Source: Bordetella sp. LUAb4 | Lineage (GTDB): Bacteria; Pseudomonadota; Gammaproteobacteria; Burkholderiales; Burkholderiaceae_B | DNA: 64,000 bases | Reading direction: 5' to 3' | Assembly: GCF_021325795.1 (NCBI RefSeq) | Contig: NZ_JAHPZX010000006.1 | Location: 124,001 to 188,000 of the forward strand | Part shown: positions 1 to 64,000 of the stretch, piece by piece | Position numbering within the stretch: position 1 is the first letter of the stretch | How the letters are laid out: each line of letters opens with the position of its first letter | Program-made: the position numbers and the translations under genes | The notes under the pieces: model-generated | Database searches by the model: none | What the model was told of the DNA's origin: nothing | Seen by the model: only the letters and a program-made list of their open reading frames with translations

Positions 1-910
1 CGTTGAACACACCGGTCGACAGGTACCGGTCACCGCGGTCACAGACGATGAATACGATCGTGGCGTTTTCCACGCGGGCGGACACGTTCATGGCGGCGAC
101 CAAGGCACCTGCCGACGAGATGCCGCCGAAGATCCCCTCTTCCGCCGCCAGCCGGCGCGCCATGACTTCGGCGTCGACCTGCACGATGGACTCGTAGCCA
201 TCGACACGGCTGCGGTCGAAAATGGCCGGCAGATACGCTTCCGGCCATTTGCGGATGCCCGGTATCTGCGACCCCTCGGCCGGCTGCGCACCGATCACCT
301 GGATGGCGGCATTCTTCGACTTCAAATAGGTCGACACCCCCATGATGGTGCCCGTGGTGCCCATGGCACTGACGAAGTGCGTGATGCGCCCGCCAGTCTG
401 CGTCCACAACTCCGGCCCGGTGCCTTCGATGTGCGCGCGCGGATTGTCAGGATTGGCGAACTGGTCCAATACCTTACCCTTGCCTTCGCTTTGCATGGCC
501 AGCGCCAGATCGCGCGCGTACTCCATGCCCCCCTTGTCGGCCGGCGTCAGGATAAGTTGCGCACCGTAGGCAGCCATCGCGGCGCGACGCTCCACCGACA
601 GGTTGTCCGGCATGATGAGAATCATGCGGTACCCACGCATCGCCGCGACCATGGCCAAGGCAATACCCGTGTTGCCGCTGGTGGCCTCGATCAGGGTATC
701 GCCCGGCTGGATTTCACCGCGCGCCTCGGCGTGGCTGATCATGGACAAGGCCGGCCGGTCCTTGACGGAACCGGCCGGGTTATTGCCTTCCAGCTTGGCC
801 AGGATGACATTGCCTCGCGCGTCATTGTCGGCGCCCGGAATGCGTTGCAGACGGACCAGCGGCGTATTGCCGACGGTCTGCTCGATAGTGGGGTAGGTAG
901 CGGAGTTCAT
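1..910 (-). CDS. cysM: Cysteine synthase B, 3' end cut by window edge
   Basis: O-acetylserine (thiol) lyase isozyme B, a cytoplasmic PLP enzyme making cysteine (or S-sulfocysteine) from O-acetylserine. The 303 visible residues start at an ATG (908-910) and run off the window with no stop. The PLP lysine is K50 in NPAGSVKDR; the substrate loop TSGNTG is at 77-82, the phosphate-binding GTTGT at 184-188, and the CysM-type C-terminal DRGDRYLSTGVF sits near residue 291-302. The family is about 300 residues long, so only a short tail is missing. It is the last gene seen in the minus-strand cluster, separated from comEA by a repeat-filled 240-bp spacer. The identification is firm; CysK was considered but the EGNNPAGSVKDR block is CysM-like. 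Confidence 0.95.
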   Translation of the reverse strand, partial: MNSATYPTIEQTVGNTPLVRLQRIPGADNDARGNVILAKLEGNNPAGSVKDRPALSMISHAEARGEIQPGDTLIEATSGNTGIALAMVAAMRGYRMILIMPDNLSVERRAAMAAYGAQLILTPADKGGMEYARDLALAMQSEGKGKVLDQFANPDNPRAHIEGTGPELWTQTGGRITHFVSAMGTTGTIMGVSTYLKSKNAAIQVIGAQPAEGSQIPGIRKWPEAYLPAIFDRSRVDGYESIVQVDAEVMARRLAAEEGIFGGISSAGALVAAMNVSARVENATIVFIVCDRGDRYLSTGVFN

Positions 911-1046
911 CCCAGGAATATACCCGCCCCCGCGAATGCCGCAACAGATGGCCGCAACGCTGCCAGGGGTACCGCCGTTGCGGCCGGCCGCTGCCCCGGC
1001 GCCGATACTCGAACCGGCCTCTTGCAGCATCTTCTTGCAGCTTCTT

Positions 1047-1147
1047 CTTGCAGTGGCCTCTTGCAGCTCCCCTTGCAGTGGCCTCTTGCAGCTCGCCTTG
1101 CAGTGGCCTCTTGCGGCTCCCCCTTGCAGCGGCCTCTTGCAACGCCC
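1047..1147. repeat. Imperfect tandem repeat, about 25-bp unit, four copies
   Basis: Units begin with CTTGCAG at 1047, 1072, 1097 and 1123 and contain a second CTTGCAG-like half, so the true period may be a 12/13-bp alternation. The array fills the spacer between comEA and cysM. A 25-bp period is not a multiple of three and I see no convincing gene across it. Confidence 0.8.
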
Positions 1148-1150
1148 CGT

Positions 1151-1753
1151 TCAGGACCGGCCGCTGCCCCGTCGCGCGCCTTGCCGTCCCGCACGACCCG
1201 CGGGCTTGGCTGGCTCGGCCCCCGCGCCGCCGGCAGCGCCAGGCTCCGTTCCTGCGGGCCCCCCGGGCTGGCTGGTGCCCGTGGCGGCACCTGCCCCGGC
1301 GCCTATGCTCAAGCCGGCATCCTTCAGCGCGCGCGCTTTTTTAGCGCCTATCCCCCGCACACGGTCGGACAGGTCCTCCAATGACTGGAAATTACCGCCG
1401 CGCTGGCGCTCGTGAATGATGATGGCGGCCGTCTTCGGCCCCACCCCACGCAAGGTTTGCAATTGCTCCGCCGTCGCGCTGTTGACGTCCAGCGCCAACG
1501 CGGACGCCGCCGTCAGCGACATGCCAGCCGCCAACGCCAGCATGCCCAGCCGGCGCCCCCAATGCCTGGCCGTCCTGCGCCCGGCCGCGGGCGCGCGCAC
1601 CGAGCGAGCCCAGGCGGCGCGAAGCGCCTTGGCACCGGCCGAGGTGCCACTCGCGGACACAGGCGCCAGCGCGGCGTTCGCTGCAGCGTCGACAACAGGC
1701 GCGCCCTCAGGCGCCAAAGAAACAGCAACGGGATTATGCAGAAAAGGGTTCAT
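1151..1753 (-). CDS. comEA: ComEA-like helix-hairpin-helix DNA-binding protein
   Basis: Competence-type DNA-binding protein, expected to hold double-stranded DNA at the outer face of the inner membrane. The 200-residue product has an unusual 60-residue Ala/Arg-rich N-terminal extension, a hydrophobic segment at about 69-88 after two arginines, the ComEA helix-hairpin-helix pair at about 89-150 (DVNSAT, LRGVGPKTA, VRGIGAKKA), and a Gly/Ala/Pro-rich basic tail from 151. The ATG at 1751-1753 was chosen because AGGAG lies 6-7 bases upstream; a longer reading frame to 1843 has no such site. ComEA homologues are often 70-120 residues here, so both extensions are odd. Whether the organism is naturally competent cannot be told from this. 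Confidence 0.85.
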   Translation of the reverse strand: MNPFLHNPVAVSLAPEGAPVVDAAANAALAPVSASGTSAGAKALRAAWARSVRAPAAGRRTARHWGRRLGMLALAAGMSLTAASALALDVNSATAEQLQTLRGVGPKTAAIIIHERQRGGNFQSLEDLSDRVRGIGAKKARALKDAGLSIGAGAGAATGTSQPGGPAGTEPGAAGGAGAEPAKPAGRAGRQGARRGSGRS

Positions 1754-1901
1754 GAACGTCTCCTGGGCAAGCACCGGACACAGCCGGACACTGCCCGCAA
1801 GGTGAAAAAAATGGCGACGTGCCTCATGCACGCCGCCATTCATCTTGCGCTGACCTGAAGCGCCGCAAGGCCTTCAGTCAGCAAAACATCCATGCGGAAG
1901 A

Positions 1902-2906
1902 CTACGCGGTCTTGCCCTTGCCGCGCTCGCGCCAATAGCGCACATACTCCGCCACGCCCGTCTGCACGTCGCGCATCGGCTGCGTAAACCCCGCGGCAAC
2001 CAGGCGCGTCGTATCCGCCTGCGTGAAGCTTTGATAGCGCCCCTTCAAATCCTCCGGGAAGGGGATATAGCGGATCAAGCCCTGCGCCACCAGCGCTTCC
2101 AAAGGCTGCGCCGCGTGCCCCTGCTCGGCCAGCAAGGTATTGACCACCGCCGCCGCCACATCGTTGAAAGGCTGTGCCCGGCCCGTGCCGCAATTGAAAA
2201 TGCCCGACTTGCCCGGATTGTCCAGGAAGTGCAGGTTGACCGCGACCACATCCTCGACCGAGATGAAGTCCCGGCTCTGCCCGCCGTTCTCGTAACCATC
2301 CCAGCCCTCGAACAGGCGCACATGCCCTTCGGCCAGGAACTGGTTCATGTTGTGGAAAGCCACCGACGCCATGCGCCCCTTGTGCTGCTCATGCGGGCCA
2401 TAGACATTGAAATACCGCAAGCCCACCACCTGGGCGGTCAGCGCATGCAAGCGCGTGCGCAACACCTGATCGAACAGCAGCTTGGAATAACCGTAGACAT
2501 TCAGCGGCGCTTCGTTGGCCGGATCCTCGACGTAAGCCGTCGGCGATCCGTAGGTGGCCGCCGACGACGCGTACAGGAAAGGCACGCACTGCGTCTGGCA
2601 ATACTCGAACAACTCGCGGGTGACGCGATAGTTGTTGTCCATCATGTAGTGGCCATTGCGCTCGGTGGTGTCCGAGCAGGCGCCCTGATGCAGCACCGCG
2701 CGCAATTCCGGCAGATCACCGGCCAGCACGCGGCTGCGGAATTCGTCCTTGTGAAGATAGTCGGCGATCTGGCAATCGACCAGATTGACGAACTTGTCGC
2801 CTTCGGTCAGATCGTCCACCGCGATGATGTCGCGCACGCCACGGCGGTTGAGCCCCCGTACCAGATTGCTGCCGATGAAGCCGGCCGCGCCAGTCACTAC
2901 GATCAT
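1902..2906 (-). CDS. hldD: ADP-L-glycero-D-manno-heptose 6-epimerase
   Basis: Converts ADP-D-glycero-beta-D-manno-heptose to the L-glycero form, the last step in making the activated heptose of the LPS inner core. The 334-residue protein is a full-length extended short-chain dehydrogenase: [10 protein letters not shown] at 5-14 binds NADP, S114/S115 and the Y138-x3-K142 pair form the catalytic site. Its start overlaps the stop of the heptose kinase gene by 4 bp (ATGA), which signals translational coupling and fits two enzymes of one pathway. A 148-bp gap separates it from comEA downstream. Confidence 0.97.
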
Positions 2907-3841
2907 GATAATTCTCCCAATTCCTGCGCACTGACGGTGGACGTGCCCAGCTTGCCGACCACGATGCCGCCCGCGCGGTTGGCCCAGCGCATGGCATCGG
3001 GCCAGTCCATGCCCACCGCGCGCGTCACCGCCAGCGTGGCCAGCACGGTGTCGCCCGCGCCCGACACGTCGAACACTTCATGCGCCTGCGCATCCACATG
3101 CTCGCGGCCAGCACCGGTGAACAAGGTCATGCCCTGCTCGGATCGCGTCACCAGCAAGGCTTCCAATTGCAGCTCGCCGCGCAGCCGCTGGGCGCGCTCG
3201 TCCAGGTCCGCTTCCGACTGCCAACGTCCCACTGCCTGCTGCATTTCCGAACGGTTGGGCGTGACCAGGGTGGCACCCTGGTAAGGGACGTAGTTATCAC
3301 CCTTGGGATCGACCAGCACCGGCACGCCGGCCGCGCGCGCGGCGGCGATCAAGCCCTGGACCCGCGTCAGCGTGCCCTTGGCGTAGTCCGACAACACCAC
3401 CACGTCATGCCCGGCCAGATGGCTCGCCACTTCGGCATCGATGTCGTCCAGCGCAGCGGCGCCCGGATGCTCCTCGAAATCGACGCGCAGCAGTTGCTGC
3501 TGGCGGCCCAGCACGCGCATCTTCAGCGTGGTCGGCAGGGCAGCATCGGCGACCAGCGCCGCCTGGATGCCCGCCTCGCTGGCCAGCCGCTCGATACACT
3601 GGCCCGCCTCGTCGCTGCCGACGATGCCCACCAGGGTCGCCTGTGCGCCCAAGGCCACGATATTGCGCGCCACGTTGGCGGCACCGCCCAGGCGGTCTTC
3701 GCGGCGCGCCACGCGCACCACGGGTACCGGCGCTTCCGGCGAAATACGTTCGACTTCGCCGAACCAGTAACGGTCCAGCATCACATCACCGACCACCAGG
3801 ATGCGGCGGGCGGCGATGGCGTCCACGGGAAAAGTGCTCAT
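2903..3841 (-). CDS. hldE: D-glycero-beta-D-manno-heptose-7-phosphate kinase, single domain
   Basis: Phosphorylates heptose 7-phosphate at C1 for LPS core heptose synthesis. The 312-residue product is a ribokinase/PfkB-fold protein: GDVMLDRYW at 18-26, the Gly-rich [10 protein letters not shown] at 51-60, and the anion hole/catalytic GAGD at 261-264 with D264 as base. It ends after the kinase domain, so the adenylyltransferase half that is fused in Escherichia coli HldE is absent and must be encoded elsewhere (rfaE1-type arrangement). The start ATG at 3839-3841 overlaps the lapB stop by 4 bp; a longer frame to 3931 lies inside lapB. Downstream it overlaps hldD. Confidence 0.94.
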
Positions 3842-5064
3842 TCCAATTCTTCCATCCGGCGCGGCGAATACGTCTCCCAGGCGTTGCAGCCGGGACATTG
3901 CCAATAGTAGCGGCGCGCCTGGAATCCGCAATTGCGGCAGGCGTAGCGGTCCAGGCGCTGGGTGTGCTTATGGATCAGGCTGCGCAGCAAGGTCAGGTCG
4001 GCGCCCGGGACAGGGCTGGGGCTGGCATCCCCCTCCCCGCCCGCGGCGGACAGTTCGGCCTCCAGCAGACGATCCAGGCCCAGCAGCGACGGATGCAGGC
4101 GTAAGGCGCCGCGGGCAAACGCCCAGGCCGTTTCCGAGCCGCGTTGTGCCCGCAATTCGCGGAACACAATGTTGAACAGGTCCAGGGAAGGATGCTGGGT
4201 GTACTGCTTTTGCAGCAGATCCAGGGCCTCGACCGACTCACCCGCCTGGCGGTAGCTTTCCAGCAGCGCCTCGGCCACCAGGCCGGCGAATTCCGGCTCA
4301 TCGGTGAGCACGGATTCCAGATGCATGCGTTGCAGCTTGGTATTGCCTTCCAGGCGCGCCAGCGCCGCCCGCAGCATGGCGATGCGCACGCGCGAAGCCT
4401 TGCTGGCGACATGGCCCTTGGCGGAGACATTAGCGGCATGGTCGGCGGCATCCAGTGCCACCAGCACGGCGTCGGTGTTGGGCGGCTTCTGCGACAGCGC
4501 GTGCTGCGCCTGCTCGCAGTGATAATGCACCAATTGCGGCACCGGCTCGTCGACCAGGCCGCGCAAGGTCTTGACCGCTTCGATGGCGCGCGGCCAATCG
4601 TGTTCGGACTCGTAGATGCGAATGAGCGACCGCAAGGCGTCCAGGGCATAGCGGCTGTCGCCCAGGGACTTGAAGCCGGCTTCGGCGCGGTCCAGCATGC
4701 CCGCCTTGAGAAAATCCTGCGCCAGCTCGTGCTGGGCGTGCTCGCGCTCCGCCGTGGGCAGATCGGCGCGATTCAACAGGCTCTGGTGCACCCGGATGGC
4801 CCGTTCCATCTCGCCGCGGCGGCGGAACAGGCTGCCCAAGGCGAAGTGCAGCTCGGTGGTTTCGGGGTCGAGCTTGGCAACCTCGACGAAGGCGTCGATG
4901 GCGCGGTCCGGCTCTTCATTGAGCAGGAAGTTCAAGCCACGGAAATAGGAGTCAGGCAGGACTCGGGTTTCCGACAACATCTGCCGGATATCGAACCGTG
5001 CCGCCAGCCAGCCCAGGGCAAACAGGACCGGGACGAAAATCAACCACCAGGGTTCAAAATCCAC
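3838..5064 (-). CDS. lapB: Lipopolysaccharide assembly protein B (YciM)
   Basis: Inner-membrane-anchored regulator that controls LPS synthesis by promoting LpxC turnover via FtsH in studied enterobacteria. The 408-residue protein has an N-terminal membrane segment (about 5-22), a long array of TPR helices (about 60-350) and a C-terminal rubredoxin-like zinc knuckle with C376, C379, C390 and C393 (CRNC...CPGC). All the expected YciM parts are present at the usual length (about 390). It lies between lapA (85-bp gap) and the heptose kinase gene (4-bp overlap), so LPS assembly control and core heptose synthesis appear transcriptionally linked. Confidence 0.95.
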   Translation of the reverse strand: MDFEPWWLIFVPVLFALGWLAARFDIRQMLSETRVLPDSYFRGLNFLLNEEPDRAIDAFVEVAKLDPETTELHFALGSLFRRRGEMERAIRVHQSLLNRADLPTAEREHAQHELAQDFLKAGMLDRAEAGFKSLGDSRYALDALRSLIRIYESEHDWPRAIEAVKTLRGLVDEPVPQLVHYHCEQAQHALSQKPPNTDAVLVALDAADHAANVSAKGHVASKASRVRIAMLRAALARLEGNTKLQRMHLESVLTDEPEFAGLVAEALLESYRQAGESVEALDLLQKQYTQHPSLDLFNIVFRELRAQRGSETAWAFARGALRLHPSLLGLDRLLEAELSAAGGEGDASPSPVPGADLTLLRSLIHKHTQRLDRYACRNCGFQARRYYWQCPGCNAWETYSPRRMEELE

Positions 5065-5149
5065 GATGCGCGCTCTCGCAACAAAAAGGGACTACACGCG
5101 CGCAGGCGCGTCGCGATAAAAAAGGAGCCGGCAATCAGGCAACCGGCAA

Positions 5150-5470
5150 TCAAAGCGGCGACATCGGCGCAATGGTTTCCGGCGCCACCTGGGCAGGCAC
5201 CTGCTGGCCATTGACGGCCGCCTGGATACGATCCAGTTCGCGGCGCAGGCGCTGCGCTTCACGGCGGCGGCGCATCGACGCGGGCACTGTCAGCAACAGG
5301 CCGAACAAAGCACCGACGACGAAGGTGATCAGCATGACCACGATCAGCGGTACATCCTGCACGACGAAGTCGTTATAGAAATTCACGGCGACCGGATTGG
5401 TGTTCTTCAGTGCGAACATCAGCACCACGACAAACACAATCAATCTCAGGGCCCAGATCAGGTAGCGCAT
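5150..5470 (-). CDS. lapA: LapA-domain inner-membrane protein
   Basis: Small partner of LapB in LPS assembly. The 106-residue protein has two membrane segments (about 3-21 and 41-63) bracketing the conserved KNTNPVAVNFY loop, then a charged helix rich in Arg (RRRREAQRLRRELDRI) typical of DUF1049/LapA proteins. The start at 5468-5470 is preceded by GGAGC nine bases upstream. It follows the ihfB terminator and precedes lapB, so it is probably the first gene of a lapA-lapB-hldE-hldD unit, perhaps with readthrough from ihfB. Confidence 0.9.
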   Translation of the reverse strand: MRYLIWALRLIVFVVVLMFALKNTNPVAVNFYNDFVVQDVPLIVVMLITFVVGALFGLLLTVPASMRRRREAQRLRRELDRIQAAVNGQQVPAQVAPETIAPMSPL

Positions 5471-5559
5471 GGCGCATGCTCCAGCAAACAGCGGAACCGG
5501 TGATTGTAAGCGAAGCGCAAAAATCGAGGGGGCCGGTCGGCCCGCGGTCGCTTCCCGTT

Positions 5560-5591
5560 CGCCCAAAACAAAAGACCCCGAATGGGGTCTT
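5560..5591 (-). terminator. Rho-independent terminator after ihfB
   Basis: AAGACCCC (5572-5579) pairs with GGGGTCTT (5584-5591) around a 4-base loop. On the minus strand the stem is followed by a T-rich tract (TTTTGTTTTG), so it terminates transcription leaving ihfB. Confidence 0.85.
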
Positions 5592-5646
5592 CTGTTCTTG
5601 AGACGACAAGACGGGGGCGGACCACCCGTTTGGCTATGCCACCAGC

Positions 5647-6015
5647 TCAATGCATGGCATGCAGGTCCAGGGCCGACGGTACTGAATCGGACGAGCCTTC
5701 CGAAGAAGACTTGCCGCCCGGCTCCGCGGGATCGGCCACCAGATCGACGCGCTCGCGCAATTCCTTACCCGCCTTGAAGTGTGGCACCTGCTTGCCAGGC
5801 ACCAGCACTTGTTCGCCGGACTTCGGATTACGGCCCACACGCGGCGACCGCTGCGACAACGAGAAACTGCCGAAACCGCGGATCTCGATGCGCTGACCCG
5901 AGGCTAGCGCCTGGGCCATCGCATCCAGCATGGTCTTGACAGCGTAGACGATGTCACGCCCGGCCAACTGCGGATAGCGAGCCGCCAAGGCGGTGATCAG
6001 CTCCGACTTGGTCAC
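5647..6015 (-). CDS. ihfB: Integration host factor beta subunit
   Basis: Beta chain of the DNA-bending heterodimer IHF, a nucleoid protein used in recombination and sigma54 transcription. The N-terminal 94 residues match the HU/IHF fold: MTKSELI start, IEIRGFGSF at 43-51, and the DNA-intercalating proline P64 in GRNPKSG on the beta arm. The remaining 28 residues are an acidic/Ser-rich C-terminal extension, longer than the enterobacterial protein (94 residues). It lies six bases downstream of rpsA, the same neighbourhood as in many proteobacteria. Confidence 0.96.
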
Positions 6016-6021
6016 GTGGCA

Positions 6022-7731
6022 TTAACCGTCGTTGCGCTGTTGGTCCAGCTTGGCCTTCAGCAGAGCACCCAGGTTGGTGGTGCCCGACGAAGCGCTGGCA
6101 TCCGACATACGCTGCAGGGTATCGGCGGTTTCGGCGTTGTCACGAGCCTTGATCGACAACTGGATCGAACGCGTCTTGCGGTCGATGTTGATGATCATGG
6201 CGTCGATGTTGTCACCGGCGTTCATCACGGTCGTCGCGTCTTCCACACGGCCAGCGGACATTTCCGAAGCACGCAGGTAGCCTTCGACGTCCACCGACAG
6301 GGTCACAACCGCGCCCTTGGCTTCGACCGACTTGACGGTACCCGGAACCACGGCGCCCTTGTCGTAGGTGGCAACGAAGTTATTGAAGGGGTCGCCTTCC
6401 AGCTGCTTGATGCCCAGCGAGATGCGTTCCTTGTCGGTATCGATGCCCAGAACCACGGCTTCGATCTCGTCGCCCTTCTTGAAGTTGCGCACGGCTTCTT
6501 CGCCGGTTTCCGTCCACGACAGGTCGGACAGGTGAACCAGGCCATCGATGCCGCCGGGCAGGCCGACGAACACGCCGAAGTCGGTGATCGACTTGATCGC
6601 GCCCGAAACCTTGTCACCGCGCTTGAAGTTCGTGGCGAACTCTTCCCACGGATTCTGGCGGCACTGCTTCATGCCCAGGGAGATACGGCGACGGTCTTCG
6701 TCGATTTCCAGGACCATGACTTCGACTTCTTCGCCCAAGGTGACAACCTTGCGCGGATCGACGTTCTTGTTGGTCCAGTCCATTTCCGAAACGTGCACCA
6801 GGCCTTCGATGCCGGCTTCCACTTCGACGAACGCGCCGTAGTCGGTCAGGTTCGTGACCTTGCCGAACAGGCGGGTGCCTTGCGGGTAACGACGGGCCAG
6901 GCCCACCCACGGATCTTCGCCCAGCTGCTTGACGCCCAGCGAGACGCGGCTCTTTTCCTGGTCGAACTTGAGGACCTTGGCTTCGACTTCCTGACCCACT
7001 TGCAGGACTTCGGAGGGGTGACGCACACGGCGCCAGGCCATGTCGGTGATGTGCAACAGACCATCGATGCCGCCCAGGTCGACGAACGCGCCGTAGTCGG
7101 TGATGTTCTTGACCACGCCCTTGACCACGGCACCTTCGTGCAGGGTTTCGAGCAGCTTTTGACGCTCTTCGCCCATGCTGGCTTCCAGCACTTGACGACG
7201 CGACAACACAACGTTGTTGCGCTTGCGATCGAGCTTGATGACCTTGAATTCCAGGGTCTTGCCTTCGTACGGCGTGGTGTCCTTGACGGGACGCAGGTCG
7301 ACCAGCGAGCCGGGCAGGAACGCGCGGATGCCGTTGGTCATGACCGTCAGGCCGCCCTTCACCTTGCCGGTGATGGTGCCGGTAACCAGTTCGCCGTTTT
7401 CGAGGGCTTGTTCCAGTTGCAGCCAGGCCGACAGGCGCTTGGCGCGGTCACGCGACAAGATGGTGTCGCCGTAGCCGTTTTCGAGCGAGTCGATGGCCAC
7501 CGAGACGTAGTCGCCCGGTTGCACTTCGAGTTCGCCCTGATCGTTCAGGAACTCTTCCAGGGGGATCAGCGCTTCGGACTTCAGGCCGGCGTTGACGACG
7601 ACGAAATTGTGGTCGATGCGAACGACTTCCGCGCTGATGACCTCACCGGACTTCATGTCCTGGTTTTGGAGGCTTTGAGCGAACAGGTCGGCAAAGCTTT
7701 CGCCGCCGGAGGTGTTGGGAAGAGATGACAT
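6022..7731 (-). CDS. rpsA: 30S ribosomal protein S1
   Basis: Binds mRNA on the 30S subunit and helps initiation on structured or weak-Shine-Dalgarno messages. The 569-residue product has six S1/OB-fold repeats (recurring blocks such as [17 protein letters not shown] and [14 protein letters not shown], each followed by a VSLG/ISLG strand). The start is taken as the ATG at 7729-7731 (MSSLPNT), giving the usual length; an in-frame ATG at 7746 is possible. Neither has a good Shine-Dalgarno sequence, as in E. coli rpsA, where the leader is used for autogenous control. The 244-bp gap to cmk probably holds its own promoter and leader, but I could not identify a clear one. Confidence 0.97.
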
Positions 7732-7975
7732 TAAGGTTAGGTCCATAGGCCCGGGATTGAGCCAGGTTGAGAGCACGCCATCCCGCAAAATCCGAGACAG
7801 CGGAGTTGAACAATTCCATCGTTGGCGGCCGGCGAATACCGGGGTGCGCCGCTGATGGCACAGGTACTACTACGATCTACAGCAAAGCAGAAAAACCAGC
7901 GCGGCGGCAATCACAAAGTCGCTTCGACCACATCGATCGGACCGTACGAATACGCGGTACGGGTCGAAGCATCGA

Positions 7976-8653
7976 TCAGGACTTTGCCGGGGCCTTGGCC
8001 CGCCAGAGTTCCAGAATGGCCTGCACGGTCTCCTGCGCGGTCATCCTGGACGAATCCAGTGTGTGGGCATCGGCTGCCGCGGCCAAAGGCGCCACGGCTC
8101 GCTGGGTATCTCGCGCGTCACGCTCTCGCATATCACGCAGAAGGTCTTGCAATTTAGCAGAAATACCCTTTTCCATCAACTGCTTACGCCGCCTTTCCGC
8201 GCGCGCGTTGACGTCGGCCACCAGGAACACTTTCAGGGCGGCGTCGGGAAATACAACCGTCCCCATATCGCGGCCGTCGGCCACCAGGCCCGGCGCACGG
8301 CGAAACGCGCGCTGGCGCTCGAGCAGCGCCTGGCGCACCGAACTGAAGGCCGCCACCTGGGAGGCGAAGTTGCCCACCTGCTCCTGGCGGATATCGAGGC
8401 CGGCCTCATGGCCTTCCAGATAGATGTGGCCCCCGTCGAAGCGCACGTCCAGCGCTTCGGCCACGGCCGCCACGCCCTGCTCATCCGTGGCAGCGATGCC
8501 GCGCCGCAGGCTCGCCAGCGCGGTCAGGCGGTACAGGGCGCCGCTGTCCAGCACGGCCCAGCCCAGCCGGCGCGCCACGCCGTGGGCGACGGTGCCCTTG
8601 CCCGACGCCGTCGGACCGTCGATGGTGATCACAGGCGCGAGTACGTCGCTCAT
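7976..8653 (-). CDS. cmk: Cytidylate kinase
   Basis: Phosphorylates CMP/dCMP with ATP. The 225-residue protein has the P-loop GPTASGKGT at 13-21, the DSGALYR substrate segment around 36-42, and the [13 protein letters not shown] block that binds the base, all CMP-kinase hallmarks. The start overlaps the aroA stop by 4 bp, placing it in the aroA-cmk-rpsA order common in proteobacteria. Confidence 0.96.
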
Positions 8654-10005
8654 GGTTGCCCCCCGGATTGCTCCGCGCTGTCGACGCCGCTGACCAAGTC
8701 CGCGTAGACGTCGAAATAGGTCGGGAAAGTCTTGCTGACGCAGCCCGGATCCAGAATGCGCACGGCGGCCGGCCCGAATGCGGCCAAGGACATGCTCATG
8801 GCCATGCGGTGATCATCCCACGTGCCGATGTGCGCGTCACGCCAGTCGTCACGGGCGGGCGGCGTCACGCGCAACCAATCCGGGCCGGATTCGACCTGGG
8901 CACCGAGCTTCTCCAGCTCGGTCTGCATGGCGTGGATGCGGTCGGTCTCCTTGACGCGCCAGCTGCCGATATTGCGCAGCCGGCACGGGCCGTCGGCGAA
9001 CAGCGCCAATGCCGCGGCCGTCATGGCGGCGTCGGGGATCAGGTTGAAATCGGCATCGAAGGCGCGCAGCTTGCCGCCGCTGGCCGCGTGCACGCCACTG
9101 GCCTCGATCCAATCCGGCCCGGCCTCGATGTGCACGCCCATGGCTTCCAGCGTATCGGCAAAGGCGATATCGCCCTGGATACTGTCGCGGCCCACGCCGG
9201 TGACACGCACCGGGCCGCCGCCGACGGCGCCCAGCGCCAGGAAATACGACGCGGACGAAGCGTCGCCCTCGACCGCGATGCGGCCAGGACTGACATAGCG
9301 CGCCTGCGCCGGCACGGTGAAGCGATTCCAGCCCGCGCGCTCGACCTGCACGCCGTAGCGCGCCATCAGGTTGAGCGTGATTTCGATATAAGGCTTGGAG
9401 ATCAGCTCGCCGACAATGTCGATGACCAGGGGCTGGCCGGTGGTCGCCGTGAGAATGGGCGAAGCCAGCAGCAAGGCGGTCAGGAACTGGCTGGACACAT
9501 TGCCCGGCACCCGCGCGGCCTGGCCGGCGCGCAGCTGGGCCGCGCCGATACGCAGCGGCGGATAGCCTTCCTGCCCGGTGTATTCGATGTCGGCGCCCAG
9601 CTCGCGCAAAGCCTCCACCAAATCGCCAATGGGACGTTCGTGCATGCGCGGCACGCCGGACATGCGGTAATCGCCGCCCATCAAGGCCAGCGCCGCGGTC
9701 AGGGGCCGCATGGCGGTGCCCGCATTGCCCAGGAACAGATCGGCCGCGGCCACCGGAAAGCGCCCGGCGCCCTGCACCGTCACGCGCCCTTCACCGTGTT
9801 CCTGCAGGCCCACGCCCAGCGCGCGCAGCGCCGCCAGCATGACCCGGGTGTCGTCGGAATCCAGCAGGCCGGTGATTTCGGTGGTGCCCTGCGCCAGGGC
9901 GGCCAGCAGCAGCACGCGGTTCGAAATACTCTTGGAACCCGGCATGGCGACCACGCCGCGCGCGTCTTCGGCGTGCGGCAGATCCAGATAAGACAGACTA
10001 CTCAT
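8650..10005 (-). CDS. aroA: 3-phosphoshikimate 1-carboxyvinyltransferase (EPSP synthase)
   Basis: Sixth shikimate-pathway step, joining PEP to shikimate 3-phosphate. The 451-residue product carries PGSKSISNR (22-30), the PEP-site motif [13 protein letters not shown] and the C-terminal SWRVKETDR, which mark a class I enzyme. The start (10003-10005) overlaps the tyrA stop (10002-10004), so this start was preferred over an upstream frame running into tyrA. It is coupled to tyrA and cmk by 4-bp overlaps. Confidence 0.96.
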
Positions 10006-10973
10006 TTCGTATTCCCCAGGCGCCAACCGCGCCGGCAGAGCGCGGCTTCTTCCAGCAGCACCTCCAGGGCGGCGCCATCGCGCTGCTCCAGGGCGTGCTC
10101 GGCGTCGTCCAGCACGGCGCGCAGCGCGGCCAGCTCGGTCAACATCGCCTCGCGGTTGGACAGAAAAATGTCGCGCCACATTTCCGTCGATCCCGCGGCG
10201 ATGCGGGTGAAGTCGCGGAAACCCGAACCGGCCAGCGCCAGCCGCTCGGCGGCGTCCGCGCTACGTGCTACCTGCGCTACGTAGACCGATGCCAGGAAAT
10301 GCGGCATGTGGCTGACCGAACCCAGCACCCGATCGTGCGCCTGTACGTCCATTTCGCGCACGTGGGCGCCGCAGGCTTCCCACGACGCACGCACCCGGGC
10401 GACGTCGGCGGGCGCGTTTTCCGCCAAGGGGGTGAGGATGACATTGCGGCCGGCATACAACTCGCCGTCCGCGGCGTCGGGGCCGACACGTTCACCGCCG
10501 GCGATGGGATGGCCCGGCACGAAGCAGGCGATGCGATCCCCCAGGGCGGCGCGCGCGGCTTGCACCACTTCGGCCTTGGTACTGCCGGCATCGGTGATGA
10601 CCACGCCGGGCTTCAAATGGGGGCGCATCTCCGCCAGCACTTTGGCCATGGCACCGACCGGCGCCGCCAGCATGATGACGTCGGCCTGCGCCGCCGCTTC
10701 GGCCGCCGTGGCGGTGTCATCGATCAGGCCCAGTTCATAGGCCCGCGTCAGGGATTGCGCATTACGGCCCACGCCGAGCACGCGGCCGACATGGCCGGCA
10801 CGGCGCAGGGCCGCCGCATAGGAGCCGCCGATCAGGCCGACACCGACCACCGCCAGCAGCGGAATCGCCGGCCGTACGTCACCCGAGGGCTCGACCACCC
10901 GGATCACCCCCGGCGCGGCCCCGGCAACGTTGTTGAAGGAATCGCCAGCGGGCGGCCGGGCGGCTTTGCTCAT
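10002..10973 (-). CDS. tyrA: Prephenate dehydrogenase
   Basis: NAD(P)-dependent oxidative decarboxylation of prephenate toward tyrosine. The 323-residue protein starts with a 35-residue non-conserved leader, then the Rossmann motif [10 protein letters not shown] (42-51), the [11 protein letters not shown] and [11 protein letters not shown] blocks and the active-site VSHMPHFLA. No chorismate mutase or ACT domain is attached; mutase activity is supplied by PheA. It overlaps hisC upstream and aroA downstream by 4 bp each, inside an aromatic amino acid operon. Confidence 0.94.
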
Positions 10974-12091
10974 GATTTCAGAATCTGCTTGAGCGCCGCG
11001 ATGAACGTTTCGTTCTCTTCCGGCAAGCCAATGCTGACGCGCAGGAATTCCGGCAGGCCATCACCGGCCACCGGGCGCACGATGACGCCGCGTTTGAGCA
11101 GTTCCAGGTTGATACGGGGGGCATCGCCCACGTGCACCAGCACGAAATTGCCAAAGCTGGGCACGTACTTCAGGCCCAGCGCGTCGAAGGCCTGGCACAA
11201 CTGCGCCTTGCCTTCCTTGTTGACCTGGTAGGAACGTTCCTGGAAGTCGGTATCCGCCAGCGACGCGATCGCGGCCGCCTGCGCCAGCGAGTTCACGTTG
11301 AACGGTTGGCGCACGCGGTTGAGGATGTCGGTCAGCCCAGGCTGCGCGGCGGCAAAGCCCACGCGCAGCCCCGCCAGGCCATAGGCCTTGGAGAAAGTGC
11401 GCGACACCACCAGGTTGGGGAAACGCTTCACCCACGTGGTGCTGTCGAAGCGCAGCTCCGGCTCCAGATATTCGTTGTAAGCCTCGTCCAGCACCACCAC
11501 CACGCGATTGCCGTGGCGGGCATGGACCTGCTCCAGGAAGGCCTCGATACGCGCGGCCGGCTGGAACGTGCCGGTGGGATTGTTCGGGTTGGCGATGAAG
11601 ACGACGCGCGTATCCGGCTCGATGGCCGCCAGCATGGCGTCCAGGTCATGGCCGTAATCGCGCGCCGGCACCACGATATGGCGGGCACCGCGTGCTTGCG
11701 TCGCCAGGCGATAGACCGCGAAGGAGTGCTGCGCGTAGACCGCCGACGTGCCCGCGTCCAGCAAGGCCAGGGCCACCAGTTCGAGGATGTCGTTGGAGCC
11801 ATTGCCCAGGGTGATCCATTCCAGCGGCAGGTTGTAGCGCTTGGACAGGGCCGACTTCAGATCGAAGCCGTTGGGATCGGGATAGCGGCCCAGGCCGCCC
11901 ACCAGCTTGAGCATGGCCTGGCGCGCCGAGTCGGGAATGCCCAGCGGGTTTTCGTTGGACGCCAGTTTGACGATGCGCGCCGGGTCCAGCCCGAATTCGC
12001 GCGCCAGCTCCTCGATCGGCTTGCCGGCCTGATAGGGAGCGATGGCGGTGACATGCGCGGGGGCGTCGTAGGTTTTGTGATCGGTCGTCAT
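10970..12091 (-). CDS. hisC: Histidinol-phosphate/aromatic aminotransferase
   Basis: Fold-type I PLP aminotransferase of the HisC family, 373 residues, with LASNENPLG near the N terminus, LGNGSNDILE, the ANPNNPTG motif and the PLP lysine in SRTFSKAYGLAGLRVG. The location between pheA and tyrA suggests a main role in phenylalanine/tyrosine transamination rather than histidine synthesis; HisC-like enzymes commonly accept imidazole-acetol phosphate and aromatic keto acids. A second hisC in a his operon would be expected elsewhere. Its stop overlaps the tyrA start. Confidence 0.93.
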   Translation of the reverse strand: MTTDHKTYDAPAHVTAIAPYQAGKPIEELAREFGLDPARIVKLASNENPLGIPDSARQAMLKLVGGLGRYPDPNGFDLKSALSKRYNLPLEWITLGNGSNDILELVALALLDAGTSAVYAQHSFAVYRLATQARGARHIVVPARDYGHDLDAMLAAIEPDTRVVFIANPNNPTGTFQPAARIEAFLEQVHARHGNRVVVVLDEAYNEYLEPELRFDSTTWVKRFPNLVVSRTFSKAYGLAGLRVGFAAAQPGLTDILNRVRQPFNVNSLAQAAAIASLADTDFQERSYQVNKEGKAQLCQAFDALGLKYVPSFGNFVLVHVGDAPRINLELLKRGVIVRPVAGDGLPEFLRVSIGLPEENETFIAALKQILKS

Positions 12092-12180
12092 GGACTTGCT
12101 TCGAATAGGAAACGGACAGACGGTGTCGAAAATGATTGCCGGATACCGCAGTGGTCGAACACCGCGGTTGTCGAATACCG

Positions 12181-13266
12181 CTATTGCGCCGGATAGGAAC
12201 CCAGCAGCTTGAAAAACGCCGCTTGCGCCTGCAGGGTCGAGAAAGCCTGCGCCACGTGGGCTTCACCTGAGTGACCCAGAACGTCGACGTAGAAATAGTA
12301 TTCCCACTGCCCCGTGCGCGCCGGCCGCGATTCGAAGCGCGTCATCGACACCTTGTTCTCGGCCAGTGGCGCGAGCATGTCATACACCGCTCCCGCGCGA
12401 TTGGGCACGGCCAGGATCAGGCTGCTCTTGTCCTTGCCGGTGGGCAGCGTAGCGATATTACCCAGCACCAGGAAACGCGTCCGGTTCTGCGCATCGTCCT
12501 GGATGCCGGCGCTGACGACCTGCAGGCCCCAGGTGGCGGCCGCGGACTCGCCCGCGATGGCGGCAACCGTGGGGTCTTGCGAAGCCACGCGCGCGGCTTC
12601 GGCATTGCTTGCCGCCGCGGCTCGCGCCAGTTGCGGATGATTGCGATTGAGCCAGCCCTGGCACTGCGCCAGCGACTGCGGATGGGCCATGATGGTACGC
12701 ACACCTTCCATCGAACCGCTCTGGGTCATCAGGCAATGGCGTATCAACAGCGAACGCTCGCCCATCACTTTCAGAGGCGTGTTCAGCAGCAGGTCCAGGG
12801 TGCGATTGACGGCGCCTTCGGTGGAGTTCTCCACCGGCACCACGCCGACGTCGGCCTGCCCCGCCTCGACGGCGCGGAAGACCTCATCGAAAGACGGGCA
12901 GGCCAGCTTGTTGACCGCATGGCCGAACTGCTCCATCGCGGCCTGTTCCGAATAGGAGCCCTCCGGCCCCAGGAACGCCACGGTAAGGCCCTTCTCCAGG
13001 CCCCGGCACGCCGAGATGATTTCGGTCCACAAGGCCGACACCGCGGCACCGGGCAAAGGTCCCTGGTTCAGTCCCTGCAGGCGCCGGATCACTTCGGCTT
13101 CGCGGTCGGGACGCAACACCGGGCCGTCCGCATGGAAGGCGTGCTTGACGTCGCCCACTTCCTGCGCCGTACGGGCCCGCTGCGTCAGCAGGTCGAGAAT
13201 CTGCGCGTCGATCGAATCGATGCGTTCGCGCAAAGGTTTCAATTTGGCGGCGAGGGCTTCATCCAT
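12181..13266 (-). CDS. pheA: Bifunctional chorismate mutase/prephenate dehydratase
   Basis: P-protein converting chorismate to phenylpyruvate. From the chosen ATG (13264-13266) it is 361 residues: AroQ chorismate mutase helix domain (about 1-90, [19 protein letters not shown]), prephenate dehydratase (about 98-275, [24 protein letters not shown]) and a C-terminal ACT domain with the phenylalanine-binding ESRP motif. The ATG overlaps serC by 8 bp; an upstream GTG at 13284 is in frame but has no ribosome-binding site. Feedback inhibition by Phe is expected from the ACT domain. Confidence 0.95.
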
Positions 13267-14388
13267 GGCGTTGCTCGAAATCACGCAGGTAGGCGACCAG
13301 ATCCTGCACCGCCTGCAGCGGCACAGCGTTGTAGATGGAGGCGCGCATGCCGCCCACGCTCTTGTGCCCCTTCAGCGCCAGCAAACCCGCCGCTTCGGCG
13401 CCTTTCAGGAAGGCATCGTTGAGCGATTCGTCGCGCAGGATGAAAGGCACGTTCATGCGCGAACGCACGGGACCGTGAATCGGATTGCGATAAAAGGACG
13501 ATTGGTCCAGATAGTTGTACAGCAGCTCGGCCTTGGCGATATTGGCCTGTTCCAAGGCCTGCACGCCACCTTGCGCCTTGATCCACTTGAAGACCAGGCC
13601 GGCGATATAGATCGCGTAGGTGGGCGGCGTGTTGTAGCGCGAATGCTCAGCCGCGACATTGGCGTAGTCGAAGGCCGACGGGCAAATGGGCAGGGCATGG
13701 CCGATCAGGTCGCGCCTCACCATCATGATGGTGACGCCGGCCGGGCCCGCGTTCTTCTGCGCGCCAGCGAAAACCAATCCGGCGCGCGTCACGTCCATCG
13801 GACGCGACAGGAAGTGCGACGAGGCATCGACCACCAGCGGTACATCCGGCGCGCCCAGGCTTGCCGGCGTGGGCCAGTCGTTGAACTCGACGCCACCTAT
13901 GGTTTCATTGCTGCAGAAGTGCAGATACTCCGCATCCTTGCGCACCTGCCACGTATCGACAGCGGGCACCCAGGTCCAGGGCTTGAACGCCTGGCCATCC
14001 AGCGTGGTTTCGCTGCCGCTGCTGGCGGCGACGGCAATGTCGCCGTAGCGCAACGCTTCTTTCTGCGACTTCACCGACCATTGGCCGGTCAGCACGAAAT
14101 CCGCCTTGTTGGTGCCGCGGCGATTGATCAGGTTCATCGGGATGATGGCGTTCTCACCCGACGCGCCGCCCTGCATGAACAGGATGGCGTAGTCGGACGG
14201 CACGCCCAGCAACTCGCGCAGGTCGGCTTCCGCTTCGTCGCAGATTTGCACGAACTGCTTGCCGCGGTGGCTCATCTCCATGACCGACATGCCGCTGCCG
14301 TGCCAGTCGAGCATTTCCTCGGCGGCCTGCCGCAACACCGCCTCCGGCAAAGCCGAAGGTCCCGCTGAAAAATTCCAGGGACGACTCA

Positions 14389-14389
<1 letters not shown>
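13259..14389 (-). CDS. serC: Phosphoserine aminotransferase
   Basis: Makes 3-phosphoserine from 3-phosphohydroxypyruvate (serine synthesis) and also serves pyridoxal phosphate synthesis. About 376 residues, beginning [14 protein letters not shown] and ending LRDFEQRHG, both family signatures; the PLP lysine lies in [13 protein letters not shown]. Two adjacent ATGs overlap the gyrA stop; the second (14387-14389) is better spaced from the GGAAG element. The gyrA-serC-pheA order is conserved in many proteobacteria. Confidence 0.96.
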
Positions 14390-17082
<2,693 letters not shown>

Positions 17083-17708
17083 ATATTTATACGTAGGGAC
17101 GGAAGCTAAAAGGCGGGCACACCCCGAGGGGCGGCGAACAGGAAATTCTATCACTCCGCCGAAATTGGCCTGTCCTGACCATGGAGCGGGTGGCTCGGGA
17201 GGTGACATCACCCCGCTGCGGCGTGGGCTCGCCGCCGCCTGGGCCCCTCTTATATGAGCATTCTAAGTAAGCACCACATCAGCGCATTTCACGGGGCATT
17301 GACGGTGGCGTGTCTCCTTGCAGGCACCAGTTGGGGGCGCCGTGCGGACGCTGCCCGGGGCCTGGACGGAGCCTGAACGACGCTTGAGCGGAACTGGAAC
17401 CGGGCCAGAACGACGCTTGAACGGGGCTGGAACGGGGCTAGAACGTGCTCGAGCGCGGGTTCAAGCGCCCGTTTTTCGCTAGCCGAGCCACCCGGCGGAC
17501 CGCGCCCTCTTGCATGCGCTGGCGCCCTGTAACAAAATGCCGCTGCGCCGCCGACCTGCGTTTTGCCCTGCTTCGCCTGTTGCCTAAAACCAACAACGGG
17601 CCTGCCATGGGCGGCGAAATGGTCCTCTCGGACGTGAATGCGCCTGCCAGGGCACGACAAATGCCTTAAGATTGTTTCCAGCACGCAGGAAACCCAGTCG
17701 CGATTCCC
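17083..17708. other. Long divergent spacer gyrA/ompA, no gene supported
   Basis: This 626-bp stretch carries degenerate internal repeats around 17370-17460 (GAACGACGCTTGA occurs twice, followed by GGGCTGGAACG-like units). An open frame on the minus strand (17289-17684) encodes an Arg/Ala/Pro-rich peptide made from these repeats and has no recognisable domain, so it is not called. It must contain the gyrA promoter; I see only a possible TATAAG at about 17250 on the minus strand without a good -35. Confidence 0.6.
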
Positions 17709-17737
17709 TTGAAGTCGTTTTTGGCGTTGCTTATACT
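17709..17737 (+). promoter_or_regulatory. Sigma70-type promoter of ompA
   Basis: TTGAAG (17709-17714) and TATACT (17732-17737) are separated by exactly 17 bp, giving a strong consensus-like promoter. It lies 75 bp upstream of the ompA start, leaving a leader of about 70 bases and fitting an abundant outer-membrane protein. Confidence 0.8.
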
Positions 17738-17812
17738 GGCCCCGTTTTCCTGATATGCGGCGGGGGTTCGCTGCGAGTCACTTATCCAGCTTCAAGCTCA
17801 ACGAGGAGAAAC

Positions 17813-18400
17813 ATGAATAAACCCTCCAAATTCGCTCTGGCGCTTGCCTTTGCTGCCGTCACGGCCTCCGGTGCAGCCTCGGCCCAGACCGTCGACAACT
17901 GGCGCAATCCGTTCGGCAACGTCTGGAAGAACGGCACGAACGAACTGTGCTGGCGCGATGCGTTCTGGACCCCCGCTACCGGCGTCCCCGGTTGTGATGG
18001 CGTGCCGGTCGCTCAAGCCGCCAAGCCGGCCGCTCCCACCCCGATGGCAAGCAAGGTCGTCTTCAATGCCGACACCTTCTTTGACTTCGACAAGGCGACT
18101 CTGAAGCCGGAAGGCCGTCAACTGCTGGATCAAGTTGCTACGCAAGCTCGCAGCATCGATCTGGAAACCATCATCGCTGTCGGCCACACCGACTCGATCG
18201 GTACGGTTGCGTACAACCAGAAGCTGTCCGAACGCCGCGCCGCCGCGGTCAAGTCGTACCTGGTCAGCAAGGGCATCGATCCCAACCGTATCTACACGGA
18301 AGGCAAGGGCAAGAGCCAGCCCGTGGCGACGAACAAGACCAAAGAAGGTCGTGCTCAGAACCGCCGTGTGGAAATCGAGATCGTCGGTACCCGCAAGTAA
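17813..18400 (+). CDS. ompA: OmpA-family outer membrane/peptidoglycan-binding protein
   Basis: Envelope protein linking the outer membrane to peptidoglycan. The 195-residue product has a Sec signal peptide (cleavage after ASA, residue 24), a short region with two cysteines (C46, C61) that could form a disulfide, an Ala/Pro hinge (about 66-79) and an OmpA C-terminal domain (about 82-192) with GHTDSIG and NRRVEIEI. There is no eight-stranded N-terminal barrel sequence of enterobacterial size, as in the small Bordetella-type OmpA. Start chosen for its GAGGAG ribosome-binding site. Own promoter and terminator make it monocistronic. Confidence 0.93.
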   Translation: MNKPSKFALALAFAAVTASGAASAQTVDNWRNPFGNVWKNGTNELCWRDAFWTPATGVPGCDGVPVAQAAKPAAPTPMASKVVFNADTFFDFDKATLKPEGRQLLDQVATQARSIDLETIIAVGHTDSIGTVAYNQKLSERRAAAVKSYLVSKGIDPNRIYTEGKGKSQPVATNKTKEGRAQNRRVEIEIVGTRK

Positions 18401-18436
18401 TTGCGAACACCGCCGTAGCGCCGGTCGCTACGAATC

Positions 18437-18469
18437 AAAGGCCTGTGCTTATAGCGCAGGCCTTTTTTT
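18437..18469 (+). terminator. Rho-independent terminator of ompA
   Basis: AAAGGCCTG (18437-18445) pairs with CAGGCCTTT (18457-18465), followed by a seven-base T run, 36 bp after the ompA stop. Confidence 0.9.
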
Positions 18470-18501
18470 GTGCGCGCTTGGCGAAGCTGCCAGGGGCGCC
18501 T

Positions 18502-18578
18502 CTGGTGAAGAGAGTTTTGTTTGATTTTGGGGGGATCCCCCAAGCCTCCCTTCTTGGGCTAGCGCCCTTGTGGCCGAC
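18502..18578. repeat. Intergenic repeat copy A with G5-6/C5 hairpin
   Basis: Shares with copy B (111 bp downstream) the order CTGGTGAAGAGAG, TTTGTTTGATTTT, a GGGGG...CCCCC hairpin and CTTGGGCTRGCGCC. The two copies differ at scattered positions, so they are diverged direct repeats. No coding signal. Confidence 0.75.
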
Positions 18579-18612
18579 GCCCGAGATTGTTCGGGACGAA
18601 CGTCCGGGCTCG

Positions 18613-18688
18613 GCTGGCGAAGAAAGTTTGTTTGATTTTGGGGGTCCCCCAGCCCTTTTTCTTGGGCTGGCGCCGATGGCCAACGCCG
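18613..18688. repeat. Intergenic repeat copy B with G5/C5 hairpin
   Basis: Second copy of the same element: CTGGCGAAGAAAG, TTTGTTTGATTTT, GGGGGTCCCCC hairpin, then CTTGGGCTGGCGCC. A third related hairpin, GTTGGGGTCTCCCCCAAC, lies at about 18755-18772. Together they fill the gap between ompA and ubiG. Confidence 0.75.
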
Positions 18689-18832
18689 TGAAATTGCGGC
18701 GGATCCCAATGGCGCGCTTTCCTCGGCCGCAGGGGCGATAGCCCAGGAAAGGAGTGTTGGGGTCTCCCCCAACATTAGAAACATCCTTTCCGTCAGCAAT
18801 GCTGGCCTCCCGCCCCTCGGATCAGCCCTCTA

Positions 18833-18838
18833 TATAAT
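18833..18838 (+). promoter_or_regulatory. Probable -10 element of ubiG
   Basis: A perfect TATAAT lies 28 bp before the ubiG start. The matching -35 position (18810-18815) is GC-rich and poor, so the promoter may need an activator or the call may be chance. Confidence 0.45.
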
Positions 18839-18866
18839 TGATGGCTGAATTTTTCCCCGGATAGCG

Positions 18867-19583
18867 ATGAGCACCTCTACTGAATCCCGTGTAAATGTCG
18901 ACGAGGCCGAGTTGGCCAAGTTCAGTGCCCTGGCGGCGCGATGGTGGGATCCGGACAGCGAATTCGCACCGCTGCACGCCATCAATCCGCTGCGCCTGGG
19001 CTGGATCCAGGAGATCGCCGGCAGCCTGGCCGGCAGGCAAGTGCTGGACGTGGGCTGCGGCGGCGGGATTCTGGCCGAGAGCATGGCCGCCACCGGCGCC
19101 ACGGTAACCGGCATCGACCTGGCGGAGAAATCGCTGAAAGTCGCCCGCCTGCATGGCCTGGAGTCTGGCGTGAAAGTGGAATACCGCGCCGTCCCGGTGG
19201 AAGACCTGGCGCGCGAGCAGCCCGAACGCTACGACGTCGTCACCTGCATGGAGATGCTGGAACACGTCCCCGACCCCGCCTCCATCGTGCGTGCCTGTGC
19301 CGACCTGGTCAAACCCGGCGGCCTGGTTTTTTTCTCGACCTTGAACCGCAATCCCAAGTCCTTCATGTACGCCATCGTCGGCGCCGAACATATCCTGCGG
19401 CTGCTGCCCCGCGGCACCCACAGCTACGAAAACTTCATCAAGCCCAGCGAACTGGCGGCCGCGGTGCGGCAGGCAGGCCTGACCGCCACCCGCATGGCAG
19501 GCATGCAGTACAACCCTTTCACCAAAATCTACGGGCTGTCCGGCGACACCTCGGTGAACTACCTGATGGCGACCCGCAAATGA
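18867..19583 (+). CDS. ubiG: Ubiquinone biosynthesis O-methyltransferase
   Basis: SAM-dependent enzyme doing both O-methylations in ubiquinone synthesis. The 238-residue protein has the motif [12 protein letters not shown] (61-71), motif LAEKSL, and the UbiG-specific [21 protein letters not shown] stretch in two parts with [12 protein letters not shown] after it, the membrane-binding region. It overlaps gph by 4 bp; the ubiG-gph pair is common in betaproteobacteria. Confidence 0.96.
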
Positions 19584-20254
19584 AAGCATTGATCCTGTTC
19601 GACTTCGACGGCACGCTGGCCGACACCGCCCCCGACCTGGCGGCCGCCGCCAATCTGCAACGGACCAAGCGCGGGCTGGAGCCCATGGCTTACGAGCTGC
19701 TGCGCCCGGTGGCGTCCCAAGGCGCGCGCGGCTTGCTGCGTGTCGCGTTGGGCATGCAGCCGGATCACCCGGAATTCGAAGACGCCCGCACGCAGTTCCT
19801 GGCGGACTACGCCGCCAAGTCCACCGTCCACAGCACGCTGTTCCCAGGTATCCCAGAACTTCTGAACGACATCGAGGCGCGTGGCCATGCCTGGGGTATC
19901 GTCACCAACAAAGTCACGTATCTGGCCGAGCCGATCGTCGCCCATCTGGGATTGGCGCAAACCACGGCCGTCCTGGTCTGCGGTGACACGGTCGGCCGCG
20001 CCAAGCCCTACCCCGATCCGCTGCTGCACGCAGCCAAGGAGGCAGGCTACACGCCGGACCGTTGCGTCTACGTCGGCGACGATCTGCGCGATGTACAGGC
20101 CGCGCATGCGGCCGGCATGCCCGCCATCGCGGCGGGCTATGGCTATCTTGGCGGCGACGAGGACATCACGTTGTGGCAAGCCGATGCATGCGCGGACCGT
20201 CCCCAGGAACTGTGGGCGGCGATAGAAGGCCTGCTGCCCGCCGGCACCGCATAA
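19580..20254 (+). CDS. gph: HAD-family phosphoglycolate phosphatase
   Basis: Removes phosphate from 2-phosphoglycolate, a product of DNA repair and photo/oxidative side reactions. The 224-residue product shows the HAD nucleophile motif DFDGTLAD (8-15), the VTNK motif II, K in GRAKPYPDP and the acidic motif YVGDDLRD. The start ATG overlaps the ubiG TGA. Substrate assignment is inferred from family and linkage; other HAD phosphatases are close. Confidence 0.88.
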
Positions 20255-20309
20255 GCGCCCCGCGCCGCCGCGTCCGCATTCAGCGCGTTCGCTCAGCCTC
20301 GCGCGGCAC

Positions 20310-21530
20310 TCAGCGCGCTTGCGCTGCAACGCCGCGATTACTCGCCGCGACGGCCAGGTCAATCACCAGCGCCAGCACCATGGCGGCGGCGCCGAGATAG
20401 AACAACTGCGCGTAATCGTGGCCGTTGTTGGAAAAGAGAAAGGACAGGCCGTAGGCGGCGACGGCCTGGAACAGCGCGAAGCCCACCGTCGCCGTGCGCC
20501 AGGCCGGCCCCTGCCGCGCCGGATGATGCGCCAGCAACTCATGCACACGGCCCAGGACCAACGGGACGGTGCCCGTGACGAAAGCCCCCACCACCACGCT
20601 GGATACGATCAGCCAGCCATCGCTCCACCCCAAGGCAGGCACCAACACCGCGGCCGCCTCCAGTACGAAGGCCGCGCGCAGCGCCCAGGCGAATCCCACC
20701 CGGTCGGCCAGCAAACCCGCCAGTACCGGCCCCACCGTGGCGCCGATGCCGAATAGCACCCAATACTCCGCGCCCGCCTGCAAGCCCTTGCCCAGCCCAT
20801 GCGCGACGAAATCGACCAGGAAGATCATGTGCGGCACCCAGCCGGCGGCATTCAGCGCATAGCCGGCATAGACCGCGCGCAAGGTCCTCCCAGGCGCCGG
20901 CGGCGCGCGGTGATGCACGGGTGCCGTCGGCGCGGCCGCCCCACGCTCGGCGGCCGGCCAGCCCTTCCAGGCGATAGCGGTCAATACCAGCGACAGCACG
21001 CCCAGCCCCAACCAGGTCGCACCGACACCCTGCCGCAGCCACAGCGGCACCAGCGTGCCGGACAACGCAATCCCTACTCCGACGCCGGTGAAAATGATCC
21101 CGCCAGCCAGCCCGCGCCGCGACGGCGGCACCAGCGGCAGAACCGCGGGCGCGGCCAGCACCATCAGCGCACCGCCCGCCAGACCCGCGAGAAAGCGCCA
21201 CGCGAAGAACCAGGCGAAGGAAACCGGATAGGCACAGGCAAAGAAAGCAGCGGTGGCCAACAGCATCATCGCGCGCAGGATGATGGCATTCGAAGCCCGG
21301 GCCGCCATGGGCCGCCCCACCAAAGCACCGGCCAGATAGCCCGCCAGATTGGCGGCGCCCAGGTACGCCGCCACCGAGCGCTCGAACCAGTGCGCGTCGA
21401 TGATGGCCGGCAACAAGGGCGTGTACGCAAAGCGCGCCAGTCCTATCCCCACCAGGCTCGCGCAGAACCCAGCCAGGATGCCCCAAGTCGCGCCTGTCCG
21501 CCTGGCGCCTGCTGTCATCGCTCCGTCCAT
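20310..21530 (-). CDS. MFS transporter, YbfB/YjiJ family
   Basis: A 406-residue major facilitator protein with about twelve predicted membrane helices. Near the N terminus it has GLARFAYTPLLPAII, typical of the YbfB/YjiJ subgroup of putative exporters, and a GGIIFTGVGVGIALSG motif in the first half that resembles the antiporter motif C. Substrate unknown. The start at 21528-21530 has AAGGGA about 11 bases upstream; an ATG four codons in is possible. It is divergent from a LysR gene and a perfect dyad lies between them, so it is likely that regulator's target. Confidence 0.85.
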   Translation of the reverse strand: MDGAMTAGARRTGATWGILAGFCASLVGIGLARFAYTPLLPAIIDAHWFERSVAAYLGAANLAGYLAGALVGRPMAARASNAIILRAMMLLATAAFFACAYPVSFAWFFAWRFLAGLAGGALMVLAAPAVLPLVPPSRRGLAGGIIFTGVGVGIALSGTLVPLWLRQGVGATWLGLGVLSLVLTAIAWKGWPAAERGAAAPTAPVHHRAPPAPGRTLRAVYAGYALNAAGWVPHMIFLVDFVAHGLGKGLQAGAEYWVLFGIGATVGPVLAGLLADRVGFAWALRAAFVLEAAAVLVPALGWSDGWLIVSSVVVGAFVTGTVPLVLGRVHELLAHHPARQGPAWRTATVGFALFQAVAAYGLSFLFSNNGHDYAQLFYLGAAAMVLALVIDLAVAASNRGVAAQAR

Positions 21531-21563
21531 GATGAACGTCCCTTCTCAAATCCAGATAGCTGC

Positions 21564-21586
21564 AGATTACGCGCCATCATTAATCT
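21564..21586. promoter_or_regulatory. Candidate LysR operator dyad
   Basis: AGATTA (21564-21569) and TAATCT (21581-21586) form a perfect inverted repeat with an 11-bp spacer, in the gap between the MFS gene (34 bp from its start) and the LysR gene. Such AT-edged dyads are typical of LysR-type sites. The assignment is positional inference. Confidence 0.55.
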
Positions 21587-21768
21587 GAAGAAGCGACTAT
21601 ATTGGATTGTGGCTATCTGTATTTTTGATATGTCGTAGCGCTCGGCACCGCGCTAAGGTAGCAGGCAACGTACATAGCCGCCGCATCCAAATCCTTTGGT
21701 GGATGCGGTATCGGCGCTCTTCATGCCGACGATAGGCAGCAAGGCTAACGCACTTCATGCGAGCAAAC

Positions 21769-22668
21769 ATGGATCTGGCAGACCTCAAAACCTTCGAAGC
21801 CGTCGCGCGCCACGGCAGTATGAACAAAGCCGCGGCGGAGCTGCACACCGTCCAATCCAACGTCACCGCGAGGATCCGGGCGATGGAAGACGCGCTGGGG
21901 CTACCCTTGTTTCAACGGCATGCCCGCGGCGTGGTCATGACCCCGGCGGGCCAGCGCGTGCTGCCTTACGCCGGGCGCATCGCCAAGCTGCTGGCGGAAG
22001 CCCGCGCGGCGGCATGCGACGACGGCCGGCCTCGGGGCACCTTGACACTAGGCGGCCTGGAAACGACCACGGCCTTGCGCCTGTCGCCCGCCCTGACCGC
22101 TTATGCGCGCGCCTATCCCGACGTGCGCCTGGTGATGAGCACGGGCACTACCGCGCAACTGGTGCAGGACGTCATCGACTACCGCTACGATGGCGCCTTC
22201 GTCGCCGGTCCCGTCCATCATCCGGACCTGGACGCGACTACCCTTTTCGTCGAGGAACTGGTGCTGGTCGCCAGCCCGGCCCTGAAGTCATTGAAGGACC
22301 TGCCCGGCCTGCCCGACTTGCGCACGGTCGTGTTCCAGGCCGGCTGCTCCTATCGGCAAAGACTGGAAGCGTTCCTGGGAGAAAAAGGCATCGTGGCCAC
22401 GCAGCCGCTGGAATTCGGGTCGCTGGACACCATCATCAGCTGCGTATCGGCCGGTGTGGGTGTGACGATGCTGCCGCGCGTGGTCGTGGCGGACGCCGCA
22501 AGGACCGGACGTGTGAGTCTGCACAGATTGCCCGCGCCCCAAGCCAGGGTGGAAACGCAGTTCGTCCGGCGCCAGGATGCCTACGTGTCGAGCGCGCTGG
22601 CGGCGTTTCTGGAAACGGTCCGGGCCTTTCACAAAAAGCCCGCGGCGCGGGCCACGGCCAGCGTCTAG
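21769..22668 (+). CDS. LysR-family transcriptional regulator
   Basis: A DNA-binding regulator of about 299 residues: winged helix-turn-helix at about 1-60 (LKTFEAVARHGSMNKAAAELHTVQSNVT) described in two halves, then the periplasmic-binding-like effector domain. It is close to LysR proteins controlling YbfB-type exporters. MDLADLK is taken as the start because it fits the family; an ATG at 21757 adds four residues. Divergent from the MFS gene. The 3' end overlaps the convergent GntR gene by 4 bp. Confidence 0.9.
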   Translation: MDLADLKTFEAVARHGSMNKAAAELHTVQSNVTARIRAMEDALGLPLFQRHARGVVMTPAGQRVLPYAGRIAKLLAEARAAACDDGRPRGTLTLGGLETTTALRLSPALTAYARAYPDVRLVMSTGTTAQLVQDVIDYRYDGAFVAGPVHHPDLDATTLFVEELVLVASPALKSLKDLPGLPDLRTVVFQAGCSYRQRLEAFLGEKGIVATQPLEFGSLDTIISCVSAGVGVTMLPRVVVADAARTGRVSLHRLPAPQARVETQFVRRQDAYVSSALAAFLETVRAFHKKPAARATASV

Positions 22669-23336
22669 GCGCCCGCCACGCGTGCCCGTTCGAACATGGT
22701 GCGCGCGGACTCGCGGGCGGCCTCCACGTGCAGCCTGGCGGCCAGGCGGGCTGCCGCCTCGTCATGGCGCGCGATGGCTTCGTGCATGGCCGTCATTTCG
22801 CTCAAGCTTTGCAGCGAACGCCCGGGATTGTCCATGCTCTTGGCGCGCAACACATTGATGCGCGCCACCAGGCCCTGGATCAGGTCGCCCATGATGCGAT
22901 GGCGGCTGGCACTGATCAAGGCCTCGTAGAAATCCGTGGTGGTGGTGATCCGCAACAGGCGATCCCCCTTCGACACCGCTTGCGCGAACGCATCCAGCGC
23001 CAGCTGCATGGCCGCCAGATTCTCTGCTGTCGCGTGGCGGGCGGCATGGGCCGCGACCTCGCTTTCCAACAGGATGCGCGTTTCGTAAAGCTGCTCGGCG
23101 TCCTCCCAGTCCATGGTGGCGACCGAGGGGCCGCGATTGGGCGTCAAAACCACCAACTGCTCGGCCGCCAGCACGCGCATCGCCTCGCGCAGGGAATTGC
23201 GGCTCACCCCCAGGCGCTCGCACAACGTGGACTCGACCAGCCGCTCACCCGGTCCGAAATAGCCCGTCATGATGGCTTCGCGCAACTTGCGCACGGTTTC
23301 GCGCTGGACGCTTAGAGGGGAGATCTTCAAATCCAT
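22665..23336 (-). CDS. GntR-family regulator, FCD (FadR-type) domain
   Basis: A 223-residue repressor-type protein with an N-terminal winged helix (about 10-70, LCERLGVSRNSLREAMRVL) and an all-helical FCD ligand-binding domain (about 80-215) with the metal-site pattern D...H...H spread over TDFYEALISASRH and MTAMHEAIARHD. Start at 23334-23336 gives the standard length. It faces an AA_synth-Bug-hydrolase operon and a 13-bp palindrome lies in the gap, so it probably represses that operon. Confidence 0.92.
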   Translation of the reverse strand: MDLKISPLSVQRETVRKLREAIMTGYFGPGERLVESTLCERLGVSRNSLREAMRVLAAEQLVVLTPNRGPSVATMDWEDAEQLYETRILLESEVAAHAARHATAENLAAMQLALDAFAQAVSKGDRLLRITTTTDFYEALISASRHRIMGDLIQGLVARINVLRAKSMDNPGRSLQSLSEMTAMHEAIARHDEAAARLAARLHVEAARESARTMFERARVAGA

Positions 23337-23471
23337 GAGGGAGTGCGGGCAAGCGGATTGACGGGAAGGACGCAGGAATGAAGCAGTGAAGCAACGGAGC
23401 GATGGAGCAACTACGCAAGGAATAATAAGGAATACGCAGCTAGTGCCTAGCTTATACGGGTTAACGTTCAT

Positions 23472-23511
23472 TTGCTAGATTGTTGAACAATCCCACAATA
23501 GCAGCGACAAT
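23472..23511 (+). promoter_or_regulatory. Promoter with GntR-type operator palindrome
   Basis: ATTGTTGAACAAT (23479-23491) is a perfect 13-bp palindrome of the TGT...ACA class bound by FCD-type GntR proteins. It overlaps TTGAAC (23483-23488), which is 17 bp from GACAAT (23506-23511), a plausible promoter for the downstream operon. Repressor binding would block it. An alternative -35 is TTGCTA at 23472. Confidence 0.6.
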
Positions 23512-23551
23512 ACACGTAAATTCGCGTTACACGGATGCAAGGCAGACAGGC

Positions 23552-24124
23552 ATGCAAATCGACGTCACGAAGTGGATCCTCATCAACGAAACCCAACCGG
23601 TGCCGCAAGGCGAGGATGGCCCGCCCTTGCGTAAAGTGGCGGTCGTCGCCATCGTCAAGAACCCCTTCTCCGTCGGCCAGGCGGACCTGACCGAAGGCAT
23701 CGAGGCCAGCGCGGCGTTGGGCAGCGCCATGGCGCGGCAGCTTGCGACGGCCATCGAGCTGTACGATGTGCGCAGCTACGGCAAGGCCGGCATCGTCGGT
23801 ATCGGCGGTGAGCAGGAACACGCCAATGCCTTGCTCACCACCACGTTCGCGAATCCCTTGCGCGACGCCATCGGCGGTGCCAAGGCCTGGATCCCTTCCG
23901 TTACCAAAGTGGGCCCGGGGGGGACGGCCGTGGACGTGCCGCTGGCACACAAGGATGCGCTTTATGTCCGATCGCATTACGACACCATGACCTTGAGCCT
24001 CGCGCAATCGCCCTTGCCGGACGAGATAGCGTTGATCTTCGCCGTGGCGAACCGGGGACGTCTGAACGCGCGCGTGGGAGGTTTGCATGCGGACGACGTC
24101 GTCGGCAATGACGGGCTGACCTGA
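23552..24124 (+). CDS. Amino acid synthesis (AA_synth) family protein
   Basis: A 190-residue member of the AA_synth family (Pfam PF06684), whose biochemical role is poorly known. Recognised from RKVAVVAIVKNPF near residue 28, GKAGIVGIGGEQEHANALL, and the WIPSVTKVGPGG and VPLAHKDALYVRSHYD blocks. The ATG at 23552 was chosen by family length. It heads an operon with a Bug receptor and an alpha/beta hydrolase under a likely GntR repressor, suggesting catabolism of an imported amide or heterocyclic compound; that is inference only. Confidence 0.85.
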   Translation: MQIDVTKWILINETQPVPQGEDGPPLRKVAVVAIVKNPFSVGQADLTEGIEASAALGSAMARQLATAIELYDVRSYGKAGIVGIGGEQEHANALLTTTFANPLRDAIGGAKAWIPSVTKVGPGGTAVDVPLAHKDALYVRSHYDTMTLSLAQSPLPDEIALIFAVANRGRLNARVGGLHADDVVGNDGLT

Positions 24125-24268
24125 GCTCAATAGGCGCTGGTGCAGTCCGCACTGGGGCCGTCCGCACTGCGCCAGTCTGAACTACGGCAATACCGCAAGG
24201 CCGCAATACCGCTATACCGCAAGACCGCTTGACCCAATTACCAAGTTGAATGTCTTCCCGGAGCTGAT

Positions 24269-25237
24269 ATGAAAATCCTCGCGCGACTTGTCGTGTTTCT
24301 GTCCCTGACGTGCGCTGCCCTGGCGCAGGCCCAAGCCGCGTCGTACCCCGACCGTCCCATCCACATCATCCTCAGCACCTCGCCGGGCGGTGGTGCCGAC
24401 GTCACCATGCGTCTGCTCGCGCCCAAGCTGGCCGAGCGCCTGGGACAGAGTGTCGTCATCGAGAACAAGCCTGGCGGCTCGGGCATGATTGCCGACTCCT
24501 TTGTCGCGCGCTCGGCCCCTGACGGCTATACCTTGCTGGTGGACATCACCACCTTCACGGTCAATCCAGCGCTGCACAAGGACATGAACTTCAAGCCCTT
24601 GGTCGATCTGGCGCCCATCACGCAGACGGCGCGCGCGGCCAATGTCCTGGTGGTCAATCCCAGCGTCCCGGTGAACAACGTCAAGGAGTTCATCGAGTAC
24701 GCCAAGAAGCAGAAAGGCGCGATGACGTATGCGTCTTCGGGCCTGGGCTCATCGCAACATCTGGCGATGGAGATTTTCACCCGCGCCGCCGATGCGCCCA
24801 TGACCCACGTGCCCTACAAGGGTGGCGGCGCGGCCATGGCCGATCTGCTGGCCGGCCACGTGCAGTCCTTCTTCGCCTTCATTCCCACGGCATCCGAACA
24901 TATCAAGCAAGGGCGGCTGCGGCCCCTGGCCACGACCGGCGCAACGCGTTCGGCGTCCTTGCCCGACCTGCCCACCATCGCCGAATCGGGCTTTCCGGGT
25001 TTCCAGAGCTATGACTGGAACGGCATGTTCGCGCCCGCCGGCACGCCGCCCGCCATCATCGACCGCCTGCAGAAGGAAATGAAAGCCGTCCTGGCCGAAC
25101 CGGAAATCCAGACCCGCTTGAAGGACCTGGGGCTGGAACCGGTCGCCAGCACCCCGGCCGATTTCAAGGCCTTCCTTACCGCCGAAATCAAGAAAGCCCA
25201 GGACATCGTTCAGCAAGCCAACATCAAACTCGATTGA
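24269..25237 (+). CDS. Bug/TctC-family periplasmic receptor
   Basis: Tripartite tricarboxylate transporter-type solute-binding protein, 322 residues. Signal peptide 1-23 (cleavage after AQA), then SYPDRPIHIILSTSPGGGAD, the carboxylate-binding beta strand, and VPYKGGGAAMADLLAGHV, both classic Bug motifs. Ligand cannot be predicted. Membrane TctA/TctB partners are not in the window, as usual for the large Bug families of Bordetella-like bacteria. Positioned second in the GntR-controlled operon. Confidence 0.92.
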   Translation: MKILARLVVFLSLTCAALAQAQAASYPDRPIHIILSTSPGGGADVTMRLLAPKLAERLGQSVVIENKPGGSGMIADSFVARSAPDGYTLLVDITTFTVNPALHKDMNFKPLVDLAPITQTARAANVLVVNPSVPVNNVKEFIEYAKKQKGAMTYASSGLGSSQHLAMEIFTRAADAPMTHVPYKGGGAAMADLLAGHVQSFFAFIPTASEHIKQGRLRPLATTGATRSASLPDLPTIAESGFPGFQSYDWNGMFAPAGTPPAIIDRLQKEMKAVLAEPEIQTRLKDLGLEPVASTPADFKAFLTAEIKKAQDIVQQANIKLD

Positions 25238-25251
25238 GGAGGCCGACTGCC

Positions 25252-26130
25252 ATGAACATGCTGGCCGAGAACCTTGCGCAGCGCACCGACACGGACGCGG
25301 CGCCGGACTTGCGCAACGAGTCCGACTACAACGTGCAACGCCGGCACCCGGAACGCACGGAGATCTATGCAGGTTATGCCCGCCGCAGTGAAGCGCTGCG
25401 CGCGGACGTGCCCTGGCAAAGCCTGCGTTACGACAAACCCGAGCGCTGCACGCTGGACTGGTTCCCGGCTGAGCATCCCGCGGGCGCACCGCTGCTGATA
25501 TTCATGCACGGTGGCTTCTGGCGTGGCGGCGACAAGCGCGTATTCAGCTTCATCGCGGAGAATCTGCGTACGGCCGGTATTTCGAGCGCCTTCATCGGCT
25601 ATGAACTGGCACCGGCCGTGACCGTAACGACCATCGCGGCACAGATCCGTTCGGCCGTCACCTTCCTGCTGCGCAATCAGCGGGCCTTGGGTTTCGATCC
25701 CGAACGCGTGACGCTGTCGGGCCATTCAGCCGGGGCGCAGTTGGCGGCGATGACCAGCGCCTATCCCCAGGAGATGCCTATCCTGGGCCGGCATCTGCGC
25801 GTGATCGGGGTCAGCGGGGTGTATCAGTTGCCGCCGCTGCTGGCGACGACGTTGAAGGACGAGATCCAGCTCACGCCCGAAGTCGCGGCGGAACAGAGCC
25901 TGCCCGAAGGCCGGTGGCTGCATGCCAGCTGCTATCTCCTGGTGGTGGGCGGCGGCGAGACACCGGGCTTTCTTACGCAGAGTACGCATTTCCACGATGC
26001 GCTGCGCCAGCGTGGCTTGAATACCAACCTCATCATCGAACCTGGGCGCACCCATTTCGATATCTTCGTGCCGCTGACCGAACCCACGCACGCTTTGCAC
26101 GAACAGGTACTGGAAGTCATTACGCAGTAG
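25252..26130 (+). CDS. Alpha/beta hydrolase (esterase/formamidase-like)
   Basis: A 292-residue alpha/beta hydrolase with the oxyanion HGGFWRGGDK (about 87-96), nucleophile GHSAG, and a late Asp/His pair (histidine in TRTHFDIF-like GRTHFDIF). The pattern resembles kynurenine formamidases and carboxylesterases of the HSL group. Start ATG at 25252 has a strong GAGGAGG site. Third gene of the operon, 14 bp after the Bug gene. Exact substrate unknown. Confidence 0.86.
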   Translation: MNMLAENLAQRTDTDAAPDLRNESDYNVQRRHPERTEIYAGYARRSEALRADVPWQSLRYDKPERCTLDWFPAEHPAGAPLLIFMHGGFWRGGDKRVFSFIAENLRTAGISSAFIGYELAPAVTVTTIAAQIRSAVTFLLRNQRALGFDPERVTLSGHSAGAQLAAMTSAYPQEMPILGRHLRVIGVSGVYQLPPLLATTLKDEIQLTPEVAAEQSLPEGRWLHASCYLLVVGGGETPGFLTQSTHFHDALRQRGLNTNLIIEPGRTHFDIFVPLTEPTHALHEQVLEVITQ

Positions 26131-26172
26131 GGCTCGGCAGCAGTTTGGCCGAGGTTGTACCGGGGCTTGGCC

Positions 26173-26211
26173 CGGTGCTGGCGAGCGATCGTGGATCACT
26201 CGCCAGCACCG
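26173..26211 (+). terminator. Strong hairpin after hydrolase gene
   Basis: CGGTGCTGGCGAG (26173-26185) pairs perfectly over 13 bp with CTCGCCAGCACCG (26199-26211) around a 13-base loop. There is no T run, so it may be a bidirectional or Rho-assisted end, or an mRNA 3' stabiliser. Confidence 0.5.
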
Positions 26212-26218
26212 CCGTCAG

Positions 26219-26296
26219 GCATGCTGTTTGGGCATGCTGTTTGGGCTTGCTGTTCGGGCTTGCTGTTTGGGCTTGCTGTTCGGGCTTGCTGTTCAA
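26219..26296. repeat. 13-bp tandem repeat, six units
   Basis: Six consecutive 13-bp units of the form GCWTGCTGTTYGG run from 26219 to 26296 between the hydrolase gene and the DUF3820 gene. Two unit types alternate (TTTGG/TTCGG). Not in a gene. Confidence 0.9.
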
Positions 26297-26331
26297 GCTA
26301 ACTGCTCAGGCGCGTCGCCTGGGCCTTCCGC

Positions 26332-26565
26332 CTAGGCCTGACGCTTGGGGATCGCGCCGCCGCGCAGAGGATCCAGCAATGGCTTCAGACCGTTGTGATC
26401 CAGTTCGTGCATCAACGCCAGCAATTGGCCCAAATGTCCCGGCGGGAAGCCCTCGCGCGCGAACCACGTCAAATAATAGCCAGGCAGGTCCGCCAGCAGG
26501 CGGCCTTTGTACTTGCCGAATGGCATGGTCCAGGTGACGAGAAGTTTGAGGTCTTCGGGGTTCAT
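26332..26565 (-). CDS. DUF3820 family protein
   Basis: A 77-residue cytoplasmic protein with the DUF3820 core MPFGKYKGRLLADLP (14-28) and YYLTWFAREGFP (30-41). Members include a putative quorum-sensing-regulated virulence factor in Pseudomonas, but the molecular function is not established. Start at 26563-26565 follows the family; a longer upstream frame would overlap bioD. It is 29 bp downstream of bioD on the same strand and may be cotranscribed with the biotin genes. Confidence 0.82.
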   Translation of the reverse strand: MNPEDLKLLVTWTMPFGKYKGRLLADLPGYYLTWFAREGFPPGHLGQLLALMHELDHNGLKPLLDPLRGGAIPKRQA

Positions 26566-26594
26566 GGTGATGGGTGCGATGACAGCGGCCCATT

Positions 26595-27392
26595 TTATGC
26601 CGGACCAAGTGGGCCCGGCGCGACTGGTGCTCGTTTGCCAATTGTCGCGCCCGACATGGGCAGCTCGTCCCTGCGCGGCAAGCGCTCGACGTCCAGGTAT
26701 TGCGCCACCGTGCCGCCGCAGGGCGTACCTAGCCTCGGGATCATGCCCAGTAGCGGCGCTCCATGGTGACGAATGAAGCGGCCCTGCAGGGTGGCGACGT
26801 TTTCGGATAGCAAGCGCATGGCCGGATCGACGGTGTTGGCTATCCACCCGGCCAAAGTCAGACCGCTGCGCGTGATCGCCTCGGCGGTCAGCAAGGCGTG
26901 GCTCAGGCAGCCAAGACGCATGCCGACGACAAGAATCACGGGCAGGTTCAAGGCGACGGCCAGGTCGCCGGTGTCCTGTTCGTCATTCAAGGGCACACGG
27001 AAGCCCCCTACCCCTTCGACGATGGTGACGTCGGCGCGCTGGATGATGTCGCGGTGGCAGTCAACGATGTGGGCAATATTCATGGTCACGCCCGCTTGCC
27101 GGGCCACCAGGTGCGGCGCGGCGGGCTCGTGCAGAAGGTAAGGCGTGGACAGTGCACGCGGCACGGATACCGTGACGTTGGCGGCAAGGGCTTCCGCGTC
27201 CTCGTTACGCCAGACGCCGTCGGCATCCTGCTCGGCCCCTGCGGCGATGGGTTTCATGGCGGCGGTGGAATAGCCCCTGGCGGCGAAGGCATGCAGCAGG
27301 CCGCAACTCGCCAGCGTCTTGCCGATTTCGGTGTCGGTGCCGGCGATGAAATAGGACAGGCGCGGCGGCCGGGTCGTGGCGGACGGTGTCAT
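26595..27392 (-). CDS. bioD: Dethiobiotin synthetase
   Basis: ATP-dependent ring closure of 7,8-diaminopelargonate with CO2 to dethiobiotin. The 265-residue product has the family P-loop GTDTEIGKT (18-26), KPIAAG, and the [11 protein letters not shown] motif that closes over substrate. Slightly longer than the E. coli enzyme (about 225), mainly at the C-terminal tail. Its start overlaps the bioF stop by 4 bp, so translation is probably coupled. Confidence 0.95.
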
Positions 27393-28777
27393 GCGAACAG
27401 CACCTCGCAGAGACGTTCGATCTCTGCCGCCTCATGGGCCGCGGACAGGGACAGCCGCAGGCGCGCGGTGCCCACGGGCACGGTCGGCGGGCGGACGGCG
27501 GGCACCCAGAATCCATGCGTCAACAAGCGGTCCGCCAAAGCAAGCGCGGCGTGGTTCTCGCCTACCAGTATTGGTTGGATGGCGGTGTGCGATGGCGGCA
27601 AGGGCGTCACGTCAGGTGACGCTGCAGGCACAATGGTGCCTGGGGCCTGAGCGCTGAGGGACGTGGGGCTGGCGGCTGTTGTCGCGGTGGTCCCAGCCCA
27701 TGAGGACTTCACGCTGCGTGCCAGTTGCATCGTTATTGTTTCGATGTGGGCGCTCAGGCTGGCTCGGCGCGCGAAGCCTTCGTCGCCTCGCATGATGGCT
27801 ATGCTCTGGATCGTCGCATGCGCCAATGCCGGCGCGGCGGCGGTGGTGAAGATGTAGGTCCGCGCCCGCTGGATCAACCATTCGATGACCGTGTCTTCCG
27901 CGACGACGAAAGCCCCTGCCGTGCCGGCCGCTTTACCCAGCGTTCCCATGTAAATCAGCAGCGATGATTGCAATCCCAGCGCCGCGATGCTGCCGGCGCC
28001 GTCCTTGCCCAGCACGCCGAAGCCGTGGGCGTCATCGACGACCAGCCACGCCTGGTGCTGCTCGGCCAACGCGAGCAGGGCCGCCAGCGGAGCGATGTCG
28101 CCGTCCATGCTGAACACGGCATCGGTGACAATGATCTTGATGTTGGTGCTGGCGCTGGTGCTGGTGCCGGTGCTGGTGCTGGTGCTGGTGCTGGTGCCGA
28201 AGGTTTTGTCATGGAGCCTGCCCTCGCCCTCGCGGTTGCTATTGCCATTGCCATTGCCGCTGTCCGCCGCCAGCATCGCGCCCAGCGCGGCCGTGTCGGC
28301 ATGCGGATAGACGCGTACATCGGCGCGGGCCAGGCGTGCGCCGTCGATCAGCGAAGCGTGGTTCAAGGCGTCGGAATAGATCGTCGCGCCGCGCCCGGCC
28401 AGCGCGGTCAACGTCGCGAGGTTCGCCATATAGCCGGTGGAGAAGGTCAGCGCGCGGGGCTGGCGGGCGAAACCGCCGCAGTATTCAGCCAGCGTGTCCT
28501 CCAACAACGCATGTGCGCGGGAATGGCCCCCCAGCAAATGCGATCCGCCGCTGCCGACACCGTAGCGCCGTGCTCCCTCCGCCAAGGCCCCGATCAGATC
28601 GGGATGATTCGCCAAGCCCAGATAGTCATTGCTGGCGAAGGCGACCACGTCGCGGCCATCGATGCGAACGCGCGGCGCGCAGGGCGTATCGGCGATACGG
28701 CGTCGGCGGGTCAGGTCACGGGCGTGCAGGTCAGCCAGGCCTATGCGCAAAACATCGATAGGGTGGGTGCTATTCAT
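27389..28777 (-). CDS. bioF: 8-amino-7-oxononanoate synthase with repeat insertions
   Basis: PLP enzyme condensing pimeloyl-ACP/CoA with alanine in biotin synthesis. Core motifs are intact: SNDYLGL (49-55), [11 protein letters not shown] (75-85), [10 protein letters not shown] (248-257) and the PLP lysine K282 in [12 protein letters not shown]. At 462 residues it is about 75 longer than E. coli BioF; the excess is low-complexity: residues 173-211 (GNGNGN and then a Thr/Ser/Gly run coded by nine GGTGCY-type hexamers at 28145-28198) and about 356-395 (Ala/Thr/Pro-rich). Both insertions keep frame. The start is uncertain (28777 or 28792). Lies between bioA and bioD. Confidence 0.92.
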
Positions 28778-28946
28778 TACGTGGGGTTCCATGAGGAGTG
28801 GCGAATGCATTGGATGGCCTGTGTCATAGGACTCCATTCAAAATCGAGGAAGGTTGGAACGGAGTCCGAGCAAAGTCCGGGCCAGGCCGGGGAAGGTCCG
28901 GCGAAAGTCGGGAATAATGGGCGGGGGTCCATCCCGCCGCGCTCCT

Positions 28947-30290
28947 TTACTGGTTTTCGTTCAATGTCCTCTCAAGGGCATCGAGGGTGGCCGTGATCAA
29001 CTGCGCGATTTCTTCCTCATCCAGGATGTACGGCGGCATCAGATAAACCGTGCGCCCGATGGGGCGCAGCAGCGCTCCTGCCGCCAGCGCATGCCTCGCA
29101 TACCGTTGTGCGAAACCAAGTTGCCCAGCCTGAACGTGATCGTCGACATCGAAGGCAAGGATGGCGCCGCGGCGACGCAGGTGCGTGACCCGCGGATGAG
29201 AGGCGAGCGCGTGCAAGCCTTGCTCCAGGGCGTCGAAGCGCGCCTGATTCGTGGCGATTGCATCCGTGGACTCGAAGAGGTCCAGCGTCGCCAGCGCGGC
29301 CCGGCACGCGAGCGGATTGCCGGTATAGGAATGTGAATGGAGGAAGCCGCGCGCGACCTCGTCCGCATAGAACGCGGCGTGAACGTCGTCGGTAGACAGC
29401 ACCACGGACAAGGGCAGATAGCCGCCGCTGATGCCCTTGGACAGGCATAGAAAATCTGGCCGGATACCCGCCTGTTCGTGCGCGAAGAAGGTACCCGTGC
29501 GGCCAAAACCGACAGCGATCTCATCGGCGATCAGATGCACGCCGTGCGCGTCGCAGAGCCTGCGCAGGCCGCTCAGATACGAGGGATGATGCATGGCCAT
29601 GCCGGCGGCGCACTGGACCAGGGGTTCGACGATGATCGCGGCGATGTGGCTGGCGCGCGCCTCGAACAGCCTGGCCACCTCGGCCAAGGCACGGGTGGCG
29701 AGCTGCGCTGGCGACTCCCCCGGCAGCGCCAGCCGCGCGTCTGGCGACGGCACCCGATGCGCGTGCCGCAGCAGCGGGCCATAGGCATCACGGAACAGCG
29801 CGACATCGGTGACGGCCAGCGCGCCCAGCGTTTCACCGTGGTAGCCGTTATCGATGCAGACGAAATCCCGTTTGTCGGCATGCCCGTGATTCCGCCAGAA
29901 ATGGAAACTCATCTTCAGCGCGATCTCCACGGCCGATGCGCCGTCCGAAGCGAAGAAGGCATGTCCCAGCGTGCCGTCCGTCAAGGCCGACAGCCGTTCC
30001 GCCAGGAGTACGGCGGGTTCATGCGTGCAGCCCGCGAGCATGACGTGTTCCAGCGTACCCAGTTGCTCCGTCACGGCGGCGTTGATGGCCGGATGGGCGT
30101 GGCCGAACAGATTGACCCACCATGAACTGATTCCATCCAGATAACGGCGCCCGTGCGCATCATGGAGCCACGCGCCCTGGGCCCGGACGATCGGCAATAG
30201 GGGAATCCGTTCGTGATGCTTCATCTGCGTGCAGGGATGCCACACCGCACGCAGACTGCGCGTCACCAGATCGGGGGTAGAGGGCTGCAT
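28947..30290 (-). CDS. bioA: Adenosylmethionine-8-amino-7-oxononanoate aminotransferase
   Basis: PLP aminotransferase using SAM as amino donor to make 7,8-diaminopelargonate. The 447-residue protein shows WHPCTQMKHHE near the N terminus, DGISSWWVNLFGHAHP, and the PLP lysine in CLSKGISGGYLPLS, all BioA-specific. Start at 30288-30290 (MQPSTPDL) sets the usual length. First gene of a bioA-bioF-bioD transcription unit; a 169-bp gap separates it from bioF. bioB is not in this window. Confidence 0.95.
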   Translation of the reverse strand: MQPSTPDLVTRSLRAVWHPCTQMKHHERIPLLPIVRAQGAWLHDAHGRRYLDGISSWWVNLFGHAHPAINAAVTEQLGTLEHVMLAGCTHEPAVLLAERLSALTDGTLGHAFFASDGASAVEIALKMSFHFWRNHGHADKRDFVCIDNGYHGETLGALAVTDVALFRDAYGPLLRHAHRVPSPDARLALPGESPAQLATRALAEVARLFEARASHIAAIIVEPLVQCAAGMAMHHPSYLSGLRRLCDAHGVHLIADEIAVGFGRTGTFFAHEQAGIRPDFLCLSKGISGGYLPLSVVLSTDDVHAAFYADEVARGFLHSHSYTGNPLACRAALATLDLFESTDAIATNQARFDALEQGLHALASHPRVTHLRRRGAILAFDVDDHVQAGQLGFAQRYARHALAAGALLRPIGRTVYLMPPYILDEEEIAQLITATLDALERTLNENQ

Positions 30291-30598
30291 TCGAGATCTC
30301 CGCGAAATAACGGCGGCGATCGTAGGGAGGCCAACGGCGTCCGTGCAAATCCGGAGTTCGACGGACGTAGCAAGTACGTTGTAGACAACCTCGCGAACTT
30401 GGCGAAAGTTATGTCGGTACGAGCCTGATCTTGCCCGCAAAATCGCAATGGCCAATGGTGCGCTTAGTTGGTATCAAAATGCTTCGCGCCACCGCGGATA
30501 CGCATCCATGCCGCGTCACGTAAATGGCACGCCGCGCCCCTCACGAGGCTTGTGCTCGGCACAATTCCCCCGTGTGGATGTGACTTGGAGAATGCAAG
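30291..30598. promoter_or_regulatory. Divergent spacer with GTTGT-AG-ACAAC palindrome
   Basis: The 308-bp gap upstream of bioA has no supported gene. At 30379-30390 the sequence GTTGTAGACAAC is an inverted repeat with a 2-bp centre, about 90 bp before bioA. It could be an operator for the biotin genes, but it does not match the BirA or BioR consensus as I know them, so this is tentative. Confidence 0.35.
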
Positions 30599-31090
30599 AT
30601 GGAAACCGGGATGAGCTCGCTCGGCTTAGCTGATTGCTTGTGGGTAGTCATCAACCTGGTGCTTCCCATAGTCTTACCAGCCGGCGGACTCTGGATGATG
30701 CGAGTGTCTCTACCAAAACCCTCTGACCGTGAAGGGCGCAATAAAGCGCTGGCAAGTCGGCGATACGTACTGTTGTTCAAAGACGGTCAATTAGGCTGGG
30801 TCGCCCTCCTGATGTGCTTCACCGCTATTTCTGAATTCTCGGATGGATTGTTGATGCATCACAAATCCGCGCCTTGGTGGACTATCTTTTTTTTCCTGAC
30901 CGTGGCCGTCACGATCTTCGTTGCGGGTGTCTATGCGTCGTATGGCGCTGTAGTTTCGGTGTCCGTAAAACAGACTGGTTCGCTGCGTGAGTGGATCGAT
31001 CACTACGGCATCGCTTTCTGGACTACCATTTTCGCCGTGTTAGCTGCTACCGCCCTTACTGTGGCTCATTTCTGGGCCACGCCAAGATAG
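30599..31090 (+). CDS. Hypothetical four-helix membrane protein
   Basis: A 163-residue protein I do not recognise. It has about four hydrophobic segments (around 10-34, 65-82, 93-116, 138-158) with a charged cytoplasmic stretch between the first two. Start at 30599 has GGAG 10-11 bases upstream; an ATG at 30611 is possible. Base composition is visibly lower in G+C than neighbours, suggesting recent acquisition. Followed after 9 bp by a 45-residue membrane peptide gene, so the two may be one unit. Confidence 0.65.
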   Translation: METGMSSLGLADCLWVVINLVLPIVLPAGGLWMMRVSLPKPSDREGRNKALASRRYVLLFKDGQLGWVALLMCFTAISEFSDGLLMHHKSAPWWTIFFFLTVAVTIFVAGVYASYGAVVSVSVKQTGSLREWIDHYGIAFWTTIFAVLAATALTVAHFWATPR

Positions 31091-31099
31091 GAATTCGTC

Positions 31100-31237
31100 A
31101 TGTCTTCACTTGCCCGTCGGATGTTTCCTCACTGGAATGAGCGCGAAGCCCTGACGCTGTTCGTTGCGACGATTGCTGGAAGTGCGGCGGGTATCCTGGG
31201 CGCTGTCGTTTTTTTTATTGCCCTCTTCATAGCTTAG
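31100..31237 (+). CDS. Small single-helix membrane protein, 45 residues
   Basis: Short open frame MSSLARRMFPHWNEREA followed by one hydrophobic helix (about 18-44) and a TAG stop. AGGA sits 8-9 bases upstream of the ATG, and the gene starts 9 bp after the 163-residue membrane protein, suggesting translational coupling. No family recognised. The size, positively charged N terminus and single helix resemble regulatory small membrane proteins, but that is analogy only. Confidence 0.55.
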   Translation: MSSLARRMFPHWNEREALTLFVATIAGSAAGILGAVVFFIALFIA

Positions 31238-31355
31238 GCGCCCTCGCCTACGAGGAAAGCAAGCGGCAAGTCGGATGGTCATGCAGTCTCCTCTGGTCAC
31301 TCACGTGGCACACCGAAGTGGCCCACTTGCGCGGAAAACCCAAGCCAAAAGAGAA

Positions 31356-31385
31356 AACGCCAAGTGAAATCAATCACTTGGCGTT
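31356..31385 (-). terminator. Rho-independent terminator of tmRNA gene
   Basis: AACGCCAAGTG (31356-31366) pairs over 11 bp with CACTTGGCGTT (31375-31385). On the minus strand it lies just past the tmRNA CCA end and is followed by TTTTCTCTTTT. Confidence 0.85.
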
Positions 31386-31389
31386 AATT

Positions 31390-31793
31390 TGGTGGAGCCG
31401 GGGGGAATTGAACCCCCGTCCGTAAGCCCTCCGCAGGCAGTTCTACATGCGTAGTCGACCTATTTGGATTTAACTTCGAATCTTAGCCAGTCGACAGGCC
31501 GGACCGAAGCGAGTCATGTAATTTAAACGCACCCCGTCAGACCCCGGTGTACGCCGATTCTTTGTTAATGATACGGCTATGGTTCGAAGAGTTACCTCTC
31601 CTAGGAAGTTGCCTTCCTCCAACTGACCCAAAGACAAATCAGTGCCGCAGCTCATTTAGGCAGCACGCAGGGCGGGCTGTTGAGCGAAAACGTCTTCGTT
31701 GGCGTTTGTAAGTGTTCCAGTGGATTTACGAGCTGACTGGTGCTCGGCATGCCCTGACTGTTTCGCGACCCACGTCGAATCCGGATCGGCCCC
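31390..31793 (-). ncRNA. ssrA: Transfer-messenger RNA (tmRNA)
   Basis: Rescues stalled ribosomes and tags nascent proteins for proteolysis. The 404-base RNA begins GGGGCCGATCCGGATTCGAC (minus strand, from 31793) and ends with an acceptor arm GGTTCAATTCC and GGCTCCACCA, the universal tmRNA termini. The resume frame after ACTTACAAAC reads ANEDVFAQQPALRAA then TAA, a 15-residue tag that is longer than the usual ten-residue ANDxxxALAA type and ends RAA rather than LAA. A hairpin terminator follows and a TATACT -10 box lies 14 bases upstream. Confidence 0.93.
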
Positions 31794-31806
31794 AGTTGGA
31801 CTGCGT

Positions 31807-31812
31807 AGTATA
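31807..31812 (-). promoter_or_regulatory. -10 element of ssrA promoter
   Basis: TATACT on the minus strand, 14 bases before the mature tmRNA 5' end, which is normally trimmed by RNase P. The -35 region is weak (GCAGGA-like at about 16-17 bp spacing). Confidence 0.55.
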
Positions 31813-31954
31813 CGCCTTTGCACCACTTCCTGCCGGATCTCCCACCCGCCGCATCCTCGTGATACGCGTCATCCGCCAAATGCCCGGTGGCTCCCGACCT
31901 CACACCACCTGCGCCACCGGTCGCCCGCTGCCATTTGGCCGTTGCGACCCGGCC

Positions 31955-32026
31955 GGATTGGCGGATTGGCGGATTGGCGGATTGGCGGATTGGCGGATTA
32001 GCGGATTAGCGGATTAGCGGATCGGC
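31955..32026. repeat. 8-bp tandem repeat, nine units
   Basis: Nine units of GGATTGGC/GGATTAGC/GGATCGGC (five, three, one) run without gaps, followed by two GCATGG units. The array fills part of the 316-bp spacer between the tmRNA promoter and the end of the second Bug gene; I see no gene there. Confidence 0.92.
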
Positions 32027-32109
32027 GCATGGGCGCATGGGCGACGCGGGGGATATGCTCCCGCGCCATCCCACCATCCCGACAGCCTCGCCTCCAATGA
32101 TCACAACAT

Positions 32110-33243
32110 CTACTGCGGCGTGATGCCCGCGTCATGCGCCAAGCGCTCCCACTTGACGGTTTCGGCCTGTCCGAAACTGGCCAGATCCTTGGCACTGGCG
32201 GGATAGGTCTCCAGACCCGCCTGGGCGAAGTGCTGCTTCACCGTGCTATCCCCCAGTCCCTTGAGCAGCGCCACGGAAAGCCGGTCGACGACGGCCTGCG
32301 GTGTACCGGCCGGCGCATACAGGCCATACCACCCCACCAGCTCGAAGCCGGGCAAGGTGGCGCCCAAAGGCGGAACGCCCGGCAAGGCGCTGATCTCCTG
32401 GGCCGGCGTCACCGCCAGAGCGCGCAATTTGCCCGCCTTGATCTGCGGCGCGGCATTGGTCACGTCGATGATGGCGAAATCCAGGCGCCCTCCCAGCATG
32501 TCAACGACCAGTTGCGGCACGCCGGTATACGGCACGGCCGTGGTGTCCAGGCCCGCCGCCTTGGTCATCCCCGCCGCAGCGGCCTGGTTGGCCGAATTGG
32601 CGTAGCCCCAGGTGAGCTTGCCCGGCTGCTGGCGCGCGTACGCAATCAATTCCGCCGCCGTCTTCACCGGCAGATCCGGACGCACGATCAGTACGAACGG
32701 CACCGAGCCGACACGCGCCACCGGCACGAAATCCTTCAAAGGCTTATACGGTACGTCCTTGATCAGGAAAGGCGCCGCGGCGATCGACGTGTTGCTGCCC
32801 AGCAGCAAGGTGTAGCCGTCCGCTGCGGCACGCGCCACCTGCGCGGAACCTATCGTCGCCTGCGCGCCAGGCCGGTTCTCAACGATGAAGGACTGATGCA
32901 GGTCGTCGGTAAGGATGCGCGCCACTTCGCGCCCCACCATGTCAGTGGAGGAGCCGGCCGCAAAGGGAACCACCACCTTTACAGGCGCAGTCGGATAGCG
33001 CGAGGTCTGGCCCGTGACCGAGGTAGGAGCCGAGATAGGGGCCGAGATAGGGGCCGAGATAGGTGCCGAGGCAGGGGCAGATGTAGAGGCCGATGTAAGG
33101 GCAGACATAGGAGCCGATGTCGAAGCCGAAGCAGCGGTCGCCCCCGGGATCGACTTCGAACTCTGCCCCTGGGCCTGAACGGTCCCTTGAATCACAAACG
33201 TCAGGGCGAACGCGGCCAATGCCGCGCAAAAGCGTGCATGCAT
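32110..33243 (-). CDS. Bug/TctC-family receptor with Ser/Ala/Pro repeat linker
   Basis: Periplasmic solute-binding protein of the Bug family, 377 residues. Signal peptide about 1-24 (cleavage after VQA). Residues 33-78 are a low-complexity Ser/Ala/Pro/Thr segment with repeated SAPI units, coded by 12-bp repeats at about 33020-33135, and only then the mature fold starts (YPTAPVKVVVPFAAGSSTD at 83-101, then VPYTGVPQLVVDMLGG). Start at 33241-33243 has GGAG 7-10 bases upstream. The linker may act as an extended tether. Ligand unknown; it stands alone, divergent from a catabolic operon that it might serve. Confidence 0.9.
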   Translation of the reverse strand: MHARFCAALAAFALTFVIQGTVQAQGQSSKSIPGATAASASTSAPMSALTSASTSAPASAPISAPISAPISAPTSVTGQTSRYPTAPVKVVVPFAAGSSTDMVGREVARILTDDLHQSFIVENRPGAQATIGSAQVARAAADGYTLLLGSNTSIAAAPFLIKDVPYKPLKDFVPVARVGSVPFVLIVRPDLPVKTAAELIAYARQQPGKLTWGYANSANQAAAAGMTKAAGLDTTAVPYTGVPQLVVDMLGGRLDFAIIDVTNAAPQIKAGKLRALAVTPAQEISALPGVPPLGATLPGFELVGWYGLYAPAGTPQAVVDRLSVALLKGLGDSTVKQHFAQAGLETYPASAKDLASFGQAETVKWERLAHDAGITPQ

Positions 33244-33809
33244 GAAAATCTCCTCTGGTGTCGAACATGCGCCGCTCTGGTGCCGGTTTCGGCACAGGGC
33301 TCTTGAAAGATTCACGGGTCCTGGCGGCTGTGCGGGCAGTATTGGCCGCAACGTATCCACGCACAATTTCCGCGCGCTGATGCGTTCATAACAACGGGGA
33401 ATGAATCGTCGGCCTTATGGACGAACCGCGATCGAGATCACGGCAGGCCTTCCTCATGGACCCCGCGATCGCGCGAACAAGCATCCGCCGTATGACCGCA
33501 TCCCCGGCCGGGGCGGCACCGGCCGCGGGTGGCACCGACCGGCCGCGTTCGACCCATGAACGTGGAAAACAGTTCTCCATCCTTGCGCGTCCACCTTGTG
33601 GACATATCTTGCAACCGCAATTGTCCACGAGCTGAAAGCCGGTCTACCATCTGCCGCAGAAATTCTATATACGCACATATGTTCGCATGTAGAACACAAT
33701 GATTTTTCTGGCCCAGGGCACGGAAAGGCACGCACGGAAGAGACGCCCCCCGATTCGGACGACGCACCCGGCCTGCCTCAAAAGGCGAGGGCCACTGCGA
33801 GAGATCCGC
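33244..33809. other. Divergent control region Bug / catabolic operon
   Basis: No supported gene in these 566 bp. An AT-richer part (33655-33710) contains TATATA and GTTCGCATGTAGAAC (33681-33695), a GTTC-N7-GAAC inverted repeat of the kind bound by IclR-family regulators. No regulator gene lies beside the operon, so the idea rests on the motif alone. Confidence 0.4.
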
Positions 33810-34748
33810 ATGACTTCTCCTCTGCAACACCTGGCCGTCATCGGCGCGGGCGCCATGGGCAGCGGCATTGCCGCCCTGTTCGCCGCGCGCGGCCTGGACG
33901 TCGTTCTCATCGACCCGATGGAAGGCGCGCTCGAACGAGCGGCGCAAAATATCGATCGCCAGCTCCAGGTCCTGTCCTCGACCGCCGGCGCGGTGCCCAC
34001 CACGATGCGCCGCATCCGCTATGAAACCGGCCTGGAAGCCGCCTGCAGCGCCGAACTGGTCATCGAGGCCGTGCCCGAGAAGCTGGAACTCAAGCGCGAC
34101 ATCTTCACCCGCCTCGACAGCCTCTGTCCGCCCCATACCCTCTTCGCCACCAACACCTCAGGGCTGTCCATCAACGCCCTGGCCGATGCCGTGACCCGGC
34201 GCGATCGCTTCGTCGGCATGCACTTCTTCACGCCCGCCGATGTCATCCCGCTGGTCGAAGTGGTGCGCAACGACGACACCTCCGATGACACCGTCACCCG
34301 CGTGATGTCCGCCTTGCGCGACGCGGGCAAGCGCCCGGTGCTGGTGCGCCGCGACATCCCCGGCTTCATCGCCAACCGCATCCAGCACGCCTTGGCGCGC
34401 GAAGCCATCTCTCTGCTGGAGAACGGCGTGGCCAGCGCCGAAGACATCGATGAAGTGGTCAAGTGGAGCCTGGGCATCCGCCTGGCGCTGACCGGGCCGC
34501 TGGAACAGCGCGACATGAACGGCATCGACGTCCACTGCGCCATCGCTGAATACCTCTATCCCGACCTGGAAAACCGTACGACGCCGTCCGACCTGCTACG
34601 CGAAAAAGTGCGTGATGGCCATCTCGGCGCCAAGAGCGGACAGGGCTTCTACACCTGGGACGCCGAGCGCCGCGACCGCGTCCTGCGCGACAAGAGCGCC
34701 GCCTTGGCCGAACTGGCGGCCTGGCTAGGCCAACGGCCGCCCGCCTGA
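33810..34748 (+). CDS. 3-hydroxyacyl-CoA dehydrogenase family protein
   Basis: NAD-dependent dehydrogenase of the 3HCDH family, 312 residues. The Rossmann motif VIGAGAMGSGIA is at 10-21, then the EAVPEKLELK and ATNTSGLSI blocks, catalytic His in VGMHFFTPADVIPLVE, and the C-terminal helical domain with PGFIANRIQHALAREAISLLENG-like sequence (split here). Could act on a 3-hydroxyacyl-CoA or a related hydroxy acid. Start ATG at 33810 has GAGAG upstream. First gene of a seven-gene plus-strand catabolic operon. Confidence 0.9.
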   Translation: MTSPLQHLAVIGAGAMGSGIAALFAARGLDVVLIDPMEGALERAAQNIDRQLQVLSSTAGAVPTTMRRIRYETGLEAACSAELVIEAVPEKLELKRDIFTRLDSLCPPHTLFATNTSGLSINALADAVTRRDRFVGMHFFTPADVIPLVEVVRNDDTSDDTVTRVMSALRDAGKRPVLVRRDIPGFIANRIQHALAREAISLLENGVASAEDIDEVVKWSLGIRLALTGPLEQRDMNGIDVHCAIAEYLYPDLENRTTPSDLLREKVRDGHLGAKSGQGFYTWDAERRDRVLRDKSAALAELAAWLGQRPPA

Positions 34749-34876
34749 TTTCCAGGCATGCGCGTAACGGCGACAGACATCTGGATCCGCAGCGAAGGAT
34801 CCAAATCGCGATCGGCGCCACGCATGCCAACACCCCCATCATCCGATAACAACATTACGAGCCGTTTGGAGGCATC

Positions 34877-36211
34877 ATGAGTCGACTCGCCAGTTTCTTC
34901 ACCGAGCTGATGCGCAAGTATCTGCCCGATCCTTTTGTATTCGCCATCGGGCTGACCCTGCTGACGCTGCTGCTGGCCTGGGGCGTCGAAGGCCAGGGCC
35001 TGGGCGCCATCACGCGCGAGTGGGGCAAGGGCTTTTGGAGCTTGCTTGCCTTCACCACGCAAATGGCCGTGATCCTGGCCATGGGCTACGTGCTGGCCAC
35101 CGCGCCGCTGACCGACCGCCTGCTGGACCGCATCGTCAGCCACGTGCACCAACCGCGCACCGCCATCATCGTCGCCACGCTGGTGGGCGGCATCGGCAGC
35201 TATCTGAACTGGGGCTTCGGCCTGGTGATCGGCGGCGTGGTCGCCAAGAAACTGGCCACCAAGGTCAAGGGCGTGCACTACCCCTTGATCATCGCGGCGG
35301 CCTATAGCGGCTTCACCATGTATGGCCTGGGCTTGTCCGCCAGCATCCCGGTGCTGATCGCCACGCCCGGCCATCCGCTGGCCAAGCAGATGGGCGTGAT
35401 CCCGCTGTCGCAGACGATTTTCGCCACACCCATCCTGCTGTTGAGCCTGGCCGTCATCATCACGCTGCCGCTGCTCAATGCGTGGCTGCATCCGAAGAAC
35501 GCCAACGAGATCCGCGAGATCGACCCGGCCCTGGATGCCGCGCCGGCCAAGGCCGCGAGCGATGACGAGGACCAGAATACGCTGGCCTCCCGCCTGAACA
35601 ACAGCCGCATTCTGAGCATGCTGATCGGCCTGATGGGTATCGCCTATGTGACGTTCACCTTCATCGACGGCGGCACGCTGGACCTGAACCTGATCAACTT
35701 CATCATCCTGTTCCTTGGCATCATCCTGCTGGGTACGCCGCTGGCCTACGTCACCAAGCTGAATGAAGGCATCAAGACCATCGCCGGCATCATCCTGCAA
35801 TACCCCTTCTACGCCGGCATCATGGCCATCATGGCGGGATCCGGCCTGGTGAACACGATCTCGCAGATCTTCGTCGACGTCGCCACCCCCGGCACCTTGC
35901 CCTTCTGGGGCCTGATCAGCTCCTTCGTGATCAACTTCTTCGCGCCCTCGGGCGGCGGCCACTGGGTGATCCAGGGTCCCTTCATGATCGAAGCCGCCAA
36001 GACCATCGGCAGCGCCATCGACCAGACGTCCATGTCGGTGATGCTGGGCAATGCCTGGAACGACCTGGTACAACCTTTCTGGATCCTGCCGGCGCTGGCG
36101 CTGTCCAAGCTGAAACTGCGCGACATCATGGGCTATACCGTCATCATGATGGTGTGGGTCGGTGTGCTGCATATCATCACCGTGCTGGCCTGGGGCCTGT
36201 TGACGCACTGA
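34877..36211 (+). CDS. Short-chain fatty acid transporter, AtoE family
   Basis: A 444-residue inner-membrane carrier with about twelve helices, matching AtoE/TIGR00366: KYLPDPFVFAIGLTLL near the N terminus, GSYLNWGFGLVIGG, and FAPSGGGHWVIQGP, the family signature near residue 355. Expected to import a short-chain fatty or keto acid. Preceded by a 128-bp gap with a TGGATCC hairpin, and followed after 35 bp by the SDR gene. Its presence suggests that the operon degrades an imported small carboxylic acid. Confidence 0.92.
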   Translation: MSRLASFFTELMRKYLPDPFVFAIGLTLLTLLLAWGVEGQGLGAITREWGKGFWSLLAFTTQMAVILAMGYVLATAPLTDRLLDRIVSHVHQPRTAIIVATLVGGIGSYLNWGFGLVIGGVVAKKLATKVKGVHYPLIIAAAYSGFTMYGLGLSASIPVLIATPGHPLAKQMGVIPLSQTIFATPILLLSLAVIITLPLLNAWLHPKNANEIREIDPALDAAPAKAASDDEDQNTLASRLNNSRILSMLIGLMGIAYVTFTFIDGGTLDLNLINFIILFLGIILLGTPLAYVTKLNEGIKTIAGIILQYPFYAGIMAIMAGSGLVNTISQIFVDVATPGTLPFWGLISSFVINFFAPSGGGHWVIQGPFMIEAAKTIGSAIDQTSMSVMLGNAWNDLVQPFWILPALALSKLKLRDIMGYTVIMMVWVGVLHIITVLAWGLLTH

Positions 36212-36246
36212 AGAACGCAACCCAAAGAACGGAAGCTAGCTACGCC

Positions 36247-36972
36247 ATGAAAACGCAAGCCTATCTGGTCACCGGCGCCAGCGCCGGCATCGGCGCCGCC
36301 ATCGCCCGCGCCCTGCTCGACGCCGGCCGCCAAGTCGTCAACATCGACTATCGCCTGCCCGAGCATCCGCCCGCCGGCCTGGTGTCTTTCAAGGCCGACC
36401 TGACCGACCAGGCCCAGACTGAAGCCGTCGCGCGCCAGGTGACCGAAGCCTATGACATCGTCGGCCTGGTCAACAATGCCGGCGCCACGCGCCCCGGCAC
36501 CGCCGATACGGCCTCGATGGCCGACCTCGACTACGTCGTCAACCTGCATCTGCGCACCGCGCTGATCCTGACACAGGCCGTGCTGCCGTCCATGCGCGCG
36601 GCCGGCTTCGGCCGCATCGTGAACATGGCGTCGCGCGCGGCCTTGGGCAAGCCGGAACGCGTGGTGTACTCCGCCACCAAGGCGGGCCTGATCGGCATGA
36701 CGCGCACCCTGGCGATGGAGCTCGGCGGCGACGGCATCACGGTCAACGCCATCGGCCCCGGCCCCATCGCCACCGACCTGTTCACCAAGAGCAATCCGGC
36801 AGGCGCACCGCAAACCGAGCGCATCATCAACAGCATCGTCGTCAAGCGCCTGGGCACACCGGAAGACGTGGCACGCGCCGCGATGTTCTTCCTGGCGCCG
36901 GAGAACGGTTTCGTCACCGGGCAGATCCTGTATGTCTGCGGCGGCACCACGCTGGGCGTGGCACCCATCTGA
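36247..36972 (+). CDS. Short-chain dehydrogenase/reductase
   Basis: Classical SDR, 241 residues: cofactor motif TGASAGIG (9-16), NNAGA (76-80), catalytic S129, Y141 and K145 (YSATK), and PGPIATDLF after the active site. D34 in NIDYR following the second strand favours NAD(H). FabG-like but embedded in a catabolic operon, so it likely oxidises a secondary alcohol of the pathway. Start at 36247; an upstream frame lies inside the transporter gene. Confidence 0.9.
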   Translation: MKTQAYLVTGASAGIGAAIARALLDAGRQVVNIDYRLPEHPPAGLVSFKADLTDQAQTEAVARQVTEAYDIVGLVNNAGATRPGTADTASMADLDYVVNLHLRTALILTQAVLPSMRAAGFGRIVNMASRAALGKPERVVYSATKAGLIGMTRTLAMELGGDGITVNAIGPGPIATDLFTKSNPAGAPQTERIINSIVVKRLGTPEDVARAAMFFLAPENGFVTGQILYVCGGTTLGVAPI

Positions 36973-37026
36973 TTTTCCTCCGCGCCCCTCTGACCCAGGG
37001 GCGCGATTTCTACTAGGAGCACCATC

Positions 37027-37302
37027 ATGCTGTTCATGGCCCAAATGCAAGTCAACCTGCCGCCCGACATGCCCGCCGAAATCGCCGACAAGCTGAAGTC
37101 GGACGAGAAAGCCCTGGCCCAACGCCTGCAGCGCGAAGGCAAATGGGTGCATCTGTGGCGCGTGGCCGGCCGCTATGCCAACGTCAGCATCTTCGACGTG
37201 GCGGACAATGACGAACTGCATACGCTGATCTCGTCGCTGCCGCTGTTCCCGTACATGGACGTCCAGGTGACCGCGCTGGCCCGCCATCCGTCGGCGATCT
37301 GA
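37027..37302 (+). CDS. catC: Muconolactone delta-isomerase family protein
   Basis: A 91-residue protein with the CatC fold: MLFMAQMQVNLPPDMPAE start, HLWRVAGRYANVSIFDV (45-61) and LPLFPYMDVQVTALARHPS at the end. CatC converts muconolactone to 3-oxoadipate enol-lactone in the catechol branch of the beta-ketoadipate pathway. A pcaD-like enol-lactonase follows two genes later, which supports lactone chemistry, but catA and catB are not present here, so the true substrate could be another enol-lactone. Confidence 0.88.
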   Translation: MLFMAQMQVNLPPDMPAEIADKLKSDEKALAQRLQREGKWVHLWRVAGRYANVSIFDVADNDELHTLISSLPLFPYMDVQVTALARHPSAI

Positions 37303-37371
37303 CGACAGGCCTCGCGTCTGACGCCAGCCTCGCTTTACACAGCTTCCCGCAGCCCCCGCCGGAGAACCGCC

Positions 37372-37668
37372 ATGCCTTACATCATCGAGACCTTCGACAA
37401 GCCGAATCATCAGCACGTGCGCCAGCAGCACCGTCCCGCGCACCTGGATTTCCTCAAGGAAAACGGCGACCTGCTGCTGGCCTGCGGTGCCAAGCTGCAT
37501 GACGACGGCAGTGATCTGGGCGGCGGTTTGTATGTGGTCGCGCTGGATACGCGAGAGCAAGCCGAACGCTTCATCGCCGCCGATCCTTTTTCCAAGGCCG
37601 ATCTGTTCGAGCGAGTGGTGATCACGCGCTGGCGCAAGGCCTATGTCGATGGCAAATGCCATCTGTGA
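37372..37668 (+). CDS. YciI-like protein
   Basis: A 98-residue ferredoxin-like alpha+beta protein of the YciI family, with MPYIIETFDKPN at the start, the RPAHLDFLKENGDLLLACG helix-strand block (25-43), GGLYVVALDTREQAERF and DPFSKADLF. Family members carry a conserved His-Asp pair and act as small lactone/halide isomerases or dehydrohalogenases in some aromatic pathways; function here is unproven. Good spacing from the previous gene (69 bp). Confidence 0.85.
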   Translation: MPYIIETFDKPNHQHVRQQHRPAHLDFLKENGDLLLACGAKLHDDGSDLGGGLYVVALDTREQAERFIAADPFSKADLFERVVITRWRKAYVDGKCHL

Positions 37669-37750
37669 ATTCCGTCCAGACTTCGCTTTTGATTGCCGCC
37701 TCGATCTACGCCCTGACCATCGCCCTGAACCTGTATCAACCGGAGTCCCC

Positions 37751-38530
37751 ATGTCCTACGCCGATTTGAGCCAAGCCCGTCTGTATTACGTCCTGGACGG
37801 TGCGCAGGATGCGCCCGTGCTGGTCCTGTCCAATTCGCTGGGATCCAGCGCCGACATGTGGGCGCCGCAGATCCCCGAACTGGCGCGCCACTTCCGCGTG
37901 CTGCGCTATGACACGCGCGGCCACGGCCTGTCTTCCGCACCGGCCGGCGACTACACCTTCAAGCAATTGGCGGGCGACGTCACCGAACTGCTGGACCATC
38001 TGAAGATCGGCCGCGTGCACTTCTGCGGCCTGTCCATGGGCGGCCCTACCGGCCTGCAATTCGCGCTGGACAATCCGGACCGCATCAACCGCCTGGTGTT
38101 GAGCAATACGGCGGCCCGCATCGGCGGTGTCGATGGTTGGAACCAGCGTATCGAAGCCGTCAAGCGCGATACGCTGCATGCGATGGCGCCGGCCCTGATC
38201 GAGCGCTGGGTCACCCCGCAATGGCACGCTGCCAATCCCGGCCTGGCCCAGGTGCTGGTGGACATGATGCGCCGCCATTCCGACGTGGGCTACGCCGGCA
38301 ACTGCGCCGCCCTGCGGGACGCCGATCTGCGCGAGCAGGTCGGCAGCATCGCCGCGCCTACCCTGGTGATCAGTGGTACGCACGACGTTTCGACCACGCC
38401 GCAACAAGGCCGGGAACTGGCCGCCGCCATCCCGGGCGCGCGCTACGAGGAACTGGACGCCGCGCATATTTCCAACTGGGAGCAGCCCCAAGCCTACGCA
38501 CGTCTGCTGGTCGACTTTCTGAAGGGGTGA
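37751..38530 (+). CDS. pcaD: 3-oxoadipate enol-lactonase-like hydrolase
   Basis: Alpha/beta hydrolase of 259 residues matching PcaD: LSNSLGSSADMW (27-38), RYDTRGHGLS (52-61), nucleophile S95 in GLSMGG, acid D in SGTHDVST and His in DAAHISNWEQP. The expected reaction is hydrolysis of 3-oxoadipate enol-lactone. Start ATG at 37751 follows GGAG by 5 bases. In the operon it follows the CatC-like and YciI-like genes and is 3 bp from the cyclase gene. Confidence 0.88.
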   Translation: MSYADLSQARLYYVLDGAQDAPVLVLSNSLGSSADMWAPQIPELARHFRVLRYDTRGHGLSSAPAGDYTFKQLAGDVTELLDHLKIGRVHFCGLSMGGPTGLQFALDNPDRINRLVLSNTAARIGGVDGWNQRIEAVKRDTLHAMAPALIERWVTPQWHAANPGLAQVLVDMMRRHSDVGYAGNCAALRDADLREQVGSIAAPTLVISGTHDVSTTPQQGRELAAAIPGARYEELDAAHISNWEQPQAYARLLVDFLKG

Positions 38531-38533
38531 GCC

Positions 38534-39574
38534 ATGGCACGCTGGGAACAACGTCCGCCGGGATCGAACTGGGGCGAATTCGGTCCTGACGATCAACTGG
38601 GCCGCGTCAACCTGATCGGCGCGGAACAGGTACTGAAAGGCGCGCGCGAGATCCGCGCGGGCAAGACCTTCTGTCTGTCGCTGCCGCTGGATCTACCGGG
38701 CGGTAATGTGCTGAATCCGCGCCGCCATCCGCCCCAGCTCAGCCCCACCCGCATGCAGGACACGCCGTATGTGAATTTCCCCCTGCGCACGCTCAACCCG
38801 GATGCGGTCGACGTGCTGAGCGACGACCAGGTGCTGTTGTCCACGCAGTATTCAACGCAATGGGATTCGCTGGCGCATGTGGGCGCGCTGTTCGACGCCG
38901 ACGGCGACGGCCGTGCCGAAGTCTGCTACTACAACGGCTACCGGGCCGGCGTCGATGTCATCGGCCCCAAGGACGCCACCCATGCCGGTTGCGGCTGTGA
39001 CGGCGAAGGCCCGTCGGCCGCGCTGAAGCTGGGTGTGGACAACATGGCCGTCAAGGGCATGCAGGGCCGCGGCGTATTGGTGGACCTGAAGCGCCACTTC
39101 GGTACCGGCCGCACCCTGATCGGCGCGAAGGAGCTGCTGCAGGTGCTGGCGGCCGACGGCATCGACGTGGAACGGGGCGACATGCTGCTGCTGCGTACGG
39201 GCTTTGCCGAGGCCGTGGTGGAGATGGCGGGCCAACCGGACGCCGATGTGCTGCACCACTACGGCGCGGCGCTGGATGGCACCGACGCCGAGTTGCTGCA
39301 GTGGATCAGCGACAGCGGCATCGCCGCCCTGTGCGCGGACAACTACGCGGTGGAGGCCTACCCTGCCCGCGAACGGCAGGGGCCGCGCGCCATGCTGCCG
39401 CTACATCATCACTGCCTGTTCAAGTTGGGCTTGCCGCTGGCCGAACTCTGGTATCTGGAGGCGTTGGCGGAATGGCTGCACGCCCATGGCCGCCATCGCT
39501 TCATGCTGACCGCCCCGCCGCTGCGGCTGCCACATGCGATCGGATCGCCGGTGACGCCAATCGCGACGGTTTGA
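38534..39574 (+). CDS. Cyclase family protein (PF04199 type)
   Basis: A 346-residue member of the long form of the cyclase/kynurenine formamidase-like family. The usual metal motif HxGTHxDxPxH appears here as QYSTQWDSLAHVG, typical of the long subgroup but lacking the first histidines; other recognisable blocks are GRGVLVDL, GDMLLLRTG and LPLHHHCLFKLGL. It may hydrolyse an amide or lactone at the end of the pathway. Last gene of the operon, 3 bp after pcaD. Confidence 0.82.
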   Translation: MARWEQRPPGSNWGEFGPDDQLGRVNLIGAEQVLKGAREIRAGKTFCLSLPLDLPGGNVLNPRRHPPQLSPTRMQDTPYVNFPLRTLNPDAVDVLSDDQVLLSTQYSTQWDSLAHVGALFDADGDGRAEVCYYNGYRAGVDVIGPKDATHAGCGCDGEGPSAALKLGVDNMAVKGMQGRGVLVDLKRHFGTGRTLIGAKELLQVLAADGIDVERGDMLLLRTGFAEAVVEMAGQPDADVLHHYGAALDGTDAELLQWISDSGIAALCADNYAVEAYPARERQGPRAMLPLHHHCLFKLGLPLAELWYLEALAEWLHAHGRHRFMLTAPPLRLPHAIGSPVTPIATV

Positions 39575-39627
39575 GCGCGTTGCACAAGGGGACGGCGCCC
39601 GCCCACGGACGAGCGTCGAATACGCGA

Positions 39628-40227
39628 TCAGTGAAAGGCGGCCCAGGCCAGGGTCGCGGAGAAGGCGCCCAGGACGACCGAGGCGCCGCGTTGCACATGC
39701 GCGGGGTTAAGCCACGTCACGCGGCCGCTGCCCAACTGGGCGCCGAACGCAATCCACAGCAGGCCGATGGGCAGCAGCAGGACGGTGAAGATGCCCATCG
39801 CCGCCAGATAGGCCGGTAGCGTGGCGAAGGCCACGGCCGGAAAGAGGGTGCCGGCGAACAGCGCCGCCTTGGGATTGAGCATGGTGGCGACGAACAGGGT
39901 CTTCATGCCGATCTCGCGGCGATCCGCCGTGGGCAGCGCCACCGCGCTACGCCACATATTCACCGCCAGCCAGGCAACGTAAACGCCGCAAACCACACGC
40001 GTGGCCGCGGGCAGCCAGGGCAACTGGCGCGACGCCTGCACCAGGAATACGCCCCAGACCGTGATCGCCACCGTGTAGCCGGCCAGTTCCGCCGCGGTCA
40101 AGCGCGCGGCCCGGCGCACGCCCTGGCGCAGGCCGGCGGCCGCCAGCAAGGTGTTGGTGGGGCCGGGCATGATCAGCACGACCATGATGCCAAAAGCCAG
40201 GAGTAGCGCGTCGGAAAAAGAGAACAT
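39628..40227 (-). CDS. LysE/RhtB-family exporter
   Basis: A 199-residue inner-membrane protein with about six helices. MPGPTNTLLAAAGLRQG (20-36) is the LysE-family signature, and LNPKAALFAGTLFP follows in the middle. Such proteins export amino acids or homoserine lactone-type compounds; the substrate is unknown. It starts one base after the ABC ATPase gene ends, so it is the distal gene of that operon although unrelated in function. Confidence 0.88.
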   Translation of the reverse strand: MFSFSDALLLAFGIMVVLIMPGPTNTLLAAAGLRQGVRRAARLTAAELAGYTVAITVWGVFLVQASRQLPWLPAATRVVCGVYVAWLAVNMWRSAVALPTADRREIGMKTLFVATMLNPKAALFAGTLFPAVAFATLPAYLAAMGIFTVLLLPIGLLWIAFGAQLGSGRVTWLNPAHVQRGASVVLGAFSATLAWAAFH

Positions 40228-40228
40228 G

Positions 40229-40996
40229 TCAGGAACCTGCCACGGCCGGGGCCACGTCCTGTCCCGTCATCACCATGTGCGCCAGCATATCGGCGTTCAA
40301 CCCGGCGACGGGACGATCGATGACCTTGGTACCCGCCTTCAGGATGGCCACGCGGTCGGCCAAGGCCGCGACGTCGGCCATATTGTGGCTGATGAGTATG
40401 ACCGTGCGCCCCTCTTCCCGCAGGCGGCGTATCAGCCCCAATACCAGGGCCGTTTCCTTCACGCCCAAGGCGGCGGTCGGTTCGTCCATGATGACGATGT
40501 CCGCGTTCCAATGCAGCGCGCGGGCGATGGCCACCGCCTGGCGTTGCCCGCCCGACATGCGCTCGACCGGACGCCGCATGTCCTCGATCGGCACCGACAG
40601 GCGTTGCAGATAACCCAGCGCCTCGCGCCGCATGCGCGGCTTGTCCAGCACCTGGATGCCAGGCAACAGGCGCCGCACGTGTTCAGCACCCATGAAGATG
40701 TTCTCCACGATGGACAGGCGCGGAGCCAGCGCCAGGTCCTGGTAGATCGTGGCGATGCCCTGCTGCAGGGCGTCATGCGGCGAGCGGAAACGGACGGGCT
40801 GCCCCTTCAGGGCGATGGTGCCGCCACTGGGTGGCTGGGCACCGGAGACGATGCGGATCAGCGTGGATTTGCCCGCGCCGTTGTCACCGCAGATGGCCAA
40901 TACCTCACCCGCATGCACGTCCAGATCGACGCCATGCAGCGCCTGCACGGCGCCGTAAGACTTGCTGATTTGCTTGAGCGACAGAACGACGGACAT
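40229..40996 (-). CDS. Sugar-type ABC transporter ATP-binding protein, single domain
   Basis: A 255-residue ATPase with Walker A CGDNGAGKST (36-45), Q-loop in TIYQDLAL, signature MSGGQRQAVAIARAL, Walker B VIMDEPTAAL and switch His in LISHNM. The sequence is like one half of RbsA/XylG, and the gene encodes only that half, as in the FrcA type. It serves the permease and binding protein upstream. Likely imports a pentose, hexose or polyol. Confidence 0.92.
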   Translation of the reverse strand: MSVVLSLKQISKSYGAVQALHGVDLDVHAGEVLAICGDNGAGKSTLIRIVSGAQPPSGGTIALKGQPVRFRSPHDALQQGIATIYQDLALAPRLSIVENIFMGAEHVRRLLPGIQVLDKPRMRREALGYLQRLSVPIEDMRRPVERMSGGQRQAVAIARALHWNADIVIMDEPTAALGVKETALVLGLIRRLREEGRTVILISHNMADVAALADRVAILKAGTKVIDRPVAGLNADMLAHMVMTGQDVAPAVAGS

Positions 40997-41045
40997 AAGA
41001 AGCGCAGTTGACGAATCGGAATCTGGAAAGAAGAACTTCGGAGCC

Positions 41046-42011
41046 TCAGGGCTTCAGGTAATTCTGGACATTGTTCTTATCCACCAACACCGCGTTGGCG
41101 AACAGATACGGCCCGGTGGTGATGCTGTCCTTGGACTGCTTCTTCACCACGATGGCATCCAGCGAGTCCACCGCGCGCTTGCCCATGTCCTCGAAGGGGA
41201 TCATGACAGTGGCCGTGATCAGGCTTTGCGGATCAGCGATACGGCGATAGGTTTCGGGGCCGCCGTCGATAGACACCAGCGTGATGTCGCCCTTCTTCAT
41301 GCCCGCCTGCTGCAGCAGGTCGTCGATGACATAAGCCTGGCCGTCGAAGGACGCCCAGATGCCCTGGAATTTGCCTTGATTCTGCATGAGCAGCGCGCGC
41401 ATGCCATTGCGCACGTCATCGCGCCAGCTTTGCGTGCGGGCCATGGAGAACTTGGCCAATTCCTTGACGGCGGTGTTCTCCGACAGCACCACATCCAGGA
41501 CCTTGCCGCGGATGCGCGTGCCGGCGTTGTTCTCGAACCGCGCGGTGATGATGTTGCCGCGATAGCCCAACTGGCCCAGCAGATACAGCGCGGCGTCGGC
41601 ACCGACGGTGTACTCATTGCTTTCGACGTCGAACAGCATATGCGGGCTGGCGCCGGACATCACGCCGATGACGGGAATGCCGTGTTCCTTGGCCGATTGC
41701 AGCTGGGCGTCGGCCTCCACCGGCTTGCCCATGGCGACGACGATGGCGTCGACCTTGCGGTTGATCAGCGTGTCCAGCTGTTCCGCATGCTTGGGCAGCG
41801 AGCCTTCGGAGTTCAGCAAGGTGACGTTCCAGCCCTTGGCCTTGGCTTCGGCGGCCGCGGCGTTGGCCACGCGCGCATGCGTTTCCGAAGACATCTGGAA
41901 GGCCACGATGCCCAGCTCGAAGGCGTGGGCCGCGGACGTGCACAGCATCATCGCGGCAGCGGAGGCGAATGCGGCGAATGGGAATGCAAGTTTGGCAATC
42001 AGCTTGCGCAT
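41046..42011 (-). CDS. Sugar-binding protein of ABC transporter (RbsB-like)
   Basis: Periplasmic binding protein of the peripBP-4 family, 321 residues. Signal peptide 1-30 (cleavage after AHA), then ELGIVAFQMSSETHARVANAAAAEAKAKG-type opening (two blocks), DALVV-like VDAIVVAMGKP, and a late SIDGGPETYR hinge. The ATG at 42009-42011 was chosen for the signal peptide; a longer frame extends into repeats. Lies between the permease and ATPase genes. Ligand not predictable. Confidence 0.9.
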   Translation of the reverse strand: MRKLIAKLAFPFAAFASAAAMMLCTSAAHAFELGIVAFQMSSETHARVANAAAAEAKAKGWNVTLLNSEGSLPKHAEQLDTLINRKVDAIVVAMGKPVEADAQLQSAKEHGIPVIGVMSGASPHMLFDVESNEYTVGADAALYLLGQLGYRGNIITARFENNAGTRIRGKVLDVVLSENTAVKELAKFSMARTQSWRDDVRNGMRALLMQNQGKFQGIWASFDGQAYVIDDLLQQAGMKKGDITLVSIDGGPETYRRIADPQSLITATVMIPFEDMGKRAVDSLDAIVVKKQSKDSITTGPYLFANAVLVDKNNVQNYLKP

Positions 42012-42032
42012 GATGGAAGTCCCCGGAGTTCT

Positions 42033-42177
42033 TGGATGGATGATCAGGCTAGGGTGAAATGGCCAGGCTAGGATGGTAACGCTCAGGCTTGGATGAAACG
42101 ATCGAGCCTGGATGAAACGGTCACGCTCGGGTGCAACGGCCAGGCTGGGAAGCAACGACCAGGACTGGATGGAACGG
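42033..42177. repeat. Degenerate tandem repeat, about eight 18-20-bp units
   Basis: Units of the form GGATGRAACGRTCAGGCT recur from 42033 to the permease stop, filling the whole spacer in front of the binding-protein gene. Units differ at several positions. The array would lie in the operon mRNA between permease and binding-protein cistrons. Confidence 0.8.
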
Positions 42178-43119
42178 TCAGAACTTGAATGCCGCTTTCT
42201 TCAGCACCGTGGCGGACAAAGCGACCGACGCGATGATGATGGCGCCCAGCACGATGTCCTGCACATAGTAAGGCGCGCCCATCAGCACCAGGCCGTTGCC
42301 GAGCACTTTCAAGGTCAATGCGCCCACCAACGTACCCGGCACATTGGCGCGGCCGGGTTCGAACATGGTCATCCCCAACAGCACGGATGCGATGGCGTAA
42401 AGGAAATAGTCACCGGCCATATTGGGCGCGGCCGACGACAGGCTGGCCGTAAGCAGCACCGCGGTGGCGCCGGCCAGCAGACCGGCCAGCGCCAGGCCCA
42501 GGCATTTCATGAGGCGGATGTTGATACCTGCAAGGCGCGCCGATTCGCCCGCCTCGCCCGTGGCGGTCATGCGCGCACCGGTACGGGTCCACTTCACCAG
42601 GAACAAGGCGCCCAAAGTGACACCTGCCAACCACCAGACCGGCGCCGGCACGCCCAGCCAGGCGCCACGGCCCAGGCCGGTATACCCCGCTGGCCAGCGG
42701 CCCACGAAGGAGACCCCGTCGGTCAGGGCAAAAGCCAGTCCGCGGGCAATGGCGGCCATGCCCAGGGTGGCGATCAGCGATGGCACGCGCAACACCGTGA
42801 CGGCCATGCCATTACCCAGTCCGCAGACCAGGCCGACCAGCAGCCCCCCAGCCACGCCGGTGATGACCGGGTGGCCGCCCTGAATCAGCGCGCCGGCGAC
42901 CACGGCCGACAGGCTGGCGACATCGGCGACGGAAAGGTCCAGTTCAGCGTTGATCAAGGCCAGCGTGAAGCCCAGTGCCAGGATGGCGAGGAAACTGGTT
43001 TCCTTCAGGACATTGAGCAGGTTGCCAGGGGAAGCGAAATTCGGCGCGGCGACCGCGAAGAAGATCAGCAGAGCCAGGCCGGCGACGGCGGTGCCGTAGG
43101 TTTCGAGAAAATCACGCAT
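42178..43119 (-). CDS. Sugar ABC transporter permease (RbsC-like)
   Basis: A 313-residue membrane protein with about nine to ten helices of the BPD_transp_2 family. Recognised from ILALGFTLALINAELDLSVA (44-63), the RbsC-type ligand-channel region, LRVPSLIATLGMAAIARG, and GRANVPGTLVGALTLKVLGNGL-like sequence near the end. Works with the single-domain ATPase and binding protein downstream. Preceded by the kinase gene (107-bp gap). Confidence 0.9.
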   Translation of the reverse strand: MRDFLETYGTAVAGLALLIFFAVAAPNFASPGNLLNVLKETSFLAILALGFTLALINAELDLSVADVASLSAVVAGALIQGGHPVITGVAGGLLVGLVCGLGNGMAVTVLRVPSLIATLGMAAIARGLAFALTDGVSFVGRWPAGYTGLGRGAWLGVPAPVWWLAGVTLGALFLVKWTRTGARMTATGEAGESARLAGINIRLMKCLGLALAGLLAGATAVLLTASLSSAAPNMAGDYFLYAIASVLLGMTMFEPGRANVPGTLVGALTLKVLGNGLVLMGAPYYVQDIVLGAIIIASVALSATVLKKAAFKF

Positions 43120-43226
43120 CGGATTCGGGCAAACGTCGGGAGTAGGCGTGAGCCTGTCGGCTTGGCCAGGAAGCGGTAAAAGACCGCGATTTTCGTGGAA
43201 AACGGGTCACAAGTGAAGTGTTGATG

Positions 43227-44831
43227 TCACTTCGCCATTGCCGCGAGGGCTTTGGAGACGGGCGCCAGGGCGGCCTCGGCGGCGCGGTATTGCTGGTACA
43301 AGGCATCGTAATACCGCTGTCGCGCGGGATCGGGCAGGTAGCGCCGGGCTTCCCGGACGACGCTTTCCTGCGCGGCGGCCAATGAGGAGAAATGGCCGAG
43401 GCCGGTCCAGGCCACCACCGCGGCGCCCAGCGCACCCGGCTCGCGCGCCGTGCCGACGCTGACCGGACGGCCGCAGATGTCGGCCTTGACCTGGCACCAG
43501 GCCGCATTGGCGGCGGCACCGCCACCGAAACGGATTTCCGTCACGGGCGCGCCCAGTGCGGCCTCACCGCGTTCCAGCACCAGACGATTGAGAAAGCCGA
43601 CGCCTTCCAGGACTGCCCATGCAAGGTCGCCCGCGCCATGCCGGCGGTTCAGGCCGACGAAGGCGCCACGCAGATCGGCATCCCAATACGGCACGCGTTC
43701 GCCTTGGAGATAGGGAAGAAACAGCAGCGGCTGAGGATCCCGTGGCGCGGCCAGTAGCGCTTCGACCCGGGCAGCCACGGTGCCCTTGCTGCTTGCCAGA
43801 TCGTGCGAAGTCATCGTCTGCGCGTGCGGATTCGACGGATGGCACTGCGAATCTGCGGGCCGACCTTGTAACGCAGCTCCCTGGCCTTGCAGCACGCTCA
43901 GCAACCAGGCCATCGTATCGGCGCCATTCTGACCCGGGCCGCCGATCTGATGCAGGCCATTGCCCCAGTCCACCGTCATCAGGCCGGCCGCACGCGGTGC
44001 GGCCGCGCCATGGGGGACGTCGGCGATGACGCCAAAGACCTCGGTGGTTCCGGATATGTTGTACGCATGGCCCGCGCGCAGCGCGCCAAGGCCGGCGACC
44101 GCCGCCCAGGTATCGTTGGCGCAACAGAACACCGGCACGCCGGCAAGTTGCGCCAATGCGCCCGGCAAACCCGCCGACACCGGCCCCACCGCTGCGGTCG
44201 GTGACAGCAACGGCGGCAGCAAACCTGCATCCAAACCCGCCGCCTCCAGCAAGCTCGGCGACGGTGGCGTCACCCCCGCCGGGGCCGACGCGGAGAGCCG
44301 TGCCATCGACACCGGATCGCTGGCGCGAACGCCGGTCAAGCGGAAGTTCAAATAGTCCTTGGGTTCCAGCACGCAACACGCCTGCGCCAGGATGGCGGGT
44401 TCGTGGCGGCGCAGCCAGTCCAGCCGGGCCAGGGGATGGAAGGCATTGACCTGGGGCAACTCGGGGTGACCCTGCGGAAGCCGGGCCAGCAAGGCGTCGA
44501 TGCCCGGGGCGGCGCGTGTATCGCGCCACGTCAGCGCCGGGCGCAATGGCCGGCCGGCGTCATCCAGCAGGATCTGCGTGCGGGTGACGCCGCAGATCGC
44601 GATGCCGCGTATCTCGGCGAACCGCGCCGGTGCCTGGGTCGCCAGCGCATCGACCAGGGCGATGAGTATGGCCCACCATTCGTCCGCCTCGATTTCCGCC
44701 TGGCCACCTGCCGCAGCAGCGCCATCGGCCGGACTCGGCAGGGCATGTTCCGCCCACGCCTGCCCCTGGGCGTCATAAAGCGCGGCGCGGAAGCTGGTTC
44801 CACCAAGATCGCAGGCCAGCACGACGCTCAT
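43227..44831 (-). CDS. FGGY-family carbohydrate kinase
   Basis: A 534-residue sugar kinase with the two-domain ASKHA fold: LACDLGGTSFRAALYD (4-19), LTWRDTRA, NISGTTEVFGV, LPYLQGERVPYWD and the C-terminal FGGGAAANAAWCQVKAD. Close to xylulokinases, but gluconate, ribulose or erythritol kinases are possible. A Gln/Ser/His-containing insertion at about 325-345 is not typical. First gene of the minus-strand sugar uptake operon, so it probably phosphorylates the imported sugar or its keto form. Confidence 0.88.
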   Translation of the reverse strand: MSVVLACDLGGTSFRAALYDAQGQAWAEHALPSPADGAAAAGGQAEIEADEWWAILIALVDALATQAPARFAEIRGIAICGVTRTQILLDDAGRPLRPALTWRDTRAAPGIDALLARLPQGHPELPQVNAFHPLARLDWLRRHEPAILAQACCVLEPKDYLNFRLTGVRASDPVSMARLSASAPAGVTPPSPSLLEAAGLDAGLLPPLLSPTAAVGPVSAGLPGALAQLAGVPVFCCANDTWAAVAGLGALRAGHAYNISGTTEVFGVIADVPHGAAAPRAAGLMTVDWGNGLHQIGGPGQNGADTMAWLLSVLQGQGAALQGRPADSQCHPSNPHAQTMTSHDLASSKGTVAARVEALLAAPRDPQPLLFLPYLQGERVPYWDADLRGAFVGLNRRHGAGDLAWAVLEGVGFLNRLVLERGEAALGAPVTEIRFGGGAAANAAWCQVKADICGRPVSVGTAREPGALGAAVVAWTGLGHFSSLAAAQESVVREARRYLPDPARQRYYDALYQQYRAAEAALAPVSKALAAMAK

Positions 44832-45178
44832 GGCGCGACCTCGCGGGTCGGATGGAAAAGCGAGATGAAAGCAGAGAACGGCTGCATGGATCTACAAAAT
44901 AGGGCTGACAAACCAACGGTTTGGCCATTGAGGGCAGTGAGCTTCAATAAAGCTTCGGCATATTACCGGACCCGCCCCAACCCGCCCCGCCCGCGCCGGA
45001 CGCATCACCGCCATCGGCGACCTGGCCTCTGGAACCGGGCGCCGAGCGCTGGATGCATCCGCGGCTTTCTCTACCCACAGACCTTACGGTGTCGTGGCGC
45101 ATGTCGGCCACGGTACGGCCCGGCACGCCTGATAGCCCCTCGCCCTGGTGCACAGTACTTAGCCGCAGCCCAGACCGC
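44832..45178. other. Spacer upstream of FGGY kinase, no gene seen
   Basis: This 347-bp stretch between the kinase start and the hexanucleotide tract contains an AT-richer part (44875-44965) that may hold the kinase operon promoter. I see no convincing -35/-10 pair and no supported gene. Confidence 0.5.
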
Positions 45179-45286
45179 GGCTATGGCTATGGCTATGGCT
45201 ATGGCTATGGCTATGGCTATGGCTATGGCTATGGCTATGGCTATGGCTATGGCTATGGCTATGGCTATGGCTATGGCTATGGCTAT
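45179..45286. repeat. Perfect hexanucleotide microsatellite (GGCTAT)18
   Basis: Eighteen uninterrupted GGCTAT units occupy 45179-45286. The tract reads through in all frames (Gly-Tyr, Ala-Met and Leu-Trp/ His-Ser type dipeptides), but none of those frames has another coding signal. It lies about 190 bp before the small coiled-coil gene and about 350 bp upstream of the divergent FGGY kinase gene. Confidence 0.97.
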
Positions 45287-45480
45287 GTGCGACCGCTGCC
45301 CTCATACCCACGCCGGCTCCTGCAGGGCCTGCTTTGGTTGTAAGTGCCGCACGGCGCCTCAACCAAATGGCTAGCATCGATTGCGCTGCATACCTATTTT
45401 CTACATCGGAAACCCACCGTGCGTCCGATAATCAAACCGGTCTCGCACGCACCTCCCTCCCCCCCGATGCAGGAGTTCCC

Positions 45481-45717
45481 ATGTCCGACCCGCACGCTCC
45501 TTTCCGCGCCCTGCGTAACACCGATCGCTTGATCGCCGAGAACCTTTATCAACTGGAACGCCAACAACATCATCTGGAAGCCCTGCAGCTGCGCAACGAC
45601 GACGCCGGCGCAGCGGCCTCGCAGTTTTTCCGCCTGGAAGCGGAGCTGGCGTCCCTGCGTAGAGAGCGCGACGCCTTGATCCGCGTCTTGACCCAGGCAC
45701 CCGCGCGGCCTCATTGA
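45481..45717 (+). CDS. Small coiled-coil hypothetical protein
   Basis: A 78-residue charged protein that I do not recognise. Most of it (about 12-70) is helical with heptad-like Leu spacing (LIAENLYQLERQQHHLEALQL, then FRLEAELASLRRERDALIRVL), suggesting a SlyX-like or other small coiled coil. GGAG lies nine bases before the ATG, supporting a real gene. It is flanked on both sides by tandem repeats. Confidence 0.65.
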   Translation: MSDPHAPFRALRNTDRLIAENLYQLERQQHHLEALQLRNDDAGAAASQFFRLEAELASLRRERDALIRVLTQAPARPH

Positions 45718-45775
45718 AGAGCATGGCGCGGCGCCGTGTGGCTTGGCCACACAGCCGCGCGGCCGTGCTGCCGCA

Positions 45776-45895
45776 CGGTCATGCGGTCATGCGGTCATGT
45801 GGTCTTGCGGTCATGCGGTCATGCGGTCATGCGGTCGTGCGGTCGTGCGGTCGTGCGGTCGTGAGGTCATGCGGTCGTGAGGTCGTGAGGTCGTA
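45776..45895. repeat. 8-bp tandem repeat, fifteen units
   Basis: Fifteen consecutive units of NGGTCRTG (mostly CGGTCATG, CGGTCGTG and AGGTCGTG) fill the spacer between the coiled-coil gene and the convergent GntR gene. Confidence 0.92.
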
Positions 45896-45928
45896 CATCA
45901 AGCTGCCATGCAATCCCGCAGCTCGCAC

Positions 45929-46594
45929 TCACGCGTCGATGACCTTGCGTGTGAACGCTTCCAGATAATCCATCAACGCATCGGCGCCCAGTTGCGCCAC
46001 GACAGCATCCCCCGTGGCGATGCCCTCGGCCATGAGGCCATGTTGGCAAGCTCCCGCCATCAGATCGCCTTCGTGACGATAGGCGTACCAGAAGCGTCTG
46101 CATTGGATCACTAGGGGTGCCACGGCATTGACCGCGGAAACATTGCGACAGGCCTCGTGGCACACGGCATCCAGTGCCTGGTCGGCCGCCATGTAGAGAT
46201 CCAGGTCGCCCTCATCGGCCGCTACCCGCATGCGGGCTGCGTGAGTCAGAATCGCGTCGCGCTGCAGGGGCGTCGCCCGCCGCGCTGCCGCGCCGGAAAT
46301 CAGCTGATCCAGCACACGCCGCGTGTGCAGCACGTTCAGATGCTCCGCCAGTTCTATCGTCGCGACCCGCAGCCCGCGCCTGGGTTCCTGACGTATCAGC
46401 CCCGCCGCCACCATGCGCAACAGCGCCTCCCGCACCGGCGTGCGCCCAAGGCCGATGCGCGCGCTCAACTCCGCTTCCGCTACTGCGCTGCCCGGCGCCA
46501 GTTGCAGCGTGGCGATCATGCTTTCCAAGCGGTCGTAGGCGACGTCCGCCGCGCGCCGCGCCGCCCGTGGCGGCGGGGCCTTGCCGGCGGTCAT
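45929..46594 (-). CDS. GntR-family regulator, FCD domain
   Basis: A 221-residue regulator with winged helix at about 16-80 (IATLQLAPGSAVAEAELSARIGLGRTPVREALLRM in two parts) and an FCD domain behind it. Start at 46592-46594 overlaps the livM stop by 4 bp, so it is the terminal gene of the dapA-like/liv operon and probably regulates it. A palindrome at 52631-52644 ahead of that operon is a candidate site. Confidence 0.9.
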   Translation of the reverse strand: MTAGKAPPPRAARRAADVAYDRLESMIATLQLAPGSAVAEAELSARIGLGRTPVREALLRMVAAGLIRQEPRRGLRVATIELAEHLNVLHTRRVLDQLISGAAARRATPLQRDAILTHAARMRVAADEGDLDLYMAADQALDAVCHEACRNVSAVNAVAPLVIQCRRFWYAYRHEGDLMAGACQHGLMAEGIATGDAVVAQLGADALMDYLEAFTRKVIDA

Positions 46595-47658
46595 GTGGCG
46601 CGGCCCACCGGCGCGCTGTCGACATTGCCAGCAGCACCGCCCTCGCCCGTTCCGGCATCCCCTGCGGCCGCTCCCGGCCCGCCGGAAGCCGCCGCGCGCC
46701 GGGCCTTGCTCCATTGCAGCAGAGCCAGCCACTCGCCGACGAAACCGCGCCGGAAGAAGGACACGCACAAAACGAAGATCAGGCCGATGACGATGGTCAC
46801 CACATCGCCCAGCGTCGCCAGGTAGTTCTGCAGGCTGACCACCAAGGTCGCACCCAGTATCGGCCCCCAAACCGTGCCCAAGCCGCCCAGCAGCGTCATC
46901 AGCAGGACTTCGGTGGACGTCGGCAAGGACACATCGTTCAACGCCACCAACTGCAGCACCAGCGCCTTGAGCGATCCCGCCAACCCGGCGACCGCCGCCG
47001 ACAGGACGAAGGCCAGCAATTTGCAGCGGTCGGTGTCATAGCCCAGAGATACCGCGCGCGGCGAGTTGTCGCGGATGGCCTTGAGTATCTGTCCGAACGG
47101 CGAATGGATCACGCGATAGACGAACAGGAAACCCAGCACGAACACGGCCAGGGTGAAGTAATACATATGATTGTCGACGCTCAGATCGACCAGTCCGAGG
47201 AACTTGCCGCGTGGGATGCCCTGCATGCCGTCTTCGCCCCGTGTCCAACGCACCTGCACCGCCATGAAATAGGCCACTTGCGACAAGGCCAGCGTGATCA
47301 TCGCGAAATAGATACCCGTGCGGCGTATGGCCAGGCCGCCGATGACATAGCCTACGCCCGCCGCCATGGCCACGCCGAACACGATCGCCAGTTCCGGCGG
47401 CAAACCGCTGGGACCGAACAGCAGCATCATCTGGCCCGTGGTGTAGCCAGCCCACCCGAAGAACGCCGCATGGCCGAAGGAAACCAGCCCGGTGTAGCCC
47501 GTCAGCAGGTTGAAGGCCACCGCGAACAGGGCGAAGCACAGCACCTTCATGACGAAGACCGGATACACCACTTGCGGAAACAGCGGCACCAGCAGCGCCG
47601 GCACCAACAGAATGGCAAGAATGCGGATGGCCATGGGCATGCGCGCGATACGACCCAT
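46591..47658 (-). CDS. livM: Branched-chain amino acid-type ABC permease
   Basis: A 355-residue HAAT-family permease with about ten helices: FNLLTGYTGLVSFGHAAFFG (about 49-68) is the LivM signature, with RDNSPRAVSLGYD-type EAA loop in the second half. A 50-residue Ala/Gly-rich cytoplasmic tail is extra. AGGAG precedes the start. Pairs with LivH; one base separates the two genes. Substrates of this subfamily range from branched-chain amino acids to amides and aromatic acids. Confidence 0.92.
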   Translation of the reverse strand: MGRIARMPMAIRILAILLVPALLVPLFPQVVYPVFVMKVLCFALFAVAFNLLTGYTGLVSFGHAAFFGWAGYTTGQMMLLFGPSGLPPELAIVFGVAMAAGVGYVIGGLAIRRTGIYFAMITLALSQVAYFMAVQVRWTRGEDGMQGIPRGKFLGLVDLSVDNHMYYFTLAVFVLGFLFVYRVIHSPFGQILKAIRDNSPRAVSLGYDTDRCKLLAFVLSAAVAGLAGSLKALVLQLVALNDVSLPTSTEVLLMTLLGGLGTVWGPILGATLVVSLQNYLATLGDVVTIVIGLIFVLCVSFFRRGFVGEWLALLQWSKARRAAASGGPGAAAGDAGTGEGGAAGNVDSAPVGRAT

Positions 47659-47659
47659 C

Positions 47660-48562
47660 TTATTTCTCCTTGCCGAACAGGCCGGCTGGACGCACCAGCA
47701 ACACCACGGCCATGACCACGAACACCACCACCGTGGATGCTTCCGGATAGAACACCTTGGTCAGCCCTTCCAGCAGCCCCAGTGCAAGGCCGGTGACGAT
47801 AGCGCCCATGATGGACCCCAGGCCGCCGATCACCACCACCGCGAACACGATGTTCAACAGGTTCGATCCCATCAATGGATTGATCTGCATGACCGGCGCT
47901 GCCAACACCCCGGCCACACCCGCCAGCGCCACACCGAAACCGTAAGTCAGCGTGATCATTACCGGTACGTTCACGCCGAAGGCCTGTAGCAGGCGCGGAT
48001 TCTCCGTGCCGGCGCGCAGCATCGCACCCAGGCGCGTCCTTTCGAACAGATACCAGGTAAGCAGGCAGATCGACAGGGACGCCACCACCACGAAGGCGCG
48101 ATAGCCCGGCAGATACATGAAGTCCAGATCGAAACCGCCCTGCAGCAGCTCTGGCGGTTCATAGCCCACGCCGGAAATCCCAAAGAAATAGCGAAAGCCC
48201 CCTTCCATCATCAAGGCGATGCCGAACGTCAGCAGCAAGCCATATAGGTGGTCGAGGTGATACAGCCGCTTGAGCAGGGTACGTTCGATGACGATGCCCA
48301 CGCCACCGACGATGAGCGGCGCCAGCAACAGGGCAACCCAGAAATCGATCTGCACGCTTTCACCCAGCCATTGCGGCAGCTGGGTGAAACCGATCCACGC
48401 CAGGAAGGCCGCCATCATGAACTGCGCGCCGTGGGTGAAATTAACGATGTTCAGCAGACCGAAGATGATTGCCAGCCCCATGCTGAGGATGGCGTAGAAG
48501 CAGCCGTTGATCAGCCCCACCAGGAGCTGGGCCAGAAGAGACTGGTAGGAGATATCGAACAT
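47660..48562 (-). CDS. livH: Branched-chain amino acid-type ABC permease
   Basis: A 300-residue HAAT permease with about eight helices: LLVGLINGCFYAILSMGLAI (14-33), IFGLLNIVNFTHGAQFM and ENPRLLQAFGVNV EAA loop, ending in VVLLVRPAGLFGKEK, the LivH tail. ATG at 48560-48562 fits the family; an ATG at 48604 would add a 14-residue leader. Second partner of the permease pair. Confidence 0.92.
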   Translation of the reverse strand: MFDISYQSLLAQLLVGLINGCFYAILSMGLAIIFGLLNIVNFTHGAQFMMAAFLAWIGFTQLPQWLGESVQIDFWVALLLAPLIVGGVGIVIERTLLKRLYHLDHLYGLLLTFGIALMMEGGFRYFFGISGVGYEPPELLQGGFDLDFMYLPGYRAFVVVASLSICLLTWYLFERTRLGAMLRAGTENPRLLQAFGVNVPVMITLTYGFGVALAGVAGVLAAPVMQINPLMGSNLLNIVFAVVVIGGLGSIMGAIVTGLALGLLEGLTKVFYPEASTVVVFVVMAVVLLVRPAGLFGKEK

Positions 48563-48714
48563 ATAGGGCACCGGGGCTGGCGCCGTCGACGACGGCACGG
48601 GCATATCAGGCGTGGCTTGCCGAGTGATGCATGGGGAGTGGGGCACGGAGCGTGAAGCGCGGGGCGGCTCATCCCACCCTGCGCCGCCCGCCCCGCGCGG
48701 CACGGGTCAATGCA

Positions 48715-49917
48715 TCACGACTTGACCAGCGGGCAGGCAGCCTGCGGCTTGGGGAACACGTCCTCGCCCTTCAGTACGGCCTTGACGTTGTAGTAGTCCC
48801 AAGGTGCCTTGGACTGCGCCGGCGTCTTGACCTGCAGCAGCAGCATGTCATGCACCAGGGCGCCGTCGGCGCGCAGCTTGCCATTGCGGATCACCGCATC
48901 GTTGATGGTCATCTCGCGCAGCTTGGCCATGACGGCGGGTGCGTCGTCGGTACCGGCCGCTTCGATGGCCTTCAGATAGTTCAACGTGGCGGAATACACG
49001 CCGGCCTGCGATGCGGTAGGCATCTTCTTGGTCTTGTCGAAGAACTTGCGAGCCCAGGCGCGCGACGCGTCGTCGTAGTCCCAATAGAAAGCTTCCGTCA
49101 GGTACATGCCCTGCGCTTTCTGCAGGCCCATGCTGTGCACGTCCGAGATATAGGTCAACAACGGCGCGACGGTCTGCTTCTTGGAAATACCGAATTCGGC
49201 CGCCTGCTTCACCGCGTTGACCGTATCGTTGCCGGCGTTGGCCAGCGCGATCACATCGGCCTTGGAGGCCTGGGCCTTGAGCAGGAAGGACGAAAAGTCA
49301 TTGCCCGGGAAAGGATGGCGCGACACGCCCACCACTTCACCGCCGTTCTCCTTGATCACTTCCGTGGCGTCTTTTTCCAGCGAGTGGCCGAAGGTGTAGT
49401 CCGCGGTGATGAAGTACCAGGTCTTCTTGCCTTCCTTGACCAGCGCACGCGCGGTGCCGGCCGCCAAGGCATAGGTGTTGGTGGTCCATTGCGCGTTCAG
49501 GGGCGAGCACTTTTCGCCCAGGATGGCGGTGGACAGACCAGCCGACGGCATGGTGACGCGGTTCTTTTGCTTGGCGATTTCCATCACCGCCAGCGCCGTG
49601 GAGGCGGTGGGAAAGTCGGTGATCATGTCGACCTTGCCCTGGTCGAACCATTCGCGCGCCAGGTTGGCGGCGACGTCCGGCTTGTTCTGGTGATCGGCGG
49701 CCACGACTTCGACGGGCTTGCCCAGCACCTTGTTGCCCATTTCCTCGGCGGCCAGGCGGGCCGCCACGACCGAACCATTGCCGGCGAGGTCGGAATAGAC
49801 ACCGGACAAGTCGGTCAAGACCCCTATCTTGACCACATCATCGCTGATACCGGCCGCCTGGGACGCGCCGGCGTAGCCCAGGAAACACAGCGCTGCCGCG
49901 ATTTTCTTGATTTTCAT
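48715..49917 (-). CDS. livK: ABC transporter substrate-binding protein (HAAT family)
   Basis: A 400-residue periplasmic binding protein with signal peptide 1-21 (cleavage after SQA), then IGVLTDLSGVYSDLAGNGSV, VDMITDFPTASTALAV and the WYFITADYTFGHSLEKD block typical of Peripla_BP_6 proteins for amides or aromatic acids. Start at 49915-49917 is set by the signal peptide. Lies between livF and livH. Because the operon begins with a DHDPS-family lyase, the ligand may be a keto-sugar acid or amide rather than leucine. Confidence 0.92.
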   Translation of the reverse strand: MKIKKIAAALCFLGYAGASQAAGISDDVVKIGVLTDLSGVYSDLAGNGSVVAARLAAEEMGNKVLGKPVEVVAADHQNKPDVAANLAREWFDQGKVDMITDFPTASTALAVMEIAKQKNRVTMPSAGLSTAILGEKCSPLNAQWTTNTYALAAGTARALVKEGKKTWYFITADYTFGHSLEKDATEVIKENGGEVVGVSRHPFPGNDFSSFLLKAQASKADVIALANAGNDTVNAVKQAAEFGISKKQTVAPLLTYISDVHSMGLQKAQGMYLTEAFYWDYDDASRAWARKFFDKTKKMPTASQAGVYSATLNYLKAIEAAGTDDAPAVMAKLREMTINDAVIRNGKLRADGALVHDMLLLQVKTPAQSKAPWDYYNVKAVLKGEDVFPKPQAACPLVKS

Positions 49918-50009
49918 TCGAAACGCTCCATGGATGGATATGAGGTCTGGAAGACAACGTTTGGGAAGAAGATGGTGATGCGTGTTGCTTACTGCGGATG
50001 CCCAACAAT

Positions 50010-50706
<697 letters not shown>

Positions 50707-50714
<8 letters not shown>

Positions 50715-51462
50715 CTTCCGCTCCCATATACGCTTCCCGCACGGCCGGGTCGATCGACACTTCGGCATACGGCCCTTCGGCCAGGATTTCGCCACGCTGC
50801 AGCACGGTGATGGTGTCCGAAATATCGGCCACGACCTTCATATTGTGTTCGACCATAAGAATGGTGCGGCCCGCCGACACGGCCTTGATCAGGTGTTTGA
50901 TGCGGTCGACGTCTTCATGCCCCATGCCCTGCGTCGGCTCGTCCAGAAGCAGAAGTTCCGGTTCAAGCGCCAGGGTCGTGGCGATCTCCAGCGTGCGTTT
51001 GCGACCATATGGCAGGTCGCCGGCGGCAGTGTGCAGATGCGTGCGCAGGCCGACCTGATCCAGCAGTTCCTCGACGCGGTGGTGCAACTTTTCCAGCGTG
51101 CGCTCCGCGCGCCAGAAGCAATAATCCACGCCCAGGCGCCGCTGTAGCGCCACGCGCACGTTTTCCAGCACGGACAGCTGACCGAACACCGCGGAGATCT
51201 GGAAAGACCGCACGATGCCGCGCCGCGCTGTCTGCGCCGGCTTTTCCTGCGTGATGTCGATGCCATCGAACAGGATGGCACCGCGCGTGGGCGCATGGAA
51301 CTTGGTCAACAGATTGAAGAACGTGGTCTTGCCCGCACCGTTCGGTCCGATCAGGGCGTGGATGGCGCCCCGCCGCACCGCCAGGTCGACGTTGTTCACC
51401 GCCACGAAGCCGCGGAACTCCTTGGTAAGCCCTCGCGTCTGCAGAATGATGTCGCTTTGCAT
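50707..51462 (-). CDS. livG: HAAT-family ABC ATPase LivG
   Basis: A 251-residue ATPase with canonical Walker A GPNGAGKTT (about 39-47), LivG-specific RRGIVRSFQ Q-loop, LPYGRKRTLEIATTL in place of a strict LSGGQ signature, Walker B LLLLDEPTQGM and switch VEHNM. Together with LivF, LivH, LivM and LivK it makes a complete HAAT importer. It lies 176 bp after the DHDPS-family gene. Confidence 0.93.
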
Positions 51463-51638
51463 GTCAGAGTCAGGACGAACGCATCCCGCGCGGCGGCCTT
51501 GCGGCCGCCGCCGGATGACTTTGCGGGAAAGGACGCGGAAGGCGTCTTGAAGAACGGGCCGGGCCAGATCCTTGCAACCCTTGCAGCAGGCTCAGGCCGC
51601 TTTCGGCTTGCGGCTAAGGCGGATCTGGCGCGGCAGGC

Positions 51639-52550
51639 TTAGCGCGACTGGTACTCGGCCGGACGCTTTTCCAGCGCGGCGCGGATGATGCGTTCGACGC
51701 GCTCGCGTTCGGCACCCACCAGCGGCAGACGCGGACGGCGTACGTTTTCGTTGCCCACGCCGGCCAGGGTCTCGGCCAGCTTGATGTTCTGCACCAGCTT
51801 GGTCGACACGTCCAGGTGCAGCAAGGGCGTGAACCATTGGTACAGGGCCAGCGCCTCGGCCCACTTGCCGGCCTTCATCAGGTCGTACAGGGCGACGGTT
51901 TCGCGCGGGAATGCGGTCACCAGGCCGGCCAGCAGGCCATCGGCGCCCAGGGCCAGGGCTTCGAACGACAGGTCGTCCACACCGATGAACAGCTGATAGC
52001 GCTGGCCCAGCGTGTTGCGCAGGTCCGTGATGCGGCGGATGTCGTCGCAGCTTTCCTTGATCGCCACCAGCCATTCGCAATCCGCCAGCTCGGCCATGTG
52101 CTCGGGCTTCAGGTCGACGCGGTAGGCCACCGGGTTGTTGTAGATCATGCAAGGCTTCTTGGCGGCCTCGGCAATGGTGCGTACGCTGAGCATCGCTTCG
52201 CGCGAATCGGCGACATAGATCAGCGAGGGCATGATCATGAAGCCGTCGACGCCGGCGTCGACGGCAGCCTTGACGTAGCGCAGCGCCTCGCGGGTGCTGG
52301 TTTCGGAAACGTTGGCCAGGATGGGGACACGTCCCTCGCTGACTTCGACGGCCGTCTTGGCCACCGCCACCTTCTCTTCCAGCGACAGCGTGCTGGCTTC
52401 GCCCAGCGAGCCGCCGGTCACCAGGCCATGCACTCCGTTGTTGATGAGAAAGCTGAAATGCTTGCGCATTTCCTCATGGTCCAGCGTCTCATCGGCGTTG
52501 AATTTGGACGTAACGGCGGGGAAGACCCCTTGCCAGCGCGCGTTGCTCAC
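51639..52550 (-). CDS. Dihydrodipicolinate synthase-family lyase/aldolase
   Basis: A 303-residue class I aldolase-fold protein. Schiff-base K165 (VAIKES) and Y137 (MIYNNP) are present, with TGGSLGEAS (45-53) at the position of the DapA GTTGE motif, so it is a paralogue rather than housekeeping DapA; 2-keto-3-deoxy sugar acid dehydratase or 4-hydroxy-2-oxoglutarate aldolase-type activity is likely. The start is GTG at 52548-52550, chosen because AGGAG lies 7 bases upstream; a longer frame from a GTG at 52586 has no such site. First gene of the liv operon. Confidence 0.87.
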   Translation of the reverse strand: MSNARWQGVFPAVTSKFNADETLDHEEMRKHFSFLINNGVHGLVTGGSLGEASTLSLEEKVAVAKTAVEVSEGRVPILANVSETSTREALRYVKAAVDAGVDGFMIMPSLIYVADSREAMLSVRTIAEAAKKPCMIYNNPVAYRVDLKPEHMAELADCEWLVAIKESCDDIRRITDLRNTLGQRYQLFIGVDDLSFEALALGADGLLAGLVTAFPRETVALYDLMKAGKWAEALALYQWFTPLLHLDVSTKLVQNIKLAETLAGVGNENVRRPRLPLVGAERERVERIIRAALEKRPAEYQSR

Positions 52551-52879
52551 CTGCTTCTCCTGGATAGGGCGGCGGGTATCCGCCACATGGATTCCGATGT
52601 CGAATCCGATGGGAGGCAGATTAATATCGAGTAAATATATTTACAAGATATTCGAATTAAGGGCTTTCCCGGGCGGGGTTTTCCCGGACTGACATTCGAA
52701 CGCGCTGCCGCCGGCCGCAGCGCCATTTCTATTGTTCACAGCTTATTACGGTCGCTGAACGGCACCCATGCCGCTTCGTCTGCGAGACTGTTTTCGGAAC
52801 ATTTTGTCTCATCGCACAACACTCAGCGCGTAGGGGGCCAAGCGCCGACCTGCCGCTTCACTCCACTTTGGATGCTGAT
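52551..52879. promoter_or_regulatory. Divergent spacer with palindrome GTAAATATATTTAC
   Basis: No gene is supported in these 329 bp. An AT-rich block at 52620-52660 includes the perfect 14-bp palindrome GTAAATATATTTAC (52631-52644), about 80 bp upstream of the DHDPS-family start on the minus strand. TTGTAA on the minus strand overlaps it and may be a -35. The plus-strand half toward the Ig-like genes shows no clear promoter. Confidence 0.5.
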
Positions 52880-55210
52880 ATGAACGACAGTCGCTCCCCT
52901 GCTCCCGCAAAAGTTTCACTACCCGGCGCCAGCGGAAACGCCGCGCAAGCCAGCGTTGCGGCAGCAACGCCGATCTATATCGCGGTCGACACCGACAAGA
53001 ACCAATCGCTGATTCGGACTCAGTCGAACGAAGCCCTGCCCACGCTGTATGTGAAGGCTTTCTACGATCAAGCGCATACGCAGCCCGTGGCATCGGCCAA
53101 TATCGTTTTCTCATTTTGTCCGGCCTTTTATGGCGATCCCCGGCGAGGGGGGGCGTCCACGGCCGGCGTCTGGCCCTTGTCGCAGACGGTATCAGTCGTC
53201 AATGGCGAGGGAAGTTGCTCCGGGTTCACCACTGGGGTATGCACCGGCGATATCTATCGCCAGGAAAGCGACCGCGACCAGTTTGGCACCGCGTATATCT
53301 ATGCGCATTCCACGGATATTTCCGGCGCCCCCTTCACCGATGACGACAAGCCACGTATGGCTGTCTTCACGGTAAAGGTCGCAGTAAAGCCGGTGGCGGC
53401 GGGCGACAAATGTCGATTGATCATCGCCGGCGGAGACAATCAGTTTCTCCCCTTAGGTAACAAGCTTCCCCTGTCCAGCCCATTGCTCGCTGTATTGATC
53501 AATGACGACGACTCCACCATCGTAACGGGCGTTCCCATTGCCTATAACGGCTTTTACGGCAACAAGAACACGGAGTTTCCGAACCTTAGCCAAGACCAAG
53601 TGCAGACTGATATGGAATGGTCGGTAGCGGCGACGACCCGCAACGGCTTTCCGTCATCATCCCGTCCATACACTACCTCTGCCAACCAGGGCACGGCCAA
53701 GGCATCCGTACCAAGCATGCCAAAAGTCGACACGCTTACGTTCGTTGCGCGCACCGCGTCTTCCCCTCCCGCCAATGCGACGGCGCTGTTTCCAAGTTCA
53801 GGAAACATGCAGAGTACGCAGCCAAACACGCAATTTCCGCACAACCTGACAACGGCGACACTCAACGACAGCGTATCGCCGGCGACACCGCTGCTCGGCA
53901 TCGTTGTCACGTACGAAATAACGTCCGGAAATGCCGTTTTCGATTACACAAGAACGGTGGCCGGCGGAGAAATCACACAGATTTCCACGACGAAGGCACA
54001 GAGTTTCTCCGGCTCTTCCTATCTCGTACCGTCTCCCTACGTCTCGCCGACAAGCGACAACGGCGTTGTCTCAATCACGGCGAGCACCGATGATGCAGTG
54101 CATTTCGCCACGTTCATACTGCGGATCAGCGCTTCCGCCCCTATCCCCAATTCGCCATCGTCGTCGTCCGATACCTATTACGTCGATGTCGACAAGGGCA
54201 ACCTTCAAGATCAGCTCCTTCGTACGCCTTATGAGGTCGCCCTGACCGCATCGGCCTGGACCAAGGACAGACAGCCAGTCAGCGGCGGCTCCATCACGTT
54301 CGACGTGCAACCGGATACGGCCATCGGTGCATTCAACAACACTGCCCCCAGCCCTATCGTCAACGGCATCGCCACGGCGTCCAGTCTTTTGCCCTTCTCG
54401 ATCTTCAGTTCGAGTTCAACGTCAGACTACGGGACGTTCACCGTCCGCGCTTATCCCACGGGTGTAGACCCGGCCACGGCTGCTCCAGGCCAGGTGGCGA
54501 TCTATACGGAACGCACCTGGCGCGGGCCCTCCGCCAAGATCTTCTTGATCAACGACGGACAGACCACATCGCCGGGACTAGCATTCCACACGCGCTTGCA
54601 GGCGAAGGTGCAGGACTCCTTCAACGCGCCGGTGGAAAGTGTGCTGCTTACCTTCACCATCACCAGCGGCGCTACCTTCGATATCAACGACAAGCCGGAC
54701 CTGCTGGTGGACGTTTCACCTTCCACCGCGCGCGTTCGCACCAACGCCAGCGGCATTGCCACGGCACCCAACATCATTGCCGGCAACACCACCGGTGATG
54801 TCAAAGTCCAGGTCAGCACGCCCGTCGCCGCAACGCAGACATACACCCTGCATGTCCAGTCCGGGACCATCAATCCCGGCGATGGAGATGCCTATCGCAT
54901 CGATGTCCTGACGGGTTCCCGTCTTTCCATGTCCAAACACGGCCAGGCCTCGCCACAGTTCGCCCTTACGGACACCACCTCCGGCAGGCGCATGCCCAAC
55001 ACACCCATGCAGATGGACGTAGGCAACACCGGCGGCGCCTCGGTCAGTTTCTCGCTCACGGACCCAACCATGCAAAGCACAACCGTCACGACCAATGACG
55101 AGGGCATTGCCTTGGTCACCGTGTACTCCGCCGATGCAACCGGCTCGGCGACCCTGTTGGCGTCCTACCCCGGTGCAGACTCCAAGACCGTCATTATCTC
55201 GGTCAGTTGA
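52880..55210 (+). CDS. Tandem Ig-like-module protein 1
   Basis: A 776-residue protein with no signal peptide or membrane segment that I can see. Modules: N-terminal unit with four cysteines (about 30-180; C80, C113, C121, C178; DPRRGGAST and DRDQFGTAYIYAH), a variable stretch (180-300), beta-rich Ig-like unit 1 (302-420, VTYEITSGNAVFDY), unit 2 (432-547, SITFDV), unit 3 (552-662, LTFTITSGATFDI, the Big-1-like pattern TNASGIAT) and a terminal unit 4 (671-776). Start is ATG 52880 without a strong ribosome-binding site. First of four paralogues. Function unknown; invasin-like adhesive repeats are the nearest analogy. Confidence 0.85.
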   Translation: MNDSRSPAPAKVSLPGASGNAAQASVAAATPIYIAVDTDKNQSLIRTQSNEALPTLYVKAFYDQAHTQPVASANIVFSFCPAFYGDPRRGGASTAGVWPLSQTVSVVNGEGSCSGFTTGVCTGDIYRQESDRDQFGTAYIYAHSTDISGAPFTDDDKPRMAVFTVKVAVKPVAAGDKCRLIIAGGDNQFLPLGNKLPLSSPLLAVLINDDDSTIVTGVPIAYNGFYGNKNTEFPNLSQDQVQTDMEWSVAATTRNGFPSSSRPYTTSANQGTAKASVPSMPKVDTLTFVARTASSPPANATALFPSSGNMQSTQPNTQFPHNLTTATLNDSVSPATPLLGIVVTYEITSGNAVFDYTRTVAGGEITQISTTKAQSFSGSSYLVPSPYVSPTSDNGVVSITASTDDAVHFATFILRISASAPIPNSPSSSSDTYYVDVDKGNLQDQLLRTPYEVALTASAWTKDRQPVSGGSITFDVQPDTAIGAFNNTAPSPIVNGIATASSLLPFSIFSSSSTSDYGTFTVRAYPTGVDPATAAPGQVAIYTERTWRGPSAKIFLINDGQTTSPGLAFHTRLQAKVQDSFNAPVESVLLTFTITSGATFDINDKPDLLVDVSPSTARVRTNASGIATAPNIIAGNTTGDVKVQVSTPVAATQTYTLHVQSGTINPGDGDAYRIDVLTGSRLSMSKHGQASPQFALTDTTSGRRMPNTPMQMDVGNTGGASVSFSLTDPTMQSTTVTTNDEGIALVTVYSADATGSATLLASYPGADSKTVIISVS

Positions 55211-55244
55211 TTCCTTCCTATTTAAAAACGAATTGGAAAACGAT
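54845..55244 (+). repeat. Near-identical block, copy in paralogue 1
   Basis: The last about 365 bp of paralogue 1 plus the 34-bp spacer recur with only scattered mismatches 2014 bp downstream (56859-57258). Coding and spacer DNA are equally conserved, indicating recent duplication or gene conversion. Confidence 0.85.
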
Positions 55245-57224
55245 ATGACCAAGAACCGCTCCACCACCACCTCGAATCCGTCGAAAACCGGCATGGCAGC
55301 AGAAAGCGCAACCGTGTCCAATGCAGCAGGCACGCCCATCTATATCTCGGTCGACACCGACAAGAACCAATCGCTGATCCATGCCGTACCGAACAGCAAT
55401 ATTCCCACGCTGTATGTGAACGCTTCTTACGATAAGGCCGGCACGCAGCCCGTCCCATCGGCCGAGATCGTCTTCTCGTTTTGTCCCGCCTATTACGGCG
55501 ACCCCCGACGCGGCGGGGCATCGACTGCGAGTGTGTGGCCCTTGTCGCAAAGAGTGTCCATCGTCAACGGCAAGGGTAGCTGCTCGGGGTTCGCCGCCGG
55601 TGTCTGCACAGGCGACATATGGCGCCAGGAAAGCGACCGTGACATGTTCGGTACCGCATACATCTATGCACATGGCACGGACATTTCAGGCCTTCCTTTC
55701 ACCGATGCGGACAAGCCCTACATGGCGGCCTTCACCGTAAAGGTAGCTGTCATGCCAGTGGCGGCAAGCAGCAAATGCCGATTGGTCATGGCAGCGGGGA
55801 ATAACCAGTTCATGTTCGAGCCGCCGGGCTATTCACGTCCTGGCCCCATGTCCAGTCCACTTCTCGGCATGTTGGTCAATGAGGACGACTCCACGATAGT
55901 GACAGGGGTGCCAATCGAGTACAGCGGCAGGATTAACCTTTATTTCCAGGACCTCGTAAAAGATCAGCCGAATCCTCACAATAGTGTGTATGTGATCGTC
56001 GCAGAGACCCGCAACGGATTTCCGTCATCCACCACTCCTTACTGCGCGGAGAGCCAAGAACCAACCCCGCAACCTGTCTCTGTGTCGGTCCCAAGCATGA
56101 GCGACGTAGCACCACTTACATTCGAATGGCACACCTCGGCCGTCTCTCCAGCGAATGCAACCGCACTGTTTCCCAGCATGGGAAACATGCAGAGCACGCG
56201 TCCAAACACGCTATTTCCCCACAACCTGACGACGGCCGTATTCAACGATAGCGTGAACCCCGCGACGCCGTTGATCGGCGCCATCATCACGTACGAGATA
56301 ACGTCGGGCAACGCCGTATTCGATTACACCGAGACGGTAGTCGATGGCCAATTCACACCGGTGTCCCCGACCAAGGCGAACTGCTACTGCTTTTCCTCTT
56401 ATCTCGTCCCGTCTCCATACGTCAAGCCAACGAGCGATAACGGTGTGGTCACCATCACGGCGACCTGCGCCGACGCCTTGCAAACCGCCACTTTCACACT
56501 GCTGATCAGCGCTTCAGCCCCTATCCCCAGTACGCCTTCCTCTACGTCCAAGATCACACTGATCAACGACGGCCAGACCACCTCGCCGGGACTGGCGTTC
56601 GGCAATCGCCTGCAGGCAAAGGTGCAGGACTCCTTCGGCGCGCCGGTGGAGAACGTGCTGCTCACCTTCACCATCACCAGCGACGCCACCTTCGATATCA
56701 ACGACAAGCCGGATCTGCTCGAAGACGCCACGCCATCCACCGCGCGCGCTCGCACCAACGCCAGCGGCGTGGCCACGGCGCCAAAGATCATTGCCGGCAA
56801 CGCCACCGGTGACGTCAAGGTCCAGGTCGCCACACCGATCGCCGCCCCGCAGACGTACACCCTGCATGTCCAGTCCGGGACCATCAATCCCGGCGATGGA
56901 GATGCCTATCGCATCGATGTCCTGACCGGCTCCCGTCTTTCCATGTCCAGAGATGGCCAGGCCTCGCCACAGTTCGCCCTTACGGACACCACCTCCGGCA
57001 GGCGCATGCCCAACACACCCATGCAGATGGACGTAGGCAACACCGGCGGCGCCTCAGTCAGTTTCTCGCTCACGGACCCAACCATGCAAAGCACAACCGT
57101 CACAACCAATGACGAGGGCATTGCCTTGGTCACCGTGTACTCCGCCGATGCGGCCGGCTCGGCGACCCTGTTGGCGTCCTACCCCGGTGCAGACTCCAAG
57201 ACCGTCATTATCTCGGTCAGTTGA
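55245..57224 (+). CDS. Tandem Ig-like-module protein 2, lacks one module
   Basis: A 659-residue paralogue of the preceding gene, beginning MTKNRSTTTSN with GGAAAACG before the ATG. It keeps the four-cysteine N-terminal unit, the variable region and Ig-like unit 1, then jumps from ISASAPIPSTPSSTS straight to KITLINDGQTTS, so the roughly 120-residue unit 2 seen in paralogues 1 and 3 is missing while the frame is kept. Units 3 and 4 follow and are nearly identical at DNA level to those of paralogue 1. An extra CYC motif occurs in unit 1. No signal peptide. Confidence 0.85.
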   Translation: MTKNRSTTTSNPSKTGMAAESATVSNAAGTPIYISVDTDKNQSLIHAVPNSNIPTLYVNASYDKAGTQPVPSAEIVFSFCPAYYGDPRRGGASTASVWPLSQRVSIVNGKGSCSGFAAGVCTGDIWRQESDRDMFGTAYIYAHGTDISGLPFTDADKPYMAAFTVKVAVMPVAASSKCRLVMAAGNNQFMFEPPGYSRPGPMSSPLLGMLVNEDDSTIVTGVPIEYSGRINLYFQDLVKDQPNPHNSVYVIVAETRNGFPSSTTPYCAESQEPTPQPVSVSVPSMSDVAPLTFEWHTSAVSPANATALFPSMGNMQSTRPNTLFPHNLTTAVFNDSVNPATPLIGAIITYEITSGNAVFDYTETVVDGQFTPVSPTKANCYCFSSYLVPSPYVKPTSDNGVVTITATCADALQTATFTLLISASAPIPSTPSSTSKITLINDGQTTSPGLAFGNRLQAKVQDSFGAPVENVLLTFTITSDATFDINDKPDLLEDATPSTARARTNASGVATAPKIIAGNATGDVKVQVATPIAAPQTYTLHVQSGTINPGDGDAYRIDVLTGSRLSMSRDGQASPQFALTDTTSGRRMPNTPMQMDVGNTGGASVSFSLTDPTMQSTTVTTNDEGIALVTVYSADAAGSATLLASYPGADSKTVIISVS

Positions 57225-57258
57225 TTCCTTCCTATTTAAAAACGAATTGGAAAACGAA
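56859..57258 (+). repeat. Near-identical block, copy in paralogue 2
   Basis: Matches 54845-55244, including the spacer TTCCTTCCTATTTAAAAACG and the ribosome-binding site of the next gene. Confidence 0.85.
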
Positions 57259-59580
57259 ATGACCAACAAACGCCCCGCCACTACCGCCCCCTCGTCGAAA
57301 GCCAGTGTGACAACAGCGAACGCTGCAGTGTCCAATGCCGCCGGAACCCCCATCTGGATCACGGTCGACACCGAGAAGAGTCCGTCGTTGATCCGGCTCT
57401 TGCCGAACCAAGCCCTGCCTACGCTTTATGTGAAGGCCTTCTACGATCAGGCGAATACGCAGCCCGTGGCGTCGGCCAACATCGTTTTCTCATTTTGCCC
57501 GGCGTTTTATGGGGATCCCCGGCGAGGTGGAGCGTCCACGGCCAGCGTCTGGCCCTTGTCGCAGACGGTGTCGATCGTCAATGGCCAGGGAAGCTGCTCG
57601 GGGTTCACGGCCGGCGTCTGCACGAGCGATATCTATCGCCAGGAGAGCGACCGCGACCAATTTGGCACGGCATACATCTATGCGCATTCCGCGGACATTT
57701 CCGGCACGCCTTTCACCGACGCCGATAAGCCACGCATGGCTCTCTTCACGGTAAAGATCGCCGTGAAGCCGGTGGCCTTGAGCAACAGATGCCGACTGGT
57801 CATGGGCGCGGGTGATAAGCAATTCATTTTCAAGCCGGAACAGGGCCTGAGGTCCAGCCCGTTACTGGCCATCGCGGTGAATGAAGGCGACTCCACGATC
57901 GTGACAGGGCCGTCCGCGACGTATAACGGCCAGCAGATCGTGATGTTCCAGAGTCTGCTCGGAGATCTGCCCCAGGAGGAAGGTGCCTACACCATCAAGG
58001 CAACGACCCAAAACGGCTTTCCATCGTCAACCATTCCTTTCCGGCCGGACACGATCGTCGAAACGGGAATAGTAACGGTCGCGGTACCTGGCGCCGGGGC
58101 ACTTACGTTCAACTGGCACGGCACGGATACCGTTCCCGCGAATGCGACGGCGCTGTTTCCAAGCACCGGAAACATACAGAGCACGCTGCCAAATACGCCA
58201 TTTCCCCACAACCTGGTGACAGCGACATTCAACGACAGCGTGACGCCGGCGACGCCACGGCTCGGCGTCACTGTCACGTATGAGATCACGACCGGAAACG
58301 CGGTATTCGATTACACGAGAACCGTGTCCGGCGGACAGGTCACACGGATTTCCGACACGAAGGCGCAGAGTGTTTCGTCCTCATCCTATCTCGCGCCATC
58401 TCCCTACCTGTCGCCGACGACCGCAAACGGGGTTGTATCGGTCACGGCAAGCACCGATGCGGCAACGCAACTCGCCACGTTCATACTGCTGATCAGCACA
58501 TCTACCTCTACCCCCGTTACGCCTCCATCGACCTCGAGCGGCTATTACGTAGAGGTCGACAAGGGCGACTTGCAGGATCAAATACTGCGTACCCCTTATC
58601 CCATCACACTGACCGCGTCGGTCTTGGACAAGAACAGACTGCCAGCCGGCACCGGTTCCATCACCTTCGACGTGCCGGGGGGGGACACCGCCGCTGGTTC
58701 GTTCGCCAGCTCCGCTCCCAGCCCTGTCGTCAACGGCATCGCCACCGCTTCCAGCCTTACCCCATTCACGATCTTCAGTTCGAGCGCAACTTCGGACTAC
58801 GGCACATTCAAGGTCCGCGCCTACCCCACAGGTGTCAACCCGGCCACCGCGGCGCCTGGCCAGGTGGCCATCTATACGGAACGTACCTGGCGCGGCGCCA
58901 CCGCGAAGATCACCCTGCTGCACGACGGACAGACCACGTCAACGGGACAGGCCTTCGGTACCCGTTTGCAGGCCAGCGTACAGGACTCCTTCGCCAAGCC
59001 CGTGGAGAATCTGCTGCTCACCTTCACCATTCCCAGTGGCGCCACCTTCGATATCAGCGACAAACCGGACCTGCTGGTGGATGTCACCGCGTCGACCGCG
59101 CGCGTTCTCACCAATGCCAGCGGCGTGGCGACGGCTCCCAACATCATTGCCGGCAACGCTACCGGTGATGTCAAGGTCCAGGTCACTACGCCCGTCGCCG
59201 CAACGCAGACATACACCCTGCATGTCCAGTCCGGGACCATCAATCCCGGCGGCGGAGGGACCTATCGCATCGATGTCCTGACCGGCTCCCGTCTTTCCAT
59301 GTCCAGAAACGGCCAGGCCTCTCCACAGTTCAAACTCACGAACACCATGACCGGAAGGATCGTGCCCAATCAACCCATGCAGATGGACATCGGCAACACC
59401 GGCGGCGCCTCGGTCAGTTTTTCGCGCACGGACCCGACCATGCAAAGCACCACCGTCACGACCAATGACGACGGCATTGCCCTGGTCACCGTGTACGCCG
59501 CCGATGCGGCCGGATCAGCGACCCTGTTGGCGTCCTACCCTGGCGCCGACTCCAAGACGGTCATTATCTCGGTCAGTTGA
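57259..59580 (+). CDS. Tandem Ig-like-module protein 3
   Basis: A 773-residue paralogue with the full set: four-cysteine N-terminal unit, variable region, Ig-like unit 1, unit 2 (KGDLQDQILRTPYPITLTASV, SITFDVPGGDTAAGSF), unit 3 and terminal unit 4 ending in SYPGADSKTVIISVS. It starts MTNKRPATT, 34 bp after paralogue 2, and the 34-bp spacer is the same (one mismatch) as that between paralogues 1 and 2. Its units 2-4 match paralogue 4 better than 1 or 2. No signal peptide. Confidence 0.85.
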   Translation: MTNKRPATTAPSSKASVTTANAAVSNAAGTPIWITVDTEKSPSLIRLLPNQALPTLYVKAFYDQANTQPVASANIVFSFCPAFYGDPRRGGASTASVWPLSQTVSIVNGQGSCSGFTAGVCTSDIYRQESDRDQFGTAYIYAHSADISGTPFTDADKPRMALFTVKIAVKPVALSNRCRLVMGAGDKQFIFKPEQGLRSSPLLAIAVNEGDSTIVTGPSATYNGQQIVMFQSLLGDLPQEEGAYTIKATTQNGFPSSTIPFRPDTIVETGIVTVAVPGAGALTFNWHGTDTVPANATALFPSTGNIQSTLPNTPFPHNLVTATFNDSVTPATPRLGVTVTYEITTGNAVFDYTRTVSGGQVTRISDTKAQSVSSSSYLAPSPYLSPTTANGVVSVTASTDAATQLATFILLISTSTSTPVTPPSTSSGYYVEVDKGDLQDQILRTPYPITLTASVLDKNRLPAGTGSITFDVPGGDTAAGSFASSAPSPVVNGIATASSLTPFTIFSSSATSDYGTFKVRAYPTGVNPATAAPGQVAIYTERTWRGATAKITLLHDGQTTSTGQAFGTRLQASVQDSFAKPVENLLLTFTIPSGATFDISDKPDLLVDVTASTARVLTNASGVATAPNIIAGNATGDVKVQVTTPVAATQTYTLHVQSGTINPGGGGTYRIDVLTGSRLSMSRNGQASPQFKLTNTMTGRIVPNQPMQMDIGNTGGASVSFSRTDPTMQSTTVTTNDDGIALVTVYAADAAGSATLLASYPGADSKTVIISVS
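58550..59580 (+). repeat. Long near-identical block, copy in paralogue 3
   Basis: About 1 kb covering units 2-4 of paralogue 3 recurs at an offset of 2350 bp in paralogue 4 (60900-61930), ending at the same stop position. Similarity stops after the stop codons. Confidence 0.85.
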
Positions 59581-59632
59581 GTGAATCCGCCAAACGCCAT
59601 TCGAACCGCACAGCGAAACCTGGAAGAGTCAC

Positions 59633-61930
59633 ATGAACAAGAAAAGCGCGCCCGATAGCATTACCCCGCAAGCCCCCCCAGCCAATCAGGAAGGCGAGTC
59701 ACGTCCTGGATCGATCGCCCCGCCATCGAATGCAGACTCGTGGCCCCGCCTGACCTTCGTCGGAGGCAACAACCAAACAACCGCAACGGGGACCGCCTTC
59801 GCGTACCCAGTTAGCGCGTGCGTGAAGATCGACGGGGGGAATCCCGTACCAGGGTATACGCTTTACTACAACATCTGGAGTGGGATGGCCACGTTCAACT
59901 ACGACCACCCCAGCACCGATAACATGGCAGTGTGGACGAACCGGACATCTAACTCATGCAATGTCTCGAACAGGTACCCAAACCAAGGGATATGTGAATC
60001 TCCCCAGATCATCGCTGGACCAAACGCGGGTCAGGTGATCATTGCCGTAGGCGCCCCTACTGGCGTCCTTGATGCGCCCCAATACTTTACGCTCACGATC
60101 ACCGACGGAACCAAGCCCCCGCCCTCGCCCCCGGGCGGGAAAACTACGCCTGCGTTGTTTGTCTGGAGCGGCCAACCGCAAGCGACGAATATCAATACGG
60201 ATTTTTCCAAGCCGCTCATCACCGCGGTCGTCGATCAGGCTACCGGCGGCGCGCTACCCGGCGTTCCGGTCACATATACGATCAGGTCTGGGAATGCCAC
60301 CTTTGACTACAGCCGGCCGTTAGATTCCTCATATGCCACGACCGTGCGCCAAATCAGCCCCACGGTCGCCGTTTGCACGAGCAAGTCTTCCCATCTGGCT
60401 GCATCCCCCTACATATTGGCGGGTCCCAACGCGGGGAAAGTCACGGTGAGGGCAACCGCGGACAATGCCGTGAATTATCTGGACTTCACGGATCTGACCA
60501 TAACTGCCCCCGCCCCGCCCAAGGATACCCCTGTCCTGAGCGCATATGACGGCGACAAGCAAAGTGCGCCCGCGAACACGGACTTTACTTCCGCGGTCGT
60601 GGCCAAAATGGCGGGCAGCCCGTCGGGAAGTGCCATGCCGAATGTGACGGTGACGTTCACCATCACCAGCAACAACGCCACCTTCGACTACAACGCGACA
60701 ACCACCACGGTCACCGAGATCTCTTCCACTTCGGCAAGCAGTGTGACCAACGGCTCAGGCCTGGCCACCTCGCCGAAGATCCTGGCAGGCAGCGCCGCCG
60801 GCACCGTCACGATCACCGCCAGCGCGTCCAACGCCACCCAAAAACCCAACTTCAACCTGACCATCACGGCGGCTGCACCCGGGGCCGATATCTTTTACGT
60901 GGAGGTCGACAAGGGCGACTTGCAGGACCAGATACTGCGTACGCCTTATCCGATCACACTGACCGCGTCGGTCTTGGACAAGAACAGGCAGCCTGTCACC
61001 ACAGGCTCCATCACCTTCGACGTGCCGGGCGGGGACACCGCCGCTGGTTCATTCGCCAGCTCTGCTCCCTGCCCTGTCGTCAACGGCATCGCCACCGCGT
61101 CCAGCCTCACGCCCTTCTCGATCTTCAGTTCGAGCGCGACATCGGACTACGGCACGTTCAGGGTCCGTGCCTATCCCACAGGGGTCGATCCCACCAATGC
61201 GCCGCCCAGTCAAGTGGCCATCTACACCGAGCGTACCTGGCTCGGGGCCACCGCGAAGATCACGCTGCTGCACGACGGACAGACCACGTCAACAGGACAG
61301 GCCTTCGGCACCCGTTTGCAGGCCAGCGTACAGGATTCCTTCGCCAAGCCCGTGGAGAATCTGCTGCTCACCTTCACCATTCCCAGTGGCGCCACCTTCG
61401 ATATCAACGACAAGCCGGACCTGCTGGTGGATGTCACCGCGTCGACCGCGCGCGTTCTCACCAATGCCAGCGGCGTGGCCACGGCGCCCAACATCATTGC
61501 CGGCAGCGCTACCGGTGATGTCAAGGTCCAGGTCAGTACGCCCGTCGCCGCAACGCAGACATACACCCTGCATGTCCAGTCCGGGACCCTCAATCCCGGC
61601 GATGGGGACACCTATCGCATCGATGTCCTGACGGGTTCCCGTCTTTCCATGTCCAAACACGGCCAGGCCTCGCCACAGTTCAAACTCACGAACACCGTGA
61701 CCGGAAGGATCGTCCCCAATCAACCCATGCAGATGGACATCGGCAACACCGGCGGCGCCTCGGTCAGTTTTTCGCGCACGGATCCGACCATGCAAAGCAC
61801 AACCGCCACGACCAATGACAGCGGCATTGCCTTGGTCACCGTGTACTCCGCCGATGCGGCCGGCTCGGCGACCCTGTTGGCGTCCTACCCTGGCGCAGAC
61901 TCCAAGACGGTCATTATCTCGGTCAGCTGA
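59633..61930 (+). CDS. Tandem Ig-like-module protein 4, different N terminus
   Basis: A 765-residue protein joining a new N-terminal half to the shared C-terminal half. Residues 40-412 are three successive beta-rich repeats of about 120 residues (each with a pattern like TYTIRSGNATFDY and a later ASPYILAGPNAGKVTV), replacing the cysteine-containing unit and variable region. From about 420 it carries units 2, 3 and 4, nearly identical to paralogue 3. GGAAGAG precedes the ATG. Followed by a strong terminator, so it closes the array. No signal peptide is visible. Confidence 0.85.
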   Translation: MNKKSAPDSITPQAPPANQEGESRPGSIAPPSNADSWPRLTFVGGNNQTTATGTAFAYPVSACVKIDGGNPVPGYTLYYNIWSGMATFNYDHPSTDNMAVWTNRTSNSCNVSNRYPNQGICESPQIIAGPNAGQVIIAVGAPTGVLDAPQYFTLTITDGTKPPPSPPGGKTTPALFVWSGQPQATNINTDFSKPLITAVVDQATGGALPGVPVTYTIRSGNATFDYSRPLDSSYATTVRQISPTVAVCTSKSSHLAASPYILAGPNAGKVTVRATADNAVNYLDFTDLTITAPAPPKDTPVLSAYDGDKQSAPANTDFTSAVVAKMAGSPSGSAMPNVTVTFTITSNNATFDYNATTTTVTEISSTSASSVTNGSGLATSPKILAGSAAGTVTITASASNATQKPNFNLTITAAAPGADIFYVEVDKGDLQDQILRTPYPITLTASVLDKNRQPVTTGSITFDVPGGDTAAGSFASSAPCPVVNGIATASSLTPFSIFSSSATSDYGTFRVRAYPTGVDPTNAPPSQVAIYTERTWLGATAKITLLHDGQTTSTGQAFGTRLQASVQDSFAKPVENLLLTFTIPSGATFDINDKPDLLVDVTASTARVLTNASGVATAPNIIAGSATGDVKVQVSTPVAATQTYTLHVQSGTLNPGDGDTYRIDVLTGSRLSMSKHGQASPQFKLTNTVTGRIVPNQPMQMDIGNTGGASVSFSRTDPTMQSTTATTNDSGIALVTVYSADAAGSATLLASYPGADSKTVIISVS
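60900..61930 (+). repeat. Long near-identical block, copy in paralogue 4
   Basis: Matches 58550-59580. Upstream of it the two genes share no obvious similarity, marking a recombination or module-swap boundary near residue 420 of paralogue 4. Confidence 0.85.
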
Positions 61931-61975
61931 CCGCGACCGGCAACCGAAGACTCGGTCGCCCCATCGCTGCAAACG

Positions 61976-62061
61976 AAAAGCCCCACGCTCCTGGATTGCC
62001 CCCCAAAAGTCGGATCTACATCCAACTCTTGGGGTGTAGTTCATCCTCGCGTGGGGCTTTT
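61976..62061 (+). terminator. Terminator closing the Ig-like gene array
   Basis: AAAAGCCCCACGC (61976-61988) pairs perfectly over 13 bp with GCGTGGGGCTTTT (62049-62061), ending in a T run. The 60-base loop contains a second inverted repeat (61997-62043). Confidence 0.8.
61997..62043. mobile_element. Possible 47-bp IS3-type end-to-end remnant
   Basis: On the minus strand the segment reads TGAACTACACCCCAAGAGTT ... ACTTTTGGGGGGCA, i.e. two inward-facing imperfect inverted repeats with TG...CA tips resembling IS3-family ends, with no transposase between them. It sits inside the loop of the terminator. Could equally be a chance nested stem. Confidence 0.4.
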
Positions 62062-62120
62062 CAATATTTGGAGGGGCTGACGAACCAATTCCGCGAACCA
62101 GCTGATTTGTTGCCCTGACG

Positions 62121-62150
62121 AAAAAGAAAAGGGACGCCCAGGGCGTCCCT
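62121..62150 (-). terminator. Rho-independent terminator of aquaporin gene
   Basis: AGGGACGCC/GGCGTCCCT stem at about 62130-62150; on the minus strand it is followed by TTTTCTTTTT. It lies 100 bp past the aquaporin stop. Confidence 0.75.
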
Positions 62151-62249
62151 CAGTCCATTAACGATCAACCATCAACAACCTTGGAGAGACCTGTCCGGGC
62201 ACAGGGCAAGCCAACGGCTTGGCCTTCACCACGGCCTGCTCCCCTCTGT

Positions 62250-62993
62250 TCAGGCTGGGGCGGCTCCAGGCGGCGCGGCGGGCGTCGTCGAGGCGCGCGC
62301 AGGAGCCGGCGCGGCCAGGAACACACGGTAGATCACCCCGCCCAGAACGCCGCCGACCAAGGGTGCGAGCCAGAACAGCCACAGCTGCTGCAAGGCCCAG
62401 GTCCCCTGGAACAGCGCCACGCCGGTACTGCGCGCGGGGTTCACGGACGTATTGGTGACCGGAATGCTGATCAAGTGGATCAAGGTCAAGGCCAACCCGA
62501 TCGCCAGCGGCGCGAAACCCTTGGGCGCGCGCTCGTCGGTGGCACCGTTGATGATGATCAGGAACATCGCCGTCAACACCACCTCCGTGATCAAGGCGGC
62601 AACCATGCTGTAGCCACCCGGGGAGTGCTCACCATAGCCATTGCTGGCGAAGCCCGCGCTTACATCGAAACCAGCCTTGCCACTGGCGATGAGGAACAAC
62701 ACAGCCCCCGCCACGGCGCCGCCGACGACCTGCGCCACGATGTAGGGGACGACGTCAGCCGCCGGCGTGCGACCGCTGGCGAACAATCCCAAGGTAACCG
62801 CCGGATTGAAGTGGCCGCCCGATATATGGCCGACGGCGTACGCCATGGTAACCACGGTCAGGCCGAAGGCCAGCGCCACCCCGGCGAAGCCGATGCCATA
62901 TTGCGGGAACGTGGCCGCCAGCACCGCCGATCCGCAACCGCCCAAGACTAACCAAAAAGTCCCGAAAAACTCTGCGAATAATCGCTTGGTCAT
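62250..62993 (-). CDS. aqpZ: Aquaporin Z
   Basis: Water channel of the MIP family, 247 residues with six helices and two half-helices. Both NPA boxes are present: [12 protein letters not shown] (about 58-69) and [13 protein letters not shown] (about 178-190), with the Arg of the selectivity filter after the second. N terminus [16 protein letters not shown] is AqpZ-like. The C-terminal tail is Ala/Pro-rich. Start at 62991-62993; an in-frame ATG four codons earlier is possible. Monocistronic, convergent with the Ig-like array. Confidence 0.94.
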
Positions 62994-63222
62994 GAAGGTC
63001 TCCATCAGGGAAGAAGTTACGTTCGCCATGCTAGAAAGACATCCAGCAGCACACAAGACAACAAACCGTGACAAAAAGCGACTCCCGCGAAAGCAGGTTC
63101 ACACAGTGTTGCTCAGCCGCACGCGGACGACTCTACGCCCGCCGCCCGCGGACCGATATCGCCCCCCTCCTCCGTCCGAACATCGCCAAATGCGATAATC
63201 CCCGCTTCCCTCGGAGAGAATC

Positions 63223-64000
63223 TTGACCCGCATCGATGACCCCAGCCGCGACCGCGAAGTCGGCAACGCGGACTCCACCCACGACACCACCCGCATCGAC
63301 GACGTGCGCATCGGTGCCGTGCGCCCGCTTATTTCGCCCGCCCTGCTGCTGGACGAGCTGCCGATCACGCCGGCCCTGGAAGACCTGGTCGAGCGTAGCC
63401 GCGGCGAAATCGCCAACATCTTGCATGGCCGCGACGATCGCCTGGTGGTGGTGGTCGGCCCCTGTTCCATCCACGATCACGACCAGGCCATGGAGTACGC
63501 CCGCCTGTTGAAGACGGCGGCCGACGGCCTGCGCGATGAATTGCTGATCGTCATGCGTGTGTATTTCGAGAAGCCGCGCACCACTGTGGGGTGGAAGGGC
63601 TATATCAACGATCCGCGCCTGGACGGCAGCTACCGCATCAATGAAGGCCTGCGCCGCGCCCGCGAACTGCTGCTGGATATCGGCAAGCTGGGTCTGCCCG
63701 TGGGCACCGAATTCCTGGACTTGCTGAGTCCGCAATTCATCGCCGACCTGATTTCCTGGGGCGCCATCGGGGCGCGCACCACCGAGAGCCAGAGTCACCG
63801 GCAACTGTCGTCGGGCCTGAGCTGCCCGCTGGGTTTCAAGAACGGTACCGATGGCAGCGTGCAGGTGGCCTCCGACGCCATCGTCGCGGCGCGTGCCAAG
63901 CATGCCTTCATGGGCATGACCAAGATGGGCATGGCGGCGATCTTCGAGACGCGCGGCAACGATGACACGCATGTCATCCTGCGGGGCGGCAAGAAAGGAC
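63223..64000 (+). CDS. aroG: DAHP synthase, type I (AroG/AroF), 3' end cut off
   Basis: 3-deoxy-D-arabino-heptulosonate 7-phosphate synthase, first step of the shikimate pathway. The 259 visible residues contain VVVGPCSIHDHDQA (about 76-89), MRVYFEKPRTTVGWKG, GTEFLDLLSPQ and GARTTESQSHRQLSSGLS, all diagnostic of AroG-type enzymes; the family is about 350 long, so about 90 residues are missing. No in-frame ATG occurs before the conserved core; TTG at 63223 with GGAGAG six bases upstream is the likely start. N-terminal extension residues bind the feedback amino acid. Confidence 0.94.
   Translation, partial: MTRIDDPSRDREVGNADSTHDTTRIDDVRIGAVRPLISPALLLDELPITPALEDLVERSRGEIANILHGRDDRLVVVVGPCSIHDHDQAMEYARLLKTAADGLRDELLIVMRVYFEKPRTTVGWKGYINDPRLDGSYRINEGLRRARELLLDIGKLGLPVGTEFLDLLSPQFIADLISWGAIGARTTESQSHRQLSSGLSCPLGFKNGTDGSVQVASDAIVAARAKHAFMGMTKMGMAAIFETRGNDDTHVILRGGKKG

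What the first reader, a model, noticed from the sequence alone, without database searches (positions are those of the whole stretch)
52880..61930. Four tandem modular Ig-like proteins without a secretion signal
Seen: four same-strand genes of 659-776 codons built from shared beta-rich modules, with a four-cysteine N-terminal unit in three of them (FSFCPA, GSCSGF, GVCTGD/SD, KCRL positions conserved), no signal peptide, no membrane helix, no beta-barrel or LPXTG-like anchor, and a common C-terminal unit ending SKTVIISVS. Known: Big-1/invasin-type repeats normally sit in exported adhesins. Inference: either an unconventional export route, or an intracellular scaffold or toxin/immunity-like family. 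No secretion system gene lies next to them.
Basis: partly seen in the sequence, partly recalled or inferred. Interest (0 to 1): 0.82.

Follow-up and report, generated by a model that had tools for sequence, protein, structure and literature searches.

The report
Leaderless, fast-evolving immunoglobulin-like protein array
An Achromobacter-type bacterium carries a four-gene island of proteins built from antibody-like modules that look made for the outside of the cell yet have no evident export tag, and related arrays differ strongly even between close relatives.

Summary
Four same-strand genes (52880-61930; 776, 659, 773, 765 aa) share modules; no signal peptide, membrane helix, lipobox, RTX, LPXTG or Tat motif was found. 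AlphaFold gives beta-sandwiches for P0003 425-773 (pLDDT 90); fold matches include intimin, InvE and FdeC among many other Ig-like proteins. The four-cysteine unit of genes 1-3 has no Pfam match; it resembles the heads of a larger array family (E 5e-8 to 2e-10, best of 300 shuffles 0.37). The array sits between flanks that lie only 154-220 bp apart in Achromobacter sp. HZ34. A second array of ten leaderless frames, with an RCC1-type propeller, lies elsewhere in the genome. There, seven flanking genes are 88-99% identical to HZ34's, but best hits of 10 of 10 array proteins are 33-41%. A-B units occur in 4 of 6 held genomes of the genus and, more weakly, in one other of 268 family genomes. dN/dS is 0.28-0.52. 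Composition leans towards exported proteins. Best reading: recognition proteins acting outside the cytoplasm, exported or released without Sec/Tat. Function and route are not shown.

The parts
52880..55210 (+). Gene 1, 776 aa: head unit, variable insert, B module, A-B unit, C-terminal cap
55245..57224 (+). Gene 2, 659 aa: head unit, variable insert, B, B, cap (internal A module missing)
57259..59580 (+). Gene 3, 773 aa: same order as gene 1
59633..61930 (+). Gene 4, 765 aa: no head unit; three B modules, A-B unit, cap; the only one of the four over Pfam's Big_1 cut-off
52967..53395 (+). Four-cysteine head unit of gene 1 (aa 30-172)
   Evidence: matches heads of other array proteins, E 5e-8
55332..55760 (+). 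Head unit of gene 2 (aa 30-172)
   Evidence: E 7.9e-9
57346..57774 (+). Head unit of gene 3 (aa 30-172)
   Evidence: E 2e-10; mixed AlphaFold confidence
53402..53764 (+). Insert of gene 1 (aa 175-295), most divergent part among genes 1-3; gap in the eight relatives aligned
55767..56129 (+). Corresponding insert of gene 2
57781..58143 (+). Corresponding insert of gene 3; modelled with pLDDT under 40
54179..54856 (+). A-B unit of gene 1 (two Ig-like modules)
58546..59226 (+). A-B unit of gene 3
60896..61576 (+). A-B unit of gene 4
54878..55207 (+). C-terminal cap of gene 1, weak Invasin_D3/Big_1 matches, ends SKTVIISVS
56892..57221 (+). C-terminal cap of gene 2, nearly identical to that of gene 1
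59248..59577 (+). C-terminal cap of gene 3
61598..61927 (+). C-terminal cap of gene 4
61976..62061 (.). 12-bp inverted repeat (AAAAGCCCCACG/CGTGGGGCTTTT) with a long loop, possible end of the transcription unit
   Evidence: read by eye; not listed by the terminator scan
52687..62313. Segment carrying the array, absent between the same flanks in HZ34; flank matches end at 52686 and resume at 62245 or 62314

Best explanation
The four genes encode rod-like proteins made of tandem Ig-like modules of the intimin/invasin (Big_1) kind. Genes 1-3 carry a variable head at the N-terminus; all four end in a homogenised cap. They belong to a leaderless array family of an Achromobacter-type genus whose other members are single A-B proteins, longer A-B repeat proteins, an RCC1-type propeller and a conserved partner. 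I infer that they act outside the cytoplasm in recognition (of neighbours, host surfaces or phages) and get there without Sec/Tat, by a dedicated system or by controlled lysis. Shown: architecture, predicted fold of the C-terminal part, no evident leader, presence/absence at the site, purifying selection on average, high divergence at a conserved site. Inferred: extracellular site, binding function, arms-race pressure, export route.
Against: No localisation, binding or expression data. No export gene or signal was found beside the window array. T6SS (TssC) and T3SS (hrcV) markers occur in 6 of 6 genus genomes, including the two without A-B units, so they do not track the array. The 12 composition controls were hand-picked and named by eye, and two periplasmic proteins lie near the cytoplasmic range for S+T. 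Fold lists are led by complement, macroglobulin, GH2 and ciliary proteins at tied or better scores. Divergence could reflect replacement by acquired arrays rather than fast change. Cysteine numbers (2-8) give no clear sign of disulphides.
Confidence: 0.42

Rival explanations
1. Intracellular function: cytoplasmic Ig-rod scaffold or defence sensor/decoy, possibly against phages, diverging because phages do.
For: No evident leader; divergence and presence/absence at variable sites resemble defence loci; distant relatives in G800 lie near a CI-like repressor and a spanin gene.
Against: No PADLOC match for the four proteins; low E and high S+T unlike the cytoplasmic controls; no effector domain found.
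Confidence: 0.22
2. Cargo of the T3SS or T6SS: delivered Ig-like proteins.
For: Both systems are present in the genome; the first 28 residues of P0003 are modelled with very low confidence, so probably disordered, and the N-termini of the four are rich in S, T, A, P and N by eye.
Against: Both systems also occur in the two genomes without A-B units; no chaperone or delivery gene recognised by eye beside the arrays; long rows of stable Ig folds would be unusual cargo (established knowledge, recalled).
Confidence: 0.15
3. Released by controlled lysis (T10SS-like holin/endolysin/spanin cassette) as leaderless folded proteins.
For: In distant relative G800 a CI-like repressor, two genes of phage families without known function and an Rz-like spanin sit 2-5 kb from the array; no capsid or integrase gene was recognised by eye between 44 and 65 kb. 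T10SS release of leaderless folded proteins is published (PMC10847048, passages read).
Against: Seen in one genome only, which also has a transposase-like frame at 54158; the stretch beyond 88 kb was not read; no such cassette recognised in the stretches read around the two arrays of the window genome; holin and endolysin roles not shown; may be prophage remains.
Confidence: 0.15
4. Degenerate adhesins that lost their leader, now without function.
For: Invasin-type modules without an export signal.
Against: Four intact frames; dN/dS 0.28-0.52; leaderless state in 27 of 27 array frames scanned.
Confidence: 0.06

Closest known systems
Intimin/invasin (inverse autotransporter) Big_1 domains, e.g. 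intimin, InvE
   Same: Tandem Ig-like modules; fold matches at 17-21% identity
   Different: No signal peptide and no beta-barrel found; tandem genes with a distinct head unit
FdeC of E. coli
   Same: Row of Ig-like domains (E 5.8e-11)
   Different: FdeC is an exported adhesin (recalled); these lack an evident leader
RCC1-type propeller proteins (PF00415, PF25390)
   Same: Encoded in the related arrays of G000, G001, G003 and G004, over Pfam cut-offs
   Different: None in the four-gene window array
LodA/LodB quinoprotein oxidase system (PF18417)
   Same: LodA_C gene and a flavoprotein gene (LodB-like, recalled) lie directly upstream of the array in G003
   Different: LodA_C in 1 of 6 genus genomes only, so not a general partner
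Type 10 secretion systems
   Same: Would explain release of leaderless folded proteins (PMC10847048)
   Different: Only a spanin and phage-family genes near one distant relative; not shown here

Membership tests
Big_1 (PF02369) Ig-like domain proteins | Match over Pfam's curated cut-off | tested here: inconclusive
   1 of 4 passes (P0004 44.8 bits, cut-off 34.9); P0001 15.5 and P0002 22.4 below; not listed for P0003 at E 1
Big_1 (PF02369) Ig-like domain proteins | Ig-like beta-sandwich fold | tested here: met
   Predicted structure pLDDT 90 with matches to intimin and InvE; P0003 425-773 only
Inverse autotransporter (intimin/invasin) | N-terminal Sec signal peptide | tested here: not met
   Hydrophobicity of N-termini and upstream frames, controls; no dedicated predictor, margin narrow for gene 1
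Inverse autotransporter (intimin/invasin) | Outer-membrane beta-barrel domain | tested here: not met
   No barrel family in Pfam at E 1; chains are filled by modules except the insert of about 120 aa
RTX/T1SS proteins | GGxGxD nonapeptide repeats | tested here: not met
   0 of 11 proteins scanned
T3SS/T6SS effectors | Dependence on the system for export | not testable with these tools
   Marker genes in 6 of 6 genomes regardless of array
Type 10 secretion system cargo | Stand-alone holin/endolysin/spanin cassette acting on leaderless proteins | tested here: inconclusive
   Spanin and phage-family genes near the G800 array only
Known anti-phage defence families | Match in PADLOC-DB | tested here: not met
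   0 of 4 proteins at E 0.01

The most novel reading that the evidence does not exclude
A new kind of polymorphic recognition system: arrays of leaderless Ig-rod, single A-B, RCC1-propeller and (in G003 and G800, by eye) possibly lectin-headed proteins, folded in the cytoplasm and released without Sec/Tat, perhaps by domesticated phage lysis genes, diversifying by tandem duplication and end homogenisation at fixed chromosomal sites.
Probability: 0.18. Interest if true: 0.8.

Novelty: new variant of a known kind. Interest (0 to 1): 0.56.

Why it matters
Ig-like rods of the invasin type are normally exported by a built-in route. A lineage that keeps many such proteins without an evident leader, diverging strongly at a conserved site, points to an export or release route not yet linked to this fold, or to an intracellular use of it. 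The presence/absence at a clean site and the contrast between flanks and array make it testable in one genus.

Tried and rejected
Known families: NCBIfam, PHROGs and PADLOC gave nothing usable for the four proteins (one NCBIfam row at E 0.17). PDB by sequence: none for P0003, one chance-level row for the A-B profile (E 0.9), three for a G800 N-terminus (best E 0.56). Plasmids and phages by tblastn: none. Viral contigs: none. LodA as a general partner: 1 of 6 genomes.

My first claim, that the head unit is a diverged internal A module, came from an iterated search that had taken those sequences in. With all window rows left out, the match was not significant (P0001 E 0.06, best of 200 shuffles 0.17; genes 2 and 3 not listed). 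Heads do match heads of other array proteins; internal A modules score 0.013-0.085 against that head model, best of 300 shuffles 0.37, so descent from A is possible, not shown. In one search one of 15 rows was read out of frame and one was cut short; one search repeats it with 14 rows.

My ORF filter hid the RCC1 gene and a single A-B gene of the own genome and so in the comparison (8 of 10 proteins); add them. In one search three other flank frames (56.8-81.7%) and one antisense frame inside the array (30.7%) were left out of the seven-gene range because they look like antisense or unclear frames. The long frame at C14 (1765 aa from its first start) has an N-terminal part that is probably not translated.

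The four order-level matches outside the genus were read in short loci only; two frames (L033, L036) end in a hydrophobic stretch and look like ordinary exported Big_1 proteins, the others were not resolved. The head and insert of P0003 gave a poor model (pLDDT 54.5) and were not searched by fold. Fold families missing from the VIA list are not excluded.

Papers: searches found none holding all terms; some searches listed papers on other subjects (listings only, 20 of 35 were listed). PMC4417212 was searched for terms only.

Full report
Check. All end SKTVIISVS. Cysteines 80, 113, 121 and 178 are conserved in the first three. No lipobox, RTX, LPXTG or Tat motif was found and no 19-residue stretch exceeds 1.55 on the Kyte-Doolittle scale. 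The N-terminal hydrophobic peaks are 1.68, 0.65, 0.89 and -0.42; five exported proteins of the same genome give 1.88-2.58. This is a crude test and no dedicated predictor was at hand; for gene 1 the margin is narrow. A short hydrophobic stretch upstream of gene 1 has no ATG, GTG or TTG before it.

Architecture. Two modules, A (about 120 aa) and B (about 110 aa), alternate in this family; an A-B unit is about 235 aa. Genes 1 and 3 read head, insert, B, A-B, cap; gene 2 lacks the internal A; gene 4 has no head but three B modules before its A-B unit. With a model built without window rows, the B modules of genes 1-3 score 6e-10 to 9e-9 and those of gene 4 8e-24 to 4e-14. The head is not significant against that model, but it matches heads of array proteins from the second array and from two relatives at 5e-8, 8e-9 and 2e-10 (14 rows; best of 300 shuffles 0.37). 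Between head and B the window proteins carry an insert of about 120 aa that is a gap in the eight relatives aligned and that AlphaFold modelled with pLDDT under 40.

Second array and relatives. The same genome (G000, 6.66 Mb, 20 contigs) has ten array frames on contig C14, 451.7-475.7 kb, minus strand: three single A-B proteins, four frames of 1060-1201 aa, one of up to 1799, a conserved partner ending in an RCC1-like GWGSTDSGVLG motif, and an RCC1-type propeller over Pfam cut-offs. A smaller array in G003 lies beside LodA_C and flavoprotein genes. RCC1-type propellers over the cut-offs are in the arrays of G000, G001, G003 and G004. In 27 of 27 frames scanned in these four genomes the first-ATG N-terminus peaks at 1.43 or lower; a few downstream ATGs reach 1.81.

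Spread. A-B units: 4 of 6 genomes of the genus (own included); 5 of 268 in the family at 1e-8, the fifth being G800 of another genus; 1 of 369 sampled in the class at 1e-12 (own); 5 of 399 in the order at 1e-8, four of them outside the genus at 5e-9 to 8e-13. The partner protein: 1 of 369 in the class (own). With P0003 as query, 3 of 61 genomes matched, own included, all of the genus. Samples were drawn evenly from larger groups, so rarer carriers may be missed.

The site. In HZ34 (G004) the window's left flank (48000-52686, 91% identical) and right flank (from 62245, 84%) lie 154 bp apart by one search and 220 bp by another. In G001 three other genes sit there (ApbA-, RpiR- and EamA-like by eye). 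So 52.7-62.3 kb was gained here or lost elsewhere. No integrase or transposase was recognised in it by eye. GC is 57-63% in the array and 60-66% around it.

Evolution. Six gene pairs give dN/dS of 0.28-0.52 (Nei-Gojobori, whole chains); pairs with gene 4 include stretches that are not truly alignable. Ends are homogenised: genes 1-2 have dS 0.053 at aa 701-776 against 1.76 at 101-200. Among genes 1-3 the stretch aa 201-300 is the most divergent (dN 0.44-0.58, ratio 0.33-0.57). At the second site, best HZ34 hits of 10 of 10 array proteins are 33.1-40.7% identical (8; the propeller 40.7% and one A-B protein 36.8%), while seven flanking genes (ProB, a prenyl synthase-like gene, two porins, two LysR-type regulators, an aminotransferase; names by eye) are 87.7-99.0%. 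Best hits were used, so paralogues may stand in for orthologues. Against G001 the propeller is 47.8% identical and the eight others 28-40%. Between G004 and G001, 3 of 7 listed array proteins are 53-60% identical and 4 of 7 34-41%. The contrast may come from fast change or from replacement.

Mechanism. Composition separates 11 family proteins from seven cytoplasmic controls and puts them near two porins; two periplasmic binding proteins and an OmpA-like protein fall between. With invasin-type rods, a variable head and strong divergence, recognition outside the cytoplasm is the reading I think most likely (0.42). The route is unknown. T3SS and T6SS markers occur in all six genomes irrespective of the array. 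In G800, distant relatives lie 2-5 kb from a CI-like repressor, two genes of phage families of unknown function and an Rz-like spanin; no capsid or integrase gene was recognised by eye upstream, but a transposase-like frame was. Controlled lysis by T10SS is a published route for leaderless folded proteins (PMC10847048, passages read), so this is a lead from one genome.

Novelty. Ig-like repeat proteins are a known kind; for the leaderless, strongly diverged array with propeller partners I found no paper (listings of open-licence PubMed Central papers only). Related leaderless arrays in genera outside the sampled genomes are possible (I recall many signal-less Ig-like annotations in other Proteobacteria; untested).

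Noticed in passing
L025/L026 (G000:C14:451747-475658): Second array of ten leaderless frames, with an RCC1-type propeller and a conserved 366-aa partner whose last residues look like a single RCC1 blade motif.
   Followed up: partly
L053/L054 (G003:C1:4437496-4451359): Smaller array directly downstream of flavoprotein and LodA_C oxidase genes, the latter apparently duplicated in part; two RCC1-type proteins over a Pfam cut-off and a protein with a possibly lectin-like N-terminus (by eye).
   Followed up: partly
L071 5144-7562 (G800:C12:65143-67561): CI-like repressor, two genes of phage families without known function and an Rz-like spanin near distant relatives of the array; further on lie an autotransporter-like gene (by eye) and, at 86856-87524, an Imm11 immunity gene.
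   Followed up: partly
window 52687-62313 and G001:C13:100957-103683: The dapA-like/aquaporin interval holds different genes in different species (array, three other genes, or 154-220 bp): a variable spot.
   Followed up: yes
window 61976-62061: 12-bp inverted repeat with a long loop after gene 4; possible terminator, not listed by the scan.
   Followed up: no
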